NCBI RefSeq assembly: GCF_025370785.1
Contig: NZ_JAMXFA010000003.1
Location: 124,001 to 188,000, forward strand
Direction of reading: 5' to 3'
DNA: 64,000 nt
Source of the DNA: Laspinema olomoucense D3b
GTDB taxonomy: Bacteria; Cyanobacteriota; Cyanobacteriia; Cyanobacteriales; Laspinemataceae
Positions 1-64,000 of this stretch are shown here, one piece after another (the first letter of the stretch is position 1; every line of letters starts with the position of its first letter). A program made the translations under genes and the position numbers. The notes under the pieces were generated by a model. The model was given only the letters and a program-made list of their open reading frames with translations. It had not been told where the DNA came from and made no database searches.

Positions 1-80
1 AAGACAAACCGGGATTTTGTACAAAATTTTGGCCGAGTCCTAACTTTTTCTGGGGCACAAACCCGGTTTCATGTCCTGAT
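1..80. repeat. Dispersed palindromic repeat (ACCGGG/CCCGGT family), copy 1
   Basis: Inverted arms around an AT-rich centre: ACAAACCGGGATTTTGTAC at the left and AAACCCGGTTTCATGTCCTG at the right. Similar arms occur at 20061-20140 and 37621-37692 in this window. The remaining sequence up to about 312 has no convincing gene; the open frame 79-279 has no family resemblance and low-complexity content. Confidence 0.5.
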
Positions 81-350
81 GGCACTAAAAACCGCCGCCC
101 CAGAGGAACCCGGACCAATCCGGGGAACTTTATTTTGGAGGATTGCCCAATCTCCACAATTTCCACAATTAATGATGTATCAAAGAGGAACATTTTCTCA
201 AATAGTGGGTCATTGGTGGATAGACTTTTTAATATTTTCCCCGGAATGCTCATCTTTTAGAATCCTATGGGGAGCATGATTTAATCACAGATTAGCTAAA
301 CATCTTAGGGCAATGCGTTATAATAGGCGAGAAAATTTGAAGGCAGACCT
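81..350. other. Left flank of the IS607-type element, no gene recognised
   Basis: No open frame here resembles a known protein. The left end of the IS607-type element should lie somewhere in this stretch, but IS607 elements have no clear terminal inverted repeats or target duplications, so the boundary cannot be placed from the sequence. Confidence 0.4.
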
Positions 351-968
351 ATTGTCAGATATGTCACACCCAAGGAAGCAGCGTTCATCCTTGGAGTCCA
401 CGAAAAAACACTCCGCAGATGGGATGAAAATGGATCAATTAAGACCATCAGAACTCCTGCTGGGCAACGACGACACCACCTTGAATCTTATGCCGCCTTC
501 TCAGGCAGTGACAAGCTTTCAGTCGTTATTTATGCCAGAGTTAGTAGTCGCGCCCAGCAAAGCGGCCTCAATCGAGAGGTTGCCGCACTCTCAAGCCTGT
601 ATCCTGAAGCAGAAGTTATCGCAGAAATCAGAAGCGGACTCAACTTCAAGCGAAAGAAGATGCTTGCCTTATTGGGACATCAATTGTCAGGAAATGTCCG
701 CATGGTTGTCGTTGCCCACAAAGACCGATTGGCAAGATATGCCTGACGGCAGGCTATCACCAACGGATTTGACTGGTTTCGATGGCTCGGTGAGCAAAAC
801 CGGTGCGAACTCGTGGTTCTCAACCAGACAAGTCTCAGTCCAGAACGAGAAATGGTTGAGGACATCCTCGCCATCCTCCACTGCTTCAGTTCCCGACTTT
901 ATGGACTGCGTAAGTACAAGACTCAGGTCAAAGAAGATCCGGATTTACCCCAGTCCCGAACTAAATAA
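351..968 (+). pseudogene. tnpA: IS607-family serine recombinase (tnpA), interrupted
   Basis: In the frame that differs from the downstream nuclease, this stretch translates as an IS607-type transposase. It has a MerR-like helix-turn-helix (EAAFILGVHEKTLRRWDENG), then a small serine-recombinase domain with the catalytic-serine motif YARVSSRAQ and the conserved HKDRLARY. Right after DRLARY the frame meets TGA at 744-746. Reading then resumes in the same frame with FDWFRWLGEQN and continues to TAA at 966-968. Removing 24 bases (741-764) restores the usual DRLARYGFDWFRW join, so a 24-bp insertion carrying a stop has inactivated the gene. No ATG, GTG or TTG start is visible after the upstream in-frame stop at 324-326; ATT at 351 is the only candidate I see. 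The gene overlaps the start of tnpB, as is normal for IS607 elements. Confidence 0.8.
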
Positions 969-2052
969 AGTCTGGCGTAAATGGCTGGCGGCTTGTCGAT
1001 ACTGCTACAACCAAGCAATTGCATTGTTCAGGTGTGGCAAACGACTAAGCAAGTTGAAATTACGCAACGAAGTGATGCAGGGTGAATTACCCGCATGGGT
1101 TAAAGAAACACCCTGCCACATTCGGCAAAATGCCATCTTCGATGCCTATCTCGCTTTTATCGCCAGTCCTAATGCAAGGTTTAGAAGTTGTCGTGACAGT
1201 TCTCAAGCGATTAAGTTTAATGATGCTAATTTCTCTTCAGGAAGTTGGTATCCAAGACTAACGAAAGGATTAACTTTCAGGGTTTCCGAACCCATCCCTA
1301 AAACTTGTGACCAAGGGACTCAGTTGGTGTTTACCAAAGGTCGATGGTTTGCGGTTTTCCCTGAACCGGTTTCTGTTACTCCAACGGAAGCCACCGGAGT
1401 GATTGCATTAGATCCGGGTGTCCGAACTTTTATGACTGGGTTTGATGGTTCACGGTTTCTGGAATTTGGCTCCGGGGATATTGGACGCATTACTCGGCTA
1501 TGCCAACATTTGGATGATTTAATGAGCCGAATCGCCAAGGAACCCAGTCGCTCAAGGCGGCGACGCATGAGGCAAGCGGCTCAACGAATGAGAACCAAAA
1601 TCCGGAATTTAGTTGATGAAGCCCACAAGCAAATTGCTCATTACTTGACTCACAACTACAGTGTAATTTTTCTGCCCACTTTCGAGACTTCCGATATGGT
1701 TGCCAAGGTGAAGCGGAAAATCAGGTCCAAGACTGCCCGAGCAATGCTAACTTGGGCGCACTATCGATTTAAACTAACCCTGAGACATCAAGCCGAGATA
1801 ACTGGAACCACAGTTGTGGATGTGACTGAAGAATACACCAGCAAAACCTGTACCCACTGTGGTCATGTTCACTCCAAGCTAGGTGGCTCAAAAGTGTTCC
1901 GATGTCCTGAGTGCGGGTTCACTCTACCCAGAGACTGGAACGGTGCTTTTGGAATTTTTCTAAAAGCTTTGCGGGATACCGCCTCTGTTACCTTAATAGG
2001 TGATAGTGCTATCGTCGCATTGTCCGGCAATAGCCGGATAAATGTCGCGTAA
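901..2052 (+). CDS. tnpB: IS607-type TnpB RNA-guided nuclease
   Basis: TnpB is the RuvC-like, RNA-guided nuclease of IS200/IS605 and IS607 transposons and the ancestor of Cas12. From the ATG at 901 it has 383 residues, a normal size. Visible features are the N-terminal RKIRIYPSPE-like start (here KKIRIYPSPELNKVWRKWL), the first RuvC aspartate in IALDPGVRTF, the glutamate in FLPTFETSDM, a zinc ribbon with two CxxC pairs (CTHCGH and CPECGF), and the last aspartate in PRDWNGAFGI. All three catalytic acids and four cysteines are present, so it looks intact although its partner tnpA is broken. The same frame stays open upstream to 313, but those residues are only the out-of-frame reading of tnpA, so I start at 901. 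Confidence 0.9.
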   Translation: MDCVSTRLRSKKIRIYPSPELNKVWRKWLAACRYCYNQAIALFRCGKRLSKLKLRNEVMQGELPAWVKETPCHIRQNAIFDAYLAFIASPNARFRSCRDSSQAIKFNDANFSSGSWYPRLTKGLTFRVSEPIPKTCDQGTQLVFTKGRWFAVFPEPVSVTPTEATGVIALDPGVRTFMTGFDGSRFLEFGSGDIGRITRLCQHLDDLMSRIAKEPSRSRRRRMRQAAQRMRTKIRNLVDEAHKQIAHYLTHNYSVIFLPTFETSDMVAKVKRKIRSKTARAMLTWAHYRFKLTLRHQAEITGTTVVDVTEEYTSKTCTHCGHVHSKLGGSKVFRCPECGFTLPRDWNGAFGIFLKALRDTASVTLIGDSAIVALSGNSRINVA

Positions 2053-2195
2053 ATGTATCAGATTCCCCGACCATTCCGATGGTCTGGACTTAGGAAGTGA
2101 CTTGAACGGGGTGTAATCCGGAGCAAGCTGGCAATGCCTGCTCTTTTTAGGGGAAGTCTCCAGGCAACTGACTAAACGGGAACCAAACTGTGAAA
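1960..2195 (+). ncRNA. Candidate TnpB guide RNA (reRNA/omega RNA) region
   Basis: TnpB proteins use a guide RNA made from the 3' end of tnpB and the adjacent right end of the element. Just after the tnpB stop there is a perfect hairpin GACCAT-TCCG-ATGGTC (2069-2084), followed by a G-rich, structured non-coding stretch to about 2195. This fits an IS607 guide-RNA scaffold. The exact 3' border, and therefore the guide, cannot be read without a comparison to an empty site. Confidence 0.45.
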
Positions 2196-2459
2196 TGCTC
2201 ACAACGGTAGGGTGGATTGAACCGAAGAATTTAGATAAAAAGAGTTGTGGCGATCGCCCATCAGAATCCGGGGATAATAGACTGAGTAATTTTTTGATAC
2301 CTTGATTGCCCAAAAGAGGTTTAGAGAAAACTATTTTGAGCGATCGCGAGGACAGAGCTTATGACATAAGTCACACTCGGATTCAAGAGAACTACTACAA
2401 TTAATTTAGGCTTTCACTCAATCCCATCACTCGCTCTGTACCATAAGGGAGAACCGAAT
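2196..2459. other. Intergenic, right flank of the IS element and leader of the DUF928 gene
   Basis: No gene is supported. It contains two near-HIP1 motifs (GCGATCGCCC at about 2250 and AGCGATCGCG at about 2340) and ends with the ribosome-binding sequence AAGGGAGAA ahead of the next start. Confidence 0.4.
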
Positions 2460-3320
2460 ATGATTAATACAAAATATTGGACTCCATCAATACTAGCTAG
2501 TATTGCCGTAGGTTTGCAATTATTGACAGGGGGAACCCTCCCAACATCGGCAGCGGAATTTGTCCCCCCGGATAATGTCGGCGCCCCTAGAGGACGTGTT
2601 GGCGGAGGCACCCGGGGCGGAAGTCCCTTTGATCAAGTGAGTCCTGGAGTTCCAGGACGACGGATTGGAGGGGGTAGTCGAGGCTGTAGCGTCACCGGGG
2701 ATCGTCCGACCGATCAAGCGTTAACAGCGTTGGTCCCTGAAACCACGATGGGATTAACCGTAGAAGCCTATCCCACATTCTTTTGGTATTTACCATCGAC
2801 TTCAGCCACGGGAGTAGAATTCGTGCTGATGGATGAAATGGGTGAAAAAGTCATTTATGAAACTACATTTCGCACAAAAGGTGAGGCGGGAATCGTTAGC
2901 TTGAACCTGCCGGAAAATGCGAGCCTCCCCCCATTAGAAATTAATGCGAATTATCGCTGGTACTTTTCTATTATTTGTAACCCCGAAGATCGGGCAGCAG
3001 ATGTTTATGTCCAAGGCTGGATTCGCCGAATAGAGGCCAGTGCAGGCTTAACCGAGCAGTTACTCACCACTACATCGGACCTGGAACGTGCTCAAGTGTA
3101 TGCTCGCAACGGGATTTGGCATGAGGCGATTTCCGTGCTGGCTAAACTGCGCCGTAGCAATCCCAATAATGCGGACATCACCACGGAGTGGGAAGAACTG
3201 ATCACCTCAGTGCAACTGTCAAATGTCGCGCAGGTCCCCCTCGTTCAAGAGATCATCATGGAAATCGAGGAGGATCAGCAAAGCCGAGCCACCGAAGCCA
3301 ACCCTGAAACCAACCGATAA
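2460..3320 (+). CDS. Secreted DUF928 family protein
   Basis: A 286-residue exported protein of the cyanobacterial DUF928 family; the function is unknown. The N-terminus is a signal peptide (hydrophobic residues about 10-30, then PTSAAEF). It is followed by a Gly/Arg-rich linker with GGGTRGG and GGGSRGC. The DUF928 core is recognisable from TALVPETTMGLTVEAYPTFF, VEFVLMDEMGEKVIYETTF and the NANYRWYFSIICNP stretch typical of the family. The C-terminal third looks helical (LERAQVYARNGIWHEAISVL). In other cyanobacteria DUF928 proteins often sit near TPR or CHASE2-type proteins; here the next gene, facing it, is a TPR protein. ATG at 2460 is preceded by GGGAGAA. Confidence 0.85.
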   Translation: MINTKYWTPSILASIAVGLQLLTGGTLPTSAAEFVPPDNVGAPRGRVGGGTRGGSPFDQVSPGVPGRRIGGGSRGCSVTGDRPTDQALTALVPETTMGLTVEAYPTFFWYLPSTSATGVEFVLMDEMGEKVIYETTFRTKGEAGIVSLNLPENASLPPLEINANYRWYFSIICNPEDRAADVYVQGWIRRIEASAGLTEQLLTTTSDLERAQVYARNGIWHEAISVLAKLRRSNPNNADITTEWEELITSVQLSNVAQVPLVQEIIMEIEEDQQSRATEANPETNR

Positions 3321-3418
3321 AAGGGGCAATTCTCAAGGGGGACTGTTGAAGGATGAAGGATGAATTTTTTTCATTTCCCCCATCCTACGGTCCTTCCCTC
3401 TTTCGGGAGTGAGGAAAA

Positions 3419-4534
3419 TTAAGGCTGAAGCTCGCTCAGAAGTGCCTCGACTTTTTCCAATCTTTCATTTTCACCCTGCTGCTGATAAAGCTCTTCGGCT
3501 TTTTTCAATTGCTCGATCGCCTCGGAAATCCGATTGCGTCCTCGTAAGGCCAGGGCGAGATTATAATAAGCATCCCCATTATCTGGAGAGAGTTCCGTTA
3601 ATCGACGGTAGGCGACGATCGCCTGTAAATAGTCTTCCTGCTGGAGATGAATCTGGGCGATCGCAGCTTGGGGTTCTATCAAATCCGGCGCTAAACTCAC
3701 TGCTCTTTGATAAGTAACCAGGGCTTCGATCATCTGACCCTGGTCCTGTAGTAGTTTGCCGATCGCTAACTGAAGTTGGGCATTTCGCGGTTCAAACTGG
3801 GCCGCTTGCTTAAACGTTTCCAAAGCTTCATTCGTCTTTCCCTGTGTCAGAAACGCCACCCCTAAAATCATCTGAATACTCCCTTGTCGGGGAGCCAACG
3901 CTGCAGCTTGTTGAAGTGCCGTGACTGCCTCATCAATCCGTCCCTGCTGGAGTAACGCCGTCCCAATCGACTCGTAAGCTTGCCAGTAGCTCGTATCGCG
4001 ACTGGTCACCTGTTGAAACGCCTGTAATGCTCCGTCATAGTCTTCTTGGCGCAACAAAACCACCCCTAACCCTATTTGGGCATTCAGGTTCTCCGGATCC
4101 AGTTGTGCCGCTCGTCGGTAGGCGATCGCTGCCCCCTCATTATTACCCAAATTCGCCAAGGCATAACCCAGGGCATATTGGAAATCTGCATTGTCCGGTT
4201 CCAAAGAAGTCGCTTGCTCAAAGGCATTCACTGCGGCTTCAAAATTTTGCTGCGTGGCTTGTAAAAAGCCAATTCCAGAAAAAATCCGTGCGTTGTCACC
4301 ATCTAAGTTAGCCGCTTGTAAATAAACCTCGATGGCTTTGGCATAATCCCCCGAATCCACTAATTCTCGCCCTTGTCGCAACAGTTCATTAACCTCGCGG
4401 TTGAGATTCTCATTATTTTGGGCCGCCTGCGCTAACAATAGAGGTTCGGTTGCCCCCAGGGTAACCGATGGGGTGATGATGCTGATTCCTCCTAACAACA
4501 GGAGACTCACGAATAAAGGGTTCAGTTTTTGCAC
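3419..4534 (-). CDS. Secreted tetratricopeptide-repeat protein
   Basis: A 371-residue protein with a signal peptide (MQKLNPLFVSLLLLGGISII) and about nine consecutive TPR units from residue 50 to the end, recognisable by the W/L-G-Y/A-P spacing, for example YAKAIEVYLQAANLDGDNAR and YLQAIVAYRRLTELSPDNGD. TPR arrays are protein-protein interaction scaffolds. Export suggests a periplasmic or thylakoid-lumen role, but no partner can be named. It converges on the DUF928 gene across about 100 bp. A short stem (TTCTCTGTT/AACAGAGAA, 4585-4608) lies in its leader. Confidence 0.8.
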   Translation of the reverse strand: MQKLNPLFVSLLLLGGISIITPSVTLGATEPLLLAQAAQNNENLNREVNELLRQGRELVDSGDYAKAIEVYLQAANLDGDNARIFSGIGFLQATQQNFEAAVNAFEQATSLEPDNADFQYALGYALANLGNNEGAAIAYRRAAQLDPENLNAQIGLGVVLLRQEDYDGALQAFQQVTSRDTSYWQAYESIGTALLQQGRIDEAVTALQQAAALAPRQGSIQMILGVAFLTQGKTNEALETFKQAAQFEPRNAQLQLAIGKLLQDQGQMIEALVTYQRAVSLAPDLIEPQAAIAQIHLQQEDYLQAIVAYRRLTELSPDNGDAYYNLALALRGRNRISEAIEQLKKAEELYQQQGENERLEKVEALLSELQP

Positions 4535-4990
4535 GGCCTAACTTCTCTTGTTTGTACGATAATTGCTAGAGATTACAAGAATGCTTCTCTGTTACCGGGA
4601 ACAGAGAAACCTACAGGATACCCCTTGCCACCCCTAGGGCGAACCGAACCGTTCACTTTCTCCAGAGCGATTGGAGGAGGCGCGAGCAAGGTAACCTCTC
4701 GGGACTCTGATTTTAACAACAACGGCTCACCTTTTTAAGGGGTGGTTGTAGAATCCTATTTAGGGATTTTAACGGCAGAAGTATGAGATAAGCGCAATCA
4801 ACTGGGAAATTTTTGGGGGAGGATTCAAGATGGGATTGCCCAAAGCATCAGCGCGGTTCAGAAACTGTTTCTCCCCAGGGGGACAAGGGCCGATCTCCGA
4901 ATCGTCAACTCCCCCTTAACCTCGGGTAATTCTGGGGCGCCCAGGCAGCCACTGGGACTTGCGCAACTCCGGCCCCCCAGGCGATCGCCC
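4535..4990. other. Intergenic leader region without a gene
   Basis: Lies between two minus-strand genes. It contains the perfect 9-bp hairpin at 4585-4608 and a GC-rich stretch (4620-4700). I could not match it to a known riboswitch. The open frames here are shadows. Confidence 0.35.
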
Positions 4991-6880
4991 TTACCGATTT
5001 TGCTCTTCCCGATTTCGGGAGAATCGGCTCTCTTGGAACGAACTGCCAATCCCTTGCAGAATCCCTCGCCCAATTAAACCCAAACCTTTCCCCAATTGAA
5101 TCAGCAAATAGCGCCCACTATTCCCCAAAGAGAGCAAAATAGCTTTGATTCGCGGGGAGATGGCATCGCGAGTTTCTAGGAGCAACGTAACCCCCAGTCT
5201 CAGTCCTTTGAGTTGGACTAATTCTTGCCTTCGTGGGGAATAAATTTGAGTTTTTTTAATCCCTCCATCGTCCAAGATATAGAGCCAATGTCGGCTTTCA
5301 AAGATAGCTTTGGGTTCTAACCAGAGATTTTGACGACGATATTTCCAGGATAAATCATTTCTAAATCGCTCAATTTCTCGGGTGGATAGCCAGTGCTTAT
5401 CTAAAAAGTTGAGTTTAATTTCTTCTACATCAGCGACCCGATTTAAGAGGGGTTGGATGATAGCGTTGGCAACTTGAATGATTAGGTTTTCCAGTAAAGC
5501 GCTGGCGTGAGCAATGGATTTCGGGTCTTCCGGGGAGTAGATGACATTTTCGATCACCAAGGGAATTTGATGGAGGAGATAGGCTAATAAATCGAGAACG
5601 AGGGGGATTTTATTTAATAAAGCACCTTGGACAATCTCGATTTCTTCCAGTAAAAAGGGTACGAGGTCAAACTCACCGAGGACGGAGGGCGAGGAATTGG
5701 CTAACCCCAGGTTAATGGAATAGTATTTCCCGAAATAGGCAGTAACGGACATTTCCCATAAATCGCGGATGATGCGATCGCGTTTTGAGGGGAGTTCCGT
5801 AGCCTGGACTTGAGCATACCGCAGTTGCGCCAAAATTTCTTCAAATTGGTGCAGAATCGTGTACAGTAATTCTTGCCTTTTGTCAAGGTTTAGGATATCA
5901 ATTTCTAGGACGGTATCTGTGAGGTTGGCCAAAGGAGTATCTATTTTCTCGGCGATCGCCTCCAGTAATGGGCGAGGGTTATGAATCGGGCTCAGTTCTG
6001 AACCCGTAGGAGATAACAACTCGGGAGCAGAAGCCGCAACCAAACTCGCGAGATTCCTTGATTTTCGGGGGCGATTGGGGCGCTCTGGAGATGCCTGGAT
6101 GCGGTTAGGTTGCCCGGGAGAATTGACTTGAAAACGGCGATCGGTAGGGTTTGCCGACTGAGGAGGTGGCGGTTCGCTCACCGATGGAGCCAACAACTTA
6201 TTTACCATCCAACGAGCGGTGAGGAGTTCCCTGCGGCGGCCCTGCCAAAACAAGCGGTCAAAATCCGATAAGCGATCGCCTTGTACATACTGATCAACCT
6301 GGCGAATTTCGGCATCAATTTGACGTAAACCCGAAAGGCCCAGATCCTTGAGTATAAGGCCAATCAGTCCACCCGGCCTAGAAATTCCCCGACTTTGCCC
6401 CGTGGAGACCCGAATATTTCCCCCTCTACCCCAATAGGTTTCCCCCGATGCCACAGTCCCGATGGCCTGAATCAGTTCCGCTCCGGCTATCCCTTTCGGG
6501 CAGTATCCCTTGACATTCCTAGGATACGCAGTCTCTGTAGGGTTAGGGTTTGGCGAGCGACCCAGCAACAATAGAGACACCCCAGGGTATCGTTGCCCGA
6601 GTTCTGCCATCAGGGTGAAACTCGTGACTCCATCGGGTTCCGTGCGGCCTAACTCCAAGTCCAACAACACCACATCCACAGGGCGATCGGCAGGAGGGGG
6701 GGCGATCGCGCTCGGGTCCGCCGGATTGGCCAGAGTAGAGAGAATCTCTAAAGCACGAGTCCCGTCAGTGGTTTGACCCACGACTTGCAGATCCGTTGAT
6801 TGCTGACACAAGCTAGACAGACCCAATAAGAAAATCGGGTCTTGCTCAATCAATAGCAGTTGAAAAGGGGGGTGACTCAC
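4991..6880 (-). CDS. DUF3685 protein with an N-terminal receiver-like domain
   Basis: A 629-residue cyanobacteria-specific protein. Residues 1-150 resemble a response-regulator receiver (QLLLIEQDPIFLLGLSSLCQ, then VDVVLLDLELG with the putative phospho-accepting aspartate, then GYCPKGIAGAELIQAI). A proline-rich low-complexity linker follows (about 230-290). The rest is the DUF3685 region (WMVNKLLAPS, then the DTVLEIDILNLDKRQELLYTI and FLDKHWLSTREIERFRND stretches). The function is unknown. The receiver lacks an obvious output DNA-binding domain. The gene is oriented like the next one, the 798-residue membrane protein, 173 bp away. Confidence 0.8.
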   Translation of the reverse strand: MSHPPFQLLLIEQDPIFLLGLSSLCQQSTDLQVVGQTTDGTRALEILSTLANPADPSAIAPPPADRPVDVVLLDLELGRTEPDGVTSFTLMAELGQRYPGVSLLLLGRSPNPNPTETAYPRNVKGYCPKGIAGAELIQAIGTVASGETYWGRGGNIRVSTGQSRGISRPGGLIGLILKDLGLSGLRQIDAEIRQVDQYVQGDRLSDFDRLFWQGRRRELLTARWMVNKLLAPSVSEPPPPQSANPTDRRFQVNSPGQPNRIQASPERPNRPRKSRNLASLVAASAPELLSPTGSELSPIHNPRPLLEAIAEKIDTPLANLTDTVLEIDILNLDKRQELLYTILHQFEEILAQLRYAQVQATELPSKRDRIIRDLWEMSVTAYFGKYYSINLGLANSSPSVLGEFDLVPFLLEEIEIVQGALLNKIPLVLDLLAYLLHQIPLVIENVIYSPEDPKSIAHASALLENLIIQVANAIIQPLLNRVADVEEIKLNFLDKHWLSTREIERFRNDLSWKYRRQNLWLEPKAIFESRHWLYILDDGGIKKTQIYSPRRQELVQLKGLRLGVTLLLETRDAISPRIKAILLSLGNSGRYLLIQLGKGLGLIGRGILQGIGSSFQESRFSRNREEQNR

Positions 6881-7053
6881 GGCAGAAATGAGTTAAAGGG
6901 CTGGGATAGGGGAGCCAGAACAGCGCAGTTCGGGGAAAGCCGAGCCAAAATCAACCGTTTCACCGACCCCCCGAGAGCTGTCTTTGGTTTCTAGATCCCA
7001 TTGTGCCGCACAAATCCTCCATTTCTATCGGATGCGACCCCTTTAAGGGAAAT

Positions 7054-9450
7054 TTATTCAATCCCATCAACGGGCAAGGGAGCATAGGAGTCTTCAGTGC
7101 TGGAGGCTGGAACCGGCTCTTCATAGAATGGTGCTGGCTCCTCATAAGAACTGGGTTGTTCATAGTAGGGTTCGGGAGCTTGATAAGCTGCTGCCGGTGG
7201 CTCATAGTAGGGTTCCGGCTCATAGTAGGGTTCCGGCTCTTGATAGGCGGGTTCCGGCTCTTGATAGACCGGAGCGGGTTCTTGATAGACCGCAGCGGGT
7301 TCTTGATAGGCGGGTTCCGGCTCTTGATAGACCGGAGCAGGCTCTTGATAGACCGGAGCGGGTTCTTGATAGACCGGAGCGGGTTCTTGATAGACCGGAG
7401 CGGGTTCTTGATAGACCGGAGCGGGTTCTTGATAGACCGGAGCCGGTGCTTGATAGACCGGAGCTGCTTCAGCTTCCCGGGCGGCATAGATGGCATCTAG
7501 TTGGGCATTCCACCGAGCGATCGCCGTTCGGGCTTCAGAATACAAAGCACGACCCGAGCGAATTTTAGAAGCAGTATCGATCGCCTTGGTGAGACTCCCC
7601 TGGGCGGCCAAGGTGGCGGCTTGATCCAGAATCGGTTGGTCTTCAGTAATTTGAATCTGGCTGATCCATTTTCCGATATTTTCTGAGGCTTGTTGATGCA
7701 GCGCTCGACCGGGAGCAATTTTTTTGGCTTCGTTGACTGCTTCCTGGAGTTGACCGGCTTGGGCCAGAGCCTGGGCGCTCGCGAGGATGGGTTGATCTTC
7801 GAGGGTTTCGACCTGTTTGTTCCATTGAGCAATCAGGGTTTGGGCTTCAATCCGCAGGGGGCGGCCCGGGGCCACCTGTTGGGCTGAGGCGATCGCATTT
7901 TTTAAGGCAGCAATATTATTGGAGTTGGCGATCGCTTGGGCGGCGACGACATAGCCTCGGTCTTCAATTTGTTCAATTTCCTTGCGCCATTCAGCGATCG
8001 GGGTTTGAGCATCGAGACGTCCGGGGCGCTCCTTGCCTATCATTTCAGCCTGGGCGATCGCCAACTGCATCAGCATTGGGGTACGGAAACTGGCGACAGC
8101 TTGGGCCATCTGGACCTGAACCAGGTCTTGTTTGTGCTGATTCCAGCGGACCAAGTTTTCTTGAGCTTGGCTGTACAGGGGACTGTCCGATTGAATTTGA
8201 CCGGCGATCGCCGAGGCTTCTAGGAACGTAAATAGGCGATCGGGGATAGGTCCGGCGGGTTTGTCATTTTGGACCAGGGCTTGGGCTGAACTTAGCTGAA
8301 TCAAGTCCTGACTTTCCCCATAAACTGTTGTATCTGAGGGAATCCATTTGGCAGCGGAGATAGCTTGCGCATAATTGCCACTTTGGAAGCGAGTTTTGGC
8401 GATCGCCAACAATTCTGCACTCCAGCGGTTAATCTCCTGATTGGCCTGCTCTCGAACATATCGTTGGGGGTTAATTTGTCGCGCTAGGTCGATGGCCCGG
8501 ACTAACTCCTCGGCTGTCCGGTTGTAGACCAAATAGCGGGCATCTTCTAACTGTTTCCACGCTTCCTTTTCAGCGACTATTCGCTGCTGTAGTTCTCCAT
8601 AGCGCGTAGAACGCCAGTGGACGTTATTCAATTTGAGCAACTCTCGCATCTGATCCTCGACGGCGCTCCAGTTGCGAGCTTTCAGTGCAGCTTCAGCTTT
8701 ATCGTAAATTGCTTTTCCCTCGTCCCAATCTGCTTCCCAAAGTTGTACTTCTTGTTCGACTTGGGCGTAGACTGGGTTGGTTTTAGGAATTTTTTCGACA
8801 ATGGCATTGGCGCCGTTTAAATCTCCGGCCATAAATTTCTGCCTTGCCAAGTCCAGAATCAGGGCCGACCATTCCCCGACTAATTTATCCCCCTGACCCC
8901 GCAGGGGATGGTCTGTGGGCCAGCTTTCCACGAGTTCGATTCCCGCGACCAGCCGGTCTAGGTCCCCGGTTTGGGCCGCATTTTGGGCGCAGTAGAGGCG
9001 ATCGCGGTCGGTGGAACTTACCCCGAGAGCATCACAATCAATCGGTGGGGGCATGGTGAGTAACCACCGCAGGGATACCGCTCCCATGCTGGTACAAACT
9101 ACCAGCAGACTCAGCCAGAGTAAATGCCATCCCCATAACAGACTTCGACCCTTGTCGATTCGAGGTTTGGCTTCTGTGGCGACGAGCGCCCCTGTCTGAT
9201 TTTGATCTGGATTTGTGATTTTTTTCTGGACCCGAAGGGGGAATTTCCAGCCCCAGCCCTTGACGGATTTCGGGGGGTGTGGGGCCAATTCTGGGCTTTG
9301 GGTTAATATCTCGCCGGTTTCTGAGTGATTGCGCTGCGATCGCCCACCCCATAACCGAGCGGCGATCGTTCCTTTAATGCGTCCATCCCGCCGTCTCCGA
9401 ATGCGGTGGTTTGGCTGTGTACTGGATTGGTCAAATTCTTTTCTCACCAT
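7054..9450 (-). CDS. Membrane-anchored repetitive protein with a YQEPAPV minisatellite tail
   Basis: A 798-residue protein. It has a basic, disordered N-terminus (residues 1-100), one transmembrane segment at about 103-130 ([18 protein letters not shown]), then a long helical region with repeated units ending in ...A(Q/R)xxIAxWxxQ(I/V)xxxED (for example [20 protein letters not shown]). The C-terminal 110 residues are a Pro/Glu/Tyr/Gln tail built from the heptad YQEPAPV. Relatives in cyanobacteria are often labelled chromosome segregation ATPase, but no Walker motif is visible, so I do not adopt that function. The helical units suggest an extracytoplasmic scaffold. Confidence 0.7.
7190..7470 (-). 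repeat. 21-bp coding minisatellite
   Basis: About ten head-to-tail copies of a 21-bp unit (TTGATAGACCGGAGCGGGTTC on the plus strand) encode the heptad YQEPAPV and variants ([14 protein letters not shown]) in the C-terminus of the 798-residue protein. The unit is a multiple of three and has no stop in several frames, which creates long spurious open frames on both strands. Confidence 0.85.
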
Positions 9451-10399
9451 TGCTTCAGCCTGTCCCTACAATGCCGACTTGTATTGGCACATCTTTCTAC
9501 TTCTTGATTACCGGGTAGAGACGGGAAAATATGGGGTCTCTCCAGTGTAGTTGCTTTTCGATTCCGTCCATCCTTGAGGGTCACACTTGCAAGCGATACC
9601 TACCCCCTAGGATATAAACAGTGCTGGCTCCCTTGAGGATCAACCTAGATTCTACCTGATGGCTTTGATTCATGCTAAAAACAGAGTCTTTTAAATACAT
9701 CTGTATCAAATGCTTTTACCGTTTGCCCGATGCATGGGTTCCCGATTGAAACCCGTAGCATCTGTTTGTCTCTGTGACAAGCCTCTTTGGGAATATATCC
9801 CGGATCGCTCAATCCTATGAAATTTATAAGATAAAGGATCAATTTAAGGGATAGATTGTCTTCTTGGTTCATGCATCACTTCCCTATCGAGATTTTCCGG
9901 GTAGGGGGCTAGAGTTTTCTTCGCTTTTGAACCCGTAGGCGATCGCCCCTCCAGTCTATGATGGAGACCCTTAAACTATTATCAAGATTCAACCCCGATT
10001 TCAAAGCGCTTCTAAAAGTCTAAAGTCTACAACGATTTTGTTCCACTTAGATAAGCAGTTTAGCTTGAAGTTTTGGGAACGGTTACCCAAAACTCATAGC
10101 AGTGCAGCATTTCACCGGAGACTTTGACCCTTCTGGGCAAGATGTATCCCGAATTAAAATCTCAGCGGAGCATTTCCCTGTTCAGGGTGACTCCCTTCAA
10201 CGGGCAGTTGAACCGGACTGGACTACAGCAGGACTAGGGGCGAGTTAGCGGCAGCCCCTAGTCCCGGGGGACCGGATTAGATAGATAGGAACAAAAATTC
10301 GGATTTCTGTTCCTAATTTGTTGCGAATTCTCAGAAGTTTGGTAAAAAAAGCCGGTTGTCTTGTTGCTACTGTACCCCCGCTCTAGGACTGGGTAAAGC
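9451..10399. other. Long intergenic region, no supported gene
   Basis: Nearly 1 kb between the membrane protein and the Fur gene. Visible: a hairpin around 10229-10265 (GGACTAGGGGC paired with GCCCCTAGTCC) and a HIP1-like site near 9940. The minus frame 9675-9872 (65 codons) is hydrophobic at the start but has no recognisable family and no good ribosome-binding site. Confidence 0.4.
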
Positions 10400-10451
10400 A
10401 TTCAATCAAGAGGGCCAGATACTCCGTAGTTTCTGGCCCTCTTGATTGAAT
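10400..10451. terminator. Perfect 20-bp stem-loop downstream of the Fur gene
   Basis: ATTCAATCAAGAGGGCCAGA (10400-10419) is exactly complementary to 10432-10451, with a 12-nt loop. It lies 15 bp beyond the Fur stop codon. There is no T-run on either side, so it may be a processing or stability element rather than a classical intrinsic terminator. Confidence 0.6.
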
Positions 10452-10466
10452 ACCTCCCCCGAAGAT

Positions 10467-10970
10467 CTAGGCGATCGCCCCGGGGTCTGTAGCACTCTCG
10501 GCTGGGGGAGGGGATTGCTCCGAACGATATCCGAAAAAATTAATTTGATATTCCACAATGCGGACTCCCGTTTGAGCTTCCACCTGTCGGATTAACTCCT
10601 CGGGTAATTCGATTTGAACGTCCAGCAGTTGATTGGTGTCGATGCAGTTAACGTGACTGTGGGCATCGCTGATATTGCCATACAATCGACCGTCTGAGCG
10701 TTCAATGCATTCAATAATCCCTTGGTGGGAGAGGGCTTCGAGGTTTTGGTAGACTGATGTATGTCCGATCGCCTTCCCCGCACGATTGAGGCGATCGTAA
10801 ATTTCTCTAGCGGAAAGATGCTCTTGCTCCGTCCAGAGCAACTCTAGGATAAAGCGGCGCTGTCGCGACAGTCGCATTCCCAAACTTTGGCAGCGATTAA
10901 GGGCATCTTCTAAGGAGCGAATGGGTTTAACGGATACTACCTGTTTTTTCATAGTTTTATGTTGAGGCAT
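10467..10970 (-). CDS. Fur-family transcriptional regulator, PerR/FurC-like
   Basis: A 167-residue ferric-uptake-regulator family repressor. The winged helix (RLSRQRRFILELLWTEQEHL, AREIYDRLN, IGHTSVYQNLEALS) is followed by the dimerisation/metal domain. The latter contains the metal-ligand stretch SDAHSHVNCIDTNQLLDV. The structural-zinc CxxC motifs of classical Fur are absent. This pattern (RFILELLW..., DGRLYGNISD, HSHVNC) matches the cyanobacterial paralogue called FurC or PerR in Anabaena as I remember it, a peroxide-responsive regulator; that assignment is by recall. FurA- or Zur-type identity is less likely because both keep cysteine pairs. It is divergent from crr6 across 390 bp. Confidence 0.75.
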   Translation of the reverse strand: MPQHKTMKKQVVSVKPIRSLEDALNRCQSLGMRLSRQRRFILELLWTEQEHLSAREIYDRLNRAGKAIGHTSVYQNLEALSHQGIIECIERSDGRLYGNISDAHSHVNCIDTNQLLDVQIELPEELIRQVEAQTGVRIVEYQINFFGYRSEQSPPPAESATDPGAIA

Positions 10971-11360
10971 TCATTTAATGACACAATTAATTAAGGATGT
11001 ATCCTGCCCCCTTTAATAGTTATAGCGGGTTTCACCGATGAAGGAAGTTAGCATTTGGGGCGATGAAGGTCGCGTCGGATGTCGTCACTTAGGAGGAGGT
11101 ACCGGACTTATCCCTTGGACAGGATTGAGATAATTCTATCGTAGGCTTCGGTTGTCCGTAGGCGATCGCCTCTGGATATCACCCGGGTCTGCTACAGTCT
11201 AACTTCAGTTTTCTGGGCTTATGGACCCGGGGAATCCTCCCCTGTGCGAATCCTCCATCTATAACCCCTCATCCCTATCCTGATACTGTAAAATAGGTTA
11301 CCGATTTACCGCCTGCGTTCACGTTTTCTGATTTTAGTTCTACCTCCTGCCCCTGGTTTA
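10971..11360. promoter_or_regulatory. Divergent promoter region between the Fur-family gene and crr6
   Basis: 390 bp shared by two outward-facing genes. AT-rich just upstream of the Fur start (AATGACACAATTAATTAAGG), a plausible place for autoregulation. HIP1 site near 11162. No exact operator can be assigned from one sequence. Confidence 0.35.
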
Positions 11361-11846
11361 ATGACAATTACCATCGCCCTCAATTCCGAGTGTTTGCTCA
11401 ATTTGGACCTATCCCCCGTCCGAGGGGCGATCGCTAACTTATCGCCGGATCAACCCTTCACTGACCCGAATCTGTCCTTGCAGTTTGAAATCGATTATCC
11501 CCGGGATCCGTCGGACCCCCGCGAACTCTCGGAAATTCCCGAGATCCGTCTGTGGTTTATCCGATTAGATGCTACCTATCCTTGGTTGCCTTTGCTACTC
11601 GATCGCAAATCCGGCGAATTCGCCCGCTATGTGGCTATGTTGGTCCCTCACGAGTTTCATCGCACTGAGGGCATTCAATACAACCCTGAAGCGTTGGAAA
11701 TTTTTTTGATGAACAAAATTTTCACCCTCGCCAACCTGTTGCAGGAACATGGCGCACCCAGTAAGTCTAAGCTAATTTCTCTCTCTCAAATGCTGGGCTA
11801 CGAACTCGATGACGGCTTTTTTGAGTTGCTGGGGATTCACGCTTGA
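11361..11846 (+). CDS. crr6: CRR6 family NdhI maturation factor
   Basis: A 161-residue protein matching the CRR6 (chlororespiratory reduction 6) family, which in plants and cyanobacteria is needed for assembly of the NdhI subunit into the hydrophilic arm of the photosynthetic NDH-1 complex. The diagnostic blocks are FEIDYPRDPSDPRELSEIPE, IRLWFIRLDATYPWLPLLLD, ARYVAMLVPHEFHRTEGIQY and NPEALEIFLMNKIF. There is no signal peptide or membrane segment, so it acts in the cytoplasm. ATG at 11361 fits the family's usual length. Confidence 0.85.
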   Translation: MTITIALNSECLLNLDLSPVRGAIANLSPDQPFTDPNLSLQFEIDYPRDPSDPRELSEIPEIRLWFIRLDATYPWLPLLLDRKSGEFARYVAMLVPHEFHRTEGIQYNPEALEIFLMNKIFTLANLLQEHGAPSKSKLISLSQMLGYELDDGFFELLGIHA

Positions 11847-12904
11847 GCGTTTTCTCCCGCCAGTCAGTCCCCTGCCGCCTGAATGGAATTGAGGGAGTGG
11901 GGTATATAGGCCCCTCTAAATCCTGATGACAATTCCTACAAGAGTTGCGATCGGTCCCCATAAGACCTCTTGCCAAATTCTCTCAAGCCCCCAGTAATTA
12001 AAGATTTATTCCTCTGGCTTCCCCCTTAAGAAGGGGGATGGGGACGATGGAGGAGATGGGGACGATGGGGGAAATCTATTGTTAATGGCTGGAACACAAT
12101 CAACCCTGAGCTAAATCTCACCACCCAACTCATTACCCCAGGTTGCGGACTCACCGGCTTCACCCCAACTGTAAGCGCTGCGTTGGCAATGTGGGCGGGT
12201 CAACAAATTGGCATAAATTTTTCGCGATTCTCTCTCCCATAAATTATAATCAGGAAGAGCCAACAATAAATCGGGTTCGGAGCCTTGCAGGCTGGCTCTG
12301 CCCACTTTGAAATTGGAAAACCGCCGACACAAATTTCACTAAAATTTTTACATTTTTTCCATCTAAAGGCATAGGGCAATCCAATTAAACTTACGACTAA
12401 ATGTAGGGGATGCACAAGAGTGTCACTGGTATGATTTCCGCCAAGTTGGGGAGATGGAGCGAGGTGGGTAACTCTAGAGAATGCTCTTTAGCTCAGCCGC
12501 TCAAGTGCGTAGCATCCCTCACCCAATCTGCCCCCCCCAAAAGGAATTCCCGGGCAATATTCGCTCCTACTGCGGTGCGATCGCCAAGGGGAGGCTATCC
12601 CTCCCATCTGGCAGCGCCCTCTGGAAGCCTTGAGCCTGCAGGGGATAGCAATGAGCCCCTGATCCTCCTAGGATTAGATGATCCCGGTCGAACTCTCGAA
12701 CGATGGTCAGCCTTAAGCCTCAACAACAAAGAATTAAAAATTGAGTTCGAGGATTCATCATGACCTGAGCTATTAAAGATCATGGATAATTGAGTGCCAT
12801 TGTATTGAGTAATGGATCTTTTTCAACCCAAACTGACCAGGTTGTGTATGCTAAAAAATGAACGGGCGATCGACTCTCAAACTCTGCTGAATAGCGGGAG
12901 TGCT
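11847..12904. other. Gene-poor stretch with short G-rich repeats
   Basis: About 1 kb with no gene I can support. It holds a C5/G5 hairpin (CCCCCTTAAGAAGGGGG near 12026) followed by two imperfect copies of an 18-bp GATGGGGACGATGGAGGA-like unit, and a HIP1-like site near 12580. The frame 12410-12763 crosses repeat-like sequence. The minus frame 12111-12332 has protein-like composition but no family I recognise. Confidence 0.35.
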
Positions 12905-13393
12905 ATGAAAAAAGTAATTCCCATGACCGTGATGCTACTGACTTCCCTAGTTGTAGCAATTCCCGTGGGAGCAGAACCGAATGCCACCGATCTCCAACAG
13001 TTGCGAATGACTAAAGTCTGTCCGAGGTGTAATCTCAATGGGGCGGACTTGAGTGGCATCGACTTACAGGGTGCGGTGTTAACCGATGCTAACTTGATTG
13101 GTGCAAACCTCAGTGGTGCGAATCTGAGTACAGCGGACTTGAAAGGTGCGGATATGACAGGTGCTAATTTTCAAATGGCTAATCTGTCTGCAGCGAATCT
13201 TAATGCAGCCAATTTAAGTACGGCTAATCTGCTCGGAAGTGTACTTTTAGAGGCGAACCTCAATGCCGCCGATCTGAGTAAGGCAAATTTTTATGGTGCG
13301 GACTTGAGGCGGGCTAATTTCCAAGGTGCGAATCTCAATGAGGTGAATTTATTTGGTGCTGATGTAGAAGGAGCTAGAGGTCTGAGGCCCTAA
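12905..13393 (+). CDS. Exported pentapeptide-repeat protein
   Basis: A 162-residue protein with a signal peptide (MKKVIPMTVMLLTSLVVAIP, cleavage near GAEP). A short segment LQQLRMTKVCPRCNLNGADL follows, then about 22 tandem A(D/N)LxX pentapeptides (GANLS, GADMT, AANLN, KANFY) to the end. Pentapeptide repeats fold as a right-handed quadrilateral beta-helix. The CPxC-containing opening is typical of cyanobacterial exported members; their function is unknown. I chose 12905 rather than the upstream in-frame ATG at 12812, because GGGAG precedes it and the signal peptide starts there. Confidence 0.85.
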   Translation: MKKVIPMTVMLLTSLVVAIPVGAEPNATDLQQLRMTKVCPRCNLNGADLSGIDLQGAVLTDANLIGANLSGANLSTADLKGADMTGANFQMANLSAANLNAANLSTANLLGSVLLEANLNAADLSKANFYGADLRRANFQGANLNEVNLFGADVEGARGLRP

Positions 13394-14193
13394 TCTGGTT
13401 AGTCTCTAAAAGAGGATTTTTCCTTCCGAAGTTAGCAACAAAGGGGGGACGGTCCACGGCGGTTTTGCGCTCTAGTCCTGATCGATTCCGAGGGGATTGC
13501 TCACCGGGGAAATCAAAATCAAGGTGATCGGGAGATAGTAGTATTGATGGCTTGATGACAATTGGAACTTTTTTCTGGAGGACGGTGATTGACCCCGCGT
13601 TCAGATCGAGGTTCTATCACCGGGCGGCCCGGTTTGCACTCCAGTCTCAGCCGCCCAAGGGCGATCGCAAAAACATCTTTTTGGCTGTTAACTTTTATAC
13701 AGTTTACAAAGCCTATCATGGTCGGCCCAGTGGGGTAGAGTCCCGATACCGTGTTTTGCTCAGACAAGGCGTAATCAGAATTAGGAGTTCCAAGAGGAGT
13801 CACCACCGTTGGGCGATCGCCTCACTTACCCCAGATTTCCTGATTCCCACCTCGGCTCTATCATCGGTTTTTTATCTATATAAAAAATATGCTGTTACGG
13901 AAAACAACGATACATATCTCGATGGTCTAACACCCGAGCCTATCTCAGGGTTTCACCTATAGGGTATGATTCAATTAAGCAAGGGTACAGTCTCAGATTT
14001 CAGGTAGTACAGCACCAATTGCATAAAAATCTTTAACATTATACCCTCTCCTCAGAGGGGCGGGAGGTATAAAGAATAAATATGTTTGCTGTACGGGGGA
14101 GAAGAGGAAAAAATGGGTTTTTAGGTTAGTATCGGTAACTTTATATAATACAAAGTTTGTCTTTGGGGTGGAGAGAGTCGGTGATTTAAAGTC
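13394..14193. other. Gene-poor stretch
   Basis: 800 bp without a supported gene. The plus frame 13552-13962 (136 codons) has no family resemblance and includes two HIP1 sites. A short inverted repeat ATACCCTC/GAGGTAT is seen at 14041-14070. Confidence 0.35.
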
Positions 14194-14345
14194 ATACCAA
14201 ATCTGGTTGGTAAAAGTCGGTTTTCTTTTTTAGCCCGCGCTTCTCGGGCTATAGCCCTTCGGCCCGGGCTTCGCTAGTGTCCTTAGAGCCAGACCCTTGA
14301 GGGTGCGGGTTTTTATAGACCTATCAGAACCGAATTCCGTATCAG
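14194..14345 (+). repeat. MITE-like palindromic element, copy 1
   Basis: About 152 bp bounded by imperfect inverted ends (ATACCAAATCTGGTTGG at the left, AACCGAATTCCGTAT at the right). Inside is a strong palindrome (GCCCGCGCTTCTCGGGC) and the conserved block CCCTTGAGGGTGCGGGTTTT. The same architecture recurs at 22561-22715 (inverted), 41279-41614 (compound) and 45318-45439. Confidence 0.75.
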
Positions 14346-15354
14346 GGGTGAAATGCAACTCCCTTACTGCGATCGCACTGCGCCAAACTCCCTGTACTTG
14401 TAACAGTCTTCAGTCTGGGCAAACGCTGTAGATATAAGACAATTTTTATACAACTTCTCAAAAATCCTCTTCAACTCAGGGATTCAGGGGCATCAAATTT
14501 CCCCTCTCCAATTGGGCGATCGGCCGATCGCCCTGACCCTGAACCCCTGGAGATTTCACCGGCAAACAGAGGATTGGACTCTGGGACCCTAAAAGTCGCC
14601 CCGGGAATCTCGTATCATTTGACACGGAAATAGGTTTTGCGCCATGCTTAATGTGAAGGCAACTCTTAAAAAAATCTGGATTAACACCGTCCCATGCTTG
14701 ATCGCCTGTGGAAACAGTTAGAAACACCATTTCACCTCCCACTGGGTGTAACCCTTCCAGTGCGTCTAGAACACTTAAGACATCGAACTTATGGCTATTC
14801 CCTTCCCTTACCCCTGCCGTTCCCGTATCAATCCTACTTCCGCATTGCCCGACTTTTGACGAACGTTTTTGATTTTTTTCGCAGGACCCTCTAACCGAGT
14901 AGAAATGGAATCCATTTCTTCCCTCCGTTATCCCTCCTGTGGAGATGGGGAGATGTCATGACACGGATGGGCCCCTTGATTACCAAATGGGGTGGACTCA
15001 ACCGCTTCTTGTTAACTCGAACTCCCCATTGAGTTCAGCATCGGAAATGAACTCCGGTACTCTGAACTCAATGGGAAATTTGCCTTCAATTGTGGCAGAT
15101 TTGTATTTTAAACCACATTCCCGCATCAAAACCTAAAAACGGAGTTTCTCACTCCCCTCAATAAAAATCCCGTAGAGAATAAAAATCAAAATCTGCCCAA
15201 TTTGAAAAGAAATTAAGGGTAAGAGGCCCCTCAATAACCCGATGTGATGACGATCGCATCACTCCTTGAGACCGATCGCCTAGGCTAAGTGAAAAGCAAT
15301 CTAGGATAAGTGATAAAGCTGTATGCTTTTGTTGCACGAGGCCAGGGTAAAACG
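14346..15354. other. Gene-poor stretch
   Basis: About 1 kb with no supported gene. It contains the paired HIP1-related arms GGGCGATCG/CGGCCGATCGCCC near 14515 and a short direct repeat of TTGAGTTCAGCATCGG-like sequence near 15030-15080. The open frames 14476-14742 and 14694-14894 look random. Confidence 0.35.
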
Positions 15355-15483
15355 ATGGAGCAAAAAAATCCCCCACTACGTCAGAATCCATTTGAGACCT
15401 ATCGCGATCCGGTGACAGGTCAATGGATTGTTATTAAACCGTCTGAGACATCAAACTCAAATTCGTCTCAAAGAGCTGCCTAG
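15355..15483 (+). CDS. 42-residue conserved small protein
   Basis: ATG at 15355 to TAG at 15481-15483. The peptide starts MEQKNPPLRQNPFETYRDPV, continues TGQWIVIKPSE and ends in a Ser/Asn-rich tail. This composition is protein-like and unlike the surrounding noise, and I recall similar short cyanobacterial hypothetical proteins containing RQNPFE.YRDP.TG.W. The function is unknown. There is no membrane segment. It stands alone between long non-coding stretches, and its start is preceded by GGCCAGGGTAAAACG, a weak ribosome-binding sequence. Confidence 0.6.
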   Translation: MEQKNPPLRQNPFETYRDPVTGQWIVIKPSETSNSNSSQRAA

Positions 15484-16206
15484 CTGAAAGGAAACCCATC
15501 AGATTGCCTCAAATTTTTGCCTAGCCCTTGATAACCTTAGACTTCAGAAACCTGACCTTTTTTGTCCAAAAATGAGCCATTTTATACTTGTAAAGTAATA
15601 CGGTTCATCTCCCGAGATCAGGCTCAAACCTTTGATATGCAATCGTTGCATTCTGTGGCTTTCAGCGAAACAGCCTGAAAAAGTGATGTGATTTTTAATG
15701 CTTAATACCGGATTTTTTCGGGTTGCTCAGTTGCCATAAGCTGTATTTTTAAGGGAGAGCTCGCCCCTAACTAATTTTTCGGGTACAGGGACTAAGAGGT
15801 TCCGGGGATTGGCGTCGGTGGTTGGCGTCCTTTTTCACGGACACCAACCCCAGAGCGATCGCTTCTTTTGAGGCGATCGCTCTTATCTTATTGTTGCCAA
15901 AATTAACCAGAATACCCCTAAACTGCTGGTCAGAACTATCCCTCACCTTGCCAGATTTTCAACTGTCTATCCTTGGTCCCCGTCACGTTGGAGTGGGAAT
16001 CAGGGTTCAAGGGAATAATCGGCGATCAAATCAAATAGCGACACCCTCTAAACCGGAGGGCAAAACAAACCCGACTAGAGTTGATTTATCAAAAATCAAT
16101 GCTTACGACTATGTTAAATCGAATTTTTTTAACCGTGGCTATCGTATCGTCTTTACAATTTTTTTTTACCAGTCCCTCCCAAGTTCCTGATCAGACCCGT
16201 TATACT
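15484..16206. other. Intergenic with two hairpins, no gene
   Basis: Contains a GGTTGG-C-GTCC / GGAC-A-CCAACC hairpin (about 15820-15850) and right after it a perfect 11-bp stem built from two HIP1 octamers, AGAGCGATCGC (15852-15862) with 15873-15883. The frame 15822-16190 crosses both and is not supported as a gene. Confidence 0.45.
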
Positions 16207-16316
16207 CTCTCTCCAAACCCGCTTAACTTGCTATTGACCTCGGAATGGTAGCACCCCTATCGGGGGGACATCATTCCGCGTTGATCCCCTTGGACCCGGA
16301 TTCAGGGGTTTTTTTT
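16207..16316 (+). ncRNA. Structured small-RNA candidate with intrinsic terminator
   Basis: A TATACT -10-like box (about 16201-16206) precedes a compact structure. The outer stem CGGAATG (16241-16247) pairs with CATTCCG (16272-16278). A symmetric 6x6 internal loop (GTAGCA/GGACAT) follows, then the inner stem CCCC-TATC-GGGG (16254-16265). Shortly after comes CCCCT...AGGGG with a run of eight T's. This resembles a free-standing bacterial sRNA or a terminated leader. It does not match Yfr1 (no ACTCCTCAC) or another family I can name. Confidence 0.45.
16286..16316 (+). terminator. Rho-independent terminator of the sRNA candidate
   Basis: CCCCT (16286-16290) pairs with AGGGG (16304-16308), followed directly by T8 (16309-16316). 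Confidence 0.65.
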
Positions 16317-16455
16317 GCTTTTTCAGACAGCAATGGCCCTAATAGACTTGACAAAAATTCAGCAATTTAGGGAAAGTTAGGGAGAATTGAGGGCGAATTG
16401 AACTTCTGAGCAAAAGTTGGATAAATTAGGGAGGACATCGGGGAGAGAAGAAAGT

Positions 16456-17043
16456 ATGAGCAACCCAATAAGGGATGAGGCAGTCCAAGCGGCGCGATCG
16501 CAACTGTTGAAGGGAGTGGAAGATGGTAGTCTGGACTCGGAAAGTCTGCAAGGGGCGATCGCCATTCTGGAAAAAGCGCAAATTCGAGGCGATCGCGAGT
16601 TGCTAGAGGGGGAATGGCAGTTACTCTGGACCTCGGGAACGCGCAAAGCTCAGAAAGTGAACCCAGGGGGGAAGGGTATGAACCGCAAGGCGATCGCTCA
16701 AGTCATCCAACGCCTTGACTGCCAGCGCCTGTGGTTTGAAAATCAGATTACCCTTGCCGGGAGTTCCCTGATTGTGGGCGGTCCTTTTGAGTACAACCAG
16801 CACCGCATTCAGTTCCAGTTTGAGCGCCTGGGGTTCCAACTCGGCCCCCTGGGGCCTCTCAATCTGCCTCTAGGCAAGTGGGCCTCGGGATGGCTGCAAA
16901 CGACCTACTTAGATGAGGACCTGCATTTGGAACGGGGGGACCGAGGTGGGATTTCCCTCTACCAAAGAGTGGGGACTTCAACCCCAACCCTCTGCAAGGA
17001 TAACGATAGAATAATACTTTCACATACCCCAGCAGAGGAATGA
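16456..17043 (+). CDS. PAP/fibrillin family protein
   Basis: A 195-residue member of the plastid-lipid-associated protein (fibrillin) family, lipocalin-like proteins associated with thylakoids and plastoglobules. The family pattern is visible: AIAILEKA..., then GDRELLEGEWQLLWTSGTRK, a middle strand region with LAGSSLIVGGPFEYNQHRIQ and FERLGFQLGPLG, and a final DRGGISLYQRV. No signal peptide. The start at 16456 is preceded by GGGAGAGAAGAAAG; the in-frame ATG at 16417 would add 13 unlikely residues. It is followed after 3 bp by msrB, so the two are probably co-transcribed, which is consistent with an oxidative-stress role (inference). Confidence 0.8.
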   Translation: MSNPIRDEAVQAARSQLLKGVEDGSLDSESLQGAIAILEKAQIRGDRELLEGEWQLLWTSGTRKAQKVNPGGKGMNRKAIAQVIQRLDCQRLWFENQITLAGSSLIVGGPFEYNQHRIQFQFERLGFQLGPLGPLNLPLGKWASGWLQTTYLDEDLHLERGDRGGISLYQRVGTSTPTLCKDNDRIILSHTPAEE

Positions 17044-17046
17044 ACA

Positions 17047-17448
17047 ATGGTTCAGAAAATTCAAAAATCGGAAAGCGAGTGGAAAGCGCAACTGACCCCG
17101 GAACAGTTCAAGGTGACGAGAAAGAAGGGAACTGAAAGAGCTTTCACGGGGGCCTACCACGATAACAAAGAGAAGGGAGTTTATAAATGCGTCTGTTGCG
17201 GGACGGAGTTATTTAGCTCACAGACTAAGTTTGACTCCGGTACCGGGTGGCCTTCCTTTTGGGCACCGATTCAGGAGGGGCAGATCGCGGAAGAAGAGGA
17301 CCGCGCCCTGTTTATGCGTCGGACGGAAGTTCTCTGCGCCAATTGTGACGCCCATCTCGGTCACGTTTTTCCCGATGGACCGAAACCGACGGGGTTGCGC
17401 TACTGCATTAATTCGGCATCCCTGAATTTTGAGAAAGTAGAGGATTAA
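17047..17448 (+). CDS. msrB: Peptide-methionine (R)-S-oxide reductase
   Basis: A 133-residue MsrB that reduces the R epimer of methionine sulfoxide in damaged proteins in the cytoplasm. Two zinc-binding pairs (CVCC and CANC), the [11 protein letters not shown] signature, [10 protein letters not shown], and RYCINSASL with the catalytic cysteine are all present. The length is typical. Its ATG lies 3 bp after the fibrillin stop (TGA-ACA-ATG). A strong terminator follows at 17602-17628. Confidence 0.95.
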
Positions 17449-17601
17449 AGGGGGGAGGAGGTCAGATGGCGATCGCAACCGCTGACCGTTGAACTCCCCG
17501 GAAGCACCTGGGCAACGCCTACTCTGCGATCAAACAACCGATCCCGCTCTCATCGGGCGGGAAGTCATTCACGGTATATCGTCTGCATTCACGATAACAC
17601 T

Positions 17602-17628
17602 CGGAGGGGAAATCCCCCTCTTTTTTTT
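17602..17628 (+). terminator. Rho-independent terminator after msrB
   Basis: GAGGGG (17604-17609) pairs with CCCCTC (17615-17620) over a 5-nt loop, directly followed by eight T's. It probably ends the fibrillin-msrB transcript. The rest of 17449-17845 holds no gene. Confidence 0.8.
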
Positions 17629-17845
17629 ACAAAAGTTTACGTGTTTTCTCCCGGACCATTTCCAGGCAGTTGAGAGCCAAAAATCAAAAGTTGGTTTATG
17701 GTGATATTGCAATATTTTTAAACTTAAATTTTGATGGCTAACTTGAGATTTACCCTCACTTATCTTTGCAGCTACACCATAAAAATTTGCCTGAAATTCT
17801 CGTAACATCCCCCGGAGAGGCTCTTAAAAAAAACTGAAAACCCCC

Positions 17846-17874
17846 TTGACAGTCAAAAGCAGAGGCTCTTTAAT
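17846..17874 (+). promoter_or_regulatory. Sigma-70 type promoter of the secreted-protein cluster
   Basis: TTGACA (17846-17851), a 17-bp spacer and TTTAAT (17869-17874) make a near-consensus promoter. It shows that translation of the next gene cannot begin at the TTG of 17846 and supports a start at 17954 or later. Confidence 0.65.
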
Positions 17875-17953
17875 GGAGAAGTTCAGAGGATTAAAGAGGG
17901 TAGCGCCATCGCTCCACTCTTTAACCCTTACTCACTTCAAACCCGACAAAACA

Positions 17954-18361
17954 ATGATTATCTCTCTCAAGGCTTATCAAACCGTTGCTCAAGCTGTCAA
18001 AATGCCGAAACTCAGTGCCGTCTTGGGTTTACTCACCCTCGCCACTTTAGGCATTGCACCCCTGCCTGCTCAAGCTGGGGGATACCGCGTCAGTGGGGAT
18101 AGTGCAGTAGTGCAAACCAGTGAACAACGTGCGGTTGTAACAGGCAATGGAAACTTTGTTGACCAAAATTCCACCCAAACTAATATCGATCGCCGGGGGG
18201 GTGGAGTCGGAAACCAAGGGGTTGTTCAGGACCAATTGCAGAATGCGGATGTTTACGGACATCACAATCAAGTGCGGCAAAGCAATCGTCAAACTACTGT
18301 GGAAGCGGATACCACACGGTTTGCACCTCGCCCTCGTCCTCACTATCAAAAGAAACATTAA
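17954..18361 (+). CDS. Small secreted TGNGN-motif protein A
   Basis: A 135-residue exported protein. From the ATG at 17954 it has an extended signal peptide (core LSAVLGLLTLATLGIAPLP, cleavage after PAQA); ATG 18002 is an alternative start. The mature part is rich in Gln, Asn, Val and Gly, and carries VVTGNGNFVDQNSTQTNI and NADVYGHHNQVRQSNRQT, two similar units about 45 residues apart that resemble curlin or beta-solenoid repeats. It ends in a basic His/Pro-rich tail. First of four consecutive exported-protein genes behind a good promoter. No established family is recognised; an extracellular or amyloid-like subunit is an inference. Confidence 0.65.
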   Translation: MIISLKAYQTVAQAVKMPKLSAVLGLLTLATLGIAPLPAQAGGYRVSGDSAVVQTSEQRAVVTGNGNFVDQNSTQTNIDRRGGGVGNQGVVQDQLQNADVYGHHNQVRQSNRQTTVEADTTRFAPRPRPHYQKKH

Positions 18362-18444
18362 GGCGATCGCCTGTAAACGACTCCCGATCCTGACGTCGGG
18401 TGATATCTATCCCGACGTTATTGCCTTTACTCACGGTATCAATC

Positions 18445-18771
18445 ATGTTCACACATTTGATCCGAGTCAGTCTGGCTGCTATCCTTTCCACCGGGGCGAT
18501 CGCCACTCCCCTAGCGGCACAAGTCTCACCGGGCAACAATCGCCCCCCGCTTCCCTCCATTGATCAACAAACGGCGATTACCGGCAACGGTAACACCGTT
18601 AACCAAAACATCAATCTGTATTATGTTGATCCCCCGGGTCGGATCTTTCCGAATTCCGCTGTGCCATCCTCCAACCGCCTACACCAATCGATTAGCCCCA
18701 GTCTTATCCGCACTCCGGCTAATCTTCCCCACGCTTCTTCCCGAAACCATCAAAATTTTATCCGCCACTAA
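18445..18771 (+). CDS. Small secreted TGNGN-motif protein B
   Basis: A 108-residue exported protein starting at the ATG of 18445, with signal peptide MFTHLIRVSLAAILSTGAIA and cleavage near LAAQ. The mature part contains QQTAITGNGNTVNQNINLYY, which aligns with the TGNGN unit of protein A, then a Pro/Ser/Asn-rich tail without cysteines. 83 bp downstream of gene A on the same strand. The frames 18147-18563 and 18560-18796 are shadows of genes A and B. Function unknown. Confidence 0.6.
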   Translation: MFTHLIRVSLAAILSTGAIATPLAAQVSPGNNRPPLPSIDQQTAITGNGNTVNQNINLYYVDPPGRIFPNSAVPSSNRLHQSISPSLIRTPANLPHASSRNHQNFIRH

Positions 18772-18907
18772 TGGCCTAATTTTGATAATTCCGTGAAAGC
18801 GATATCAGAGTCAATCTCGGTGCATCCCCTTTATTTTCTGTCAGTTCATCGGTAAGGAATCACTTCCTTTTTGCTTCTGTATTTAGTTATCATCCTCGGA
18901 AAAGTTC

Positions 18908-19327
18908 ATGAAAAAATCTTCATTTCTAAACAGTTTATCCATTGCCGCCTTATTCAGCATTGCCCCCCTTACTACGGATTTAGCTGCCGCGCAATGTGTG
19001 CAAATTGATACCGGCGTGCAGATTTCCATCAGTGGCGGAGGTCCGGCCCAGCAAACCAATACCGTAGACATGGGAAACCAAAACAGTTGTGGTCGCAATG
19101 CCACCGTTACCACAGGAACCCAAATTCATGTTGGACCGAATCGGGCAGTTCAAAACCGTTCTGTTCGTCAGTCCGTCCAAGGGGGAGAGCGATCGCTCAG
19201 GCCAAGCAGCTATCCCGTGCAGATTCAGGTCAATCCTAAAATCCACGTAGATAATCCCGCCGATCGCCTGAACTCTATTAATAATCCCGCCCTTCGCTAT
19301 CGAGAACAACTGCGGTTAATTGAGTAA
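18908..19327 (+). CDS. Small secreted Asn/Gln-rich protein C
   Basis: A 139-residue exported protein with a clear signal peptide (MKKSSFLNSLSIAALFSIAP, cleavage near LAAA). The mature region alternates beta-prone segments: VQIDTGVQISISGGG, TNTVDMGNQNSCGRNATVTT and GTQIHVGPNRAVQNRSVRQS. A cysteine pair (AQCVQ and NSCGR) could form one disulfide. The spacing and N/Q/G content match proteins A and B. A weak GGA ribosome-binding sequence lies 10 bp before ATG. Third gene of the cluster; no family recognised. Confidence 0.65.
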   Translation: MKKSSFLNSLSIAALFSIAPLTTDLAAAQCVQIDTGVQISISGGGPAQQTNTVDMGNQNSCGRNATVTTGTQIHVGPNRAVQNRSVRQSVQGGERSLRPSSYPVQIQVNPKIHVDNPADRLNSINNPALRYREQLRLIE

Positions 19328-19391
19328 TTGAAAGGGATTAAACGAATGAGTTAGATTGACCGTTGTTTGTTTTGTAGTTAGGACCAAAATA

Positions 19392-20024
19392 ATGTATAGA
19401 ACCATAAAATTTGTGGGGTATTTAATCAAACCGCCCCACGGTGTGAAATGGGTTGCCTTGTTCACATCCTTAGCCGCCTTGATGGTGGGTGCGACTCAGG
19501 CCCAGTCCCAGATGTCAATTGAGGTCGATGATCGCGGAATTCGAGTAGAATCCGAGGGCGGATTGAGTATTGAATCCGTCCGCAGTCGCCTAGGGCAACA
19601 GACTCACTTAGACCGATCGCGATTTGGGTGGATTATTTTTCCGATTGATCGCCCCGTTCTGTTATCTCAGTCGGCGTATTCCCGGCAGTCCCGCCGAAGT
19701 ACCCTGTCTCAAACCCAAGAAACCACCGGGATTACTGTGGATTCCGACCCATTAGCCCTGGAAGTTTGGGGCGATCGCGGCACTTACATCAATGCCGAGA
19801 TTGTGATTGATGGGAAAGTGGTGGAAACCATTCGCGGCAACTATACGGCGATCAACCTCTCGTCTTATCTCAATCCCGGCACAAATGAAATTGAAATCAC
19901 CGGGAATTATACGCCCGCTAATTCTAACATTTATGTGGAGTTAACCGGCGATCGCAATATGGTCAGGCATGAAACAAGTGGTACAGGCCGCCTCAATCAA
20001 ACCCTGCTTCTTGACCAGCGTTGA
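19392..20024 (+). CDS. Secreted beta-rich protein D of the same cluster
   Basis: A 210-residue exported protein from the ATG at 19392, with signal peptide core WVALFTSLAALMVGATQAQ. The middle part is Ser/Gln-rich (SQSAYSRQSRRSTLSQTQ). The C-terminal 100 residues look like a beta-sandwich (ALEVWGDRGTYINAEIVIDG, NLSSYLNPGTNEIEITGNYT) that would bind or anchor rather than polymerise, followed by ELTGDRNMVRHETSGTG, which resembles the TGNGN unit. It lies 64 bp after gene C. A role as assembly or anchoring partner of A-C is an inference from position alone. Confidence 0.6.
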   Translation: MYRTIKFVGYLIKPPHGVKWVALFTSLAALMVGATQAQSQMSIEVDDRGIRVESEGGLSIESVRSRLGQQTHLDRSRFGWIIFPIDRPVLLSQSAYSRQSRRSTLSQTQETTGITVDSDPLALEVWGDRGTYINAEIVIDGKVVETIRGNYTAINLSSYLNPGTNEIEITGNYTPANSNIYVELTGDRNMVRHETSGTGRLNQTLLLDQR

Positions 20025-20060
20025 TTCGTGAGATTTAGACTACAGTTGGCGTCGGTCCAG

Positions 20061-20140
20061 GTGAGAAACCGGATTTTTTTACAAAGTCTATAGCAATCCA
20101 CCCCCAAAAAAGCTCCTAAAATCCGGTTTCTTGTCTCTTT
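20061..20140. repeat. Dispersed palindromic repeat, copy 2
   Basis: GAGAAACCGGATTTTTTTAC at the left and AAAATCCGGTTTCTTGTCTC at the right form inverted arms; related to 1-80 and 37621-37692. The remainder of 20025-20474 has no gene. Confidence 0.6.
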
Positions 20141-20474
20141 AATTGAAATATAGCAAGTCTAAATCCTGCTGACCTCGTGCCGAGGGAACAAGAGCGGTTA
20201 CAACTCATTGAGAATGACTATATTTCCCTAGGCGATTCCAGTTTCCTATAAATCGCTAATAATTCCTCAACTCCATGATGGAATTAGCTCCCGGACGATT
20301 CCCCGTAACAAATGTGCCTTTCCATGATGCCAGTCTGAACCTAGGGAGTGATAAAACAATGCAATTTTCATCGATTAATTTTCCCTCCCGGGATTGCCGG
20401 TCAGGATTAAATTTTTATTCCTTTATTTCCATTCTTTGAAGACTTTTCTCCTTCATAGAAACGACTTGGTAGAT

Positions 20475-20568
20475 GGGAGCATCTCAAGAACGAACAGATC
20501 ACCGCCCTCCCCAAGAATCAGGGGAGGGCGGTGATCTCAGGTCTTCGGGCCTTTCAGGAGATGCTCCC
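20475..20568. repeat. Nested palindrome
   Basis: The outer arms GGGAGCATCTC (20475-20485) and 20558-20568 are perfectly complementary. Inside is a perfect 17-bp stem (20496-20512 with 20521-20537, AGATCACCGCCCTCCCC) with an 8-nt loop. It lies about 110 bp downstream of the stop of the minus-strand permease gene and may also act as its terminator. The plus frames crossing it are not genes. Confidence 0.65.
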
Positions 20569-20678
20569 CGGTATATTAGACCGCTTGCAAAATTCTCTCA
20601 AGCCGATTGGCCTTCCCAAGGGGGTTGGGGCGATGAATCCTTTTTTTGCAAGAGGTCTATTAGCCCACCTCCTTAAAC

Positions 20679-21770
20679 TTAGGGTTCAGAATCCTTTATT
20701 AGGGGTTCCCCAGGTAAGGTGTCTGGTACTTTAGGGGAATAAGCTCCTTGTAAGGTCCAATCATTCATTACATCTTTAACTAATAGTTCCTTCAACCAAA
20801 CTTGTAACACCGCCACGATGGGAAGGGCCAGAAATAAACCGAGAAGACCAAAAAACTGAGAAAAAATCAGCATAGAGGTTAACGTAACCGCCGGGGGTAA
20901 AGAAATTTCATTTTCCATGATCATTGGGGTTAAAACTAGCCCTTCTAGCTGCTCAATCGCCAGGTAAAATGCAATGACTATCACCCCTTTCACCGGGGAA
21001 TCTATGAATGCTAGGGCGATGGGTGGAATGGAACCGAGAATTGGACCCAGATTGGGAATGTAGCTCAGTAAAGCGGAAATAATGGCGTTGACTAATGCTA
21101 AGGGGACGCCTATTACCCATAAGCCTATTCCACTGACGATCGCAATAAAAACCATGTTAAAAATTCGTCCAATTGCCCAACCCACGATATTTTTTTCGCA
21201 TCCCTGGAGAATTTCATCGACTCGGCGGCGATAAAAAGCGGGGAATATCAGCATAAAACTCTGGCGATAGAGGGCTGGATTGGCTAATAACATGATGATT
21301 AGCACGAGGACGAGGAGCAGGTTTAGTACAAAATCTAACGAGTTGGAGAAAATATTAAAAAACCCGCCGAACCAACTTAAACTGATATTGGGAATTCGTT
21401 CAGCTAAGAACTCACGATTTTGGATGTCCTTAATGAACTGGTCCGGAATAATATTTTGAAGCCATCGATACCACTCTCGTAACTGGGCCAAAGTTTGGGG
21501 AAGCAGTTCTAGTAATTCTTTAAATTGAGCAACCACCGTGGGGAAAATCAAGATAAAGAATAAACCAATGATAGCGAAAAGGAGGCCAATTGTCAGGGCA
21601 ATGGCTACCCCCCGCTTGAGACCCGATCGCTGTAATCGACGCACCATGCGGTTAAGCACTGTAGCAAAGGCGATGGCGGCAAAAAGCAGCAGTAATACTG
21701 TCTTAATTTCCCAGAGAATAATTAAGGAGACAATAAAAGCGATTGCTCCAATCAAGTTACCAAAAGTCAA
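20679..21770 (-). CDS. AI-2E family transporter
   Basis: A 363-residue integral membrane protein of the AI-2E (autoinducer-2 exporter, formerly UPF0118/PerM) family. About seven or eight hydrophobic segments are visible: two at the N-terminus (FGNLIGAIAFIVSLIILW and VLLLLFAAIAFATVL), one after the basic RRLQRSGLKRG loop, then the long soluble loop with LLPQTLAQLREW, and the C-terminal set. The family signature SYIPNLGPILGSIPP is present, as is LPPAVTLTSMLIFSQFFGLLG. The substrate is unknown; members export AI-2 or act as Na+/H+ antiporters. Single gene. Confidence 0.9.
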   Translation of the reverse strand: MTFGNLIGAIAFIVSLIILWEIKTVLLLLFAAIAFATVLNRMVRRLQRSGLKRGVAIALTIGLLFAIIGLFFILIFPTVVAQFKELLELLPQTLAQLREWYRWLQNIIPDQFIKDIQNREFLAERIPNISLSWFGGFFNIFSNSLDFVLNLLLVLVLIIMLLANPALYRQSFMLIFPAFYRRRVDEILQGCEKNIVGWAIGRIFNMVFIAIVSGIGLWVIGVPLALVNAIISALLSYIPNLGPILGSIPPIALAFIDSPVKGVIVIAFYLAIEQLEGLVLTPMIMENEISLPPAVTLTSMLIFSQFFGLLGLFLALPIVAVLQVWLKELLVKDVMNDWTLQGAYSPKVPDTLPGEPLIKDSEP

Positions 21771-21849
21771 TTTTCCACCTCTTTTATTATCAATTTGAGA
21801 AGTTCCCCTGCTCCTGGGCTTTTAATGGGTCAGGGCTGCCGGTGATGTC

Positions 21850-22278
21850 TTATCAGATAGTTCCATCCGGGGACTGGACAGCCCTTCACCATAAATGCTC
21901 ATGGTGGAGGCGACAATTAGCCGTTACACAGGTTGCTCGATCAGGGCTTCTAGGAGTACAGCAGTGCCCAGGTTATTGGTGTGAGTATATTTGATAAGTT
22001 CATACATACTTGGCCCCACTCCCACCATCGCCGCGAAGTGATAGACCGCATTAATGCCTTAGAGGGCTTGGCGCACGGTGTCTAAGTCACGGATATCCCC
22101 CACCACTAGCTCGGCCTCCCTCCGGATGCAAATAGTCTGGGCGGCTGGCATTGAGTCCGTGAATTTGGGGGGAAAGGTTATCTAAGGCGCGAACGGGATA
22201 GCTGCACGGGATCGGTTCATCGGGTAAATGAGAGCCAATAAATCCCGCTCCCCCTGTAATTAAAATATGTTTATTCAA
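21850..22278 (-). pseudogene. Decayed NAD-dependent epimerase/dehydratase (N-terminal part)
   Basis: The minus strand starts with MNKHILITGGAGFIGSHL, the Rossmann GxxGxxG signature of extended-SDR nucleotide-sugar epimerases, followed by VRALDNLSPQIHG. After a frame change and a TAA, the reading continues as AVYHFAAMVGVG, NNLGTAVLLEALIEQPV, a stop, then RLIVASTMSIYGEGLSSP. These are successive conserved blocks of the family, interrupted by at least two stops and a frameshift. About 140 of the usual 330-350 residues remain. It lies between an intact permease and a MITE-like repeat. Confidence 0.85.
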
Positions 22279-22560
22279 ATGAGGTTTCTCCGCAATTAAT
22301 CCAATAAAAATGATAAATGGAATAAGAGAAAACTCAGGGATTTACTCTTATAAAAAGATTATTGTGCCTGGAATCTCCCTGGGGAGTCATCCCCCTTGAG
22401 ACAGAGTTGTTTAACTACATTTGTTGCTGCACTCAAGTCTCGGGCTTGGGGGAGTTATTCTTTAGCGCTAGGGCCGATCGCACCTGTGGCAGGAGTGTTT
22501 CAGTCCGGTGCAATTCATCTTCCCAAAGGAACAGAGAGAGTCAACTTAACCCTCTTTGTT

Positions 22561-22715
22561 CTCATACGGAATCCGGTTGTCAAAGGTCTGTAAAAACCCG
22601 CAGCGTCCAGCCTGGGGCTATACGGAGGTAGACGCGCTAGCGGCTTCCCGAAGGGTAGCCCGAGAAGCGCGGGCTAAAAGCGAAAACCGACTTTTAACAA
22701 CCGGATTTGGTATCA
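22561..22715 (-). repeat. MITE-like palindromic element, copy 2
   Basis: 155 bp, inverted relative to copy 1. On the minus strand it begins ATACCAAATCCGGTTG, continues TTAGCCCGCGCTTCTCGGGC and ends CAACCGGATTCCGTATGAG, block for block like 14194-14345. 22279-22560 upstream holds no supported gene. Confidence 0.8.
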
Positions 22716-22749
22716 ACCCTCTATAAACCCGCCTTCGATGGGTCACCTG

Positions 22750-23571
22750 TTACCGGGCGATCGCCGGAAAATGATATATATGATCGACTATTAAAACGGG
22801 TTGGTCTATGTATTCTGCTGCCAACTGCTCTGTAATATTCCTATCCCCAGTCAAAGGACGCTCTGGCCCAATTTCCGAGGGAACGAAAGGACGTGAAACC
22901 CCCGTTGCCATAACACTTTGACTCGGTTGCCAGGGGGGCGAGTTCGGGGCGATCGCCAGCAAATTGTTCCCTCCCATCGCACCGGATACATCCAAGGTAA
23001 ACGAATCCGTAGCTATGCTTGCCGCCACTTCCCCGGGGACTGCCACCCGATGATTATAGTAGCGCGTCGGATTGTTGCTTACTTCAGCCGCTTCCGGTGA
23101 GATGGCGATCGACTGAGCGATAATCGCGGGTTGGCCTTCATACTCGGCATACAAGGTTGGCTCAAGTTGAATTCCATACGCCCGTTCGATGTCCACAGGG
23201 ATAAACCGGACCACCGTCCCCGTAATTTGCAGTGGAGTTTGAGGGTCGAGGGGGACAATTACCGGGACTCCCGAGGCATTAATCGCTAAAATCGTTTCGC
23301 TGCCGAATACCCAGTCATCCTGGATTGTGAAGCTGTGGGGACTGATTTGGGCGACGGGTTCAGCGCGGATTGTGATCATCTTTCCCAGCAGTTGTTCTGT
23401 GCGTTCTATGGCCTCGGATGAGGCAACAGGCTCAGGCTGTTCTGTCTGAGTGTTCAGGGGACTGTCCGCTTGACAAGCACCGAGGAACATGACTATCAAC
23501 CCCAGGGTGAGGGGGGTGCGCCGGATGGTGCGGCAATGGGGTAGGCGATCGCGACTCTGTAAATTGAACAT
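22750..23571 (-). CDS. Lipoprotein with OB-fold-like repeats, unknown function
   Basis: 273 residues from the ATG at 23571 (the in-frame ATG at 23643 precedes a non-signal-like stretch). A lipobox LGAC follows a hydrophobic segment (TLGLIVMFLGACQA), so it should be lipid-anchored in the periplasm. The mature part has two similar halves, each with G-K/E-hydrophobic starts: TEQLLGKMITIRAEPVAQIS...SFTIQDDWVFGSE, and NHRVAVPGEVAASIATDSFT...LDVSG. This suggests two OB-fold or NlpE-like barrels. No enzyme motif. It stands alone next to the MITE-like repeat. Confidence 0.65.
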   Translation of the reverse strand: MFNLQSRDRLPHCRTIRRTPLTLGLIVMFLGACQADSPLNTQTEQPEPVASSEAIERTEQLLGKMITIRAEPVAQISPHSFTIQDDWVFGSETILAINASGVPVIVPLDPQTPLQITGTVVRFIPVDIERAYGIQLEPTLYAEYEGQPAIIAQSIAISPEAAEVSNNPTRYYNHRVAVPGEVAASIATDSFTLDVSGAMGGNNLLAIAPNSPPWQPSQSVMATGVSRPFVPSEIGPERPLTGDRNITEQLAAEYIDQPVLIVDHIYHFPAIAR

Positions 23572-24028
23572 GATCAAGCGGGTTTCTCCTTCTGTGAGGG
23601 TGGTGAGGGCGGAGGTTCGCCCAGGGTAGTTTGAGTGAGCCACGATTAGCTTTTTCCGCCTGCCCTTTGGGTGAAAGCAACGGAGTGAAGGCTTGGGAGA
23701 CCGTTTTTCCCCGGTTGGGGGCTTTCGGCGGTCATAGGTACTCCAGTTTTCTACTTTAAAAGAAAGGGAGATGGTCTCACCTCTGCCTAAAGAAAGAAAT
23801 GCCCGTAGACGGTGGAATTTCGGGTAAATAATTCCCTGGGAATTGAGTGAGTTTTTAACTGAATTCTTCCCGGCGATAGAGCCAAAAACTGCGGTTTACC
23901 CGTTATTCTAAACGTGAGAGAAAATAAATCTTTAGGGCGAGTATTCCGAATGGCCAGCTCAACTGGGAGGGGGGATTCGGTTTGGGCTTGTACTCTGGAC
24001 TTTGCTGTTGATTCACCCGCTAATTTTT
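23572..24028. other. Intergenic, no gene recognised
   Basis: Leader of the lipoprotein gene and upstream region of a possible small membrane protein. No clear regulatory element. Confidence 0.35.
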
Positions 24029-24205
24029 ATGAAACATAACCGCCCTAGTCACTCGATTTTAAATGTTTTTTTCGCCATTGCCTCGATATTTCTGCTTTTT
24101 ATTCTAGGGGCTGTATTTCATGCAGTTTATAATCAGACTTCCGAGCAATTGGCTCCGGAACCAGAGACCCCCCAAAGGTTAGAGCAAGAAGGCGATGTGC
24201 GGTGA
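24029..24205 (+). CDS. Possible small single-span membrane protein
   Basis: 58 residues from the ATG at 24029: basic start MKHNRPSHS, one hydrophobic helix (ILNVFFAIASIFLLFILGAV), then an acidic Pro/Glu tail (APEPETPQRLEQEGD). The charge layout (positive inside) is what a real single-span protein shows, but I know no family for it. The upstream in-frame ATG at 24002 is an alternative. No operon partner; 344 bp of intergenic DNA with no supported gene separate it from the large kinase downstream. Confidence 0.4.
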   Translation: MKHNRPSHSILNVFFAIASIFLLFILGAVFHAVYNQTSEQLAPEPETPQRLEQEGDVR

Positions 24206-24549
24206 TCAATTCCGCCGTCTTAGGAGTCAATTGGCTGGGGACGCAGAAATCTGCATTGACGATAGAGTAGAGTCTAATGATCCCGTTCCGGGTTTTTACG
24301 GTTGACATTTTCTGAGTGCTATAGTATTATTCACTGATAAAATCTACTGTTTTCCTTCCGTCATCCAGGAGCGGATGCTACCTCACGGGGACTTTAACCC
24401 GGATGCTAGAGGACAATGTAACAGTGATGAGCAAGGCGAGTTGGGTTCACCCCGGAATTGAGATGGAGAGGGGTCAGGGATATGAAAAGCTGATTAAAGT
24501 TATTACAAGAATTGGACTCATCATAACCTGTACCTTCCCGTGAAAGACT

Positions 24550-27500
24550 ATGCAAGACCAATTTCTCACGATTCTTGAGGGCATAACTGATGGTTTGGCC
24601 GCCTGCGATCGGCAATGGTGTATCACATACATCAATCAACGGGGTGCAGAAATTGTGGGAAGGAGTCAAGAGCAATTGATCGGGACAATTCTGTGGGAGA
24701 GTTTTCCGTGGGCGATCGCCTCGTCGTGGAAACGGGAATTTCAGCGGGCGATCGCCCAAAGAGTTTCCGTAGAAATTGAACAGTTTTACCCCAACCTGAA
24801 TCGCGGGATCAAAGTTAAAGCAATTCCCTCAGAAACTGGGCTCGTCATTTATTATCAGGATATCACCGACTCCCCCAAACTTCGCACCTCCCACGACGGT
24901 GAGGAAAGAGGGGCGCAAGGGGGAGAAAGGGGCGGATCTGGGGTGGCGATCGCCTCGGCAACAACGGACCGCTTAGAACAGGTGAATTCCACCTGGGTGA
25001 AAATCCTGGGGTACGAGGTGGAAGAACTGATTGGCACTTCAATTTTCGACTTATTTTCCCGAGAGTGTCACGACCAACTTATTAACACCATCTGTTTAGC
25101 AGATGCCGGGGGTTTTCATAGATTTGACTCCCTACAGTTCGGGAAAGAGGGCAGGCAAATTAGAGGAATTACTGAGGTCAATTCCATTAAAGATGCAGAA
25201 GGGACGTTACTGTATCGGGTCTTGACCCTGACGGAGACAGATGCCGAGTACCGACCCTCAGAAAGGGTTGTAGGGAAACGGATCGAGATCACCGAGTTAG
25301 ATCAGGCGATCGAAATGTTAGAAAGCATGACCGATGCTTTTATTGCCTTAGATCGGGAATGGCGAATTATTGAAATTACCGGAAAAACGGATCGAATTAA
25401 TCAGAAACTGCCGGGAGAATTAATTGGTAAAACCCATTGGGAAGTGTGGCCTTGGTCCCTGGGAACGGAAGTGGAACGGGAATATCGACGGGCGATGCAG
25501 GAACAGGTGGCAGTTCATTTGGAAGTGCTATATGAACCCTTAAAAATACAGTTAGAGATTCGGGCTTATCCTTCTAATCAGGGGTTATTTATTTATTTGC
25601 GGGATATCAGCGATCGCAAGCAGTCGGAAGAAGCGTTAAAGCACAGTGAACGCCTGTACGAAGCGATCGGGGAAACCCTGAAGTATGGAATCTGGATCTG
25701 CGATCGCGAGGGTCGGATGATTTATGTGAGCGAATCCTTTCAGAAGCTCATCGGACTTACTGTAGCCGAATGTGCGGGATGGGGATGGACCCAGGCGCTG
25801 CATCCCGAGGACCGAGAGCAGACCCTCTCTTTATGGGAAACCTGTGTCCGAACTGAGAATATCTGGGATAGAGAGCATCAGGTTCGGGGTGTAGATGGCA
25901 ACTGGTATCCCGTCTTATCCCGAGGTGTTCCTGTCAAAAATGACCAAGGAGAGACGATCTGCTGGGCGGGAATCACCTTGGATATCAGCCGTCAAAAACA
26001 GGTGGAACGGGAACTGCGCGATCGCCAAGAGCGTTTACAGGCGGCGCTATCGGCCTCAGAAACGGGAACCTATCGCTGGAATATCCAAACGGATTCCGTT
26101 GAGTGGGATGAGACAATGAATCGGCTGTTTTGCCTATCAGAAGGCTATGTACTGACGACGTTACAGGAGTTTGTCTCCTTGATCCACCCGGAAGACCGAG
26201 AAGCCCTCAAAAGTGAGGTAGAAAAGTGTGGTCAGGCGAGTGAGGACTTCGAGATGGAGTTCCGAATACTCGGTTCCGATGGTAGCATTCGGTGGATTTT
26301 TGATAAAGGAAAGACCTTCACCGATGAGGGGGGTACTCCCCTGTATTTGACCGGCGCTTGTGTAGATATCACCAATCAGAAGCGGATGGAGGAAGCGGTC
26401 CAGATTGGACGGGAACGCCTGGATTTAGTCTTGGACTCGTCGGAGTTGGGCTTATGGTATTGCGACCTTCCCTTTGATAAACTGGTGTGGAATCAAAAGT
26501 GCAAAGAACATTTTGGACTGCCTCCAGAGACTGAAGTCACCATCGCTATATTTTTTGAGTGCTTGCATCCGGAGGACCGCGATCGCACTCAAGAAGCAAT
26601 TAGTCGGGCGATCGCCGAGGCTACCCCTTATCAAATCGACTATCGCACCGTTGAGCCCACGGGCAACATCCGCTGGATTAGAGCAATGGGACGAGCGTTT
26701 TATACAGAAACGGGACAACCGATCCGGTTTGATGGAATTACAGTTGATATTAGCGATCGCAAACGGGCCGAGGAAACCTTAGAGAGTAACCAAAAATGGT
26801 TAACCTTAGCCCAAAACATCGGCAAAATAGGGATATGTGATTGGGATTTAGAAACCCGGAAAATTATTTTCAGCGAAGAAATGCACGCTATTTATGGACT
26901 ATTGCCGGTTAACTTTGATGGGACATTACAAGCCTTACTAGAGCAGATTCATCCCGGTGATCGGGCCAGAGTAGAACATCAAGCGCGGTGTTGTACCCAG
27001 GATGGAGTCGATTTTAATAGCGAATTTCGCATTCAGTGGCCCGATGGTCAGATGCGGTGGATCGTCGCCAAAGCTAGAGCATTTCAGGATGAAAGGGGAA
27101 AGCCGGTCCGGGTGATTGGCGTTAACATGGATGTGACCGATCGCAAGTTAGCCGAAGAAGCGCTGCGGGAGAGCGAACAGCGGTTTCGCGTCGCCCAAGA
27201 ACTCTCTTTGGACGCCTTCACCATTTTGCAAGCCATCCGCGATTCCACAGGAGAAATTATTGATTTTCAGTGGGATTATGCTAACCCCAAAGCTGCCGAA
27301 CTGTTGGGGTATTCCCTGGATGAATTAGTGGGTCACCGTCTCAGTGATCGCCTACCGGGAAACAAAACTAATAGTGAGCTATTTCATCGGTATGTCCAGG
27401 TGGTAGAAACCGGGATTCCCCATGACATCGAACTGGAATACAAAGCCGATGGGATTCGCGGGTGGTTCCGGAATATGGCAGTCAAATTAGAAGATGGCGT

Positions 27501-28731
27501 CGCGATTTCTTTTAGTAACATCACTGATCGCAAATTGCAGGAACAAGAACGATTACACCTGCTGGAAATGGAACGAGAAGCGCGATCGCAAGCGGAAGTT
27601 GCCAACCGGATTAAAGATGAATTTTTGGCCATCTTATCCCATGAGCTGCGATCGCCCCTCAACCCCATTCTCGGCTGGACGCAACTCCTCAAAAAAGGTA
27701 CACTTTCCCCGGACAAAACCCTCCAAGCCTTGAACAGCATCGAACGAAATGCCAAATTACAAACCGAACTGATCGAAGACTTGCTCGATGTTTCTCGGAT
27801 TCTGCGCGGTAAGCTGATTCTCACCGAAAAGCCAGTGAAACTCGCGGAAGTGATTGACTCGGCGATCGAAACCGTCCGTCTAGCAGCTCAGGCCAAATTT
27901 ATACAAGTTTACACCGAGTTTAATCCCGAAGTGGGACAAGTTTTAGGAGATTCTAACCGTTTGCAGCAAGCTGTCTGGAATCTCCTGTCCAACGCCGTCA
28001 AGTTTACCCCGGCGGGAGGACGAGTCACTGTATATCTCACTCAAGTGGCAGACTACGTGCAGATTCAGGTACAAGATACGGGAGCAGGAATTGACCCGGA
28101 TTTTTTACCTCATGTCTTTGAAAGCTTCCGACAAGCGGATAGTACCACCACGCGCACCTTTGGCGGCCTAGGGTTAGGACTGGCGATCGCCCGTCACTTA
28201 GTCGAATTACATGGCGGCAGAATTTGGGCGGACAGTCCCGGACCGGGACAGGGGGCGACCTTTACCGTGAATCTGCCCTTGTTACGGGAGTCTCGGGAAC
28301 CCTCTCCCCCGGAGTCCAGCGCCCCGGAGTTGCCGAATTTACAGGGTATAAAAATACTGGTGGTCGATGATATACTTGATACTCGGGAGTTTTTAGTTTT
28401 TCTCCTGGAAATGGAAGGTGCAAGGGTACAGGCAGTCGAGTCAGCAGAGATGGCAATTTCTATGATTAGGGACTGGCAACCGGATATTTTGATCAGCGAC
28501 ATTGGAATGCCCGAACTCGATGGCTACGGCTTAATCCGCACCCTGCGATCGCGCTCACCCCAGGAAGGGGGAACCCTTCCCGCCATCGCCGTCACCGCCT
28601 ACGCCGGAGAGAGCGATCGCCAAGCGATTCTCTCCGCCGGATTTGATGCTCACATTCCCAAGCCTGTCGAACCCTTAGAATTAGCCCAAGCGATCGCCCG
28701 GTTGCTTCCGCGATCGGTACAGGTAGAATAA
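24550..28731 (+). CDS. Multi-PAS hybrid sensor histidine kinase/response regulator
   Basis: A 1393-residue cytoplasmic hybrid kinase. About eight PAS/PAC modules are visible at residues 1-115, 136-230, 249-350, 360-490, 491-610, 620-735, 745-865 and 874-995. Several end in the PAC signature DISDRK or DITN/DVTDRK and carry HPEDR in the loop. The phosphotransfer domain follows with SHELRSP (His1031). The ATPase domain has NLLSNAVKFT, DTGAGI and GGLGLGLAIARHLV. A C-terminal receiver follows with VVDD at about 1268 and the phospho-accepting aspartate at 1317 (ISDIGMPELDGYG). There is no membrane segment. A low-complexity Gly/Glu linker at 115-135 separates the first two PAS domains. No ligand can be inferred: the PAS cores lack an obvious haem or flavin-cysteine motif. 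Confidence 0.95.
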   Translation: MQDQFLTILEGITDGLAACDRQWCITYINQRGAEIVGRSQEQLIGTILWESFPWAIASSWKREFQRAIAQRVSVEIEQFYPNLNRGIKVKAIPSETGLVIYYQDITDSPKLRTSHDGEERGAQGGERGGSGVAIASATTDRLEQVNSTWVKILGYEVEELIGTSIFDLFSRECHDQLINTICLADAGGFHRFDSLQFGKEGRQIRGITEVNSIKDAEGTLLYRVLTLTETDAEYRPSERVVGKRIEITELDQAIEMLESMTDAFIALDREWRIIEITGKTDRINQKLPGELIGKTHWEVWPWSLGTEVEREYRRAMQEQVAVHLEVLYEPLKIQLEIRAYPSNQGLFIYLRDISDRKQSEEALKHSERLYEAIGETLKYGIWICDREGRMIYVSESFQKLIGLTVAECAGWGWTQALHPEDREQTLSLWETCVRTENIWDREHQVRGVDGNWYPVLSRGVPVKNDQGETICWAGITLDISRQKQVERELRDRQERLQAALSASETGTYRWNIQTDSVEWDETMNRLFCLSEGYVLTTLQEFVSLIHPEDREALKSEVEKCGQASEDFEMEFRILGSDGSIRWIFDKGKTFTDEGGTPLYLTGACVDITNQKRMEEAVQIGRERLDLVLDSSELGLWYCDLPFDKLVWNQKCKEHFGLPPETEVTIAIFFECLHPEDRDRTQEAISRAIAEATPYQIDYRTVEPTGNIRWIRAMGRAFYTETGQPIRFDGITVDISDRKRAEETLESNQKWLTLAQNIGKIGICDWDLETRKIIFSEEMHAIYGLLPVNFDGTLQALLEQIHPGDRARVEHQARCCTQDGVDFNSEFRIQWPDGQMRWIVAKARAFQDERGKPVRVIGVNMDVTDRKLAEEALRESEQRFRVAQELSLDAFTILQAIRDSTGEIIDFQWDYANPKAAELLGYSLDELVGHRLSDRLPGNKTNSELFHRYVQVVETGIPHDIELEYKADGIRGWFRNMAVKLEDGVAISFSNITDRKLQEQERLHLLEMEREARSQAEVANRIKDEFLAILSHELRSPLNPILGWTQLLKKGTLSPDKTLQALNSIERNAKLQTELIEDLLDVSRILRGKLILTEKPVKLAEVIDSAIETVRLAAQAKFIQVYTEFNPEVGQVLGDSNRLQQAVWNLLSNAVKFTPAGGRVTVYLTQVADYVQIQVQDTGAGIDPDFLPHVFESFRQADSTTTRTFGGLGLGLAIARHLVELHGGRIWADSPGPGQGATFTVNLPLLRESREPSPPESSAPELPNLQGIKILVVDDILDTREFLVFLLEMEGARVQAVESAEMAISMIRDWQPDILISDIGMPELDGYGLIRTLRSRSPQEGGTLPAIAVTAYAGESDRQAILSAGFDAHIPKPVEPLELAQAIARLLPRSVQVE

Positions 28732-28760
28732 TCCTAAATGATTTGTCATAAAAATAGCGA

Positions 28761-28775
28761 GCAAGATGCTCTCAC
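28761..28775. repeat. Isolated GCAAGATGCTCnCAC arm
   Basis: GCAAGATGCTCTCAC matches, with one change, the arms of the palindromic element at 33067-33255 (GCAAGATGCTCCCAC). Confidence 0.4.
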
Positions 28776-28864
28776 TCCGCAGGGCCTGCTTAGAGGACGA
28801 GACATACCCGGGCAATACATTTTAGGATAGAGTACACTGAAAGTGAGCCTCTAAAACTTAATCT

Positions 28865-29272
28865 CATCCCGGAAAATTATTTCCTTATCCGCGCATTTTG
28901 AGGGACAGTCTATTCAACTCGATGAATCCTACCTGATTGAACCCAATACTAAACTAATCGTTACCCTCGTCCCCGAACAAATAGCAGGACAAGAAACCTG
29001 GTTTTTTCTATCTAGCCATCACCTGAATAATGCCTACAGTGACGAAGATGATTACCCGGTGGATGCAATTAAAATAGCTAATTATGATTATGCAGAAAGA
29101 TGATTATGAATATTTTCGGATCGGTGGAGTGAGTATCCAAATTCAGCCGGAAGTGGCCAATTTTGACGATATTATTTCTTCTGGTGAACCAGACTTTTCT
29201 GTTCAATTTCAAAAGAAAACGATCGCCCGGTTGCTTCCCCGAGGCGATCGCCACTTTTCTGCTAACTAACCC
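28865..29272 (+). pseudogene. Decayed small-gene remnant
   Basis: In one frame the sequence reads IISLSAHFEGQSIQLDES, YLIEPNTKLIVTLVPEQIAG, ETWFFLSSHHLNNAYSDEDD and ends at a TGA after NYDYAER. I recall similar short cyanobacterial proteins, but here no start codon remains after the upstream stop. A second fragment follows in another frame (YEYFRIGGVSIQIQPEVANF). This looks like two adjoining gene remnants. An ATT-initiated functional gene is the alternative. Confidence 0.5.
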
Positions 29273-29283
29273 GATTCAAGCAG

Positions 29284-31713
29284 TCAGGCTGCTTCTCGCA
29301 CATACAACCGGCTAAATCGTTGCCCCTGAATCAGCCTCCCCTGAATTTCCACCTCGCGATCGTCTATCCAGGCTTGCTGGGGCTGGAATCCGTGGACATG
29401 AACTTGCACTTGAGTATAGGGGAACGGATAGCTTCCTTCTTCCTCCCATCTCACTTCTAGTCCTTGCTCATCTCGGACCATATAAAAGCGATCGCTTCGC
29501 CCTGAGTCATAGCCATCTCCCGCATCGCTGTAGATCCAGCCTTCTCCAGACCCTTGCACTGGGGGATAGAGGTGGAGCGTCAGACAATTTCCCTCCTCCA
29601 TCGGCAGAATGCTCCCCGCTTTCACAAACACCGGAATTTGTTCTAGGGGAGTTTCCACCGTTACCGATCGCCCGCCCTGGAACTGCCGTTCTTGCCAGAA
29701 ATCATACCAAGTTCCCTGGGGTAATCGCACTGAGCGCGATCGCATTCCCTTCTCGGCCACTGCCCAAACTAGCAGCGCATCCCCGAGTAAAAAGCCATCC
29801 TCAATGTCCCAGAGGTGCGAGTCCTGGGGGTCAGCCCAAAACAGCGGACGCACTAGAGGATATCCCTTCTGACTCGTTTCCTGGGCCAAAGTATAAAAAT
29901 AAGGCATCAACCGATAGCGCAACTCTAAAAACGCTTTGACTATACTAAAGGTCGGTTCTCCATATACCCAAGGCGGACGCGCTTCTACATTATTGGAGGA
30001 ATGGGTGCGGTAAAAGGGTAAAAAGGTTGCCATTTGGAACCAGCGCAAGTATAACTCTGGGGAGGGATTTCCCTGGAATCCGCCAATATCCGGACCACTG
30101 TAGGGAATTCCGGACAAGCCTAACCCGACTACTGTAGCGATGGTTTGATGGAGTGCACCCCAACTGGATTCGATATCCCCCGTCCAAGTCCAGGCATACC
30201 GTTGCAGTCCTGCCCAACCCGACCGCGACACGATAAACGGACGGCGATCGGGGTGATGATTGCACAAACTGTCATATCCGGCCTGAGCTTGCAGCAATCC
30301 ATACAGATTGTGAGCTTCCCGATGATCTCCCCCCCGACCTTCCATAAAATGCTTAGTCGATCGCGGGGGTAAAGTGCCATCGCCCCAGGCCACAAAACAG
30401 GCCGGTTCATTCATATCATGCCAAAATCCGGTGACTCCCGCATCCAGTAAATAGCGATACTGGCGACTCCACCAGTGGCGCACCTTGGAGCTTGTAAAAT
30501 CGGGAAAGACGGACCAACCGGGCCAAACCGGGGCCGAGACTAACGTCCCATCGGACCGGGTACAAAAGAGCCCAAGTGTCTGACCTTCCAGAAACAGATT
30601 ACTTTTCCGGCTATACTTAATTCCCGGATTAAGAATGGCAATAAATCGCACCCCCTTGTCCAGCAAGTCTTCGGTAAATTTAGGGAGATTGGGAAAGCGC
30701 TGGGGGTCAATGGTGAAGGCGCGAAACCCTACCTGACAATCAATATCGAGGTGGATGGCGCTCAAGGGCAGATCCCGCGCTTGAAATTCATCCACGACAT
30801 CCTGTATAACTTTTTCCGTGCGATATCCCCACCGGGATTGATGATATCCCAGCGCCCAACGCGGGGGTAAGGGGGAGAGGCCGGTTAGTTCTGTATAACG
30901 TTCCAATAACTGCGCGGGTGGACCCGAGGTCACGTAGTAACGCAGAGGACCGCCATCAAAATCAGCGGTAGCTACATCGGCAAAGGTAAAATGACCCTCA
31001 TAAGAGTTTTCGTAGAAAATGAGGTAACTGCCTTTGTTGTGCAAGCCCATATAGAGGGGAATGGAAATATACATCGGGTCAGAACCGGGGGTATATTTTC
31101 CGGCAGCATCAAAGTTCCAGATCCGAAAGGTTTTGGGGTTGCCCTCTTTATCTTGAGCTTGGCGCAAATTCAGGGAGGAGGCACGTTCTCCTAACCCATA
31201 AATGCGTTCTTCCTGTTCCAGGGGGGCGCGATGAATCCACCCTTCCGGTTTGCGTTGCGGGGGTCGTTCTTGGCGGAAGAGAGTGCCTGCGTGATCGCGC
31301 CATTGTAGCGCTCCATCCCAGGCGACTACCATCTGTAACTCGCCACTGTCGAGGGTCCATCCGTCGCGGGTTTCCGCCAAAGTGGTTTCCACTTCGGGCC
31401 AATCCTGACGGGCGATCGCATAAGGAATCGGTTCGAGTCCCGGTTTCCAATCCACTCGCACTAAATCCCGGGTTAAGAAAGAAATGTGCAGTTCAACTTG
31501 TTCAAAATAGAAGGTTGCACCCCTTCCAGTTGATTCGGCATTCAGCAATTTTCCAGGACTATCAAAAGGTTCGACAGTACCCAGCTTGGGTTCTTCCCGT
31601 TCTACGCGATCGCGTTCCCAGGAGTAGAGGATAGCGGGAATGGTATATTTAAAGTAGAACAGACCAATGATATAATATCGGAATTTGAGATAAAGTTGTT
31701 TGAACAGTGTCAT
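29284..31713 (-). CDS. Glycoside hydrolase family 31 (alpha-glucosidase type)
   Basis: 809 residues from the ATG at 31713 (60 upstream in-frame codons do not look like protein). GH31 enzymes release alpha-glucose or alpha-xylose from the non-reducing end of glucans. Order: N-terminal beta-sandwich with YGLGERASSLNLR and GLHNKGSYLIFYENSYEG; catalytic barrel with HQSRWGYR, HLDIDCQVGF and the nucleophile aspartate in GFWHDMNEP (Asp433); acid/base aspartate in WTWTGDIESSW; PDIGGFQGNPSPELYLRW; C-terminal sandwich with DALLVWAVAEKGMRSRSV. No signal peptide, so it probably acts on cytoplasmic glucan. The GH133-like gene at 35194-37503 and the GT4 gene at 37729-38802 lie nearby on the same strand, which suits glycogen turnover. 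Confidence 0.9.
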   Translation of the reverse strand: MTLFKQLYLKFRYYIIGLFYFKYTIPAILYSWERDRVEREEPKLGTVEPFDSPGKLLNAESTGRGATFYFEQVELHISFLTRDLVRVDWKPGLEPIPYAIARQDWPEVETTLAETRDGWTLDSGELQMVVAWDGALQWRDHAGTLFRQERPPQRKPEGWIHRAPLEQEERIYGLGERASSLNLRQAQDKEGNPKTFRIWNFDAAGKYTPGSDPMYISIPLYMGLHNKGSYLIFYENSYEGHFTFADVATADFDGGPLRYYVTSGPPAQLLERYTELTGLSPLPPRWALGYHQSRWGYRTEKVIQDVVDEFQARDLPLSAIHLDIDCQVGFRAFTIDPQRFPNLPKFTEDLLDKGVRFIAILNPGIKYSRKSNLFLEGQTLGLFCTRSDGTLVSAPVWPGWSVFPDFTSSKVRHWWSRQYRYLLDAGVTGFWHDMNEPACFVAWGDGTLPPRSTKHFMEGRGGDHREAHNLYGLLQAQAGYDSLCNHHPDRRPFIVSRSGWAGLQRYAWTWTGDIESSWGALHQTIATVVGLGLSGIPYSGPDIGGFQGNPSPELYLRWFQMATFLPFYRTHSSNNVEARPPWVYGEPTFSIVKAFLELRYRLMPYFYTLAQETSQKGYPLVRPLFWADPQDSHLWDIEDGFLLGDALLVWAVAEKGMRSRSVRLPQGTWYDFWQERQFQGGRSVTVETPLEQIPVFVKAGSILPMEEGNCLTLHLYPPVQGSGEGWIYSDAGDGYDSGRSDRFYMVRDEQGLEVRWEEEGSYPFPYTQVQVHVHGFQPQQAWIDDREVEIQGRLIQGQRFSRLYVREAA

Positions 31714-31968
31714 AAATTTGCCAGTAGTGACCAGGGCTTGCTTACACAGGGAGCAACAAGCGATCGCCCCGTGGATGGTTCTATCTTGGCAAGTGAAAGG
31801 GCGATCGCGATCAACCCTCAGAAGGATTTTGCAGCGAAGTGGCAAGGCGACCCCCTGAGTAATCGCCCCCTTTCTCTCCGGGACAGACCTCAAAAAATAG
31901 CCCCTATCTCCCGTTCAGAAGGGGAGGCAGAGGCTATTTTTGCTGATTCGGCAGTGATGTTCTAACCA

Positions 31969-32517
31969 TTAAGGAATTACCGTCACTGTTGTGCCAATTT
32001 GCACTTGCTCATATAAGGCGATCGCATCGGCATCCAACATTCGGGCGCATCCCCAGGATTCTGCCCCTCCGATCGACTCAGGAGAGTCCGTCCCATGAAA
32101 GCCGATGGCATTATTACCGTCGGTCCAAAAGGCGATCCATCTCGGTCCTAACGGATTTTGAGGCACTCCTGCGGGAATCACTTCCCCAGTAAATGGACTT
32201 TCCCAGACGGGATCTTTGACCATTTGAAAAACTTGAAATGTCCCGAGAGGCGTTTCAGAACCGGGTTTACCCACAGCAACGGGATAAGAAGACTGCAAGA
32301 CCCGATTGTGATACACATACACCCGGCGATCGGTCAAAGATAAGATGAGATGAGTCTGAGTCGCCGTAGGAGTCCGATAGACAATTTCGTGCGGATCTAT
32401 CCTCTGTGGTTCAGGAACTCTAGGGGAATTGGCCAGCTCATTAAGAGTAGCGTGAGCGGGGGCATTACCTAAAGCTAGTATCAAAGCACCTAAGACAGAA
32501 ATGTGACGGAGGAACAT
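31969..32517 (-). CDS. L,D-transpeptidase (YkuD domain), exported
   Basis: 182 residues from the ATG at 32517, with signal peptide MFLRHISVLGALILALGNAP (cleavage near AHA). The YkuD fold is evident: THLILSLTDRRVYVYHNRVL, SYPVAVGKPGSETPLGTFQV, PLGPRWIAFW, IGFHGTDSPESIG, then ESWGCARM with the catalytic cysteine. These enzymes make 3-3 cross-links in periplasmic peptidoglycan. The usual S-H-G-C is S-W-G-C here, so the residue next to the catalytic glycine-cysteine is not histidine. The upstream in-frame ATG at 32640 would hide the signal peptide. Confidence 0.85.
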   Translation of the reverse strand: MFLRHISVLGALILALGNAPAHATLNELANSPRVPEPQRIDPHEIVYRTPTATQTHLILSLTDRRVYVYHNRVLQSSYPVAVGKPGSETPLGTFQVFQMVKDPVWESPFTGEVIPAGVPQNPLGPRWIAFWTDGNNAIGFHGTDSPESIGGAESWGCARMLDADAIALYEQVQIGTTVTVIP

Positions 32518-32753
32518 AGCAATCCCTAACTTTGAGTAGTAATTGCAGTTTACTGAGGCCACTGTTCCGCCTACGGATATCACTGTTCCACTATTGTGAG
32601 TGGATGTTTTGTGGTAGCGATCGCCAAACAAATACCCCAACAGGGAGAAGACAGTTACCCAACTGGTTCAATTTCTCCCGGGACACTTCAACAACTGTCT
32701 GAATCTCTCTGCTTAAACTCAAAAATAGTCCGGATAATCAGACTAGAAACCCG

Positions 32754-32909
32754 ATGGACAAAACCACGATTATGAACGCACAACCCCAATCTCTCAATCC
32801 CCCTCAAATTTCTCCTCCCCAAACCGAATTAGAAAAAGCAGCCCAGGACGTCGGGCGGGCTTTAGTGGTGTACTTAGCCTGGAAATCCGCCGGTTTACTC
32901 GACCAGTAA
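32754..32909 (+). CDS. Small protein with an amphipathic helix (51 aa)
   Basis: ATG at 32754 (or 32772, 45 aa) to TAA at 32907-32909. A Pro/Gln-rich start (NAQPQSLNPPQISPPQTELE) is followed by KAAQDVGRALVVYLAWKSAG, a strongly helical stretch, and LLDQ. The composition is unlike random sequence, and HIP1-free. No family assigned. It is divergent from the L,D-transpeptidase gene. Confidence 0.5.
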   Translation: MDKTTIMNAQPQSLNPPQISPPQTELEKAAQDVGRALVVYLAWKSAGLLDQ

Positions 32910-33066
32910 TCCCCCTGCTCTCGCCCACCACAGTAGCAGCTTGCGATACATCAAAACCAGACTGACCCATCTCCCTTTGTAGATTGGAGGAGTAATATTA
33001 TTAATTATCCCTACAGTGCGGCGCGATCGCCAGTCTAAATCCTTCTGACCCTAACATTAATCATCC

Positions 33067-33255
33067 GTGGGAGCATCTTGCCACTGTACTGTAATATAGC
33101 AATTTTCCTATTCATGAGGTACGTTTATGCGAGCCCCCCTAGCCCCTCTTAATAAGGGGGGACCGTCCAAGTCCCCCTTATTAAGGGGGATTTAGGGGGA
33201 TCATTGATGTACTTCACCAACAAAAGAAAGGCTATAAAGAGCAAGATGCTCCCAC
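33067..33255. repeat. 189-bp palindromic element with 15-bp perfect terminal inverted repeats
   Basis: GTGGGAGCATCTTGC (33067-33081) is the exact complement of 33241-33255. Inside lies a perfect 12-bp stem TTAATAAGGGGG (33149-33160) with 33173-33184, within CCCCTAGCCCC-type sequence common in cyanobacterial intergenic repeats. It encodes nothing and looks like a MITE or a compound of two palindromic repeats. Confidence 0.7.
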
Positions 33256-33276
33256 TCGTTTCTAGAAACCCAAACA

Positions 33277-33302
33277 AAAGCCCCCATCAAGGGGGGCTTT
33301 TT
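33277..33302 (+). terminator. Bidirectional Rho-independent terminator
   Basis: AAAAGCCCCC-ATCAAG-GGGGGCTTTTT: a strong GC stem flanked by A and T runs. It can serve both the plus-strand 51-aa gene and the minus-strand small gene at 33380-33535. Confidence 0.8.
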
Positions 33303-33379
33303 CAAGCTGGAAAGAGTTAAATATCAGTAAATCCAAAGAATTAACGCCCTGGGACTGCCCAGGTAAGAGAGTTTAAAGT

Positions 33380-33535
33380 TTAAAGGGTCCAGTTTGCTAC
33401 CTGGAGGCGATGTTTCCGAAAACTGGCGCGGATGTGGCTGGAGTAGCTCAGTGCCCGCAGGAACTGTTCGGCCAATTCTTTGATTAACTTCGACAGGGGT
33501 CGAGATGTTGTCGTCGTTGGAGTGTCATTTTCCAT
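33380..33535 (-). CDS. Small basic protein (51 aa)
   Basis: ATG at 33535 with a good ribosome-binding site (AGAGGATCAAGTC before ATG), stop at 33380-33382. The peptide begins MENDTPTTTTSRPLSKLIKE, then LAEQFLRALSYSSHIRASFR, and ends KHRLQVANWTL: a Thr-rich head and an amphipathic basic helix. The strong ribosome-binding site and the terminator just beyond the gene support it. Function unknown. Confidence 0.55.
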   Translation of the reverse strand: MENDTPTTTTSRPLSKLIKELAEQFLRALSYSSHIRASFRKHRLQVANWTL

Positions 33536-33607
33536 GACTTGATCCTCTTTTTCTGGATAGGGGTTGGCAGAGTTGTCGAGTTCTAACCATCCTAGTTCTA
33601 GCTTACA

Positions 33608-33799
33608 TCACCCTAGACCATTTATGACCAGAGAATAATTGATAACAACCTGAAAATGGGAAACCGGATAGGAGTTCAGCTCAACAGTTAGATTGTCCCC
33701 TTTTTTATTTAAGTAGCCGGTGATGATATGGGGTAGAAGGGGGTGATACTTTCGCCCATTATGGGCGATCGCAGTCACAGGTTCCAGGAGTTTAGGCAA
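33608..33799 (-). CDS. Possible small protein (63 aa, TTG start)
   Basis: TTG at 33799 overlaps the stop region of the preceding small frame (33792-33914), a layout typical of translational coupling. The peptide contains AIAHNGRKYHPLLPHIITGY and VELNSYPVSHFQVVINYSLV. No family recognised. Support is only the coupling and the composition. Confidence 0.3.
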   Translation of the reverse strand: MPKLLEPVTAIAHNGRKYHPLLPHIITGYLNKKGDNLTVELNSYPVSHFQVVINYSLVINGLG

Positions 33800-33914
33800 C
33801 CCGCATCAAGAGTACGAGTTCACTTTCTACCGTAGGCTGAGGCGGCGGTGAGGTTTCCAAAGGAACGGAATTGGACTCAGTAGATTTTTGGAAGAAGTAG
33901 GTAATAATTTCCAT
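33792..33914 (-). CDS. Possible small protein (40 aa)
   Basis: ATG at 33914 to TAA at 33792. Begins MEIITYFFQKSTESNSVPLE and ends ESELVLLMRVA. I see no strong ribosome-binding sequence. The position, in a run of three short minus-strand frames, suggests a small-protein operon. Unproven. Confidence 0.35.
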   Translation of the reverse strand: MEIITYFFQKSTESNSVPLETSPPPQPTVESELVLLMRVA

Positions 33915-34132
33915 GATAGATGCGTTGTTTAGTTCGATGAATCAACTATGAGCTATCCGCGAAACTACTGACGATCGCTTGTGGCACTCTTTGAAGTGGT
34001 TTTTTGATCTTCCCGGTGCAACGGTTTCAATCCTCCCAACACCGTTAAAACAGTGGACAGTTGAAAAAGTGGCGATCGCACCCCAACTAGGATAAAATAC
34101 TGAGTGTTACTGCCGCCTTTCCCCAATCCCTC

Positions 34133-34525
34133 ATGGTTCTATCTGACCCCTCCACTGCTCATCCCGGGCCGGACCCAGCTCACGATCACGATTCCGGCGG
34201 GTTCCACACCCACCCCAGTCACGATCATGACTCCGACAGCCACTCCCATGTTCACGTTCACAGCGAAGAATCCTTGCGTCGCCTCGTGAATCGCCTCTCT
34301 CGCATTGAAGGCCATATCCGGGGCATTAAAACTATGGTTCAAGAAAGCCGTCCCTGTCCAGAAGTTCTCTTACAAGTGGCTGCCGTTCGGGGTGCACTCG
34401 ATCGCGTCGCCCGAATTGTCCTAGACGAACACCTCACCGAATGCCTCGCCCGGGCAGCAAAAGAGGGCCATATCGAAGACGAAATCGAAGAACTCAAGGC
34501 GGCCCTCGATCGCTTTCTGCCCTAG
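34133..34525 (+). CDS. inrS: InrS-type nickel-responsive repressor (CsoR/RcnR family)
   Basis: A 130-residue DUF156 regulator, which in Synechocystis represses the nickel exporter gene nrsD until Ni(II) binds. The His-rich N-terminus (residues 10-43, many HDHD/HSHVH) is characteristic of InrS. The core SLRRLVNRLSRIEGHIRGIK is the DNA-binding helix of the family. The four ligands known for InrS (His21, Cys53, His78, Cys82) correspond here to His43, Cys75, His100 and Cys104, all shifted by exactly 22. No nrsD-like exporter is in the window. It converges with the membrane-protein gene at 34562. Confidence 0.85.
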   Translation: MVLSDPSTAHPGPDPAHDHDSGGFHTHPSHDHDSDSHSHVHVHSEESLRRLVNRLSRIEGHIRGIKTMVQESRPCPEVLLQVAAVRGALDRVARIVLDEHLTECLARAAKEGHIEDEIEELKAALDRFLP

Positions 34526-34561
34526 CCCCCACCGAGCGTTAGTGTCGCTTTCCCGTCAAAT

Positions 34562-34921
34562 TTACAGTAAAATCGTTTCAATCGAGCTACTCACTAACGC
34601 TAAAGCCAGCGCCCCGAAAATAGCAGTCGTGATCCCTTTCTCCAACCGAAAGCCGGGAACCACACGGGCCGCGATCGCAAAGATCACCACGTTCATCACA
34701 AACGCGAATAACCCAGACAATAAGCCCAAAGTCAGCACGTTGGGGATGAAAAATACGGCTTTGAGCAGGGGTAAAATTAGCACATTTAATCCACCCAAGG
34801 CAGCCGCCGCCATCAGCGCTTTTGGGGGACTATCAATCTGAATCCCCAAGGGCAATTGAGAAATCAACAGTAAGCTACTAAAGGTGACTAACCAAGCAAT
34901 CAAAATATCTACGAGTTGCAT
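34562..34921 (-). CDS. Phage-holin-family (4-TM) membrane protein
   Basis: 119 residues from the ATG at 34921, with four hydrophobic helices: LVDILIAWLVTFSSLLLISQ, ALMAAAALGGLNVLILPLL, VLTLGLLSGLFAFVMNVVIF and ITTAIFGALALALVSSSIET. The motif GGLNVLILPLLK is typical of the small four-span family (Phage_holin_4_2) that is widespread in free-living bacteria and not phage-derived. Function unknown. The in-frame ATG at 34963 would prepend polar residues and is less likely. Confidence 0.8.
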   Translation of the reverse strand: MQLVDILIAWLVTFSSLLLISQLPLGIQIDSPPKALMAAAALGGLNVLILPLLKAVFFIPNVLTLGLLSGLFAFVMNVVIFAIAARVVPGFRLEKGITTAIFGALALALVSSSIETILL

Positions 34922-35148
34922 TGTTATATTTTCCTTGTAAAGAGATGAAAGTAAACTTGTCACTCTCTTACCCTATCTCTTGCTCCTGTGCTTTCACCTC
35001 TGCATTAAGATATAAATCTACCTCTGCCAAAAGGTGATTATTCCGCCGGGACTAGGAACTGGAAAATCCCTAAATCCGTGGGATCATCTTGTTCCCTTGG
35101 TGTAGTCGGTCCCCAGATGCTCCCCCGGATCAATGGTCTGGGGGTCAG

Positions 35149-35186
35149 CCGGATGTAGACTGCTTTTATACTCCGTCTACATCCGG
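35149..35186. terminator. Stem-loop after the amylo-1,6-glucosidase gene
   Basis: CCGGATGTAGAC (35149-35160) pairs perfectly with GTCTACATCCGG (35175-35186) over a 14-nt loop, ending 8 bp beyond the stop codon at 35194. No T-run, so termination efficiency is uncertain. Confidence 0.6.
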
Positions 35187-35193
35187 AGGTTTA

Positions 35194-37503
35194 TTAGGCT
35201 TCAATCACCACCCGTAAGTTGCCACGTTTTTTGGTGACTCGGCAGGCGGTGGTGGTTCCGGACCGCTCAAATTCTAAATCCAGGAGGGTGGAACCGACGC
35301 GCAGATTCTGGATGCAGAGACTTTCGATCGCCTCCGGTAGGGCCGGGTCAATAATTCGCAGATAATTTCCCGGCGCATCAGGCACTAGATTCGCCATTGT
35401 ATGAATAAACTGGAAAATACTGCCACTGGCCCAAGCTTGGGGAGAACAGGCGACGGGATACTGGACGGGTTCATTCCCCTCACTGCGATCGTACCCGCAG
35501 AACAGTTCGGGAGGCCGTTGATAGGGCTGGGTGATCGTCATATCGAGGATACTGTCGGTCACTTCCAGGGCTTGATCAATGTACCCTTGCGATCGCAATC
35601 CCAAAGCAATCAAGGCATTATCATGAGGCCACACCGACCCGGTATGATATCCCATAGGATTATACGCCGGAGATAAGCGACTAAGGGTGCGAATTCCCCA
35701 CCCACTAAACAGATCCGGTGCAAGGAGTCGTTCCGCCACACTTTGGGCCTTTTCTGGGGTAAAAATGCCCAAGTTCAAACAGTGGCCGGGATTGGAGGAA
35801 ATGCCATCGATCGGTTTGCCTTCTCCATCCAAGGCTAAGGCGCAAAAATCCAGGTCTGAGACCCAAAAATCCCGGTTGAATCGGGTTTTCAGGTTGCGGG
35901 CTTCTTCTTCCCAGCGTTCGGCCAAATCCAGGCGTTTTTTCAAGCGGGCGAGTTCGCTAAGACGCTGTTTGGCGGCATACACATAGCCTTGCACTTCACA
36001 TAAGGCGATCGGGGGGTTGGCTAATTTGCCATCGCGATCGACGATGCAATCACTGGAGTCTTTCCAGCCTTGGTTCGCCAAACCGCGATTGGATTTACAG
36101 GCATAAGTGAGATAGCCGGTTGCTTCCATTTCGCGGTCAATCCAGTCCATAGCCGCGATCGCATTGGACCAGAGGCGATCAAGGGTATCGCGATCGTGAG
36201 TCCAAGCATAATATTCCGCATACAGCATCAACCACAGCGGTGTTGCATCGACAGTTCCGTAATAGGGTGTATGGGGAACTTCATTACATCGCGCCATTTC
36301 CCCTAAGCGGATTTCATGCAAAATCTTGCCCGGTTGTTCATCCCGCCACTCATCCCAGGTTTTACCTTGATATTCCGCCAAAATTTCCAGGGTCGATCGC
36401 GCGATTTCCGGGTCTAAAATCAGGGTTTGAGATGCAGCAATAATCGAGTCTCGTCCAAACAAGGTAGAAAACCAGGGAATTCCTGCCGATAGCGCTTTCC
36501 CTTTCCCCCAACTTTGCCTGAGCAAATATATATCTTGTTCGGCTTGCTCGATCGCCTCATTGATGGCTTTATTATTCGTGCGAATCCGCGTCGCGGAATT
36601 CCGCCATTCTTGCTCCTCCATCAAAATTGATGCTTTCGCCTGCATCAGGCTTCCTGGGGTATTTCCGGCAGTTGTAGGCCGGGTATCGGTGAGTAGTTGC
36701 AGGCGATACCCGAAGACTTGAGTTTCGTGAGAGTCTAACTCTAAGTTCCAAACGGCAGTATATCCGTCCAGATAATCCGGTTGGCGCTGGACAAAAGTGA
36801 TGCGGGATTCCATCACCGACCCGTCAAGTCCTTTGTAGGCTAACATTAGTTCCTGGGGCGAGTTCATCCCCGAGGAAGTCCGCGATCGCCCGGGGATGTC
36901 CTCTTCTTTCATGAGTTCAGGACTCTCCCCGAATTCCCCTGAACCATTACCATTGTGCGAGCCATTTTCCGGTTGATCCAGTCGCAAAAGCTGGCCGCGT
37001 CCTTCCCGATTAAATCCTCGAATTTCAAACAAGTCTACAAAATCGGCCCCAAAACTGAGAGTGAGTTGAAATTTAACCGGCTGAGTGTTATAATTTGTTG
37101 CCTTGAGTTCTTCAAACAATCCGCCATTTAAGATAATATCTCGTTGGATGCCGATCGTCTCTGCCCGAATGCGATCGCCAATCCGGGGATTTGCACACAA
37201 TACAGACATTGCGAATCCCTTACGAGCATTACTACTGAGCAGAATGGGGGCATGACCCTCGATTTGCAATTCTAACCGACTTAAAAAGCGGGTATCGTGA
37301 CAAAATAAACCCATGCTGCCTTGACGTTCGTCCGTCAGCAAACCCGCGATATTGCCTATGGTATCGGTAATTAAAAATAGATCGTCATCTTTGAGAGTGA
37401 GGGTCGGTTGGGGATGTTCACTCACCACACTCGGCCACTGGGCGATCGCTGCTGCTTCGGCGGGAACGAATAATTTCCCTTCGATTTCTACGGTATCTGA
37501 CAT
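35194..37503 (-). CDS. Amylo-alpha-1,6-glucosidase-type glycogen debranching protein
   Basis: 769 residues. The N-terminal third is a beta-sandwich of the GDE_N_bis type (DDDLFLITDTIGNIAGLLTD, MGLFCHDTRFLSRLELQIEG). The C-terminal half is an (alpha/alpha)6 barrel of the glycogen-debranching C-domain (IPWFSTLFGRDSIIAASQTL, TPYYGTVDATPLWLMLYAEY, GYHTGSVWPHDNALIALGLR, QAWASGSIFQFIHTM). Such proteins hydrolyse alpha-1,6 branch points or act on related oligosaccharides. Cytoplasmic (no signal). It is followed on the same strand, 225 bp upstream, by a GT4 glycosyltransferase. The exact substrate in cyanobacteria is not settled. Confidence 0.85.
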   Translation of the reverse strand: MSDTVEIEGKLFVPAEAAAIAQWPSVVSEHPQPTLTLKDDDLFLITDTIGNIAGLLTDERQGSMGLFCHDTRFLSRLELQIEGHAPILLSSNARKGFAMSVLCANPRIGDRIRAETIGIQRDIILNGGLFEELKATNYNTQPVKFQLTLSFGADFVDLFEIRGFNREGRGQLLRLDQPENGSHNGNGSGEFGESPELMKEEDIPGRSRTSSGMNSPQELMLAYKGLDGSVMESRITFVQRQPDYLDGYTAVWNLELDSHETQVFGYRLQLLTDTRPTTAGNTPGSLMQAKASILMEEQEWRNSATRIRTNNKAINEAIEQAEQDIYLLRQSWGKGKALSAGIPWFSTLFGRDSIIAASQTLILDPEIARSTLEILAEYQGKTWDEWRDEQPGKILHEIRLGEMARCNEVPHTPYYGTVDATPLWLMLYAEYYAWTHDRDTLDRLWSNAIAAMDWIDREMEATGYLTYACKSNRGLANQGWKDSSDCIVDRDGKLANPPIALCEVQGYVYAAKQRLSELARLKKRLDLAERWEEEARNLKTRFNRDFWVSDLDFCALALDGEGKPIDGISSNPGHCLNLGIFTPEKAQSVAERLLAPDLFSGWGIRTLSRLSPAYNPMGYHTGSVWPHDNALIALGLRSQGYIDQALEVTDSILDMTITQPYQRPPELFCGYDRSEGNEPVQYPVACSPQAWASGSIFQFIHTMANLVPDAPGNYLRIIDPALPEAIESLCIQNLRVGSTLLDLEFERSGTTTACRVTKKRGNLRVVIEA

Positions 37504-37620
37504 AATCCTCAGACTTGCGCGTACACATTAAAAAGGCAGCCGCAGAAATTTAGACTGAGCCAAATGTTTTACGACCGCCTTTTTTATTATAGCTTTCTAT
37601 TTGAGGATGACCGAGGATGG

Positions 37621-37692
37621 GTTAGAAACCGGGTTTCTGAAAAAATCCGGGGTCATTCGCCATCACTCTAGTGCAGAAACCCTGTTGCTTGT
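37621..37692. repeat. Dispersed palindromic repeat, copy 3
   Basis: GTTAGAAACCGGGTTTCTG at the left; CAGAAACCCTGTTGCTTGTC at the right. Same family as 1-80 and 20061-20140. Confidence 0.5.
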
Positions 37693-37728
37693 CTTATATC
37701 TTTGGGTAGATATTGTACCCTTTACAAC

Positions 37729-38802
37729 TTAGGCAACATTCAGACGACTGAAAACCTTCCCATTTTTGGTAAAGCGTTCCGCCAGGATTTGCTGATATAC
37801 CGCTTCATAACCTTCCGTCATGCGGACTACGCTGAAGTGGGACAACACGCGATCGCGACAGTCATAACGGTTCAATGCTGCCGCTTTATCAATTGACGCG
37901 ATGCACTCTTCCACCGTTCGGCACAAAAAGCCCGTTTTCCCGTGGGCGATCACTTCAGGGGTTGACCCCATTTCCATTGCAATGACTGGGGTTCCCGTTG
38001 CCATTGATTCAATCATCACCAAACCAAACGGTTCGCGCCAGGTAATTGGGAATAACGTTGCTACTGCGCCTCCCATTAACTCACATTTCTGAGCATGGTT
38101 CGCTTCCCCTAAATATTGGATCTGCTCGCCATCAATCTGGGGGGCAATTTCCCGCTCAAAAAACTCGCGATCGACCAGATCCACTTTCCCCGCCATCTTC
38201 AACTGCCAACCGGAACGCTTAGCAATCTCGATCGCCAAATGAGGACCTTTTTCCGGGGAGAGTCGGCCTAAGAACGCCAGGTAGGGGGGATTTTCCGGTT
38301 GCGATCGAAACTCATAAATGTTCGGATCAATGCCATTATAAACCGTGTCCACACAATTGAGTCCTAATCGAGGCTCTCTTTGTGAATGCGAAATGCTCAC
38401 ATAATGTTGATTCCGAGCATAAGTAAAGAGCTTTTCATTATCCGGAGTGAAAATCCCATGTAGCGTATGCACCGTCGGGGTTTTCACCAAATTAGCGTAG
38501 GGGAGTGCGCTTGCCCCCATGTGTGAGTGAATAATATCAAACTCATCGGCTCTTTCGTACACCTGACTCAGTTGCAGCATTTCATAAATGCCATACTCCT
38601 TGACACTCGGATCTGTGCGAATGGCTCTTGGATGTACGGATTCTAGTTGGGCTAAAGTCAGGGAATCGCCGCTGGCAAATAAAGTGACTTCATGTCCTCG
38701 GCGAACGAGTTCATCGGTGAGTAAACCCACGACCAATTCTATACCACCATAAGCCGGAGGGGGGACGCGTTCCCATAACGGTGCGACTTGGGCGATCCGC
38801 AT
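37729..38802 (-). CDS. Glycosyltransferase family 4
   Basis: A 357-residue GT-B fold retaining glycosyltransferase. N-terminal acceptor domain: PPAYGGIELVVGLLTDELVR, GHEVTLFASGDS, IIHSHMGASALPYANLV. Donor domain: LAFLGRLSPEKGPHLAIEIA, then TWREPFGLVMIESMATGTPV with the E-x7-E nucleotide-sugar site, and EMGSTPEVIAHGKTGFLC. Cytoplasmic. Adjacent, on the same strand, to the glucosidase-type genes, so possibly involved in glucan or glycolipid synthesis; the acceptor is unknown. Start ATG at 38802 follows AGGAGAG. Confidence 0.9.
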   Translation of the reverse strand: MRIAQVAPLWERVPPPAYGGIELVVGLLTDELVRRGHEVTLFASGDSLTLAQLESVHPRAIRTDPSVKEYGIYEMLQLSQVYERADEFDIIHSHMGASALPYANLVKTPTVHTLHGIFTPDNEKLFTYARNQHYVSISHSQREPRLGLNCVDTVYNGIDPNIYEFRSQPENPPYLAFLGRLSPEKGPHLAIEIAKRSGWQLKMAGKVDLVDREFFEREIAPQIDGEQIQYLGEANHAQKCELMGGAVATLFPITWREPFGLVMIESMATGTPVIAMEMGSTPEVIAHGKTGFLCRTVEECIASIDKAAALNRYDCRDRVLSHFSVVRMTEGYEAVYQQILAERFTKNGKVFSRLNVA

Positions 38803-39237
38803 ATAAATCTCTCCTGTTTTAAAGAAAAAAAATTAATGTTCAAAAAAAGCTGATCAAGAAATTAAAATCAGCGTGGCTTATTCTTTAACAGCACTTTAAA
38901 TAAAGTGCGATGAATTCGTCAATTGCCCATCAGTACGGAAAACCGCCCGATGACAAGTTCGGTAAGCTTGACTTATCGGAGTCATTCGGTTTAGCTTATC
39001 GATGATAAAAGCTCCGAAAAGTCCTCCGGCTTCTTCCCGTTCCTCATTGATCGGCTCGTTTCAATAACCGATAGAAGTTGGAGATTTCTTCGGTTCTCTT
39101 CCCTTGGGAATAGTCAGAGTCGGAGTCGCAGAATCCGTCAATGGAGTTCGGTTTTGCTCACTATAACTCTGGGGTTTAGCTTGCTATCTTAGGACTATAG
39201 AAACCGTAAAGATGGACTATCCAAGGGAAATAAAACC
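38803..39237. promoter_or_regulatory. Divergent intergenic region (GT4 and DUF760 genes)
   Basis: 435 bp between two outward-facing genes. It contains several GAAAACCG/CGGTTTT-like short arms (38935-39010) but no operator I can name. Confidence 0.35.
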
Positions 39238-39576
39238 ATGAACAATTTATCGAATCGCGGGCATTCCTTCTTTAGAAACGACTCAGAAGATGAAAATAGC
39301 CTCTGGGAATATATGCAAGAACTGCACCCCGAGACGATCGCTAAACTGTCGCAACCCTCCAGTGCAGCGGCTGAAATCATGGAACGTAACCTCAGAGGAA
39401 TGTTAGGAGCTTTGCCTCCGGAACATTTCGGTGTCACCATCACCACCAGTCGGGAAAATCTGGGACGGATGTTAGCTTCGGCAATGATGAGTGGTTACTT
39501 TTTACATAATGCCGAACAGCGACAAGTGTTAGAACAGTCCCTCAAAGCTGGCGCGACTGGCTCATCCGAATCCTAA
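39238..39576 (+). CDS. DUF760 family protein
   Basis: 112 residues. The DUF760 family is found in cyanobacteria and plastids. Its signature is visible as LWEYMQELHPETIAKLSQPS, IMERNLRGMLGALPPEHFGV and TITTSRENLGRMLASAMMSG-YFLHNAEQR. Soluble, no signal. Function unknown; plastid members have been linked to regulated proteolysis, which I cannot assess here. Facing the ccmP gene (convergent, 36 bp apart). Confidence 0.85.
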   Translation: MNNLSNRGHSFFRNDSEDENSLWEYMQELHPETIAKLSQPSSAAAEIMERNLRGMLGALPPEHFGVTITTSRENLGRMLASAMMSGYFLHNAEQRQVLEQSLKAGATGSSES

Positions 39577-39612
39577 AGGCGGTAGGGCAGGCGGCGAACT
39601 TCATCCCGATGA

Positions 39613-40254
39613 TTATTCCTTTCGTTTTTCCATCGGGTGTTCACGTCCCACAATATTTTCGATCGCTGCTACCGCCGCCGCCGAACCCGCTAAAATATCC
39701 CGTTCTTCTCCGCCGAGATAGAGGCGACCAAAACTGCCCACTGCTTGAACTTGTAAGATATTAATCAAGGCCGCTTTTTCCGCCTCATTTGCCGCTAAGG
39801 CAGCATAGGCAGCGGGTTCTACTTCCAAAACGTACAAGGTTTGACCCGCTAGGAGCATTTGTCCCCGGCGGTTGCGGTTGATCAGTTGAGTTTGATGGGG
39901 ATCAACGTTGCGGATAATTTGACTCGACACAATGCGCGGTTTGAGGCGATCGCGTTCCTTCACCCCTAGGGCTTCCAAAATCGCTCCACCGGCGGCCCTC
40001 GTTTCCCCTTGCGAACTGGAATGAATTTCCAGTAATCCATACAATCTTTCTACAAATTGCACCCCAGGACGCACCGATGTCGATTTTAGCGCGATGTCGG
40101 TAATTCGGTTGATTTCAATGCCAGGAGAGATTTCAATCCACAGGGAGGCATCTCCAGGGAGGGGTAAGAACCCCAGGGCCACAGTCCCGATATAGGCGGC
40201 GTGTTGGGACTGCAAGTTGTCTAAAAATACATAACTTCGTAGTTCTATCCCCAA
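39613..40254 (-). CDS. ccmP: Carboxysome shell pseudohexamer protein CcmP
   Basis: A 213-residue tandem bacterial-microcompartment (BMC-T/double) protein. The sequence corresponds along its full length to CcmP of Synechococcus elongatus as I remember it: [55 protein letters not shown], then in the second domain [40 protein letters not shown] and [20 protein letters not shown]. Trimers of CcmP stack to form a nanocompartment with a gated central pore, thought to pass larger metabolites across the beta-carboxysome shell. It is away from the main ccm operon, as usual, but ccmK3-ccmK4 lie only 11 kb further on. Confidence 0.92.
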
Positions 40255-40467
40255 GGTTTAAGTCTCCTGTGTTCGGGCAAACAGCCCACTGTGCTGCAAC
40301 CTTTGAGTGTATCTTATTTTCGGGAACCGTTGGCACACAGAGCAGGGGAAAACTAGCCCGAGAGGTCCATAACTCTTACAACGGGAAGCCCAGGCAGTAC
40401 CTTGTCCCTCCCGGGAGGGGTGAATTGGAACTCATTGTGGATAGTTCAATACTGTAATTGCGATCGC

Positions 40468-40788
40468 TTAGAGGGAAAATTCTGGGGAAGTATTTTCCTG
40501 GACTACCGATCGCACTTCACTCGGAGAGAGGGCCACGAGTTTCTCGGTGGCGCGAACTTGGGTGGGTTGATTTTCCAGTTGTTGACGTTCTAGCAGTCCC
40601 CAATCCATCGCCATCTTCGTATAGCGCCGAGACGCCGCGCGATCGATTCCTAGGGACTCTGCCACTTCGTTCAAACTTAACCATTCCGGTTGATTGCGCA
40701 GTCGATGTAAATAGCGCGTGAGAATATCCTGATTGACTTTCATCTTGGGGTCACGATAAAAACTGCCTCGCGGATCTGCACCCTTCAT
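40468..40788 (-). CDS. Small winged-helix-like protein
   Basis: 106 residues (ATG at 40743 is an alternative start giving 91). The middle part WLSLNEVAESLGIDRAASRR followed by YTKMAMDWGLLERQQ looks like a winged helix-turn-helix. The tail (SPSEVRSVVQENTSPEF) is polar. No known family assigned; a DNA-binding role is inferred from the helix pattern. It precedes ccmP on the same strand by about 210 bp. Confidence 0.55.
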   Translation of the reverse strand: MKGADPRGSFYRDPKMKVNQDILTRYLHRLRNQPEWLSLNEVAESLGIDRAASRRYTKMAMDWGLLERQQLENQPTQVRATEKLVALSPSEVRSVVQENTSPEFSL

Positions 40789-40895
40789 AATAAAGCATCC
40801 GCAATCCTCAACTCAACCGGATCCACGCAATAATCCACCGCTTCGGGGATGAAAGTCCCTACCCCGGCGATCGGGGAGGGAATCAATAGAATCCC

Positions 40896-41078
40896 CTAAT
40901 CAATATTGGCGATCGTGAATCCCATCTGGCATTGATAGCGTTCCGGTTGAGCCTCCGAGCATTTTGTCGCGACATAACCACAACTGAGTTGTCCCCCCCG
41001 CCACCGGGGTTGACCACTCGCATCCGCAAGTAAACAGCTTTGACAGACTTGCCGGGGAGCAAGCACTTGATTTTCCAT
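40896..41078 (-). CDS. Cysteine-rich small protein (60 aa)
   Basis: From the ATG at 41078: MENQVLAPRQVCQSCLLADA, then SGQPRWRGGQLSCGYVATKC and ERYQCQMGFTIANID. The cysteine pattern CxxC...C...C...C suggests a zinc ribbon. I recall near-identical short cyanobacterial hypothetical proteins. The frame 40900-41100 is the shadow frame of the same DNA. Confidence 0.65.
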   Translation of the reverse strand: MENQVLAPRQVCQSCLLADASGQPRWRGGQLSCGYVATKCSEAQPERYQCQMGFTIANID

Positions 41079-41278
41079 TACAATAACCAGCATTCGACAC
41101 CTCCTGGCGATCGCCGATGCCACTGCATCTATCTTAAGTCAACACTTTTGAAATCCCGGGAAATTTAGGCTAAAGCTTAACGTTTTGTGATATTAGGAAC
41201 CGTATCTTCCGTTGCATTTTTCCGGATTGTTGGGCTAAATCGCAAATTGCCACCGCCTGGGGTCGCCTCTCAGGGCTA

Positions 41279-41614
41279 GTCTATAAAAACCCACATCCTG
41301 AAGGGTGGGGCTACACGCACGAAGCCTGCCTAAGCGCTATCGCGCAGGCTGCGCCAAACGCAGGCTAAGAAAGAAAACGGAATTCAGGCTATAAAAACCC
41401 ACACCCTGAAGGGTGGGGCTACACAAACGAAGCCTGCCTTCGCAGGCTAAGGGTATTTCCACAAATAAATGCTATTGCATCCGATGCTTAAGCACCCCAC
41501 AAGACTCGATTAGCCCGCGCAGGCGGGCTTTGTCCGTATGCCTCCGGGCTTTCCTTACGGAACGCTACGCGAACAGCCTGCGGGTTTTGTTAAAACAACC
41601 GGATTTGGTATCAG
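41279..41614 (-). repeat. MITE-like element, compound copy 3
   Basis: Contains two direct copies of the block CTATAAAAACCCACA(C/T)CCTG (41281 and 41389 regions) followed by AAGGGTGGGGCTACAC and AAGCCTGCC. Further on are a TTAGCCCGCGCAGGCGGGC palindrome (41511-41529) and the terminal ACAACCGGATTTGGTATCAG (41595-41614). It appears built from overlapping insertions of the same element found at 14194, 22561 and 45318. No gene in 41124-41796. Confidence 0.7.
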
Positions 41615-41796
41615 TTTCAGGCAGGCTGAAAATTGTACTATAATCAATAGTCTCAAATCCGGGAATTTTCCCGATCGCCCCCCGGTGGCCCTGTGTGATT
41701 TTGGCTTCTGGACACTCGCATCAAACACAGCCCAGTTGATCTAGCCAGTTCCCCAAGATTTGTGATAGTTTTGTTTTCTTCGATAGAGGTTCAGCC

Positions 41797-43080
41797 GTGA
41801 CTCAGACCAACTTAGACTTCCTAGCAACCACCGATCCAGAGCTTACAGGTTACATCCAGCAAGAATTACAGCGCCAACGGGATGGCATCGAACTGATTGC
41901 CAGCGAAAACTTTACCTCCGCAGCGGTATTAGCTGCCCAAGGTTCCGTACTCACCAACAAATACGCCGAAGGATTGCCCGGTAAGCGTTATTATGGCGGG
42001 TGCGAATTTGTCGATAAAATTGAACAACTCGCCATCGATCGCGCCAAACAGCTCTTTGGGGCCGCCCATGCCAACGTGCAACCCCATTCCGGCGCACAGG
42101 CGAATTTTGCCGTCTTCCTGGCCCTGCTGCAACCGGGAGATACCATCATGGGGATGGACCTCTCTCATGGGGGACATTTAACCCACGGGTCTCCCGTGAA
42201 CGTCTCCGGCAAATGGTTTAAAGTCGAACATTACGGCGTCAGTCGCGAAACCGAACGCCTCGATTATGACCAAATTCGCGACTTGGCGAAGCAACATCAG
42301 CCGAAGATGATTATTTGCGGCTATTCTGCCTATCCCAGAATCATTGATTTTGAGAAATTCCGGGCGATCGCCTATGAAGTAGGGGCCTATCTCATGGCGG
42401 ATATTGCCCACATCGCCGGATTAGTCGCCACGGGACATCATCCCAATCCCCTCTCCCACTGCCACGTTGTCACCACCACCACCCACAAAACCCTACGCGG
42501 TCCTCGGGGTGGGTTAATCCTCACCAACGACGAGGAATTGGGCAAAAAATTCGATAAAGCCGTCTTCCCCGGTACTCAAGGCGGACCCTTAGAGCACGTC
42601 ATCGCCGGAAAAGCCGTCGCCTTTGGAGAGGCCCTCAAACCTGAGTTTAAAGCCTATTCGGGCCAAGTAATTGCCAATGCGCAGGCAATGGCGGCGCAAT
42701 TGCAAAGGCGAGGACTGAAACTGGTGAGCGATGGGACGGATAATCATTTGATGCTGGTGGACCTGCGATCGGTTGATATGACGGGTAAACTAGCCGATAA
42801 ACTGGTGAGCGAAGTGCATATCACCGCGAACAAAAACACCGTTCCCTTTGATCCGCAATCGCCTTTTGTCACCAGTGGATTGCGCTTAGGGTCCCCTGCC
42901 ATGACCACACGCGGCATGGGAACCCCGGAATTTACTGAGATTGCCAACATCATCAGCGATCGCCTCTTAAACCCCGAGGATGAGTCGGTAGCAGCCGACT
43001 GTCGCCAACGGGTGGCAAGTCTGTGCGATCGCTTCCCCCTCTATCCCCACTTGACTATTCCCGTTCCTGCCTTAGCGTAG
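41797..43080 (+). CDS. glyA: Serine hydroxymethyltransferase
   Basis: A 427-residue PLP enzyme that interconverts serine and glycine and charges tetrahydrofolate with a one-carbon unit. Start GTG at 41797. Clear signatures: [40 protein letters not shown], the PLP-lysine region [38 protein letters not shown] and [15 protein letters not shown]. The length is standard. Preceded by the compound MITE-like repeat and not obviously in an operon. Confidence 0.97.
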
Positions 43081-43180
43081 AGCATAGCTCAGTTTGTAGT
43101 AACGACTTGCTGTCGTTGCCGCGTGACTTGGCTTTGCCATCTCAAGAGGACCCCACCCTAACCCTCCCCAAGACACAGGG

Positions 43181-43646
43181 GAGGGCTGTTTCATTCTCCT
43201 GAGTAGGGCGCATAGATAAATACCTGCTCACTCGCGAGACATTGACCACCCCGCCCCTGCGGGGCACCCCTCCACAGGAGGGGAATTTTGGGGCTTATTC
43301 CTTTCTGGTGGAGTAGGGCTGTTTGATTCTCAAGGGCCCAATTAATTTGGGGATTGTTCAATCGCTTTATCTGCCAGGGGATCCAGGCTTATTCCCCTCC
43401 TGTGGAGGGGTGCACCTTCGGGGCGGGGTGGAATTCCCCTCCTGTGGAGGGGTGCACCTTCGGGGCGGGGTGGAATTCCCCTCCTGTGGAGGAGTGCCCC
43501 GCAGGGACGGGGTGGAATTCCCCTCCTGTGGAGGGGTGCCCCGCAGGGGCGGGGTGGTCCTTAGTTCAAACTTAGGAAATAAAGCCGAAAACCCTTGTGC
43601 TGTAAAGCTTACGCGGGCAAAAAAATTTTAGAATGAAACAGCCCTC
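43181..43646. repeat. Large palindromic repeat cluster with 4 x 42-bp tandem units
   Basis: Four direct 42-bp units begin at 43391, 43433, 43475 and 43517. Each is made of CCCCTCCTGTGGAGGGG and a GGGC-rich palindrome. An inverted copy of the same unit is at 43247-43286. The whole is bounded by 17-bp perfect inverted repeats, GAGGGCTGTTTCATTCT (43181-43197) and its complement (43630-43646), each next to a CCCTCCCC-AAGA(C/T)ACA hairpin. Open frames across it (43323-43631 and 43354-43575) only reflect the multiple-of-three period. Confidence 0.8.
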
Positions 43647-43814
43647 CCCAAGATACAAGGGAGGGGACCGGAGGTGGACTTCAGAATAATGACAAATGAC
43701 CAATGACAAATGACAAATCCCCCAATCTTTAATAAAACCAGCAAATTCCCCCACCTTGCCGCCGATTCGCTCTAAGATAAAAGATTGCACCCATCAACGA
43801 AGCCCGATCAAGTT

Positions 43815-45218
43815 ATGAGTAAGGGGACACTGTTCGATAAAGTTTGGAATTTACATACCGTCGGTACTCTAACCTCCGGACAAACCCAGTTGTTTATTGG
43901 ACTGCACCTCATCCACGAAGTTACCAGTCCCCAAGCATTCGCCATGTTGCGCGAACGGGAACTGAAAGTGTTGTTTCCAGAACGGACTGTGGCAACGGTA
44001 GACCATATTGTACCAACTGAAAATCAAGCGCGTCCCTTTGCCGATGTCCTGGCAGAAGAGATGATTGTTGCGTTAGAGGACAATTGTAAGGCGCATAATA
44101 TTCGCTTTTATAATGTGGGTTCAGGACGGCAGGGAATTGTCCATGTGATTGCACCGGAACAGGGACTCACCCAACCGGGAATGACGATCGCCTGTGGGGA
44201 TTCGCACACCTCAACTCACGGCGCATTTGGGGCGATCGCCTTTGGGATTGGTACCAGTCAAGTGCGCGATGTCCTCGCTTCCCAAACTTTAGCTTTATCT
44301 AAGCTTAAAGTTCGGAAAATTGAAGTCAATGGCACTCTCAATCCGGGGGTTTATGCTAAAGATGTCGTCCTACACCTGATTCGTAAATTAGGGGTGAATG
44401 GCGGCGTGGGATATGCCTACGAATATGCCGGAACCACCTTTGAGCAAATGTCGATGGAAGAACGGATGACCGTTTGTAATATGGCCATTGAAGGCGGGGC
44501 CAGATGTGGATATATTAATCCGGATCAGGTCACGTTTGACTATCTCAAAGGTAGAGAATTTGCACCGAAAGGGGAAGATTGGGATCAGGCGGTGGAGTGG
44601 TGGACGAGTATCCGTAGCGATGCGGATGCCGAATATGATGAGGTGGTGGTCTTTGATGCGGCAGAGATTGCGCCGACGGTGACTTGGGGAATTACACCGG
44701 GACAAGGAATTGGCATCAATGAAACGATTCCAAAACCGGAGGAATTATCGGACAGCGATCGCGCGATCGCGCAAGAAGCGTATCGGTATATGAAGCTAAA
44801 TCCAGGCGATCGCATTGCGGGAACTAAAGTAGATGTTTGCTTTGTGGGAAGCTGCACCAATGGGCGAATTAGTGACCTAAGAGAAGCAGCAAAATTCGCC
44901 AAAGGTCGTCAAGTTGCACCGGGAATTAAAGCCTTTATTGTCCCCGGGTCTGAGGATGTGAAAAAGCAAGCCGAAGCGGAAGGATTGGATAAAGTTTTCC
45001 TAGAAGCGGGCTTTGAATGGCGTGAATCGGGCTGTTCTATGTGTTTGGCGATGAATCCCGATAAGTTGCAAGGCAGTCAAATTAGTGCCTCTTCTTCTAA
45101 TCGGAATTTTAAAGGTCGTCAAGGGTCTTCGGAAGGTCGCACTCTATTAATGAGTCCGGCAATGGTTGTTGCTGCTGCTATTAATGGGGTGGTTTCTGAT
45201 GTTCGGGATTTATTGTAA
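43815..45218 (+). CDS. leuC: 3-isopropylmalate dehydratase large subunit
   Basis: 467 residues from the ATG at 43815. LeuC carries the [4Fe-4S] cluster and, with LeuD, isomerises 2- to 3-isopropylmalate in leucine synthesis. Family marks: [67 protein letters not shown] and [15 protein letters not shown] (cluster cysteines), then [20 protein letters not shown]. leuD follows 271 bp downstream on the same strand, with a MITE-like repeat between them. Confidence 0.97.
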
Positions 45219-45222
45219 GGGA

Positions 45223-45242
45223 TAACGACTTAAGTCGTTACT
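45223..45242. repeat. AACGACTT palindrome
   Basis: TAACGACTTAAGTCGTTA is an exact 18-bp palindrome 5 bp after leuC. Related arms GTAACGACTTGCTGT occur at about 43098 and in the hairpin at 48408-48482. Confidence 0.5.
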
Positions 45243-45317
45243 ACCCTCATCGGAGAAACCGCGAAATTATGCTAGTCGGGTTTAACCGACTTCAGCTATT
45301 GATTAGCTGGGGGTTTG

Positions 45318-45439
45318 ATCCCAAATCCGGGTATCAAAAGTCGTTTTTATAGAGTAGCCTGCGCAGGCAGGCTTTGTCCCTATAGCCCCACCCTTGAGGG
45401 TGCGGGTTTTTATAGACTATCAAACCCGGATCCGGCATG
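45318..45439 (+). repeat. MITE-like palindromic element, copy 4 (between leuC and leuD)
   Basis: About 122 bp: TCCCAAATCCGGGTATC at the left, CCTGCGCAGGCAGGC inside, the conserved CCCTTGAGGGTGCGGGTTTT block, and ATCAAACCCGGATCCGGCAT at the right. Same architecture as 14194-14345. It splits the leuCD intergenic region. Confidence 0.75.
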
Positions 45440-45489
45440 AACCCCCAGCGGATGTGGCGATCCACAGCAAATTAAGGAGAAAAATATCG

Positions 45490-46083
45490 ATGAGTAGTGA
45501 AGTAAAAATCATTGAGGGCCGGGGAATTCCGCTGGTGGGGAATGATATTGATACCGATCGCATTATTCCGGCACGGTTTTTGCGCTGTGTGACGTTTGAT
45601 GGATTAGGAGAACAAGTTTTTAAGGACGATCGCGCCCAATCTAATGGCACTCATCCCTTTGACCAACCTCAATATCAAGGGGCAAAATTGTTGGTAGTTA
45701 ATGCTAATTTTGGCTGTGGTTCCAGTCGGGAACACGCACCCCAGGCGATCGCCCGTTGGGGAATTAATGGCATTATTGGCGAAAGTTTTGCTGAGATTTT
45801 CTTTGGCAATTGTGTGGCGATGGGGGTTCCCTGTGTCACCGCTGACCCTGCCACAGTCCGAACGTTGCAAGAGGCGATCGCCGGTAATCCTAACCTGGAA
45901 ATGGCCTTAGATTTAGAGGCGAGACAGGTGCATTTCCAAGGATTTAAGGCATCGGTTAATATGGCAGCAGGTCCCCACCAAATGCTAACCACGGGCACCT
46001 GGGATACCTGCGGACAATTGGTCGGTAATCGCGATGCCATCCGCACCACGGCTGCTCAATTGCCCTATCTCGCCTGGAAATAG
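45490..46083 (+). CDS. leuD: 3-isopropylmalate dehydratase small subunit
   Basis: 197 residues from the ATG at 45490, preceded by the strong ribosome-binding site AAGGAGAAAAATATCG. LeuD is the swivelling domain of isopropylmalate isomerase. Signatures: [38 protein letters not shown] and [20 protein letters not shown]. The in-frame ATG at 45394 lies within the MITE-like repeat and is rejected. Confidence 0.95.
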
Positions 46084-46198
46084 CAATCAAAACCTTTGAA
46101 TTTGGAACAGGGGGTAACCTACCCCCTCCAGGCTTTAATGTCTTTAGCGAGTTTAGCGATTAGGTAGGGATTGAAACCCTTACTCGATAATACAAGCC

Positions 46199-48394
46199 AT
46201 GCTTAATATTCCCCATCTTATCAGTCAAGAACTCTCCGTTAATCTGGGGCAAGTCGAAAATGCCTTAGAATTGTTACAGGAAGGAGCAACGATTCCGTTT
46301 ATTGCCCGATATCGGAAAGAACGCACAGGGTCATTAGACGAGGTTCAGTTACGCGATATTGCGGAACGTTTTGCTTATATTACGGAACTTGAAGACCGAA
46401 AAAAAGTAATTTTAGAAGCCATTTCCCAGGCGGGAAAACTCACGGACGAACTTAGGCTCAAAATCGAATCCTGTCAGCAAAAAACGGAACTCGAAGACCT
46501 CTATCTTCCCTATCGCGCCAAGCGTCGGACTCGCGCCACCGTTGCCCGCGAAAAAGGTTTAGAACCGTTAGCGGAGTGGATTGCGGCCCTCAATTTGAGT
46601 AAAGCAACGGCTAGTTTAGCAGCAGAAGCCGCCAAATATCTCTCCCCAGAACAAGGCATTGCCACGGTGGAAGAAGCGTTACAAGGCGCTTCGGATATTT
46701 TAGCAGAAGCAGTCTCGGAACGGGCCGAATCGCGGGCTTATTTACGGGATTATTTCTTACAGGATGGGCGCTTTGTTTCTAAAATTAAGGATGAACATCC
46801 CGAAGGGAGTACCAAATATGAAATGTATCGGGATTATCAGGCCAAAGTCAAGGAGATTGCGCCCCATAACCTGTTAGCTTTGTTTCGGGGAGAAAAGGAA
46901 GAGATTCTCACCCTGGATTTTGATTTTGATGAGTCTCAGGTGTTAGGATATTTAGAGTCGCAGGAGATTAAAACTAAGGTTCCAGAGATTAGAAGCTTTT
47001 ATCGGGAGATGATAAAAGATGCTTTTAATCGATTGATGAAGAATTCTCTGACAACTGAGGTGCGATCGCTCAAAAAACTAGAAGCAGATCTCGCTTCCAT
47101 TAGCACCTTTGAATCTAATTTACGGGAATTATTACTCTCTGCACCGGCGGGGATGAAACCGACGATCGCCATTGACCCGGGATTTAGAACCGGATGCAAA
47201 GTCACGGTTCTCGATGGCACTGGGCAGTTTTTAGAATATCACACCATTTTCCCCCACACCGGGGATAGGCAACGCCCAGAAGCTGCAAAAACCATTAAAA
47301 CCCTCATTGCTAAATATCAAATCGAATTGATTGCCATTGGTAATGGCACCGCCGGACGAGAAACCGATGCTTTTATTGGAGAGGTAATTAAAACCTGTAC
47401 TCCTCCACCCATTAAGGTGATGGTGAATGAATCTGGTGCTTCAATCTATTCTGCCAGTGATGTGGCGCGAGAGGAGTTTCCCGATTTAGATTTAACGGTC
47501 CGGGGTGCAATTAGTATTGGGAGACGGTTGCAAGACCCGTTGGCGGAATTGGTTAAAATTGACCCCAAATCTATTGGGGTGGGTCAATATCAACATGATG
47601 TTGACCAAAAGTTATTGCGGAAAAAATTAGAAGAAACGGTAGAAAGTTGCGTTAACTATGTTGGCGTAGACTTAAATACTGCCTCTAAGGAATTACTGAC
47701 TTTTGTTTCAGGATTAACTCCAACCATTGCTAAAAATATTGTCGCCTATCGCAATGAAAATGGGGCGTTTAAAAATCGCCGTCAACTCCTCAAAGTGGCA
47801 AAATTAGGACCAAAAACTTATGAACAGGCGGCGGGATTTTTGCGAATTCGCGGCGGAGAGAATCCGTTAGATAATACGGCAGTGCATCCGGAGAGTTATC
47901 CGGTGGTGAAGGCGATCGCTGCCGATTTAAACGTCCCCTTAACCGACATTGCCAAAGCATCGGACCAATTAAAATCGGTGAAATTGGATAAATATGTCAC
48001 CGATTTGGTAGGAATTCCCACCTTACGGGATATTATTGCCGAGTTAGAAAAACCGGGACGAGACCCCCGTGCTCAGTTTAAATCCGCAACTTTTAAAGAG
48101 GGAGTGAATGAACTGACGGATTTGCAACCGGGAATGGAACTCGAAGGTGTGGTAACCAATGTTGCCAACTTTGGCGCGTTTGTGGATATTGGGGTGCATC
48201 AAGATGGATTGGTGCATATTTCCCAACTCGCCGATCGCTTTGTGGATAATCCGAATCAAGTGGTGAAGGTGGGACAAGTGGTCAAAGTGCGTGTCCTTTC
48301 GGTAGATGAAAAGTTGAAGCGGATTAGTCTAACCATGCGATCGCAGCAGGAAAGACCGAATCCCAGCAGCGGAGTCAACCGCAGACCTCGTTAA
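46199..48394 (+). CDS. tex: Tex-like S1 RNA-binding protein
   Basis: A 731-residue Tex family protein, a nucleic-acid-binding factor related to eukaryotic Spt6. N-terminal helical Tex domain (PFIARYRKERTGSLDEVQLR, LEDLYLPYRAKRRTRATVAR), YqgF/RNase H-like domain (IDPGFRTGCKVTVLDGTG, GNGTAGRETDAFIGEVIK, NESGASIYSASDVAREEFPD), helix-hairpin-helix motifs (LNTASKELLTFVSGLTPTIA, FKNRRQLLKVAKLGPKTYEQ), and a C-terminal S1 domain (GMELEGVVTNVANFGAFVDI, QDGLVHISQL). Complete. Confidence 0.95.
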   Translation: MLNIPHLISQELSVNLGQVENALELLQEGATIPFIARYRKERTGSLDEVQLRDIAERFAYITELEDRKKVILEAISQAGKLTDELRLKIESCQQKTELEDLYLPYRAKRRTRATVAREKGLEPLAEWIAALNLSKATASLAAEAAKYLSPEQGIATVEEALQGASDILAEAVSERAESRAYLRDYFLQDGRFVSKIKDEHPEGSTKYEMYRDYQAKVKEIAPHNLLALFRGEKEEILTLDFDFDESQVLGYLESQEIKTKVPEIRSFYREMIKDAFNRLMKNSLTTEVRSLKKLEADLASISTFESNLRELLLSAPAGMKPTIAIDPGFRTGCKVTVLDGTGQFLEYHTIFPHTGDRQRPEAAKTIKTLIAKYQIELIAIGNGTAGRETDAFIGEVIKTCTPPPIKVMVNESGASIYSASDVAREEFPDLDLTVRGAISIGRRLQDPLAELVKIDPKSIGVGQYQHDVDQKLLRKKLEETVESCVNYVGVDLNTASKELLTFVSGLTPTIAKNIVAYRNENGAFKNRRQLLKVAKLGPKTYEQAAGFLRIRGGENPLDNTAVHPESYPVVKAIAADLNVPLTDIAKASDQLKSVKLDKYVTDLVGIPTLRDIIAELEKPGRDPRAQFKSATFKEGVNELTDLQPGMELEGVVTNVANFGAFVDIGVHQDGLVHISQLADRFVDNPNQVVKVGQVVKVRVLSVDEKLKRISLTMRSQQERPNPSSGVNRRPR

Positions 48395-48407
48395 ACAGCG
48401 CGAAAGC

Positions 48408-48482
48408 AACCACAGCAAGTCGTTACTACCAACTGGGGAAAGGACTAAATTCCCCCGTTGGGAGTAACGACTTGCTGTGGTT
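48408..48482. terminator. Long imperfect stem-loop after tex
   Basis: AACCACAGCAAGTCGTTACT at the left and AGTAACGACTTGCTGTGGTT at the right pair over 20 bp, extended by an inner CCAACTGGGGAA/TTCCCCCGTTGG stem. It follows tex by 13 bp and belongs to the dispersed AACGACTT repeat family. Confidence 0.65.
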
Positions 48483-48522
48483 ATCCGGGTTCATACAGAC
48501 CGAGATAGAACCACGGGCGGGA

Positions 48523-48528
48523 TATAAT
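48523..48528 (+). promoter_or_regulatory. -10 box upstream of the kaiC2-like gene
   Basis: A consensus TATAAT 51 bp before the start codon. No good -35 box lies 16-18 bp upstream, so activator dependence or an alternative sigma factor is possible. Confidence 0.4.
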
Positions 48529-48578
48529 AATTAGAGTGTAATCCTTGTCCAATCTTTCAAAAATACATTTGTAAAATC

Positions 48579-50312
48579 ATGATTCAACAAAATTTTAAGG
48601 GAAACAATGAACCCCAGGAGTTAACAAAATGTCCCTCCGGTATTCGAGGTTTGGATGAAATAACCGGGGGTGGATTACCCCAGGGAAGACCGACGTTAGT
48701 TTGTGGGACAGCCGGTTGTGGAAAAACCTTGATGGCAATGCAGTTTTTAATCAAGGGGGTTGAGGACTATGATGAACCGGGTGTGTTTCTGTCCTTTGAA
48801 GAGACCGTGGAAGAATTAAGACAAAATGTTATCTCTCTGGGGTGGGATGTTAAAGCATTACAAGACCAAAAAAAATTAGGGATTGATTATGTGCATATCG
48901 ATCGCAGCGAGTTTCAAGAAACTGGAGAATACAATTTAGAAGGATTATTTCTGCGACTGGCGATCGCCATTGATCGAGTCCAAGCCAAGCGCGTTGCTTT
49001 GGATACCTTAGAAGTGCTCTTTGGAGGATTGGACAACGAGGCGATCGTCCGGTCCGAACTGCGGCGGTTGTTTCGCTGGCTGAAAGATAAAGGGGTGACG
49101 GCGATTGTTACCGCCGAAAGTGGAGAACATTCCCTCACCCGTCAAGGATTAGAGGAATATGTTTCCGATTGTGTCATCCGTCTGCAACAGCAAGTTAGCG
49201 ATCGCATTGCCACCCGGACTTTACATATTGTCAAATATCGCGGGTCTAAACATGGTAGTAATGAGTACCCCTTTTTAATTGAAAAAGACGGAATTTCTGT
49301 GGTTCCCATTACCTCCATCGGACTCAATCATCAAGTGTCTACGGAACGAATTTCAACGGGAATTGATCGCCTTGATGCCATGTTGGGAGGCCAGGGATTT
49401 TATCGGGGTAGTAGTGTTTTAATTAGTGGCACCGCCGGTACGGGAAAAAGCACAGTTGCGGCACATTTTGCCCAAGCAACTTGTAGCCGGGGAGAACGAT
49501 GTTTGTACATTGCTTTTGAGGAATCTCCTAACCAAATTATTCGGAATATGCGATCGATTGGGTTAGACTTAGAAAGTTATGTTCAAGATGGTCTGCTCGT
49601 CTTCCAATCCGTCCGACCGACCCTGTACGGATTAGAAATGCACCTGGTCAAATTCTATCATGCGATCGAAACCTTAAAACCCCAGGTGGTGATTGTCGAT
49701 CCCATTTCTAACCTACATTATGTGGGGAATGATATTGAGGTCAAATCCTTTTTAATGCGCCTGATCGACTTTCTGAAAACCCACATTATCACCAGTTTGA
49801 TGACTAGCCTCACCATCAGCAGCAGTACATCCTTAGAACGCACAGATATAGGGGTTTCTTCATTAATGGATACCTGGCTGATGCTGCGGGATATGGAAAC
49901 CAACGGCGAACGCAATCGATTACTTTACCTGCTCAAATCGCGCGGCATGGAACACTCCAATCAAGTCCGGGAATTTCGGCTGAGTTCATCTGGGGTAGAA
50001 TTAATCAAAGCCTATCTTGGACCTGGAGGCGTCCTCACGGGTTCCGCGCGCGCGGTCCAGGAATCTCGTGAACAAGCAGACACATTACTGCGACAAAAAG
50101 AAATTGAAACAAAACAACGAAACATCGAACAGAAACGGGCAGTGATTGAAGCCAAAATCCAGGCCTTGAGAGCAGATTTTGAATTAGAAAAAGCTGAAAT
50201 AGAACGGATGATCCATAAAGAAGAGTTGGAGGAAAAAATTCACCAACAAACTGAAATAAAAATGGGACAAATGAGGCGTTTTGATGAGAATAGTGACCTA
50301 GAGCGACTCTGA
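48579..50312 (+). CDS. kaiC2: KaiC2-type clock-related ATPase
   Basis: A 577-residue double RecA-domain KaiC homologue. CI: Walker A GTAGCGKT (about residues 42-49) and the catalytic glutamate pair in FLSFEETVEELR. CII: Walker A GTAGTGKS (about 284-291), FEESPNQIIRNMRS, and the phosphorylation site GVSSLMDTW. That site has Ser427-Ser428 instead of the Ser-Thr of the canonical oscillator protein, a feature known for KaiC2. The C-terminal 80 residues form a charged coiled coil (KQRNIEQKRAVIEAKIQALR, FELEKAEIERMIHKEELEEK) in place of the KaiA-binding tail. A KaiB homologue follows after 236 bp. Role probably in KaiA-independent signalling; not shown by the sequence. Confidence 0.85.
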   Translation: MIQQNFKGNNEPQELTKCPSGIRGLDEITGGGLPQGRPTLVCGTAGCGKTLMAMQFLIKGVEDYDEPGVFLSFEETVEELRQNVISLGWDVKALQDQKKLGIDYVHIDRSEFQETGEYNLEGLFLRLAIAIDRVQAKRVALDTLEVLFGGLDNEAIVRSELRRLFRWLKDKGVTAIVTAESGEHSLTRQGLEEYVSDCVIRLQQQVSDRIATRTLHIVKYRGSKHGSNEYPFLIEKDGISVVPITSIGLNHQVSTERISTGIDRLDAMLGGQGFYRGSSVLISGTAGTGKSTVAAHFAQATCSRGERCLYIAFEESPNQIIRNMRSIGLDLESYVQDGLLVFQSVRPTLYGLEMHLVKFYHAIETLKPQVVIVDPISNLHYVGNDIEVKSFLMRLIDFLKTHIITSLMTSLTISSSTSLERTDIGVSSLMDTWLMLRDMETNGERNRLLYLLKSRGMEHSNQVREFRLSSSGVELIKAYLGPGGVLTGSARAVQESREQADTLLRQKEIETKQRNIEQKRAVIEAKIQALRADFELEKAEIERMIHKEELEEKIHQQTEIKMGQMRRFDENSDLERL

Positions 50313-50548
50313 ATTATTCCCGGAGGGGTGAAAGAGCGATTCCCCCTGCCATTAGTGGGCGTCACCATAGATTATCCCTCGTACAAACTGGGCTACAGCC
50401 TCCCATTCGAGTATTCCCCTGCAAAGTCTGGAAGGGCCCAGGGGCCCTCTTCCCCGGGTTCCCAAGAATTCGTATCAATGTTTAAACCTCTGCTATTTCT
50501 CTTTTAGGAGTAGCCCATGATATCAGTGACTCATTTAAGGAAAAGAAC

Positions 50549-50905
50549 ATGGAAAACAATCCGGAAAAAATCTCTAAACCCGAGGTCGATGTATTTGAAG
50601 AGTTTTTGTCCCGACCCCAGGAGGAAAAATATTTACTCCGTTTATTTATTGCCGGAAATACGCCTAACTCTAATCGGGCTTTCAACAAAATTAAAAATAT
50701 TTGTGAAGAATATTTACAAGGCCGATATGAATTAGAAGTTATTGATATTTATGAACAGCCCGAACTGATGGAACAAGAACAAATTATTGCCATTCCGACC
50801 TTAGTCAAGAAACTACCACCACCGCTACAGAGGTTTATAGGGGATCTGGCTAATACGGAAAAGGTTCTGCTCGGGTTAGATATTAACTATTATCGCTCCA
50901 ATTAA
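50549..50905 (+). CDS. kaiB2: KaiB-like protein paired with KaiC2
   Basis: A 118-residue KaiB-family protein with thioredoxin-like fold. The conserved blocks YLLRLFIAGNTPNSNRAF, LEVIDIYEQPELMEQEQIIA, IPTLVKKLPPPLQRFIGDL and KVLLGLDINYY match KaiB. A 30-residue N-terminal extension (NNPEKISKPEVDVFEEFLSR) precedes the core. The start at 50549 is preceded by a GGAAAAGAAC ribosome-binding sequence. Same strand as kaiC2, probably one transcription unit. Confidence 0.9.
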   Translation: MENNPEKISKPEVDVFEEFLSRPQEEKYLLRLFIAGNTPNSNRAFNKIKNICEEYLQGRYELEVIDIYEQPELMEQEQIIAIPTLVKKLPPPLQRFIGDLANTEKVLLGLDINYYRSN

Positions 50906-51034
50906 CCGGGGCATAATGATGGAGAGTTAAAGGGGGTTTGATGCTTCACTGTACTCCTGTTGTTCAGCAGCCGCAAGAGAAGGAGCGCACGATGGTGTGC
51001 GCCCCAATTCTGGGGACTCCTCCCTCATCGGTGC

Positions 51035-51397
51035 TTAGAGCGGCGGTGCACCATTTCCCCGAGGGAGTCTCATCCCTTCTGTTGCTTGCCGGTATTCTTC
51101 CACACTATCGGAATAGTCGATCGGTAGCACGGATGCCACGTTTTCATGGGGACGCGGAATAATCACCCACGTTTCTAAGGTCGCCCCAAATGTATGCTCT
51201 ACGGCATCGATTCCAGCCGCCATTGCCGTTTTGACTTCCGAGACATCCCCCCGAATCATCACGGTGAACCGGGCGCTACCCGCTCTAATATATCCCACTA
51301 AGGTGACGCGACCTGCTTTCACCATCGCGTCTGCTGCTGCTAAAATTCCGGGAAACCCCTTGGTTTCAAGTGCTCCAACTGCTTGCTGTGATGGCAT
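51035..51397 (-). CDS. ccmK4: Carboxysome shell protein CcmK4
   Basis: A 120-residue single-domain BMC shell protein. AVGALETKGFPGILAAADAM, VKAGRVTLVGYIRAGSARFT (pore loop RAGSA, as I recall for CcmK4), VMIRGDVSEVKTAMAAGIDA and the C-terminal HENVASVLPIDYSDSVEEYR are family-typical. Hexamers tile the facets of the beta-carboxysome; CcmK4 is an auxiliary paralogue. It lies 121 bp downstream of ccmK3 on the same strand, the usual satellite arrangement outside the main ccm operon. Confidence 0.92.
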   Translation of the reverse strand: MPSQQAVGALETKGFPGILAAADAMVKAGRVTLVGYIRAGSARFTVMIRGDVSEVKTAMAAGIDAVEHTFGATLETWVIIPRPHENVASVLPIDYSDSVEEYRQATEGMRLPRGNGAPPL

Positions 51398-51518
51398 CCT
51401 CTATTTCCTCAATCAAAACGGTAAAACTCCCAAACCCAATTTTACGCAGCTTGTTGACACATTTAGTCTTCAGATGCGGATTATTTTATAATTCTGGGGT
51501 CCTGGGTAGGGGTAGGAA

Positions 51519-51824
51519 TCATCGCCACTGTTCCACTGCATCGGTGTAGGCGATCGACATGACATCGACCACATTTTCGGTGGGATTGGCAATAATATAA
51601 TGGGTAACGACGACACCCCCAGGGGTATTCTCTCCGGCTGCAATTCCTGCCGCCATTGCCGTTTCCACCTCAGAAACAGGTCCGCGAATCACCACCATAA
51701 ACTCGGCTCTTTCCGCTAAATCATAATGCACGAGGGTGACTCGGGCGGCTTTAACCATCGCATCAGCAGCGGCAAGCACAGCCGGAAACCCTAATGTTTG
51801 AATTACTCCAACAGCAGCAGGCAT
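51519..51824 (-). CDS. ccmK3: Carboxysome shell protein CcmK3
   Basis: A 101-residue BMC shell protein, VGVIQTLGFPAVLAAADAMV, KAARVTLVHYDLAERAEFMV, VIRGPVSEVETAMAAGIAAG, ending VDVMSIAYTDAVEQWR. The pore region DLAERA differs from the charged-Gly-Ser pore of CcmK1/2/4, the hallmark of CcmK3, which is known to act mainly in mixed hexamers with CcmK4. First gene of the ccmK3-ccmK4 pair. Confidence 0.9.
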   Translation of the reverse strand: MPAAVGVIQTLGFPAVLAAADAMVKAARVTLVHYDLAERAEFMVVIRGPVSEVETAMAAGIAAGENTPGGVVVTHYIIANPTENVVDVMSIAYTDAVEQWR

Positions 51825-51936
51825 TCTCGCTCTGTCTCCTCGAACGATAAAAGGTATCCCTTAATTGTAGGGGGTTTTTAGCCCGTTTTTGCCTCTTAAG
51901 TGCCGATCGCCCGATGGGAGAATTAAGCCGAGGGTT

Positions 51937-52281
51937 TTAGCTGGCTTTGGGATTTTCAGAAAAAGTCAGCAAAAAGGCTAAATTTTCTTCGGCTTTTAAA
52001 GCATGAGGGGCGCTACCGGGCATGAATACAAATACACCGGGTTCTAGGATGATTTCTTTCCCCTCTAAGGTAAGGATGCCTCGCCCTTCAATCACATTTA
52101 CTGTGGCATTGCGCGGGGCGGTATGCTCAGAAATATCGGTATGGGCAGCTAGGCAAAATAGGGTATATTGACAGGCTTTATCTTGCAAGACTACTTTGCT
52201 CAAAACCCCGGCTGTGGGATATTCAATCAGGGTTTTTAATTGGGTTGTAAACGAGGCGTTATTAGGGGCGATCGCAGTCAT
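51937..52281 (-). CDS. Small cupin-domain protein
   Basis: A 114-residue single cupin. Visible: VVLQDKACQYTLFCLAAHTD-ISEHTAPRNATVNVIEGRG (first cupin motif with EHTA and E), LTLEGKEIILEPGVFVFMPG (second motif) and SAPHALKAEENLAFLLTFSE. The His-Thr-x-Arg and Pro-His pattern suggests a metal site. Function unknown. It is 100 bp from the methyltransferase gene on the same strand. Confidence 0.8.
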   Translation of the reverse strand: MTAIAPNNASFTTQLKTLIEYPTAGVLSKVVLQDKACQYTLFCLAAHTDISEHTAPRNATVNVIEGRGILTLEGKEIILEPGVFVFMPGSAPHALKAEENLAFLLTFSENPKAS

Positions 52282-52381
52282 GGTTATCTTTACTCCTATT
52301 ATTGTTACCGCCCCTTGAATTCAAGGGACTGTCCCTACATTTTATCAAGCAATCCCTGAACTTGGGCGGTTCCCTAAATCT

Positions 52382-53158
52382 TTATTGCGCGATCGCACAA
52401 AAAGTGACGTATCCTAATTCCTTTTGATAGTTGAGATAGGTGCGGCGCATTTCTAACACCCGTTCTCGTAAGGGCGGATTGCTTAAAATATTTTTGGCAA
52501 TGCGGATGGTTCCCCCCAATCCTTCATCGCGAATCAGTTGTTTAAGGCTTAATAATTCCATCCCTCCGCTGTCGGTTTGCTGCACTTGTAACCCGGCTTC
52601 TGCATAAAGCTCTTGCCAATGGGTGAGGGAAAGGGGAGAGGAATTGACTCGAATCACTTGAGCTAAGACTTTATGAATTTCTTCTTCTTTGTCCCGAATC
52701 AGCATTTCTTGGGAGAGAAATTTGCCGCCCGGTTTGAGTTTCTGGCGAATAGATTTGACCAATTTGGTTTTCCCCGGGAGGGATTGCAGGGTTAAAATTG
52801 CTTCGGCTAGGACATAATCAAATTCTCCCGGGATTTCCTCTAAATGAAAAATATCCCCTTCGATGATTTCGATTTGAGATTCCAATCCAGCAGCGCGAAT
52901 ATTTTGGCGCGATCGCTCAACACTTTGGGGATTTTTTTCTACCCCAACTACCCGCACTCCAAACCGTTGAGCAATGGCGATCGCACTCTCCCCGAAACTG
53001 GAGGCTAACTCTAACACCGTTTCTCCCCCTTGAAAATTAGCCCAGTCCAATAATTGCTCAGTTGCCGCACGTCCTCCGGGTCGGAGAACCGTTTTTCCCG
53101 CAGCGGCTAAAATTTGATGTCCTGGGGCTGTTTTAAAATTTAAAGGGACTGTTGTCAT
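52382..53158 (-). CDS. Class I SAM-dependent methyltransferase
   Basis: 258 residues. Motif I VLELASSFGESAIAIAQRFG, acidic VVGVEKNPQSVERSRQNIRA, motif II region IEGDIFHLEEIPGEFDYVLA, then LKPGGKFLSQEMLIRD and FCAIAQ at the end: a Rossmann methyltransferase. The fold resembles small-molecule (sterol/quinone-like) methyltransferases but the substrate cannot be read. Soluble. Lies between the cupin gene and a 100-residue conserved protein. Confidence 0.85.
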   Translation of the reverse strand: MTTVPLNFKTAPGHQILAAAGKTVLRPGGRAATEQLLDWANFQGGETVLELASSFGESAIAIAQRFGVRVVGVEKNPQSVERSRQNIRAAGLESQIEIIEGDIFHLEEIPGEFDYVLAEAILTLQSLPGKTKLVKSIRQKLKPGGKFLSQEMLIRDKEEEIHKVLAQVIRVNSSPLSLTHWQELYAEAGLQVQQTDSGGMELLSLKQLIRDEGLGGTIRIAKNILSNPPLRERVLEMRRTYLNYQKELGYVTFCAIAQ

Positions 53159-53204
53159 GATATTAACTTCCTGATTTTTGATGCCAAAAAGGGGTGGAAA
53201 TCCC

Positions 53205-53507
53205 TTAACTTTTTGTTAAAAATTCTACCTGGGGTAGTAGGGGGTCTTGAACCAGACCTACTCCTATAAACCCCCACCGATTCAGTATAGCACCGAGCTG
53301 AGAACCCGGTAGGGATTCGATCGCCACTCGGTCCTTGAGGTCCGGGGCATATTTATTCATATAGGTTAAGGCATCAAAGTTTTCACGAAACAGCAGCAAA
53401 TATCCTGAATCTGCTGGTTTGTCGGGGTTATTTCCGCGATCGGGATGGGCTGCTATATAGCTACCGTCAATTTTGGATCGAATTAAATAATGAATTTGCG
53501 AGTACAT
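53205..53507 (-). CDS. Conserved small cyanobacterial protein
   Basis: 100 residues, containing HYLIRSKIDGSYIAAHPDRG, SGYLLLFRENFDALTYMNKY and the C-terminal ILNRWGFIGVGLVQDPLLPQ-VEFL. The composition is that of a real soluble protein. I recall similar cyanobacterial proteins without assigned function. Upstream of the methyltransferase by 46 bp on the same strand, so possibly co-transcribed. Confidence 0.7.
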   Translation of the reverse strand: MYSQIHYLIRSKIDGSYIAAHPDRGNNPDKPADSGYLLLFRENFDALTYMNKYAPDLKDRVAIESLPGSQLGAILNRWGFIGVGLVQDPLLPQVEFLTKS

Positions 53508-53556
53508 AATTATCTAAAGTATTGGGAGTAAATGGGATAAAACGGGTGCATCCGGA

Positions 53557-53642
53557 CCCTCATCCCCCAACCCCTTCTCCCATTTTGGGAGAAGGGGAGC
53601 TAGAAGTCCCTCTTCCAGGGCGAGAGGGATTTAGGGTGAGGG
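53557..53642. repeat. Cyanobacterial double-hairpin repeat
   Basis: CCCTCATCCCCCAACCCCTT... to ...GATTTAGGGTGAGGG. It includes the perfect stem CCCCTTCTCCCA-TTT-TGGGAGAAGGGG (53571-53597) and an outer CCCTCA/TGAGGG pairing. This sequence type is common between genes in filamentous cyanobacteria. It directly follows the permease stop and may terminate its transcript. Confidence 0.7.
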
Positions 53643-53651
53643 CATTTGCGT

Positions 53652-54713
53652 TTATTTGAGATTAGCCAACTTAATGCGCGGATCAATGGATTTTAGGAGC
53701 AAGTCCGCTAATAAGTTGCCGAGAATTAACATGACTGCCCCCATCATCAAACTGACCATGACTAGATAAATATCTTGACTTCTGACTGCATCTAAAATCA
53801 ACCGTCCCAAACCGGGCCAGTTAAAGAAGAATTCCGCAATAAATGCCCCACTGAGTAAACTCGCAAATTCAAAGCCTAAAATTGTGATTAAAGGATTGAT
53901 AGCATTTCTGAGGGCATGAACGTAGATGACGCGATTTTCCGGCAATCCTTTAGCACGAGCTGTTTGAATGTAGTCTTGACGAAGAACATCTAATAGCTCC
54001 CCCCGGGTAATCCGTTGCAACCCGGCAAAACTGGTAATTGAAAGGGCCAGGGTAGGTAAAATCATGTGCCAAGCAATATCAACAACTTTGCCGAAGGGGG
54101 TGAGTTCATTGTAATAAATACTGGTCATGCCTCCAACGGGAAAAAGGGGAGAAAGTCTTTGGGCTAAAAATAGGAATAACAAGGCAGTAATGAAGCTGGG
54201 AAACCCTTGTCCCATGTAACTGAGGGTGCGTAAGAATTTGTCCAGGGTGGTATTTTGTTGAACTGCACTGATAATCCCTAGAGGAATGGCGATCGCCCAA
54301 GTCAGGATTAAGGAAGAAAAGGACAAGAGCAGGGTATTGGGAATCCGTTCCCATAATAATTCGGTTACTGGGCGAAGATATTTGAAACTATAGCCAAAAT
54401 CCCCTTGGGTGATAATTTGGGTCAGCCAGCGGAAATACTGCTCAACCGGAGGGCGATCGAGACCGAAGCGGGCAGTCAAAGCATCTAAGGTTTCCGGAGC
54501 AATTTGGGGATTTTGCCGCCAGGTATCTAAATAATCGCCTGGGGCAAGTTGAATAATTGAAAAACTCAGAGCCGAGGCTAGTAATAGGGTTAATAATGCC
54601 TGTAATAAGCGCTTAACCACATATAAAAAGGTTTCGCTGCTGAAGGCGTTAGTCAGGCTGTCTTTGGCCGAGTCTAGGCGATGGTGACCCGAGGGATTTT
54701 TAGTAGTAGCCAT
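53652..54713 (-). CDS. ABC transporter permease, OppB/DppB type
   Basis: 353 residues. Peptide/nickel-type permease with N-terminal TM (FLYVVKRLLQALLTLLLASA), the N-terminal signature ALTARFGLDRPPVEQYFRWL, and five further TM segments. The EAA loop is RITRGELLDVLRQDYIQTAR followed by AKGLPENRVIYVHALRNAIN-PLIT. No substrate-binding protein, second permease or ATPase is adjacent, so it must work with components encoded elsewhere. Confidence 0.9.
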   Translation of the reverse strand: MATTKNPSGHHRLDSAKDSLTNAFSSETFLYVVKRLLQALLTLLLASALSFSIIQLAPGDYLDTWRQNPQIAPETLDALTARFGLDRPPVEQYFRWLTQIITQGDFGYSFKYLRPVTELLWERIPNTLLLSFSSLILTWAIAIPLGIISAVQQNTTLDKFLRTLSYMGQGFPSFITALLFLFLAQRLSPLFPVGGMTSIYYNELTPFGKVVDIAWHMILPTLALSITSFAGLQRITRGELLDVLRQDYIQTARAKGLPENRVIYVHALRNAINPLITILGFEFASLLSGAFIAEFFFNWPGLGRLILDAVRSQDIYLVMVSLMMGAVMLILGNLLADLLLKSIDPRIKLANLK

Positions 54714-54837
54714 AGGTTTTATTTTTATGGGGTAACAACCTCTAGGATTGTTGGGTGGCTCATTCCGTAAAGGTTGGAGTTTTCAGGCGGTGAGGGAGTG
54801 CGCGAGAGACATTGGGGGAAGCAAGCCCGGGAAAGTT

Positions 54838-55350
54838 CTAATACTCTATTAAAGTCAAAATGGGGACATTGGGGAGTCTTTGTCGTCCCTTCAAATTCTG
54901 CAATTCAATTAAAAAGCAAAAGCCCACGAGTTCAGCTTGGGCGAGTTCTAAAAGTTGGACGGTAGCAACGGCAGTTCCCCCGGTGGCAATCAGGTCATCT
55001 ACAATTAAGACCCGAGCACCGGGTTGGATGGCGTCCTGGTGCATGGAAAGGCGATCGCTGCCGTATTCCAACTCATACTCAATTTCGTGACAAGGGGCGG
55101 GTAATTTACCGGGTTTGCGAACGGGGATAAAGCCGATGCCGAGTTGATAAGCGAGGGGGACCCCAAACAGAAACCCGCGAGACTCCATGCCGACGATGCA
55201 ATCCGGTTGGAGAGGGGCACATTTTTCCGTCATGGTATCCACCGCATACCGTAAACCGTGGGGGTCTCGCAGGAGGGTGGTAATATCCCGAAACAGAATG
55301 CCCGGTTTGGGAAAGTCGGAAATGTCACGAACCAGAGATTTTATATCCAT
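54838..55350 (-). CDS. apt: Adenine phosphoribosyltransferase
   Basis: 170 residues from the ATG at 55350 (the in-frame ATG at 55455 adds 35 unlikely residues). Apt salvages adenine to AMP using PRPP. Motifs: [48 protein letters not shown], and the PRPP-binding [14 protein letters not shown]. Normal length. Single gene. Confidence 0.95.
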
Positions 55351-55861
55351 AAAAGTAAAGTTTAGAAGATGAAAGAGTGCCGAGGATGTAAGTTCCGTCT
55401 TCAATCCGGGGACAAGAAACCGGGAGTCTGGACCCGATTGGTTACGAATGGGCAAAGAATTTGCACCAAAACCCGGGGGTCTGCCCTCTACTGTACCGAT
55501 CGCCGAGAGGGGCGATGGCTACAATAAAACCGGCAAGGGTGCGATCGCGCTTTAAATCCTACCATTACCCAGGGAGACTCAGCCCGGGGTTGATCATCGC
55601 GATCGCCTTTCTTCAAAGGACATCTATCCCCAAACCGGGTAAAACCCGGGATCTTTTTTGGGGGAAGGCGCGGGATTGGTAGAATAAAACATTTGGGCGT
55701 TCCCTGGTGGCGGTTGCTCCTACCAGAAAGGTGAGGCAACAGGATCGTTTGGATCGCTAGATCAAAGCTCAACTCTTTAGGTCAATACTAAAATCAAAGT
55801 TAGAGAAAGAAACCTTGCGGTCAATTGCACTCAAGTCAGTCATCGATCAAGGCGAATTACA
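55351..55861. promoter_or_regulatory. Divergent region between apt and the DUF3038 gene
   Basis: About 510 bp, no gene supported. Contains HIP1-like sites near 55500, 55545 and 55600 and a CCCGGG-rich stretch. Likely holds promoters for both flanking genes, not resolved. Confidence 0.35.
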
Positions 55862-56491
55862 ATGAATGCTCCGGTAAGCGTAATGCAAACAACCCATCCA
55901 CCCGAAACGACGACTCCCATAATTTTAGAGCATCTGCCGGAACCCCCGGGATTTTCCGGGCGGGGATGCCCCAGACGCGCGCGGTTGCAAATTGACTTGC
56001 TGCTGTTGGCGATCGAAGCCTTGGATCTGAATGCAGCTCAATCGATTTTAGCCATCGCCAAAGAAGAGCAACTGCAAGATATCATTAAAAATCGGGTCTT
56101 CCTCTGGCTGCTGCGAAGCACAAATCCCCTGCGGCGCTATAGTCAACGTCGCCCCCTGAGTTTAGAGGAAGCCAAGGCGTTGGTGGCGATCGCTTGTAAG
56201 TTAGCGCGGAGGATGACCGTCACGATTCGGCAGTTACTCACGGACTATCAGCAATTGCAACACAAACAAATTCCCCTGGAGCATCATTTGCGATTATCTC
56301 ATTACCTAGAGCGCTTCCGGGCGCATTTCCGGAGTCGGATGAATCCGCGCCGTGCGGGGGTGGCGATTTATAATACCAATGAAAAGTTAAATGACCTGGC
56401 AATGGAACTGCTGGGGGAATTATTATTTTGTACCGGAACAGCAGGGATGCAACGGTTGTGGTTCAGTTTGTTTGATGGGGAGGTTGAATGA
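55862..56491 (+). CDS. DUF3038 family protein
   Basis: A 209-residue, mostly helical cyanobacterial protein of the DUF3038 family (RRARLQIDLLLLAIEALDLN, NRVFLWLLRSTNPLRRYSQR, LSLEEAKALVAIACKLARRM, LNDLAMELLGELLFCTGTAG). Function unknown. Its last four bases overlap the next start (ATGA), so it is translationally coupled to the DUF4335 gene, a pairing that recurs in cyanobacteria. Confidence 0.85.
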   Translation: MNAPVSVMQTTHPPETTTPIILEHLPEPPGFSGRGCPRRARLQIDLLLLAIEALDLNAAQSILAIAKEEQLQDIIKNRVFLWLLRSTNPLRRYSQRRPLSLEEAKALVAIACKLARRMTVTIRQLLTDYQQLQHKQIPLEHHLRLSHYLERFRAHFRSRMNPRRAGVAIYNTNEKLNDLAMELLGELLFCTGTAGMQRLWFSLFDGEVE

Positions 56492-57918
56492 GTATTCAAC
56501 GTCAATATAGTTTGCCAACTTGCAAGCTGGTGTTAGAGGGTTTAACCGACGACAATCCCTCGGGCGATCGCCAGGATGGAGCCAGACCTCTGATGTCGAT
56601 TTTGGTCAGTGCTGAGTGCTATTTACCCCCCCGGAAGGAACCCATTGCTGGGGGACAGGAGTTCTTTCAAAGTTTAGTGAATGCCGTCAGCCACTACGCC
56701 CAAGAATTTTTGAGTGGGGTCAAGCGGTTCTCGTTCTATACCCTTCCGGTGGAACGCCGAGAGGGGGTATCAACGCCGGTACAGTTGCAAAAAATTAATC
56801 CCAATTTGCATCGCTTGATTGTCCACCCCCAGGAGTCTTACAACAGTGCTCCCATTGAGATTGATTTGAGTTCGGTGCAATTGTTTGATTTAGTGGAGGC
56901 GGTGGATCAATTCTGCGCGGATAGCCAGACTCTACCCCAGATCCACGGCAATTTACGCTCTGTGAGCAAACAAGAAGCCAAGGTTCACGAACCTGTCGCC
57001 AAACGAGCGTTACCGGCAACCGTAGGACTGTCGAGTTTAGCGATCGCGGCCCTCGCCTTTTTCTTTATGCCGATTCCGGAATATCAACGTCCCCTCGAAC
57101 CCGTCCCGGAAGAGAGCTCCGAGGAGTCGCGCCAGGGAACGGCAGCGATCGCCAGTGGCAATGGTCCAGGCAGCCCTCCTGCGGGTTCCCACCCAGGTCC
57201 CGCCCCCTTCGGCACAACCCTGGTGAGCAATCGCCAGATTACTGATGTCAGTGAATTGCAGCGTCTCGAACGGCAGGTTTATGAACAGATTAATCGCGCC
57301 TGGAGAACCACTCCAACTTTTAATCAGGAGTTAGTCTATCAAGTCACCGCAGGAACTGATGGGGCGATTCTGGGATATAAACCCGAAAACCAAGCGGCAC
57401 AGGATTATCAAGATGAAACCCCCCTGTTAGATTTGGTCTACATCCCCGTTGATGGGGGCACGGCAACGGCAGAAGAGGTGGCTGTCTTTAGAGTGGTGTT
57501 TGAACCCCCAAACCTACTCCAGGTGAGTCCTTGGTCAAGCGCTCAATCCGAAGTCAGCGAGGGTTCCGAAGTCCCGGAAGTCACTCCGGTAGCGGATATT
57601 CAAGATCCGGTCGTCCTAGAATCGTTACAACAGCAGATTTACGAGACGATGGACCGAGCCTGGACCCAAAATCCCGACTTTGAACGGGACCTGATCTATC
57701 GGATTTGGGTGAATTCAGAAGGGGCGATCGTAGACTACGAAGCAACGGATTCCCTGGCAAAGACTGCTCTGAATCAAACCCCCCTACAGGATTTACATCA
57801 ACCCTCCGCCGATTATGTCCGCAACACCACCGGCAGCGATTCCTCTTTGGCTGAATTCCGAGTGGTTTTTACTGCCGGTGGCATTTTGCAGGTTAGCCCC
57901 TGGAAGGGTTTTCGGTAG
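56488..57918 (+). CDS. DUF4335 family membrane protein
   Basis: 476 residues. The N-terminal 170 residues match DUF4335 (YSLPTCKLVLEGLTD, SILVSAECYLPP, FFQSLVNAVSHYAQEFLSGV, LFDLVEAVDQFCAD). One transmembrane segment is at about 172-190 (TVGLSSLAIAALAFFFMPIP). After a Pro/Gly/Ser linker there are two related C-terminal domains of about 95 residues each (LERQVYEQINRAWRTTPTF... and LQQQIYETMDRAWTQNPDF..., both ending ...FRVVF...LQVSPW). The duplicated extracytoplasmic domain is notable. Coupled to the DUF3038 gene. Confidence 0.85.
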   Translation: MSIQRQYSLPTCKLVLEGLTDDNPSGDRQDGARPLMSILVSAECYLPPRKEPIAGGQEFFQSLVNAVSHYAQEFLSGVKRFSFYTLPVERREGVSTPVQLQKINPNLHRLIVHPQESYNSAPIEIDLSSVQLFDLVEAVDQFCADSQTLPQIHGNLRSVSKQEAKVHEPVAKRALPATVGLSSLAIAALAFFFMPIPEYQRPLEPVPEESSEESRQGTAAIASGNGPGSPPAGSHPGPAPFGTTLVSNRQITDVSELQRLERQVYEQINRAWRTTPTFNQELVYQVTAGTDGAILGYKPENQAAQDYQDETPLLDLVYIPVDGGTATAEEVAVFRVVFEPPNLLQVSPWSSAQSEVSEGSEVPEVTPVADIQDPVVLESLQQQIYETMDRAWTQNPDFERDLIYRIWVNSEGAIVDYEATDSLAKTALNQTPLQDLHQPSADYVRNTTGSDSSLAEFRVVFTAGGILQVSPWKGFR

Positions 57919-58388
57919 GCGGGGTCCGGGGCAACCCTCGCCCCACCTCCTTGCTCCTCCTGGATTCTCGCTCACGGATAGGCCGCTTCAGTCCGGTCCT
58001 AACACCTTTACCTGAACGGGTTCTAGCCTTCCATACCCTCGGGAATTTTACCCCCAGGTTCCCCGGAGTGATCCAGCTACGGAGTCAGTCCTATCGCCAA
58101 CAGAAGCAGACAGGGATAGGACTTGGGCTGCTTCTAGATCTATAGCTATAGAAGATAAAAGGGAACGCCACCTGATGATTTCAAGCCCGAGTTTCGGCAG
58201 ACAACCCCGGTTGTTAGGTGGGTGGGGTCAGTCTGGACTCGGGCAAGGGCCAACTCCCAATTGCCAAGGGAGGGCGATCGCTGCTAAATGTAATTTGTTA
58301 ACTCGCAATAGTCCGTTGCAATCCACTCCAAAGCCTTCAATTCTGATAAGTCCCCCCTTAACCACCTACCACTGAGCGCTGACGCACC
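57919..58388. other. Intergenic, no gene
   Basis: GC-rich hairpin (GGCGGGGTCCGGGGCAACCC/TCGCCCCACC) just after the DUF4335 stop may be a terminator. A HIP1-like site near 58275. No gene is supported. Confidence 0.4.
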
Positions 58389-59396
58389 ATGAAAGTTGTC
58401 TTCTTCGGTACTCCCCATTTTGCTGTTCCCACCTTGCAAATTCTGTTAGCCACTCCCGAGGTTGACGTATTAGCTGTGGTGACTCAGCCAGATAGACGTC
58501 GCAGTCGCGGCAGCCACTTGGACCCCTCCCCGGTCAAAAGTTTAGCCTTAGCTCATAATCTCCCCGTCTGGCAGCCCCAACGAGTCAAAAAAGATGCCGA
58601 GACTCTGGCTTTTCTGAGACAAACTCAGGCAGATTTATTCGTGGTGGTGGCTTATGGACAGATTTTATCTCAGGAAATTTTGGATATGCCCGCCCTGGGT
58701 TGTGTGAATGTCCATGCCTCTCTCTTACCTAAATACCGAGGGGCGGCTCCGATTCAATGGTCTCTGTACAATGGGGACGCGGAAACTGGCGTCACGACGA
58801 TGCAAATGGAGGCAGGATTGGACACCGGGCCGATGCTGCTCAAGGCTGCTGTGCCGATCGAACTTTTAGACAATGCCGATCGCTTGGCTCGTACGCTCTC
58901 TACAGTAGGGGCTGAGTTGTTGCTGGAAACGCTGGTGAAGTTAGGCCGTCAGCAAATTCAACCCGTCCCCCAAAATGACGCGGATTCGACTTATGCACCG
59001 TTAATTCAGAAAGAGGATTATGTGCTGGATTGGTCCCGCAGTGCGATCGCCCTCCATAACCAAATTCGCGGCTTTTTTCCGAACTGCATGGCTCAGTTTC
59101 GCGGCGAGGACCTCAAAATTATCGCCACTGCACCTGTGGGCGATCGCTACTGGGAACATCTTCCCCCATCGTTTACCGTTCTCGAACATAATTGGCCTGC
59201 CCTAATTCCTGGAGAGGGAAAACCCGGTGAAATTGTCAGTATTGCCAAACATATCGGGCCGATTATTCAAACCGGAGACGGTTTTTTACTCTTACAACAA
59301 GTCCAGGTTTCGGGTAAACGCGCTCAATCCGGTTGGGATTTTGCAAATGGGATGCATTTACTCAAGGGCGAAATGTTGGGTAACGGCAATGCCTGA
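58389..59396 (+). CDS. fmt: Methionyl-tRNA formyltransferase
   Basis: 335 residues. Fmt formylates initiator Met-tRNA using 10-formyl-THF. Motifs: [48 protein letters not shown], and [20 protein letters not shown] with the catalytic Asn-His-Asp group of the family (NVHASLLP..., GLDTGPML). The C-terminal OB-fold is present ([20 protein letters not shown]). Normal length. Confidence 0.95.
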
Positions 59397-59421
59397 GTGC
59401 GGATAGACACGCGATCGATGC

Positions 59422-59814
59422 CTAACTAGGAAGCGATCGCGTCTCTGGGAATTCGGATTCGCTTAAGGGTTCAAAAAAGCGGCATCCTGCACAGGGTCCT
59501 TCTGGATTGACGGCACAGCGAATCAGTTCGGATTTAGCGTTGAAGCGGCAACTGGCCTCTCCAATCACCCAACGACCCTCTACAAGGCTTTTTTCAATCG
59601 GTCGCTGCGCTGACTGAACGTACAAAGCAATATTTTGCAAGCGATAACGACCGGATTTCAGTTGATATCGATGGCGCCGTTCTAGAACTGCGTAAGTTTT
59701 TCCTTCCAGATCCAGATAGTGACCCGGTTGCGGATTCCAATCTAAATGCACTTTCCCCAAGGATTGCGAGGGTTTGGTCAATATCACCTCTGTGGGTAAA
59801 GAATCGGGTTCCAT
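59422..59814 (-). CDS. DUF6464-like conserved protein
   Basis: 130 residues, with LDLEGKTYAVLERRHRYQLK, SGRYRLQNIALYVQSAQRP, EGRWVIGEASCRFNAKSELI and RCAVNPEGPCAGCRFFE. The C-terminal cysteines (SCRF, IRCAV, PCAGC) could bind metal or an Fe-S cluster. I associate this pattern with the cyanobacterial DUF6464 family from memory. Convergent with fmt. Confidence 0.7.
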   Translation of the reverse strand: MEPDSLPTEVILTKPSQSLGKVHLDWNPQPGHYLDLEGKTYAVLERRHRYQLKSGRYRLQNIALYVQSAQRPIEKSLVEGRWVIGEASCRFNAKSELIRCAVNPEGPCAGCRFFEPLSESEFPETRSLPS

Positions 59815-60248
59815 GATTCCTCTGTGATGTTCTTTACCTTTTTACGTTACCTTACACCGCCTCTGGATGCCGATACTCCTCCAGATCCCTTTAGCTTTGA
59901 TTCGCCTGAGACTCCACCGGGCGATCGCCGGTTATCCCCCAGTTCGGAAACGCCCTCTTTTCAGGTTAACCCCTGTCAAGCGGGCTTGATCCGGTGCGCT
60001 TCCACGCCGAACCGCCTATGGGTTTTCCTAAATTTCACCTTTTTGTAGATTTTCACCAATCCGTTTAACCCCCCTAAAATTCGATATAATTTAAACGAGA
60101 AAAGCTGTCAAAATTTTTTAATTTCTCAATCTATAACATCAAGTCGGCAGCTAGAAACAAAGCAGCGCCATCACAGCGCCTTGCAGAAACACTCGAAAGC
60201 CAAGCATAAAAAATCACAATTCGCCAGACTTAAACGGGAGAAATTGAT
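59815..60248. other. Intergenic with promoter-like elements
   Basis: Holds a TATAAT box (60085-60090) 160 bp upstream of the small gene at 60249. The frame 59824-60048 is not supported: its composition is random-like and it crosses HIP1. Confidence 0.4.
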
Positions 60249-60485
60249 ATGTTTTTAGAACAAAAATCCACGGGAAATTTGATTGAAATCGTCAAAACAG
60301 AGGATTTGTCGGACCCCAGTTGTACTGAAGTTGAGGGACGCTCTCATGCGGGAGAAGAAATGCAAGAGGTGGAGGCTTTTGCGAAAGAAGATTTGAAATT
60401 CCCCTCGGGGGAAACCCTACCCACCTGCTGGCTCGATCCGAACTATCGGGCTTCTGCGCCAGCGGCGTCATCGTCCGCAGGATAA
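60249..60485 (+). CDS. Small conserved cyanobacterial protein (78 aa)
   Basis: Starts at an ATG preceded by GGGAGAAATTGAT, a good ribosome-binding site. The peptide has IEIVKTEDLSDPSCTEVEGR, HAGEEMQEVEAFAKEDLKFP and SGETLPTCWLDPNYR, a pattern I recall from many cyanobacterial hypothetical proteins ending SGE.LP.CW.D..YR. A short Ala/Ser tail follows. Soluble. Function unknown. Confidence 0.75.
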   Translation: MFLEQKSTGNLIEIVKTEDLSDPSCTEVEGRSHAGEEMQEVEAFAKEDLKFPSGETLPTCWLDPNYRASAPAASSSAG

Positions 60486-60555
60486 AGCAAAAACGACCCT
60501 GTAGGCTATAGGAACGGGGGGTACTGGGGTATCCCCATCGCTGAAACGACGCTGC

Positions 60556-63500
60556 TCATTCCATGACGCGATCGCTCGGTTTTTTTCCCTCGATTTCACC
60601 GGGCGATCGCGGCGTGAGGGGTAAACTCATGATAAACTCTGTCCCCTCTCCTGGAGTAGAAATACAGCGCAGTTTTCCCCCATGTTTTTCTACCACAATG
60701 GAGTAGGCAATTGATAGTCCTAAACCCGTCCCTTTTCCGACGGGTTTGGTTGTAAAAAAGGGGTCGAAAATTTTCAACCGCACCTGTTCACTGATGCCCG
60801 GACCATTATCTGCAATCCGAACCTGTACCCAATCGCGATCGCTCACTTCGGTGCGCAGAATAATTCTCGGTAAGCGGGTTTTCCCCCGGTGTAAATCCGA
60901 TAGCATGACATCCGCAGCAGTTCCCGAAGAGCTAGAATAAGCCGGACCTTCCTCGTTACTTTCCTCAACGAATCCCTCACACCCATCCATCGCATCGATC
61001 GCATTATTTAAAATATTCATCACCACCTGATTCACTTGGGAGGCATAACAGGTAATTTTGGGGAGGTTGCCATATTCCTTGATTACCTCAATTGCGGGAT
61101 GCCCATTTTTACTCGTCAGACGAGACTGCAAAATTAACAAGGTAGAATCAATCCCCTCATGAAGATCCACCTCTTTCATCGCTGATTCATCCAAGCGCGA
61201 GAAATTTCGCAATCCCAGAACAATCTGACGAATGCGATCGGCCCCGGTTTTCAGGGAAGAAAGCAACCTCGGTAAATCTTCCAGTAAAAACTCCAAATCC
61301 ATGTCCTTGATAGCCGCTTGAATTTCCGGTTTTGAATCGGGATAATGCTGCTGATAAAGAGAGACTAAGTTAAACAAATCATCCAGATACTCTTCGGCAT
61401 GATTAATATTGCCATAGATAAAACTCACGGGGTTATTAATTTCATGAGCAATTCCCGCGACCATTTGGCCGAGACTGGACATTTTTTCAGTTTGAATCAG
61501 TTGGGCTTGGGTCTGTTTGAGGGTTTCTAGGGTTTGCGACAAGCGGAGATTTTTTTCATTTAAGGCATCATTGGCCTGATTTAAAGCCTGCGTGCGCTCT
61601 TGGACTTTTGCTTCGAGGTTGGCATAAAGCAGGGCATTTTCTAAGGCGATCGCTGCTTGGGAGGAGAGAATTTTCAAAATCTCTAGGCGGTCTTTGGTAA
61701 AGGCTCCCCGGGTTAAATTATTTTCTAAATAGAGGAAGCCTAAGGTTTTTCCCCCATTCACAATGGGAGTACATAACAAGGACTTTAACTGATGAGCCAT
61801 TACATAAGGCTCTTTTGTAAAGGCCCCTTCACAAGCCGCATCACTTAAGACTAAATTAGAGCCTGTTCGAGCTACATATTTAACGATCGCCACGGGTAAA
61901 TCGGAGCAGGTTTCAATATCAATGGATTGCTCAACCGTCACTGCATCAGCATCGGTAGAAGCGGAGGCAGATATTAACAGTTTACCGTCAACATCTAAAA
62001 TTAAAAAAGCTTTTTCGGCCCCAGCATTCTCGATGGCCGTTTTCATCAGGGTCGCCAGCAATTTATCCAGGACGATTTCACTGGCGATCGCTTGTGAGGC
62101 TTTCAGGACTGTGGTCAAATCTAGGCGATCGCTACTCTCCCGAGAGACTGAAACTACCTCGGGGCTTGGTTTTTGTCCCTTTGTGGGATGAAATTGCTCC
62201 GGGGCAACGGGGAACAAGTGGGAATAGGTAGACTCCAACTGCTGCACTTTTGCTATTGCCCCCCATTTTTTATACCCCTCCCGCGCTTCCTGCATATAGG
62301 CTTTAGCCTGGGTGAGTTTTCCTAATCCTAAATAAAATTTAGCCGCCAGTTCGTTGGCGAGGGCGGCTTCTTGCACATACTCCTGTTCTGTAGCCAGTTG
62401 GATGGCTTGATCGTACCCGTCCATCGCCTGCAATTTGTGGCCGAAAACGCGGTCTTTCTCGGCCTGAACGAGATAACATTTATGTAGATAATTCATGGGG
62501 GCATGAGCGGCCCATTTTTTCAGTCTCTTGTGGTTCGTGGCGACTTTTTTGAGGAGAATTTGGCGGTCTGGCTCCTTGGCGCGATCGCACAGGGCCATTC
62601 GCGTGAGAGAATCATACCAATAAAACAGCCCCACTACCGGCAAGGCGATCGCCCCGTCTAAATAGTTCTGAGCTTGTTCAGCATTCACCAGGGCTTCGGC
62701 GTAATTTTCAAACCAATAACACAGCATTAATTGATTCACAAAATAATCGTGCAGTCCGTTGCGGTCATTGGCTGTAATCATCAAGGAAAGCGCTTGTTCC
62801 CGATTATAGGCTTCTCCTACTAACTGATACGGATTCTCACTTCTTCCCAACAAATTCAGCACCGCTTGCCGATATATTTCATTCCATTGCATCACGGTCA
62901 TCTGTTGCCATTGGCTCAGGGAATAGCTCAAGGACGCCATTTCCCGTTCTACCTCATGGAGTTCTTTTCCAGAAAAGTATAAGTTTTGACATCGGTTTTT
63001 GGCGGCATAAGAAGCCCATTCTAAATCCCCATTTTCAATCCCGCTTCGTTCGGCTTTCTGTAACGGAATCAAGGTTTCTTTGAGATGCCGGGTCCAAGGG
63101 TTGATTAGCCCTTCTACCATCGTTAAAATTTTGGCATTGGCTTGACCGGCACCGAACTGAGATAACAGGTTTAAGGCTAATTGTCCAAATTTATACCCCA
63201 GTTCAATTTCCCAAAATACGCCAGATAAAATCACACCATAGGTGGCATAAGCAAAGGCGGACCACGGTGAATTGCCCGATTGAATGGATAAGTTCACCTG
63301 TTCAAATACAATCAGAGGCAGTAAGGAAGGGGCGGCTTGATAAGCTGCGGATACCAAGCTAGAGAGAATTCTCATAGCGGCGAGTTTCTCGGGTTCCATC
63401 ATGACTGGCAATGCCAGTAAGTCCGTTGGGTCTTTGTCCCCCATTGCCGCTTGGTTTTTTTCCCGTTGCCGTTGGATATCGGCCCGGGTGGGATGAGCTA

Positions 63501-64000
63501 TTAAATCAATCCCCAGTTGTTGGGCAATTTTTACGCCAATTTGTAGGGCTTCTAGTTGTTGGGCCTGGGCCATATAAGATTGAATCGTGAATTCATAAAT
63601 TTTGATGGCATCCAGTAGGGTTTTACTGGCTTGAATGACGGGATTAGCTAAGGTGGTCATTTGCTGGAAGTCACCACATAAATAGGCGGCTTCTGTGGCT
63701 TCTTGATAGAGGGCTAAGGTTAAGTCATAGTGGGTTTGCCAGCCATCTTTACCTAAGAATTGAATGCCTTGATTCAGATAGTTGAGAGCTGTTTCGTAGG
63801 CAGCCGATCGCTTGGCTTTTTGTCCGGCGCTGAGGTTTAATTGAGCAATTTTTTCTAGCTCTCCGGGAAACTCACTCGGTGAGATTCCTTTATTGAGTTG
63901 ATTGACGATATCAAACAGGATCTCATCTTCTCGGCGATCGCTCTTAGTCTGGTTGAGCCAGTATTGTCCGATGCTCCAATGCACCGCAGACTTGGCGGAA
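60556..64000 (-). CDS. C-terminal part of a giant GAF sensor histidine kinase (partial at window end)
   Basis: At least 1147 residues; the 5' end lies beyond the window, and codons upstream of 63984 stay open to base 64000. In order: a long helical, TPR-like region ([20 protein letters not shown] and [16 protein letters not shown]) typical of the middle of AAA-ATPase sensor kinases; a GAF domain (about 630-790: [40 protein letters not shown]); a coiled coil; the phosphotransfer box [19 protein letters not shown]; and an ATPase domain ([43 protein letters not shown]). Such proteins usually begin with a Ser/Thr kinase and AAA domain, which would lie outside the window (inference). Confidence 0.9.

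What the first reader, a model, noticed from the sequence alone, without database searches (positions are those of the whole stretch)
17846..20024. Four-gene cluster of small exported proteins sharing TGNGN-type motifs
Four consecutive plus-strand genes (17954-18361, 18445-18771, 18908-19327, 19392-20024) follow one near-consensus promoter. All encode signal peptides. A has VVTGNGNFVDQNSTQTNI, B has TAITGNGNTVNQNINLYY, C has NTVDMGNQNSCGRNATVTT, and D has ELTGDRNMVRHETSGTG. The repeated N/Q/G/V pattern resembles curlin or beta-solenoid subunits. D differs in having a beta-sandwich-like C-terminus. Together they could form an uncharacterised extracellular fibre or surface assembly, with D as partner or anchor. 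I recognise no established family for any of them.
Basis: partly seen in the sequence, partly recalled or inferred. Interest (0 to 1): 0.7.

Follow-up and report, generated by a model that had tools for sequence, protein, structure and literature searches.

The report
Conserved cyanobacterial exported β-repeat gene cluster
Four neighbouring small genes in a filamentous cyanobacterium encode exported proteins that recur together in many other cyanobacteria; two of them are built from an unusual mirror-symmetric hairpin repeat and may assemble on the cell surface, and no known protein family was found for any of the four.

Summary
The four ORFs are real, open and under purifying selection in 8 of 8 genomes of the genus, behind one invariant promoter. 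None reaches a Pfam or NCBIfam cut-off. The cluster recurs far outside the genus: of 31 named cyanobacterial loci holding gene C, 30 have an A-type gene upstream (26 of 27 outside this genus), 18 have D directly downstream, 19 have a further Cys-pair protein (E) between A and C, and 3 have a protein F.

The "shared motif" holds only for A and B. A carries two related repeats, B one; for C and D no kinship to them was detected. The repeat is a symmetric strand-turn-strand: all 16 Cys-bearing repeats among 108 carry exactly two Cys at mirrored positions about the turn glycine, and covariation peaks at the same register without them.

D ends in a predicted Ig-like β-sandwich. It is not curli by sequence: no Curlin_rpt match, no profile similarity to CsgA/B, no CsgG in the genus. 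Best reading: an undescribed exported β-hairpin assembly with Ig-like and Cys-pair partners. Polymerisation, disulfides and surface location are inferred, not shown.

The parts
17816..17825 (+). First copy of AGAGGCTCTT (contains the near-palindrome AGAG-G-CTCT), possible operator
   Evidence: Identical in 8 of 8 genomes of the genus in the upstream alignment
17846..17874 (+). Promoter TTGACA-17-TTTAAT; the second AGAGGCTCTT copy (17861-17870) overlaps the -10 hexamer
   Evidence: Both hexamers invariant in 8 of 8 genomes
17878..17938 (+). 5' leader predicted to fold into a long hairpin
   Evidence: -25.3 kcal/mol, z -5.12, 0 of 200 shuffles as stable; conserved in 8 of 8, but 0 of 32 consensus pairs show a compensatory change; no Rfam match
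17954..18361 (+). Gene A: exported protein, 135 aa, two mirror-hairpin repeats (an internal Met at 18002 is an alternative start)
18104..18187 (+). A repeat 1 (turn Gly64, Asn67)
   Evidence: Alignment A4, mirrored ladder
18218..18301 (+). A repeat 2 (turn Gly102)
   Evidence: Related to repeat 1 at 97% hhalign probability
18445..18771 (+). Gene B: exported protein, 108 aa, one repeat of the A kind (about 18559-18618) and a Pro/Asn/Ser-rich tail; least constrained of the four
18908..19327 (+). Gene C: exported protein, 139 aa, with Cys30 and Cys61 invariant in the 47-row alignment; marker used to find the cluster elsewhere
19392..20024 (+). Gene D: exported protein, 210 aa, low-confidence N-terminal part and C-terminal Ig-like β-sandwich (about residues 108-210, 19713-20021)

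Best explanation
A conserved cyanobacterial operon that makes an exported β-rich assembly. A (and B) pass the inner membrane by Sec. Each repeat folds as a symmetric strand-turn-strand around G-x-x-N, so one face carries a mirrored ladder: Q/Q, often S/S, Q/Q, small or aliphatic/small or aliphatic. In some relatives one rung is replaced by a Cys pair, i.e. a likely disulfide lock. Edges of these hairpins then stack into a fibre, sheet or coat at the cell surface. C and E, each with an invariant Cys pair, are structural partners; D's Ig-like domain is an accessory (anchor, cap or anti-aggregation factor). Shown here: the genes, synteny, A-B kinship, the mirrored register, and D's sandwich as a predicted model. 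Inferred: disulfides, polymerisation, outer location, roles of C, D and E.
For: Synteny: A upstream of C in 30 of 31 named loci, E between in 19, D next in 18. In a 386-genome sample of the phylum A is found in 21 genomes, C in 21, D in 16; 19 hold both A and C, 13 both C and D. Mirror: 16 of 16 Cys-bearing repeats have exactly two Cys, 12 at (-4,+5) and 4 at (-8,+9), offset sum +1. APC-corrected mutual information averaged by offset sum peaks at +1: 0.067 against 0.0035 (sd 0.008, highest 0.022) in 60 column shuffles, and 0.0455 in the 92 repeats without Cys; the next register with at least 6 pairs has 0.027 and 0.026. Residue class agrees at -4/+5, -6/+7, -8/+9, -10/+11 in 72, 81, 50, 94% of repeats and at the odd offsets between in 13-35%. 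AlphaFold places four 14-residue strands there. Mature A is 21% Q+N, A-type mean 25%. D sandwich; a D homologue scores 9.9e-5 against Pfam Big_7, just under its cut-off. At three loci a protein of 358-368 aa beside the cluster holds a stretch matched by the A profile and a PEP-CTERM-like tail read by eye (NCBIfam sees it in 1 of 3, below cut-off): a weak hint of surface placement.
Against: No experiment. The A model has mean pLDDT 58 and pTM 0.36 and no PDB match (4 rows, best E 4.5). Hairpin and β-arch cannot be told apart, and the model's strands centre about one residue from the Cys-pair register. The mirror stops at the ends: -2/+3 agrees in 6% and -12/+13 in 18% of repeats. Cys outside the 28-residue repeat windows do not all obey it: L023 and L111 do (-20,+21), L022, L102, L103 and L141 do not. 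9 of the 12 (-4,+5) cases come from related Pleurocapsales-type loci, and column shuffles do not keep relatedness. No secretion channel was recognised in the cluster or among flank families shared by 4 or more loci. Two repeats per protein is few for a fibre subunit. The cluster is patchy: no match in 6 of 6 genomes of other genera of the same family.
Confidence: 0.5

Rival explanations
1. Non-polymerising exported matrix proteins: A-D are periplasmic or sheath proteins that bind polysaccharide, ions or water (for example in desiccation or EPS organisation) as monomers or small complexes.
For: Small, Q/N-rich proteins, often with Arg-rich tails; D's generic Ig/FnIII-like domain resembles pilin and carbohydrate-enzyme modules among non-significant Foldseek rows; few repeats per protein.
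Against: The strict mirrored Q ladder is more than a disordered binder needs.
Confidence: 0.28
2. Secreted antagonism or signalling: A/B are diffusible toxins or signals and C-E their processing or immunity partners.
For: The number of tandem A copies varies, as it does for some exported antagonists. M16-like peptidase ORFs (named by eye) lie upstream of the cluster in two lineages (L075, L024).
Against: No immunity or transporter gene was recognised among flank families shared by 4 or more loci; cluster proteins carry signal-peptide-like starts by eye; purifying selection within the genus; no bacteriocin family among NCBIfam hits, bar a chance-level RiPP row (E 0.24) for one D homologue.
Confidence: 0.08
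3. True curli: divergent CsgA/B with CsgC-like D.
For: G-x-x-N-x-x-x-Q pattern; Ig-like D recalling CsgC (from memory).
Against: Curlin_rpt in 0 of 59 genomes while the E. coli control rings; hhalign to CsgA 0.7%, CsgB 0.6%, D to CsgC 0.6%; CsgG in 0 of 8 genomes of the genus and in 12 of 59 relatives, only one of which (G041) also has a cluster gene.
Confidence: 0.03
4. Chance: unrelated low-complexity exported proteins.
For: C and D do not share the motif.
Against: Conserved order in distant cyanobacteria, purifying selection, reversed-profile controls fail.
Confidence: 0.02

Closest known systems
Curli (CsgA/CsgB, CsgC, CsgG; Pfam PF07012)
   Same: Small exported proteins with Q/N/G strand-turn-strand repeats, two subunit types, an Ig-like small partner, operon layout (works like, at most; curli features partly recalled).
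   Different: Other spacing (Q at -10, -6, +7, +11 from the turn Gly; curlin spacing is recalled), strands of about 14 residues in the model, no profile match, no CsgG in the genus.
EbfG1-4 of Synechococcus elongatus (PMC9981879, passages read)
   Same: Four-gene cyanobacterial operon of small exported matrix proteins, some amyloid-forming.
   Different: EbfG carry double-glycine secretion motifs and involve the C39-family PteB; A-D have Sec-type signal peptides by eye. Sequences were not compared.
PEP-CTERM / cyanoexosortase substrates
   Same: Neighbouring 358-368-aa proteins in L109, L145, L146 pair the repeat with a PEP-like tail (tail by eye).
   Different: No such match for A-D; only L145 shows a PEP-CTERM row, below cut-off.
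Bacterial Ig/FnIII-like domains (Big_7, pilin EbpB modules)
   Same: D's C-terminal sandwich.
   Different: No significant PDB match by fold (best E 7.3e-3) or by sequence.

Membership tests
Curli / curlin (PF07012) | Match to the Curlin_rpt model | tested here: not met
   0 of 59 genomes at E <= 0.01; E. coli control rings; not among the hits of A-D or of the 21 members of A1 at E <= 1
Curli / curlin (PF07012) | Profile similarity to CsgA/CsgB | tested here: not met
   hhalign 0.7% and 0.6%; the targets were single E. coli sequences, so a weak test
Curli / curlin (PF07012) | CsgG secretion channel in the genome | tested here: not met
   0 of 8 genomes of the genus; 4 of 14 control genomes ring
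Curli / curlin (PF07012) | Amyloid fibre formation | not testable with these tools
   Needs protein
CsgC / CsgH-like | Sequence kinship of D with CsgC | tested here: not met
   hhalign 0.6% against single-sequence CsgC; CsgH not compared
Ig-like β-sandwich domain | Two-sheet sandwich of about 100 residues | tested here: inconclusive
   Confident strands; weak Foldseek matches to Ig/FnIII-like modules; one homologue just under the Big_7 cut-off
EbfG | Double-glycine leader | tested here: not met
   A-D begin with Sec-type signal peptides (sequence reading)
PEP-CTERM proteins | C-terminal PEP-CTERM motif | tested here: not met
   No NCBIfam hit for A-D at E <= 10

The most novel reading that the evidence does not exclude
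A previously unrecognised cyanobacterial surface-fibre system, unrelated to curli, whose subunits are one or two palindromic β-hairpins that polymerise through mirrored glutamine ladders and in some lineages are locked by a disulfide across one rung, with C, E and an Ig-like D as dedicated partners.
Probability: 0.33. Interest if true: 0.82.

Novelty: new variant of a known kind. Interest (0 to 1): 0.62.

Why it matters
Protein components of cyanobacterial sheaths and biofilms are poorly known (own knowledge). This gives a defined, syntenic set of small exported proteins, present in several filamentous and colonial genera, with a structural rule (mirrored ladder) that predicts which residues pair. 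It turns 'what holds a cyanobacterial mat together' into a gene-deletion and fibre-assay question.

Tried and rejected
Shared motif in all four proteins: not upheld for C and D. Curli: not upheld. Weak Pfam rows for A, C, D, E, F homologues (for example INV_N 0.0012 in 3 of 21 A-type members, ComGE 0.0032 for one D homologue) were taken as chance, all below cut-off or over signal peptides. PHROGs gave one row, D at 0.038. Phage or plasmid origin: one C homologue (L119) had no match at 1e-5 in 72,556 plasmid or 50,697 phage records; the other proteins were not tried. A conserved transporter or regulator: of the flank ORFs of 38 loci, families shared by 4 or more loci were sister loci, antisense ORFs, a PAS kinase, a WD-repeat-like protein and, in two lineages, M16-like peptidases (names by eye); a Crp/Fnr-type regulator precedes the cluster in the three Nostoc/Fortiea loci. 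E and F in the window's genus: F in 0 of 19 genomes, a panel without a positive; E in 0 of 8 apart from weak hits in two sister genomes that fall inside D (E 0.002-0.003; three positive genomes rang). This suggests an E-like N-terminus in D, but hhalign gives only 29% (reversed 0.4%): left open. F vs B: 90% with signal peptides, 21% without: left open. 5' leader: stable, but too conserved for covariation, and no second copy in the genome below E 1.9. PDB sequence search with A, C, D profiles: nothing below 0.4. Papers searched: no description seen in the listings; the library lacks most subscription papers. Rows chosen: A4 used 54 of 78 non-redundant A-labelled sequences (left out: 7 B copies of the genus, all 12 copies downstream of C, 5 truncated or odd ones); A6 47 of 48, A9 29 of 30, A5 37 of 37, A7 11 of 11; A8 3 genus B copies plus 11 of 12 downstream copies.

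Full report
Observation. The window holds four consecutive + strand ORFs A-D at the stated places. None reaches a curated cut-off in Pfam (best DUF3060 0.079 for A) or gives any NCBIfam row; PHROGs gives one row, 0.038 for D. In the 7 other genomes of the genus A is 90-99%, C 88-90% and D 84-88% identical; B reads open over 108 codons in all 8 (starts chosen to match the window's length). Four named loci share contig lengths with genomes of this genus: Laspinema sp., Phormidium pseudopriestleyi and two Oscillatoria sp. All four genes are under purifying selection, B least (median dN/dS 0.12, 0.34, 0.16, 0.22; 28 pairs each). One promoter (TTGACA-17-TTTAAT) is invariant in 8 of 8, with a 10-base repeat AGAGGCTCTT upstream and again over the -10. 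The leader folds stably (z -5.12), without covariation, and has no second copy in the genome below E 1.9.

Distribution. Among 59 sampled relatives A is found in 17 and C in 16 at E <= 0.01 (one C match, G029, is weak and holds stops), D in 11 at E <= 0.001, but none in the 6 genomes of other genera of the same family. In a 386-genome sample of the phylum A is in 21, C in 21 and D in 16, 19 with both A and C and 13 with both C and D. At most 8 to 12 candidates per genome were scored and D was sought with only 7 rows, so these are lower bounds. A scan of named genomes with the C alignment gave 31 loci in 28 assemblies, among them Argonema, Crocosphaera, Nostoc, Fortiea, Hyella, Xenococcaceae, Hydrococcus, Leptolyngbya and Nodosilinea. 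Gene maps with profiles for A, C, D, E, F: A within 1.6 kb upstream of C in 30 of 31 (in the exception C lies 335 bases from the contig's start), E between in 19, D within 400 bases downstream in 18, an A/B-type gene downstream in 7, F in 3. Six Leptolyngbya-type loci also share an E-like ORF that the profile did not count. In the tree of C (47 rows) the named Nostoc/Fortiea, Pleurocapsales-type, Crocosphaera and Leptolyngbya-type rows group by kind, but rows of families f8 and f33 fall in two places each, and G149 and G182 hold both forms: so at least two forms of C exist, and transfer cannot be excluded.

The repeat. Mature A contains two related repeats (hhalign 97%; reversed control 7%) and B one (96%; reversed 1.4%); C is not detectably related (0.7%). 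The 86% of A vs C covers the signal peptide alone. Taking the turn glycine as 0, the best-kept residues are Q-10, Q-6, G0, N+3, Q+7, Q+11 (85-100% in 54 sequences). The Q pairs mirror about +0.5. Of 108 stacked repeats from 54 sequences, 16 hold Cys; all 16 hold exactly two, 12 at (-4,+5) and 4 at (-8,+9), both with offset sum +1. Nine of the 12 are from related Pleurocapsales-type loci. Cys outside the 28-residue windows obey the rule in L023 and L111 (-20,+21) but not in L022, L102, L103 and L141. Mutual information averaged by offset sum peaks at +1, also without Cys repeats, outside 60 column shuffles and above every other register with at least 6 pairs. Column shuffles do not keep relatedness, so the excess is not a probability. 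Offsets -4, -6, -8, -10 mirror (50-94% same class), the odd ones between do not (13-35%), nor do -2/+3 (6%) and -12/+13 (18%). AlphaFold agrees on four strands, at low confidence, with a register about one residue off. A hairpin and a β-arch would both give this pattern.

The partners. D's last ~100 residues form a confident predicted β-sandwich, nearest to generic Ig/FnIII-like modules at non-significant E-values, with other folds (NAD kinase) between them. C has two invariant Cys in 47 of 47 rows, E two in 29 of 29. F pairs a conserved NTEN-D-x-G core with a tail that looks coiled-coil by eye. F was not found in the window's genus and E only as weak hits inside D.

Mechanism. Export by Sec is read from the signal peptides. 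Symmetric hairpins with Q ladders, a conserved partner set and a near-consensus promoter suit a structural extracellular assembly; the longer proteins with the repeat and a PEP-like tail beside three loci hint weakly at surface placement. Polymerisation is not shown.

Known things. Curli is not supported as family; the survey of curli systems (PMC3521004, passages read) reports at least four phyla. EbfG1-4 (PMC9981879, passages read) is the nearest described cyanobacterial analogue in layout but has double-glycine motifs and involves the C39-family protein PteB. No description of this cluster was seen in the listings of the paper searches.

Noticed in passing
L109:2705-3808, L145:2090-3193, L146:1660-2733: Proteins of 358-368 aa beside the cluster; one stretch of each is matched by the A profile, further widely spaced repeats and a PEP-CTERM-like tail are seen by eye (TIGR02595 row in L145 only, below cut-off).
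   Followed up: partly
L108:4030-4620 (also L106, L116): A Crp/Fnr-type regulator (NCBIfam PtrA 1.9e-29, below cut-off) directly upstream of the cluster in Nostoc and Fortiea; possible regulator.
   Followed up: partly
window:17816-17870: Two invariant near-palindromic AGAGGCTCTT copies 45 bp apart, the second overlapping the -10, look like operators.
   Followed up: partly
L075:1486-4847, L024:11770-13281: M16-like peptidase ORFs (named by eye) upstream of the cluster in two lineages.
   Followed up: no
window:22087-22278 (-): A 63-codon fragment beginning like an NAD-dependent sugar epimerase, probably a truncated gene.
   Followed up: no
L081:5307-5783: Next to a C homologue lies an N/Q/S/G-rich repeat protein; the same genome (G041) has a CsgG match.
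   Followed up: no
window:20496-20537 (-): A 17-pair terminator-like hairpin between D and the convergent permease-like gene.
   Followed up: no
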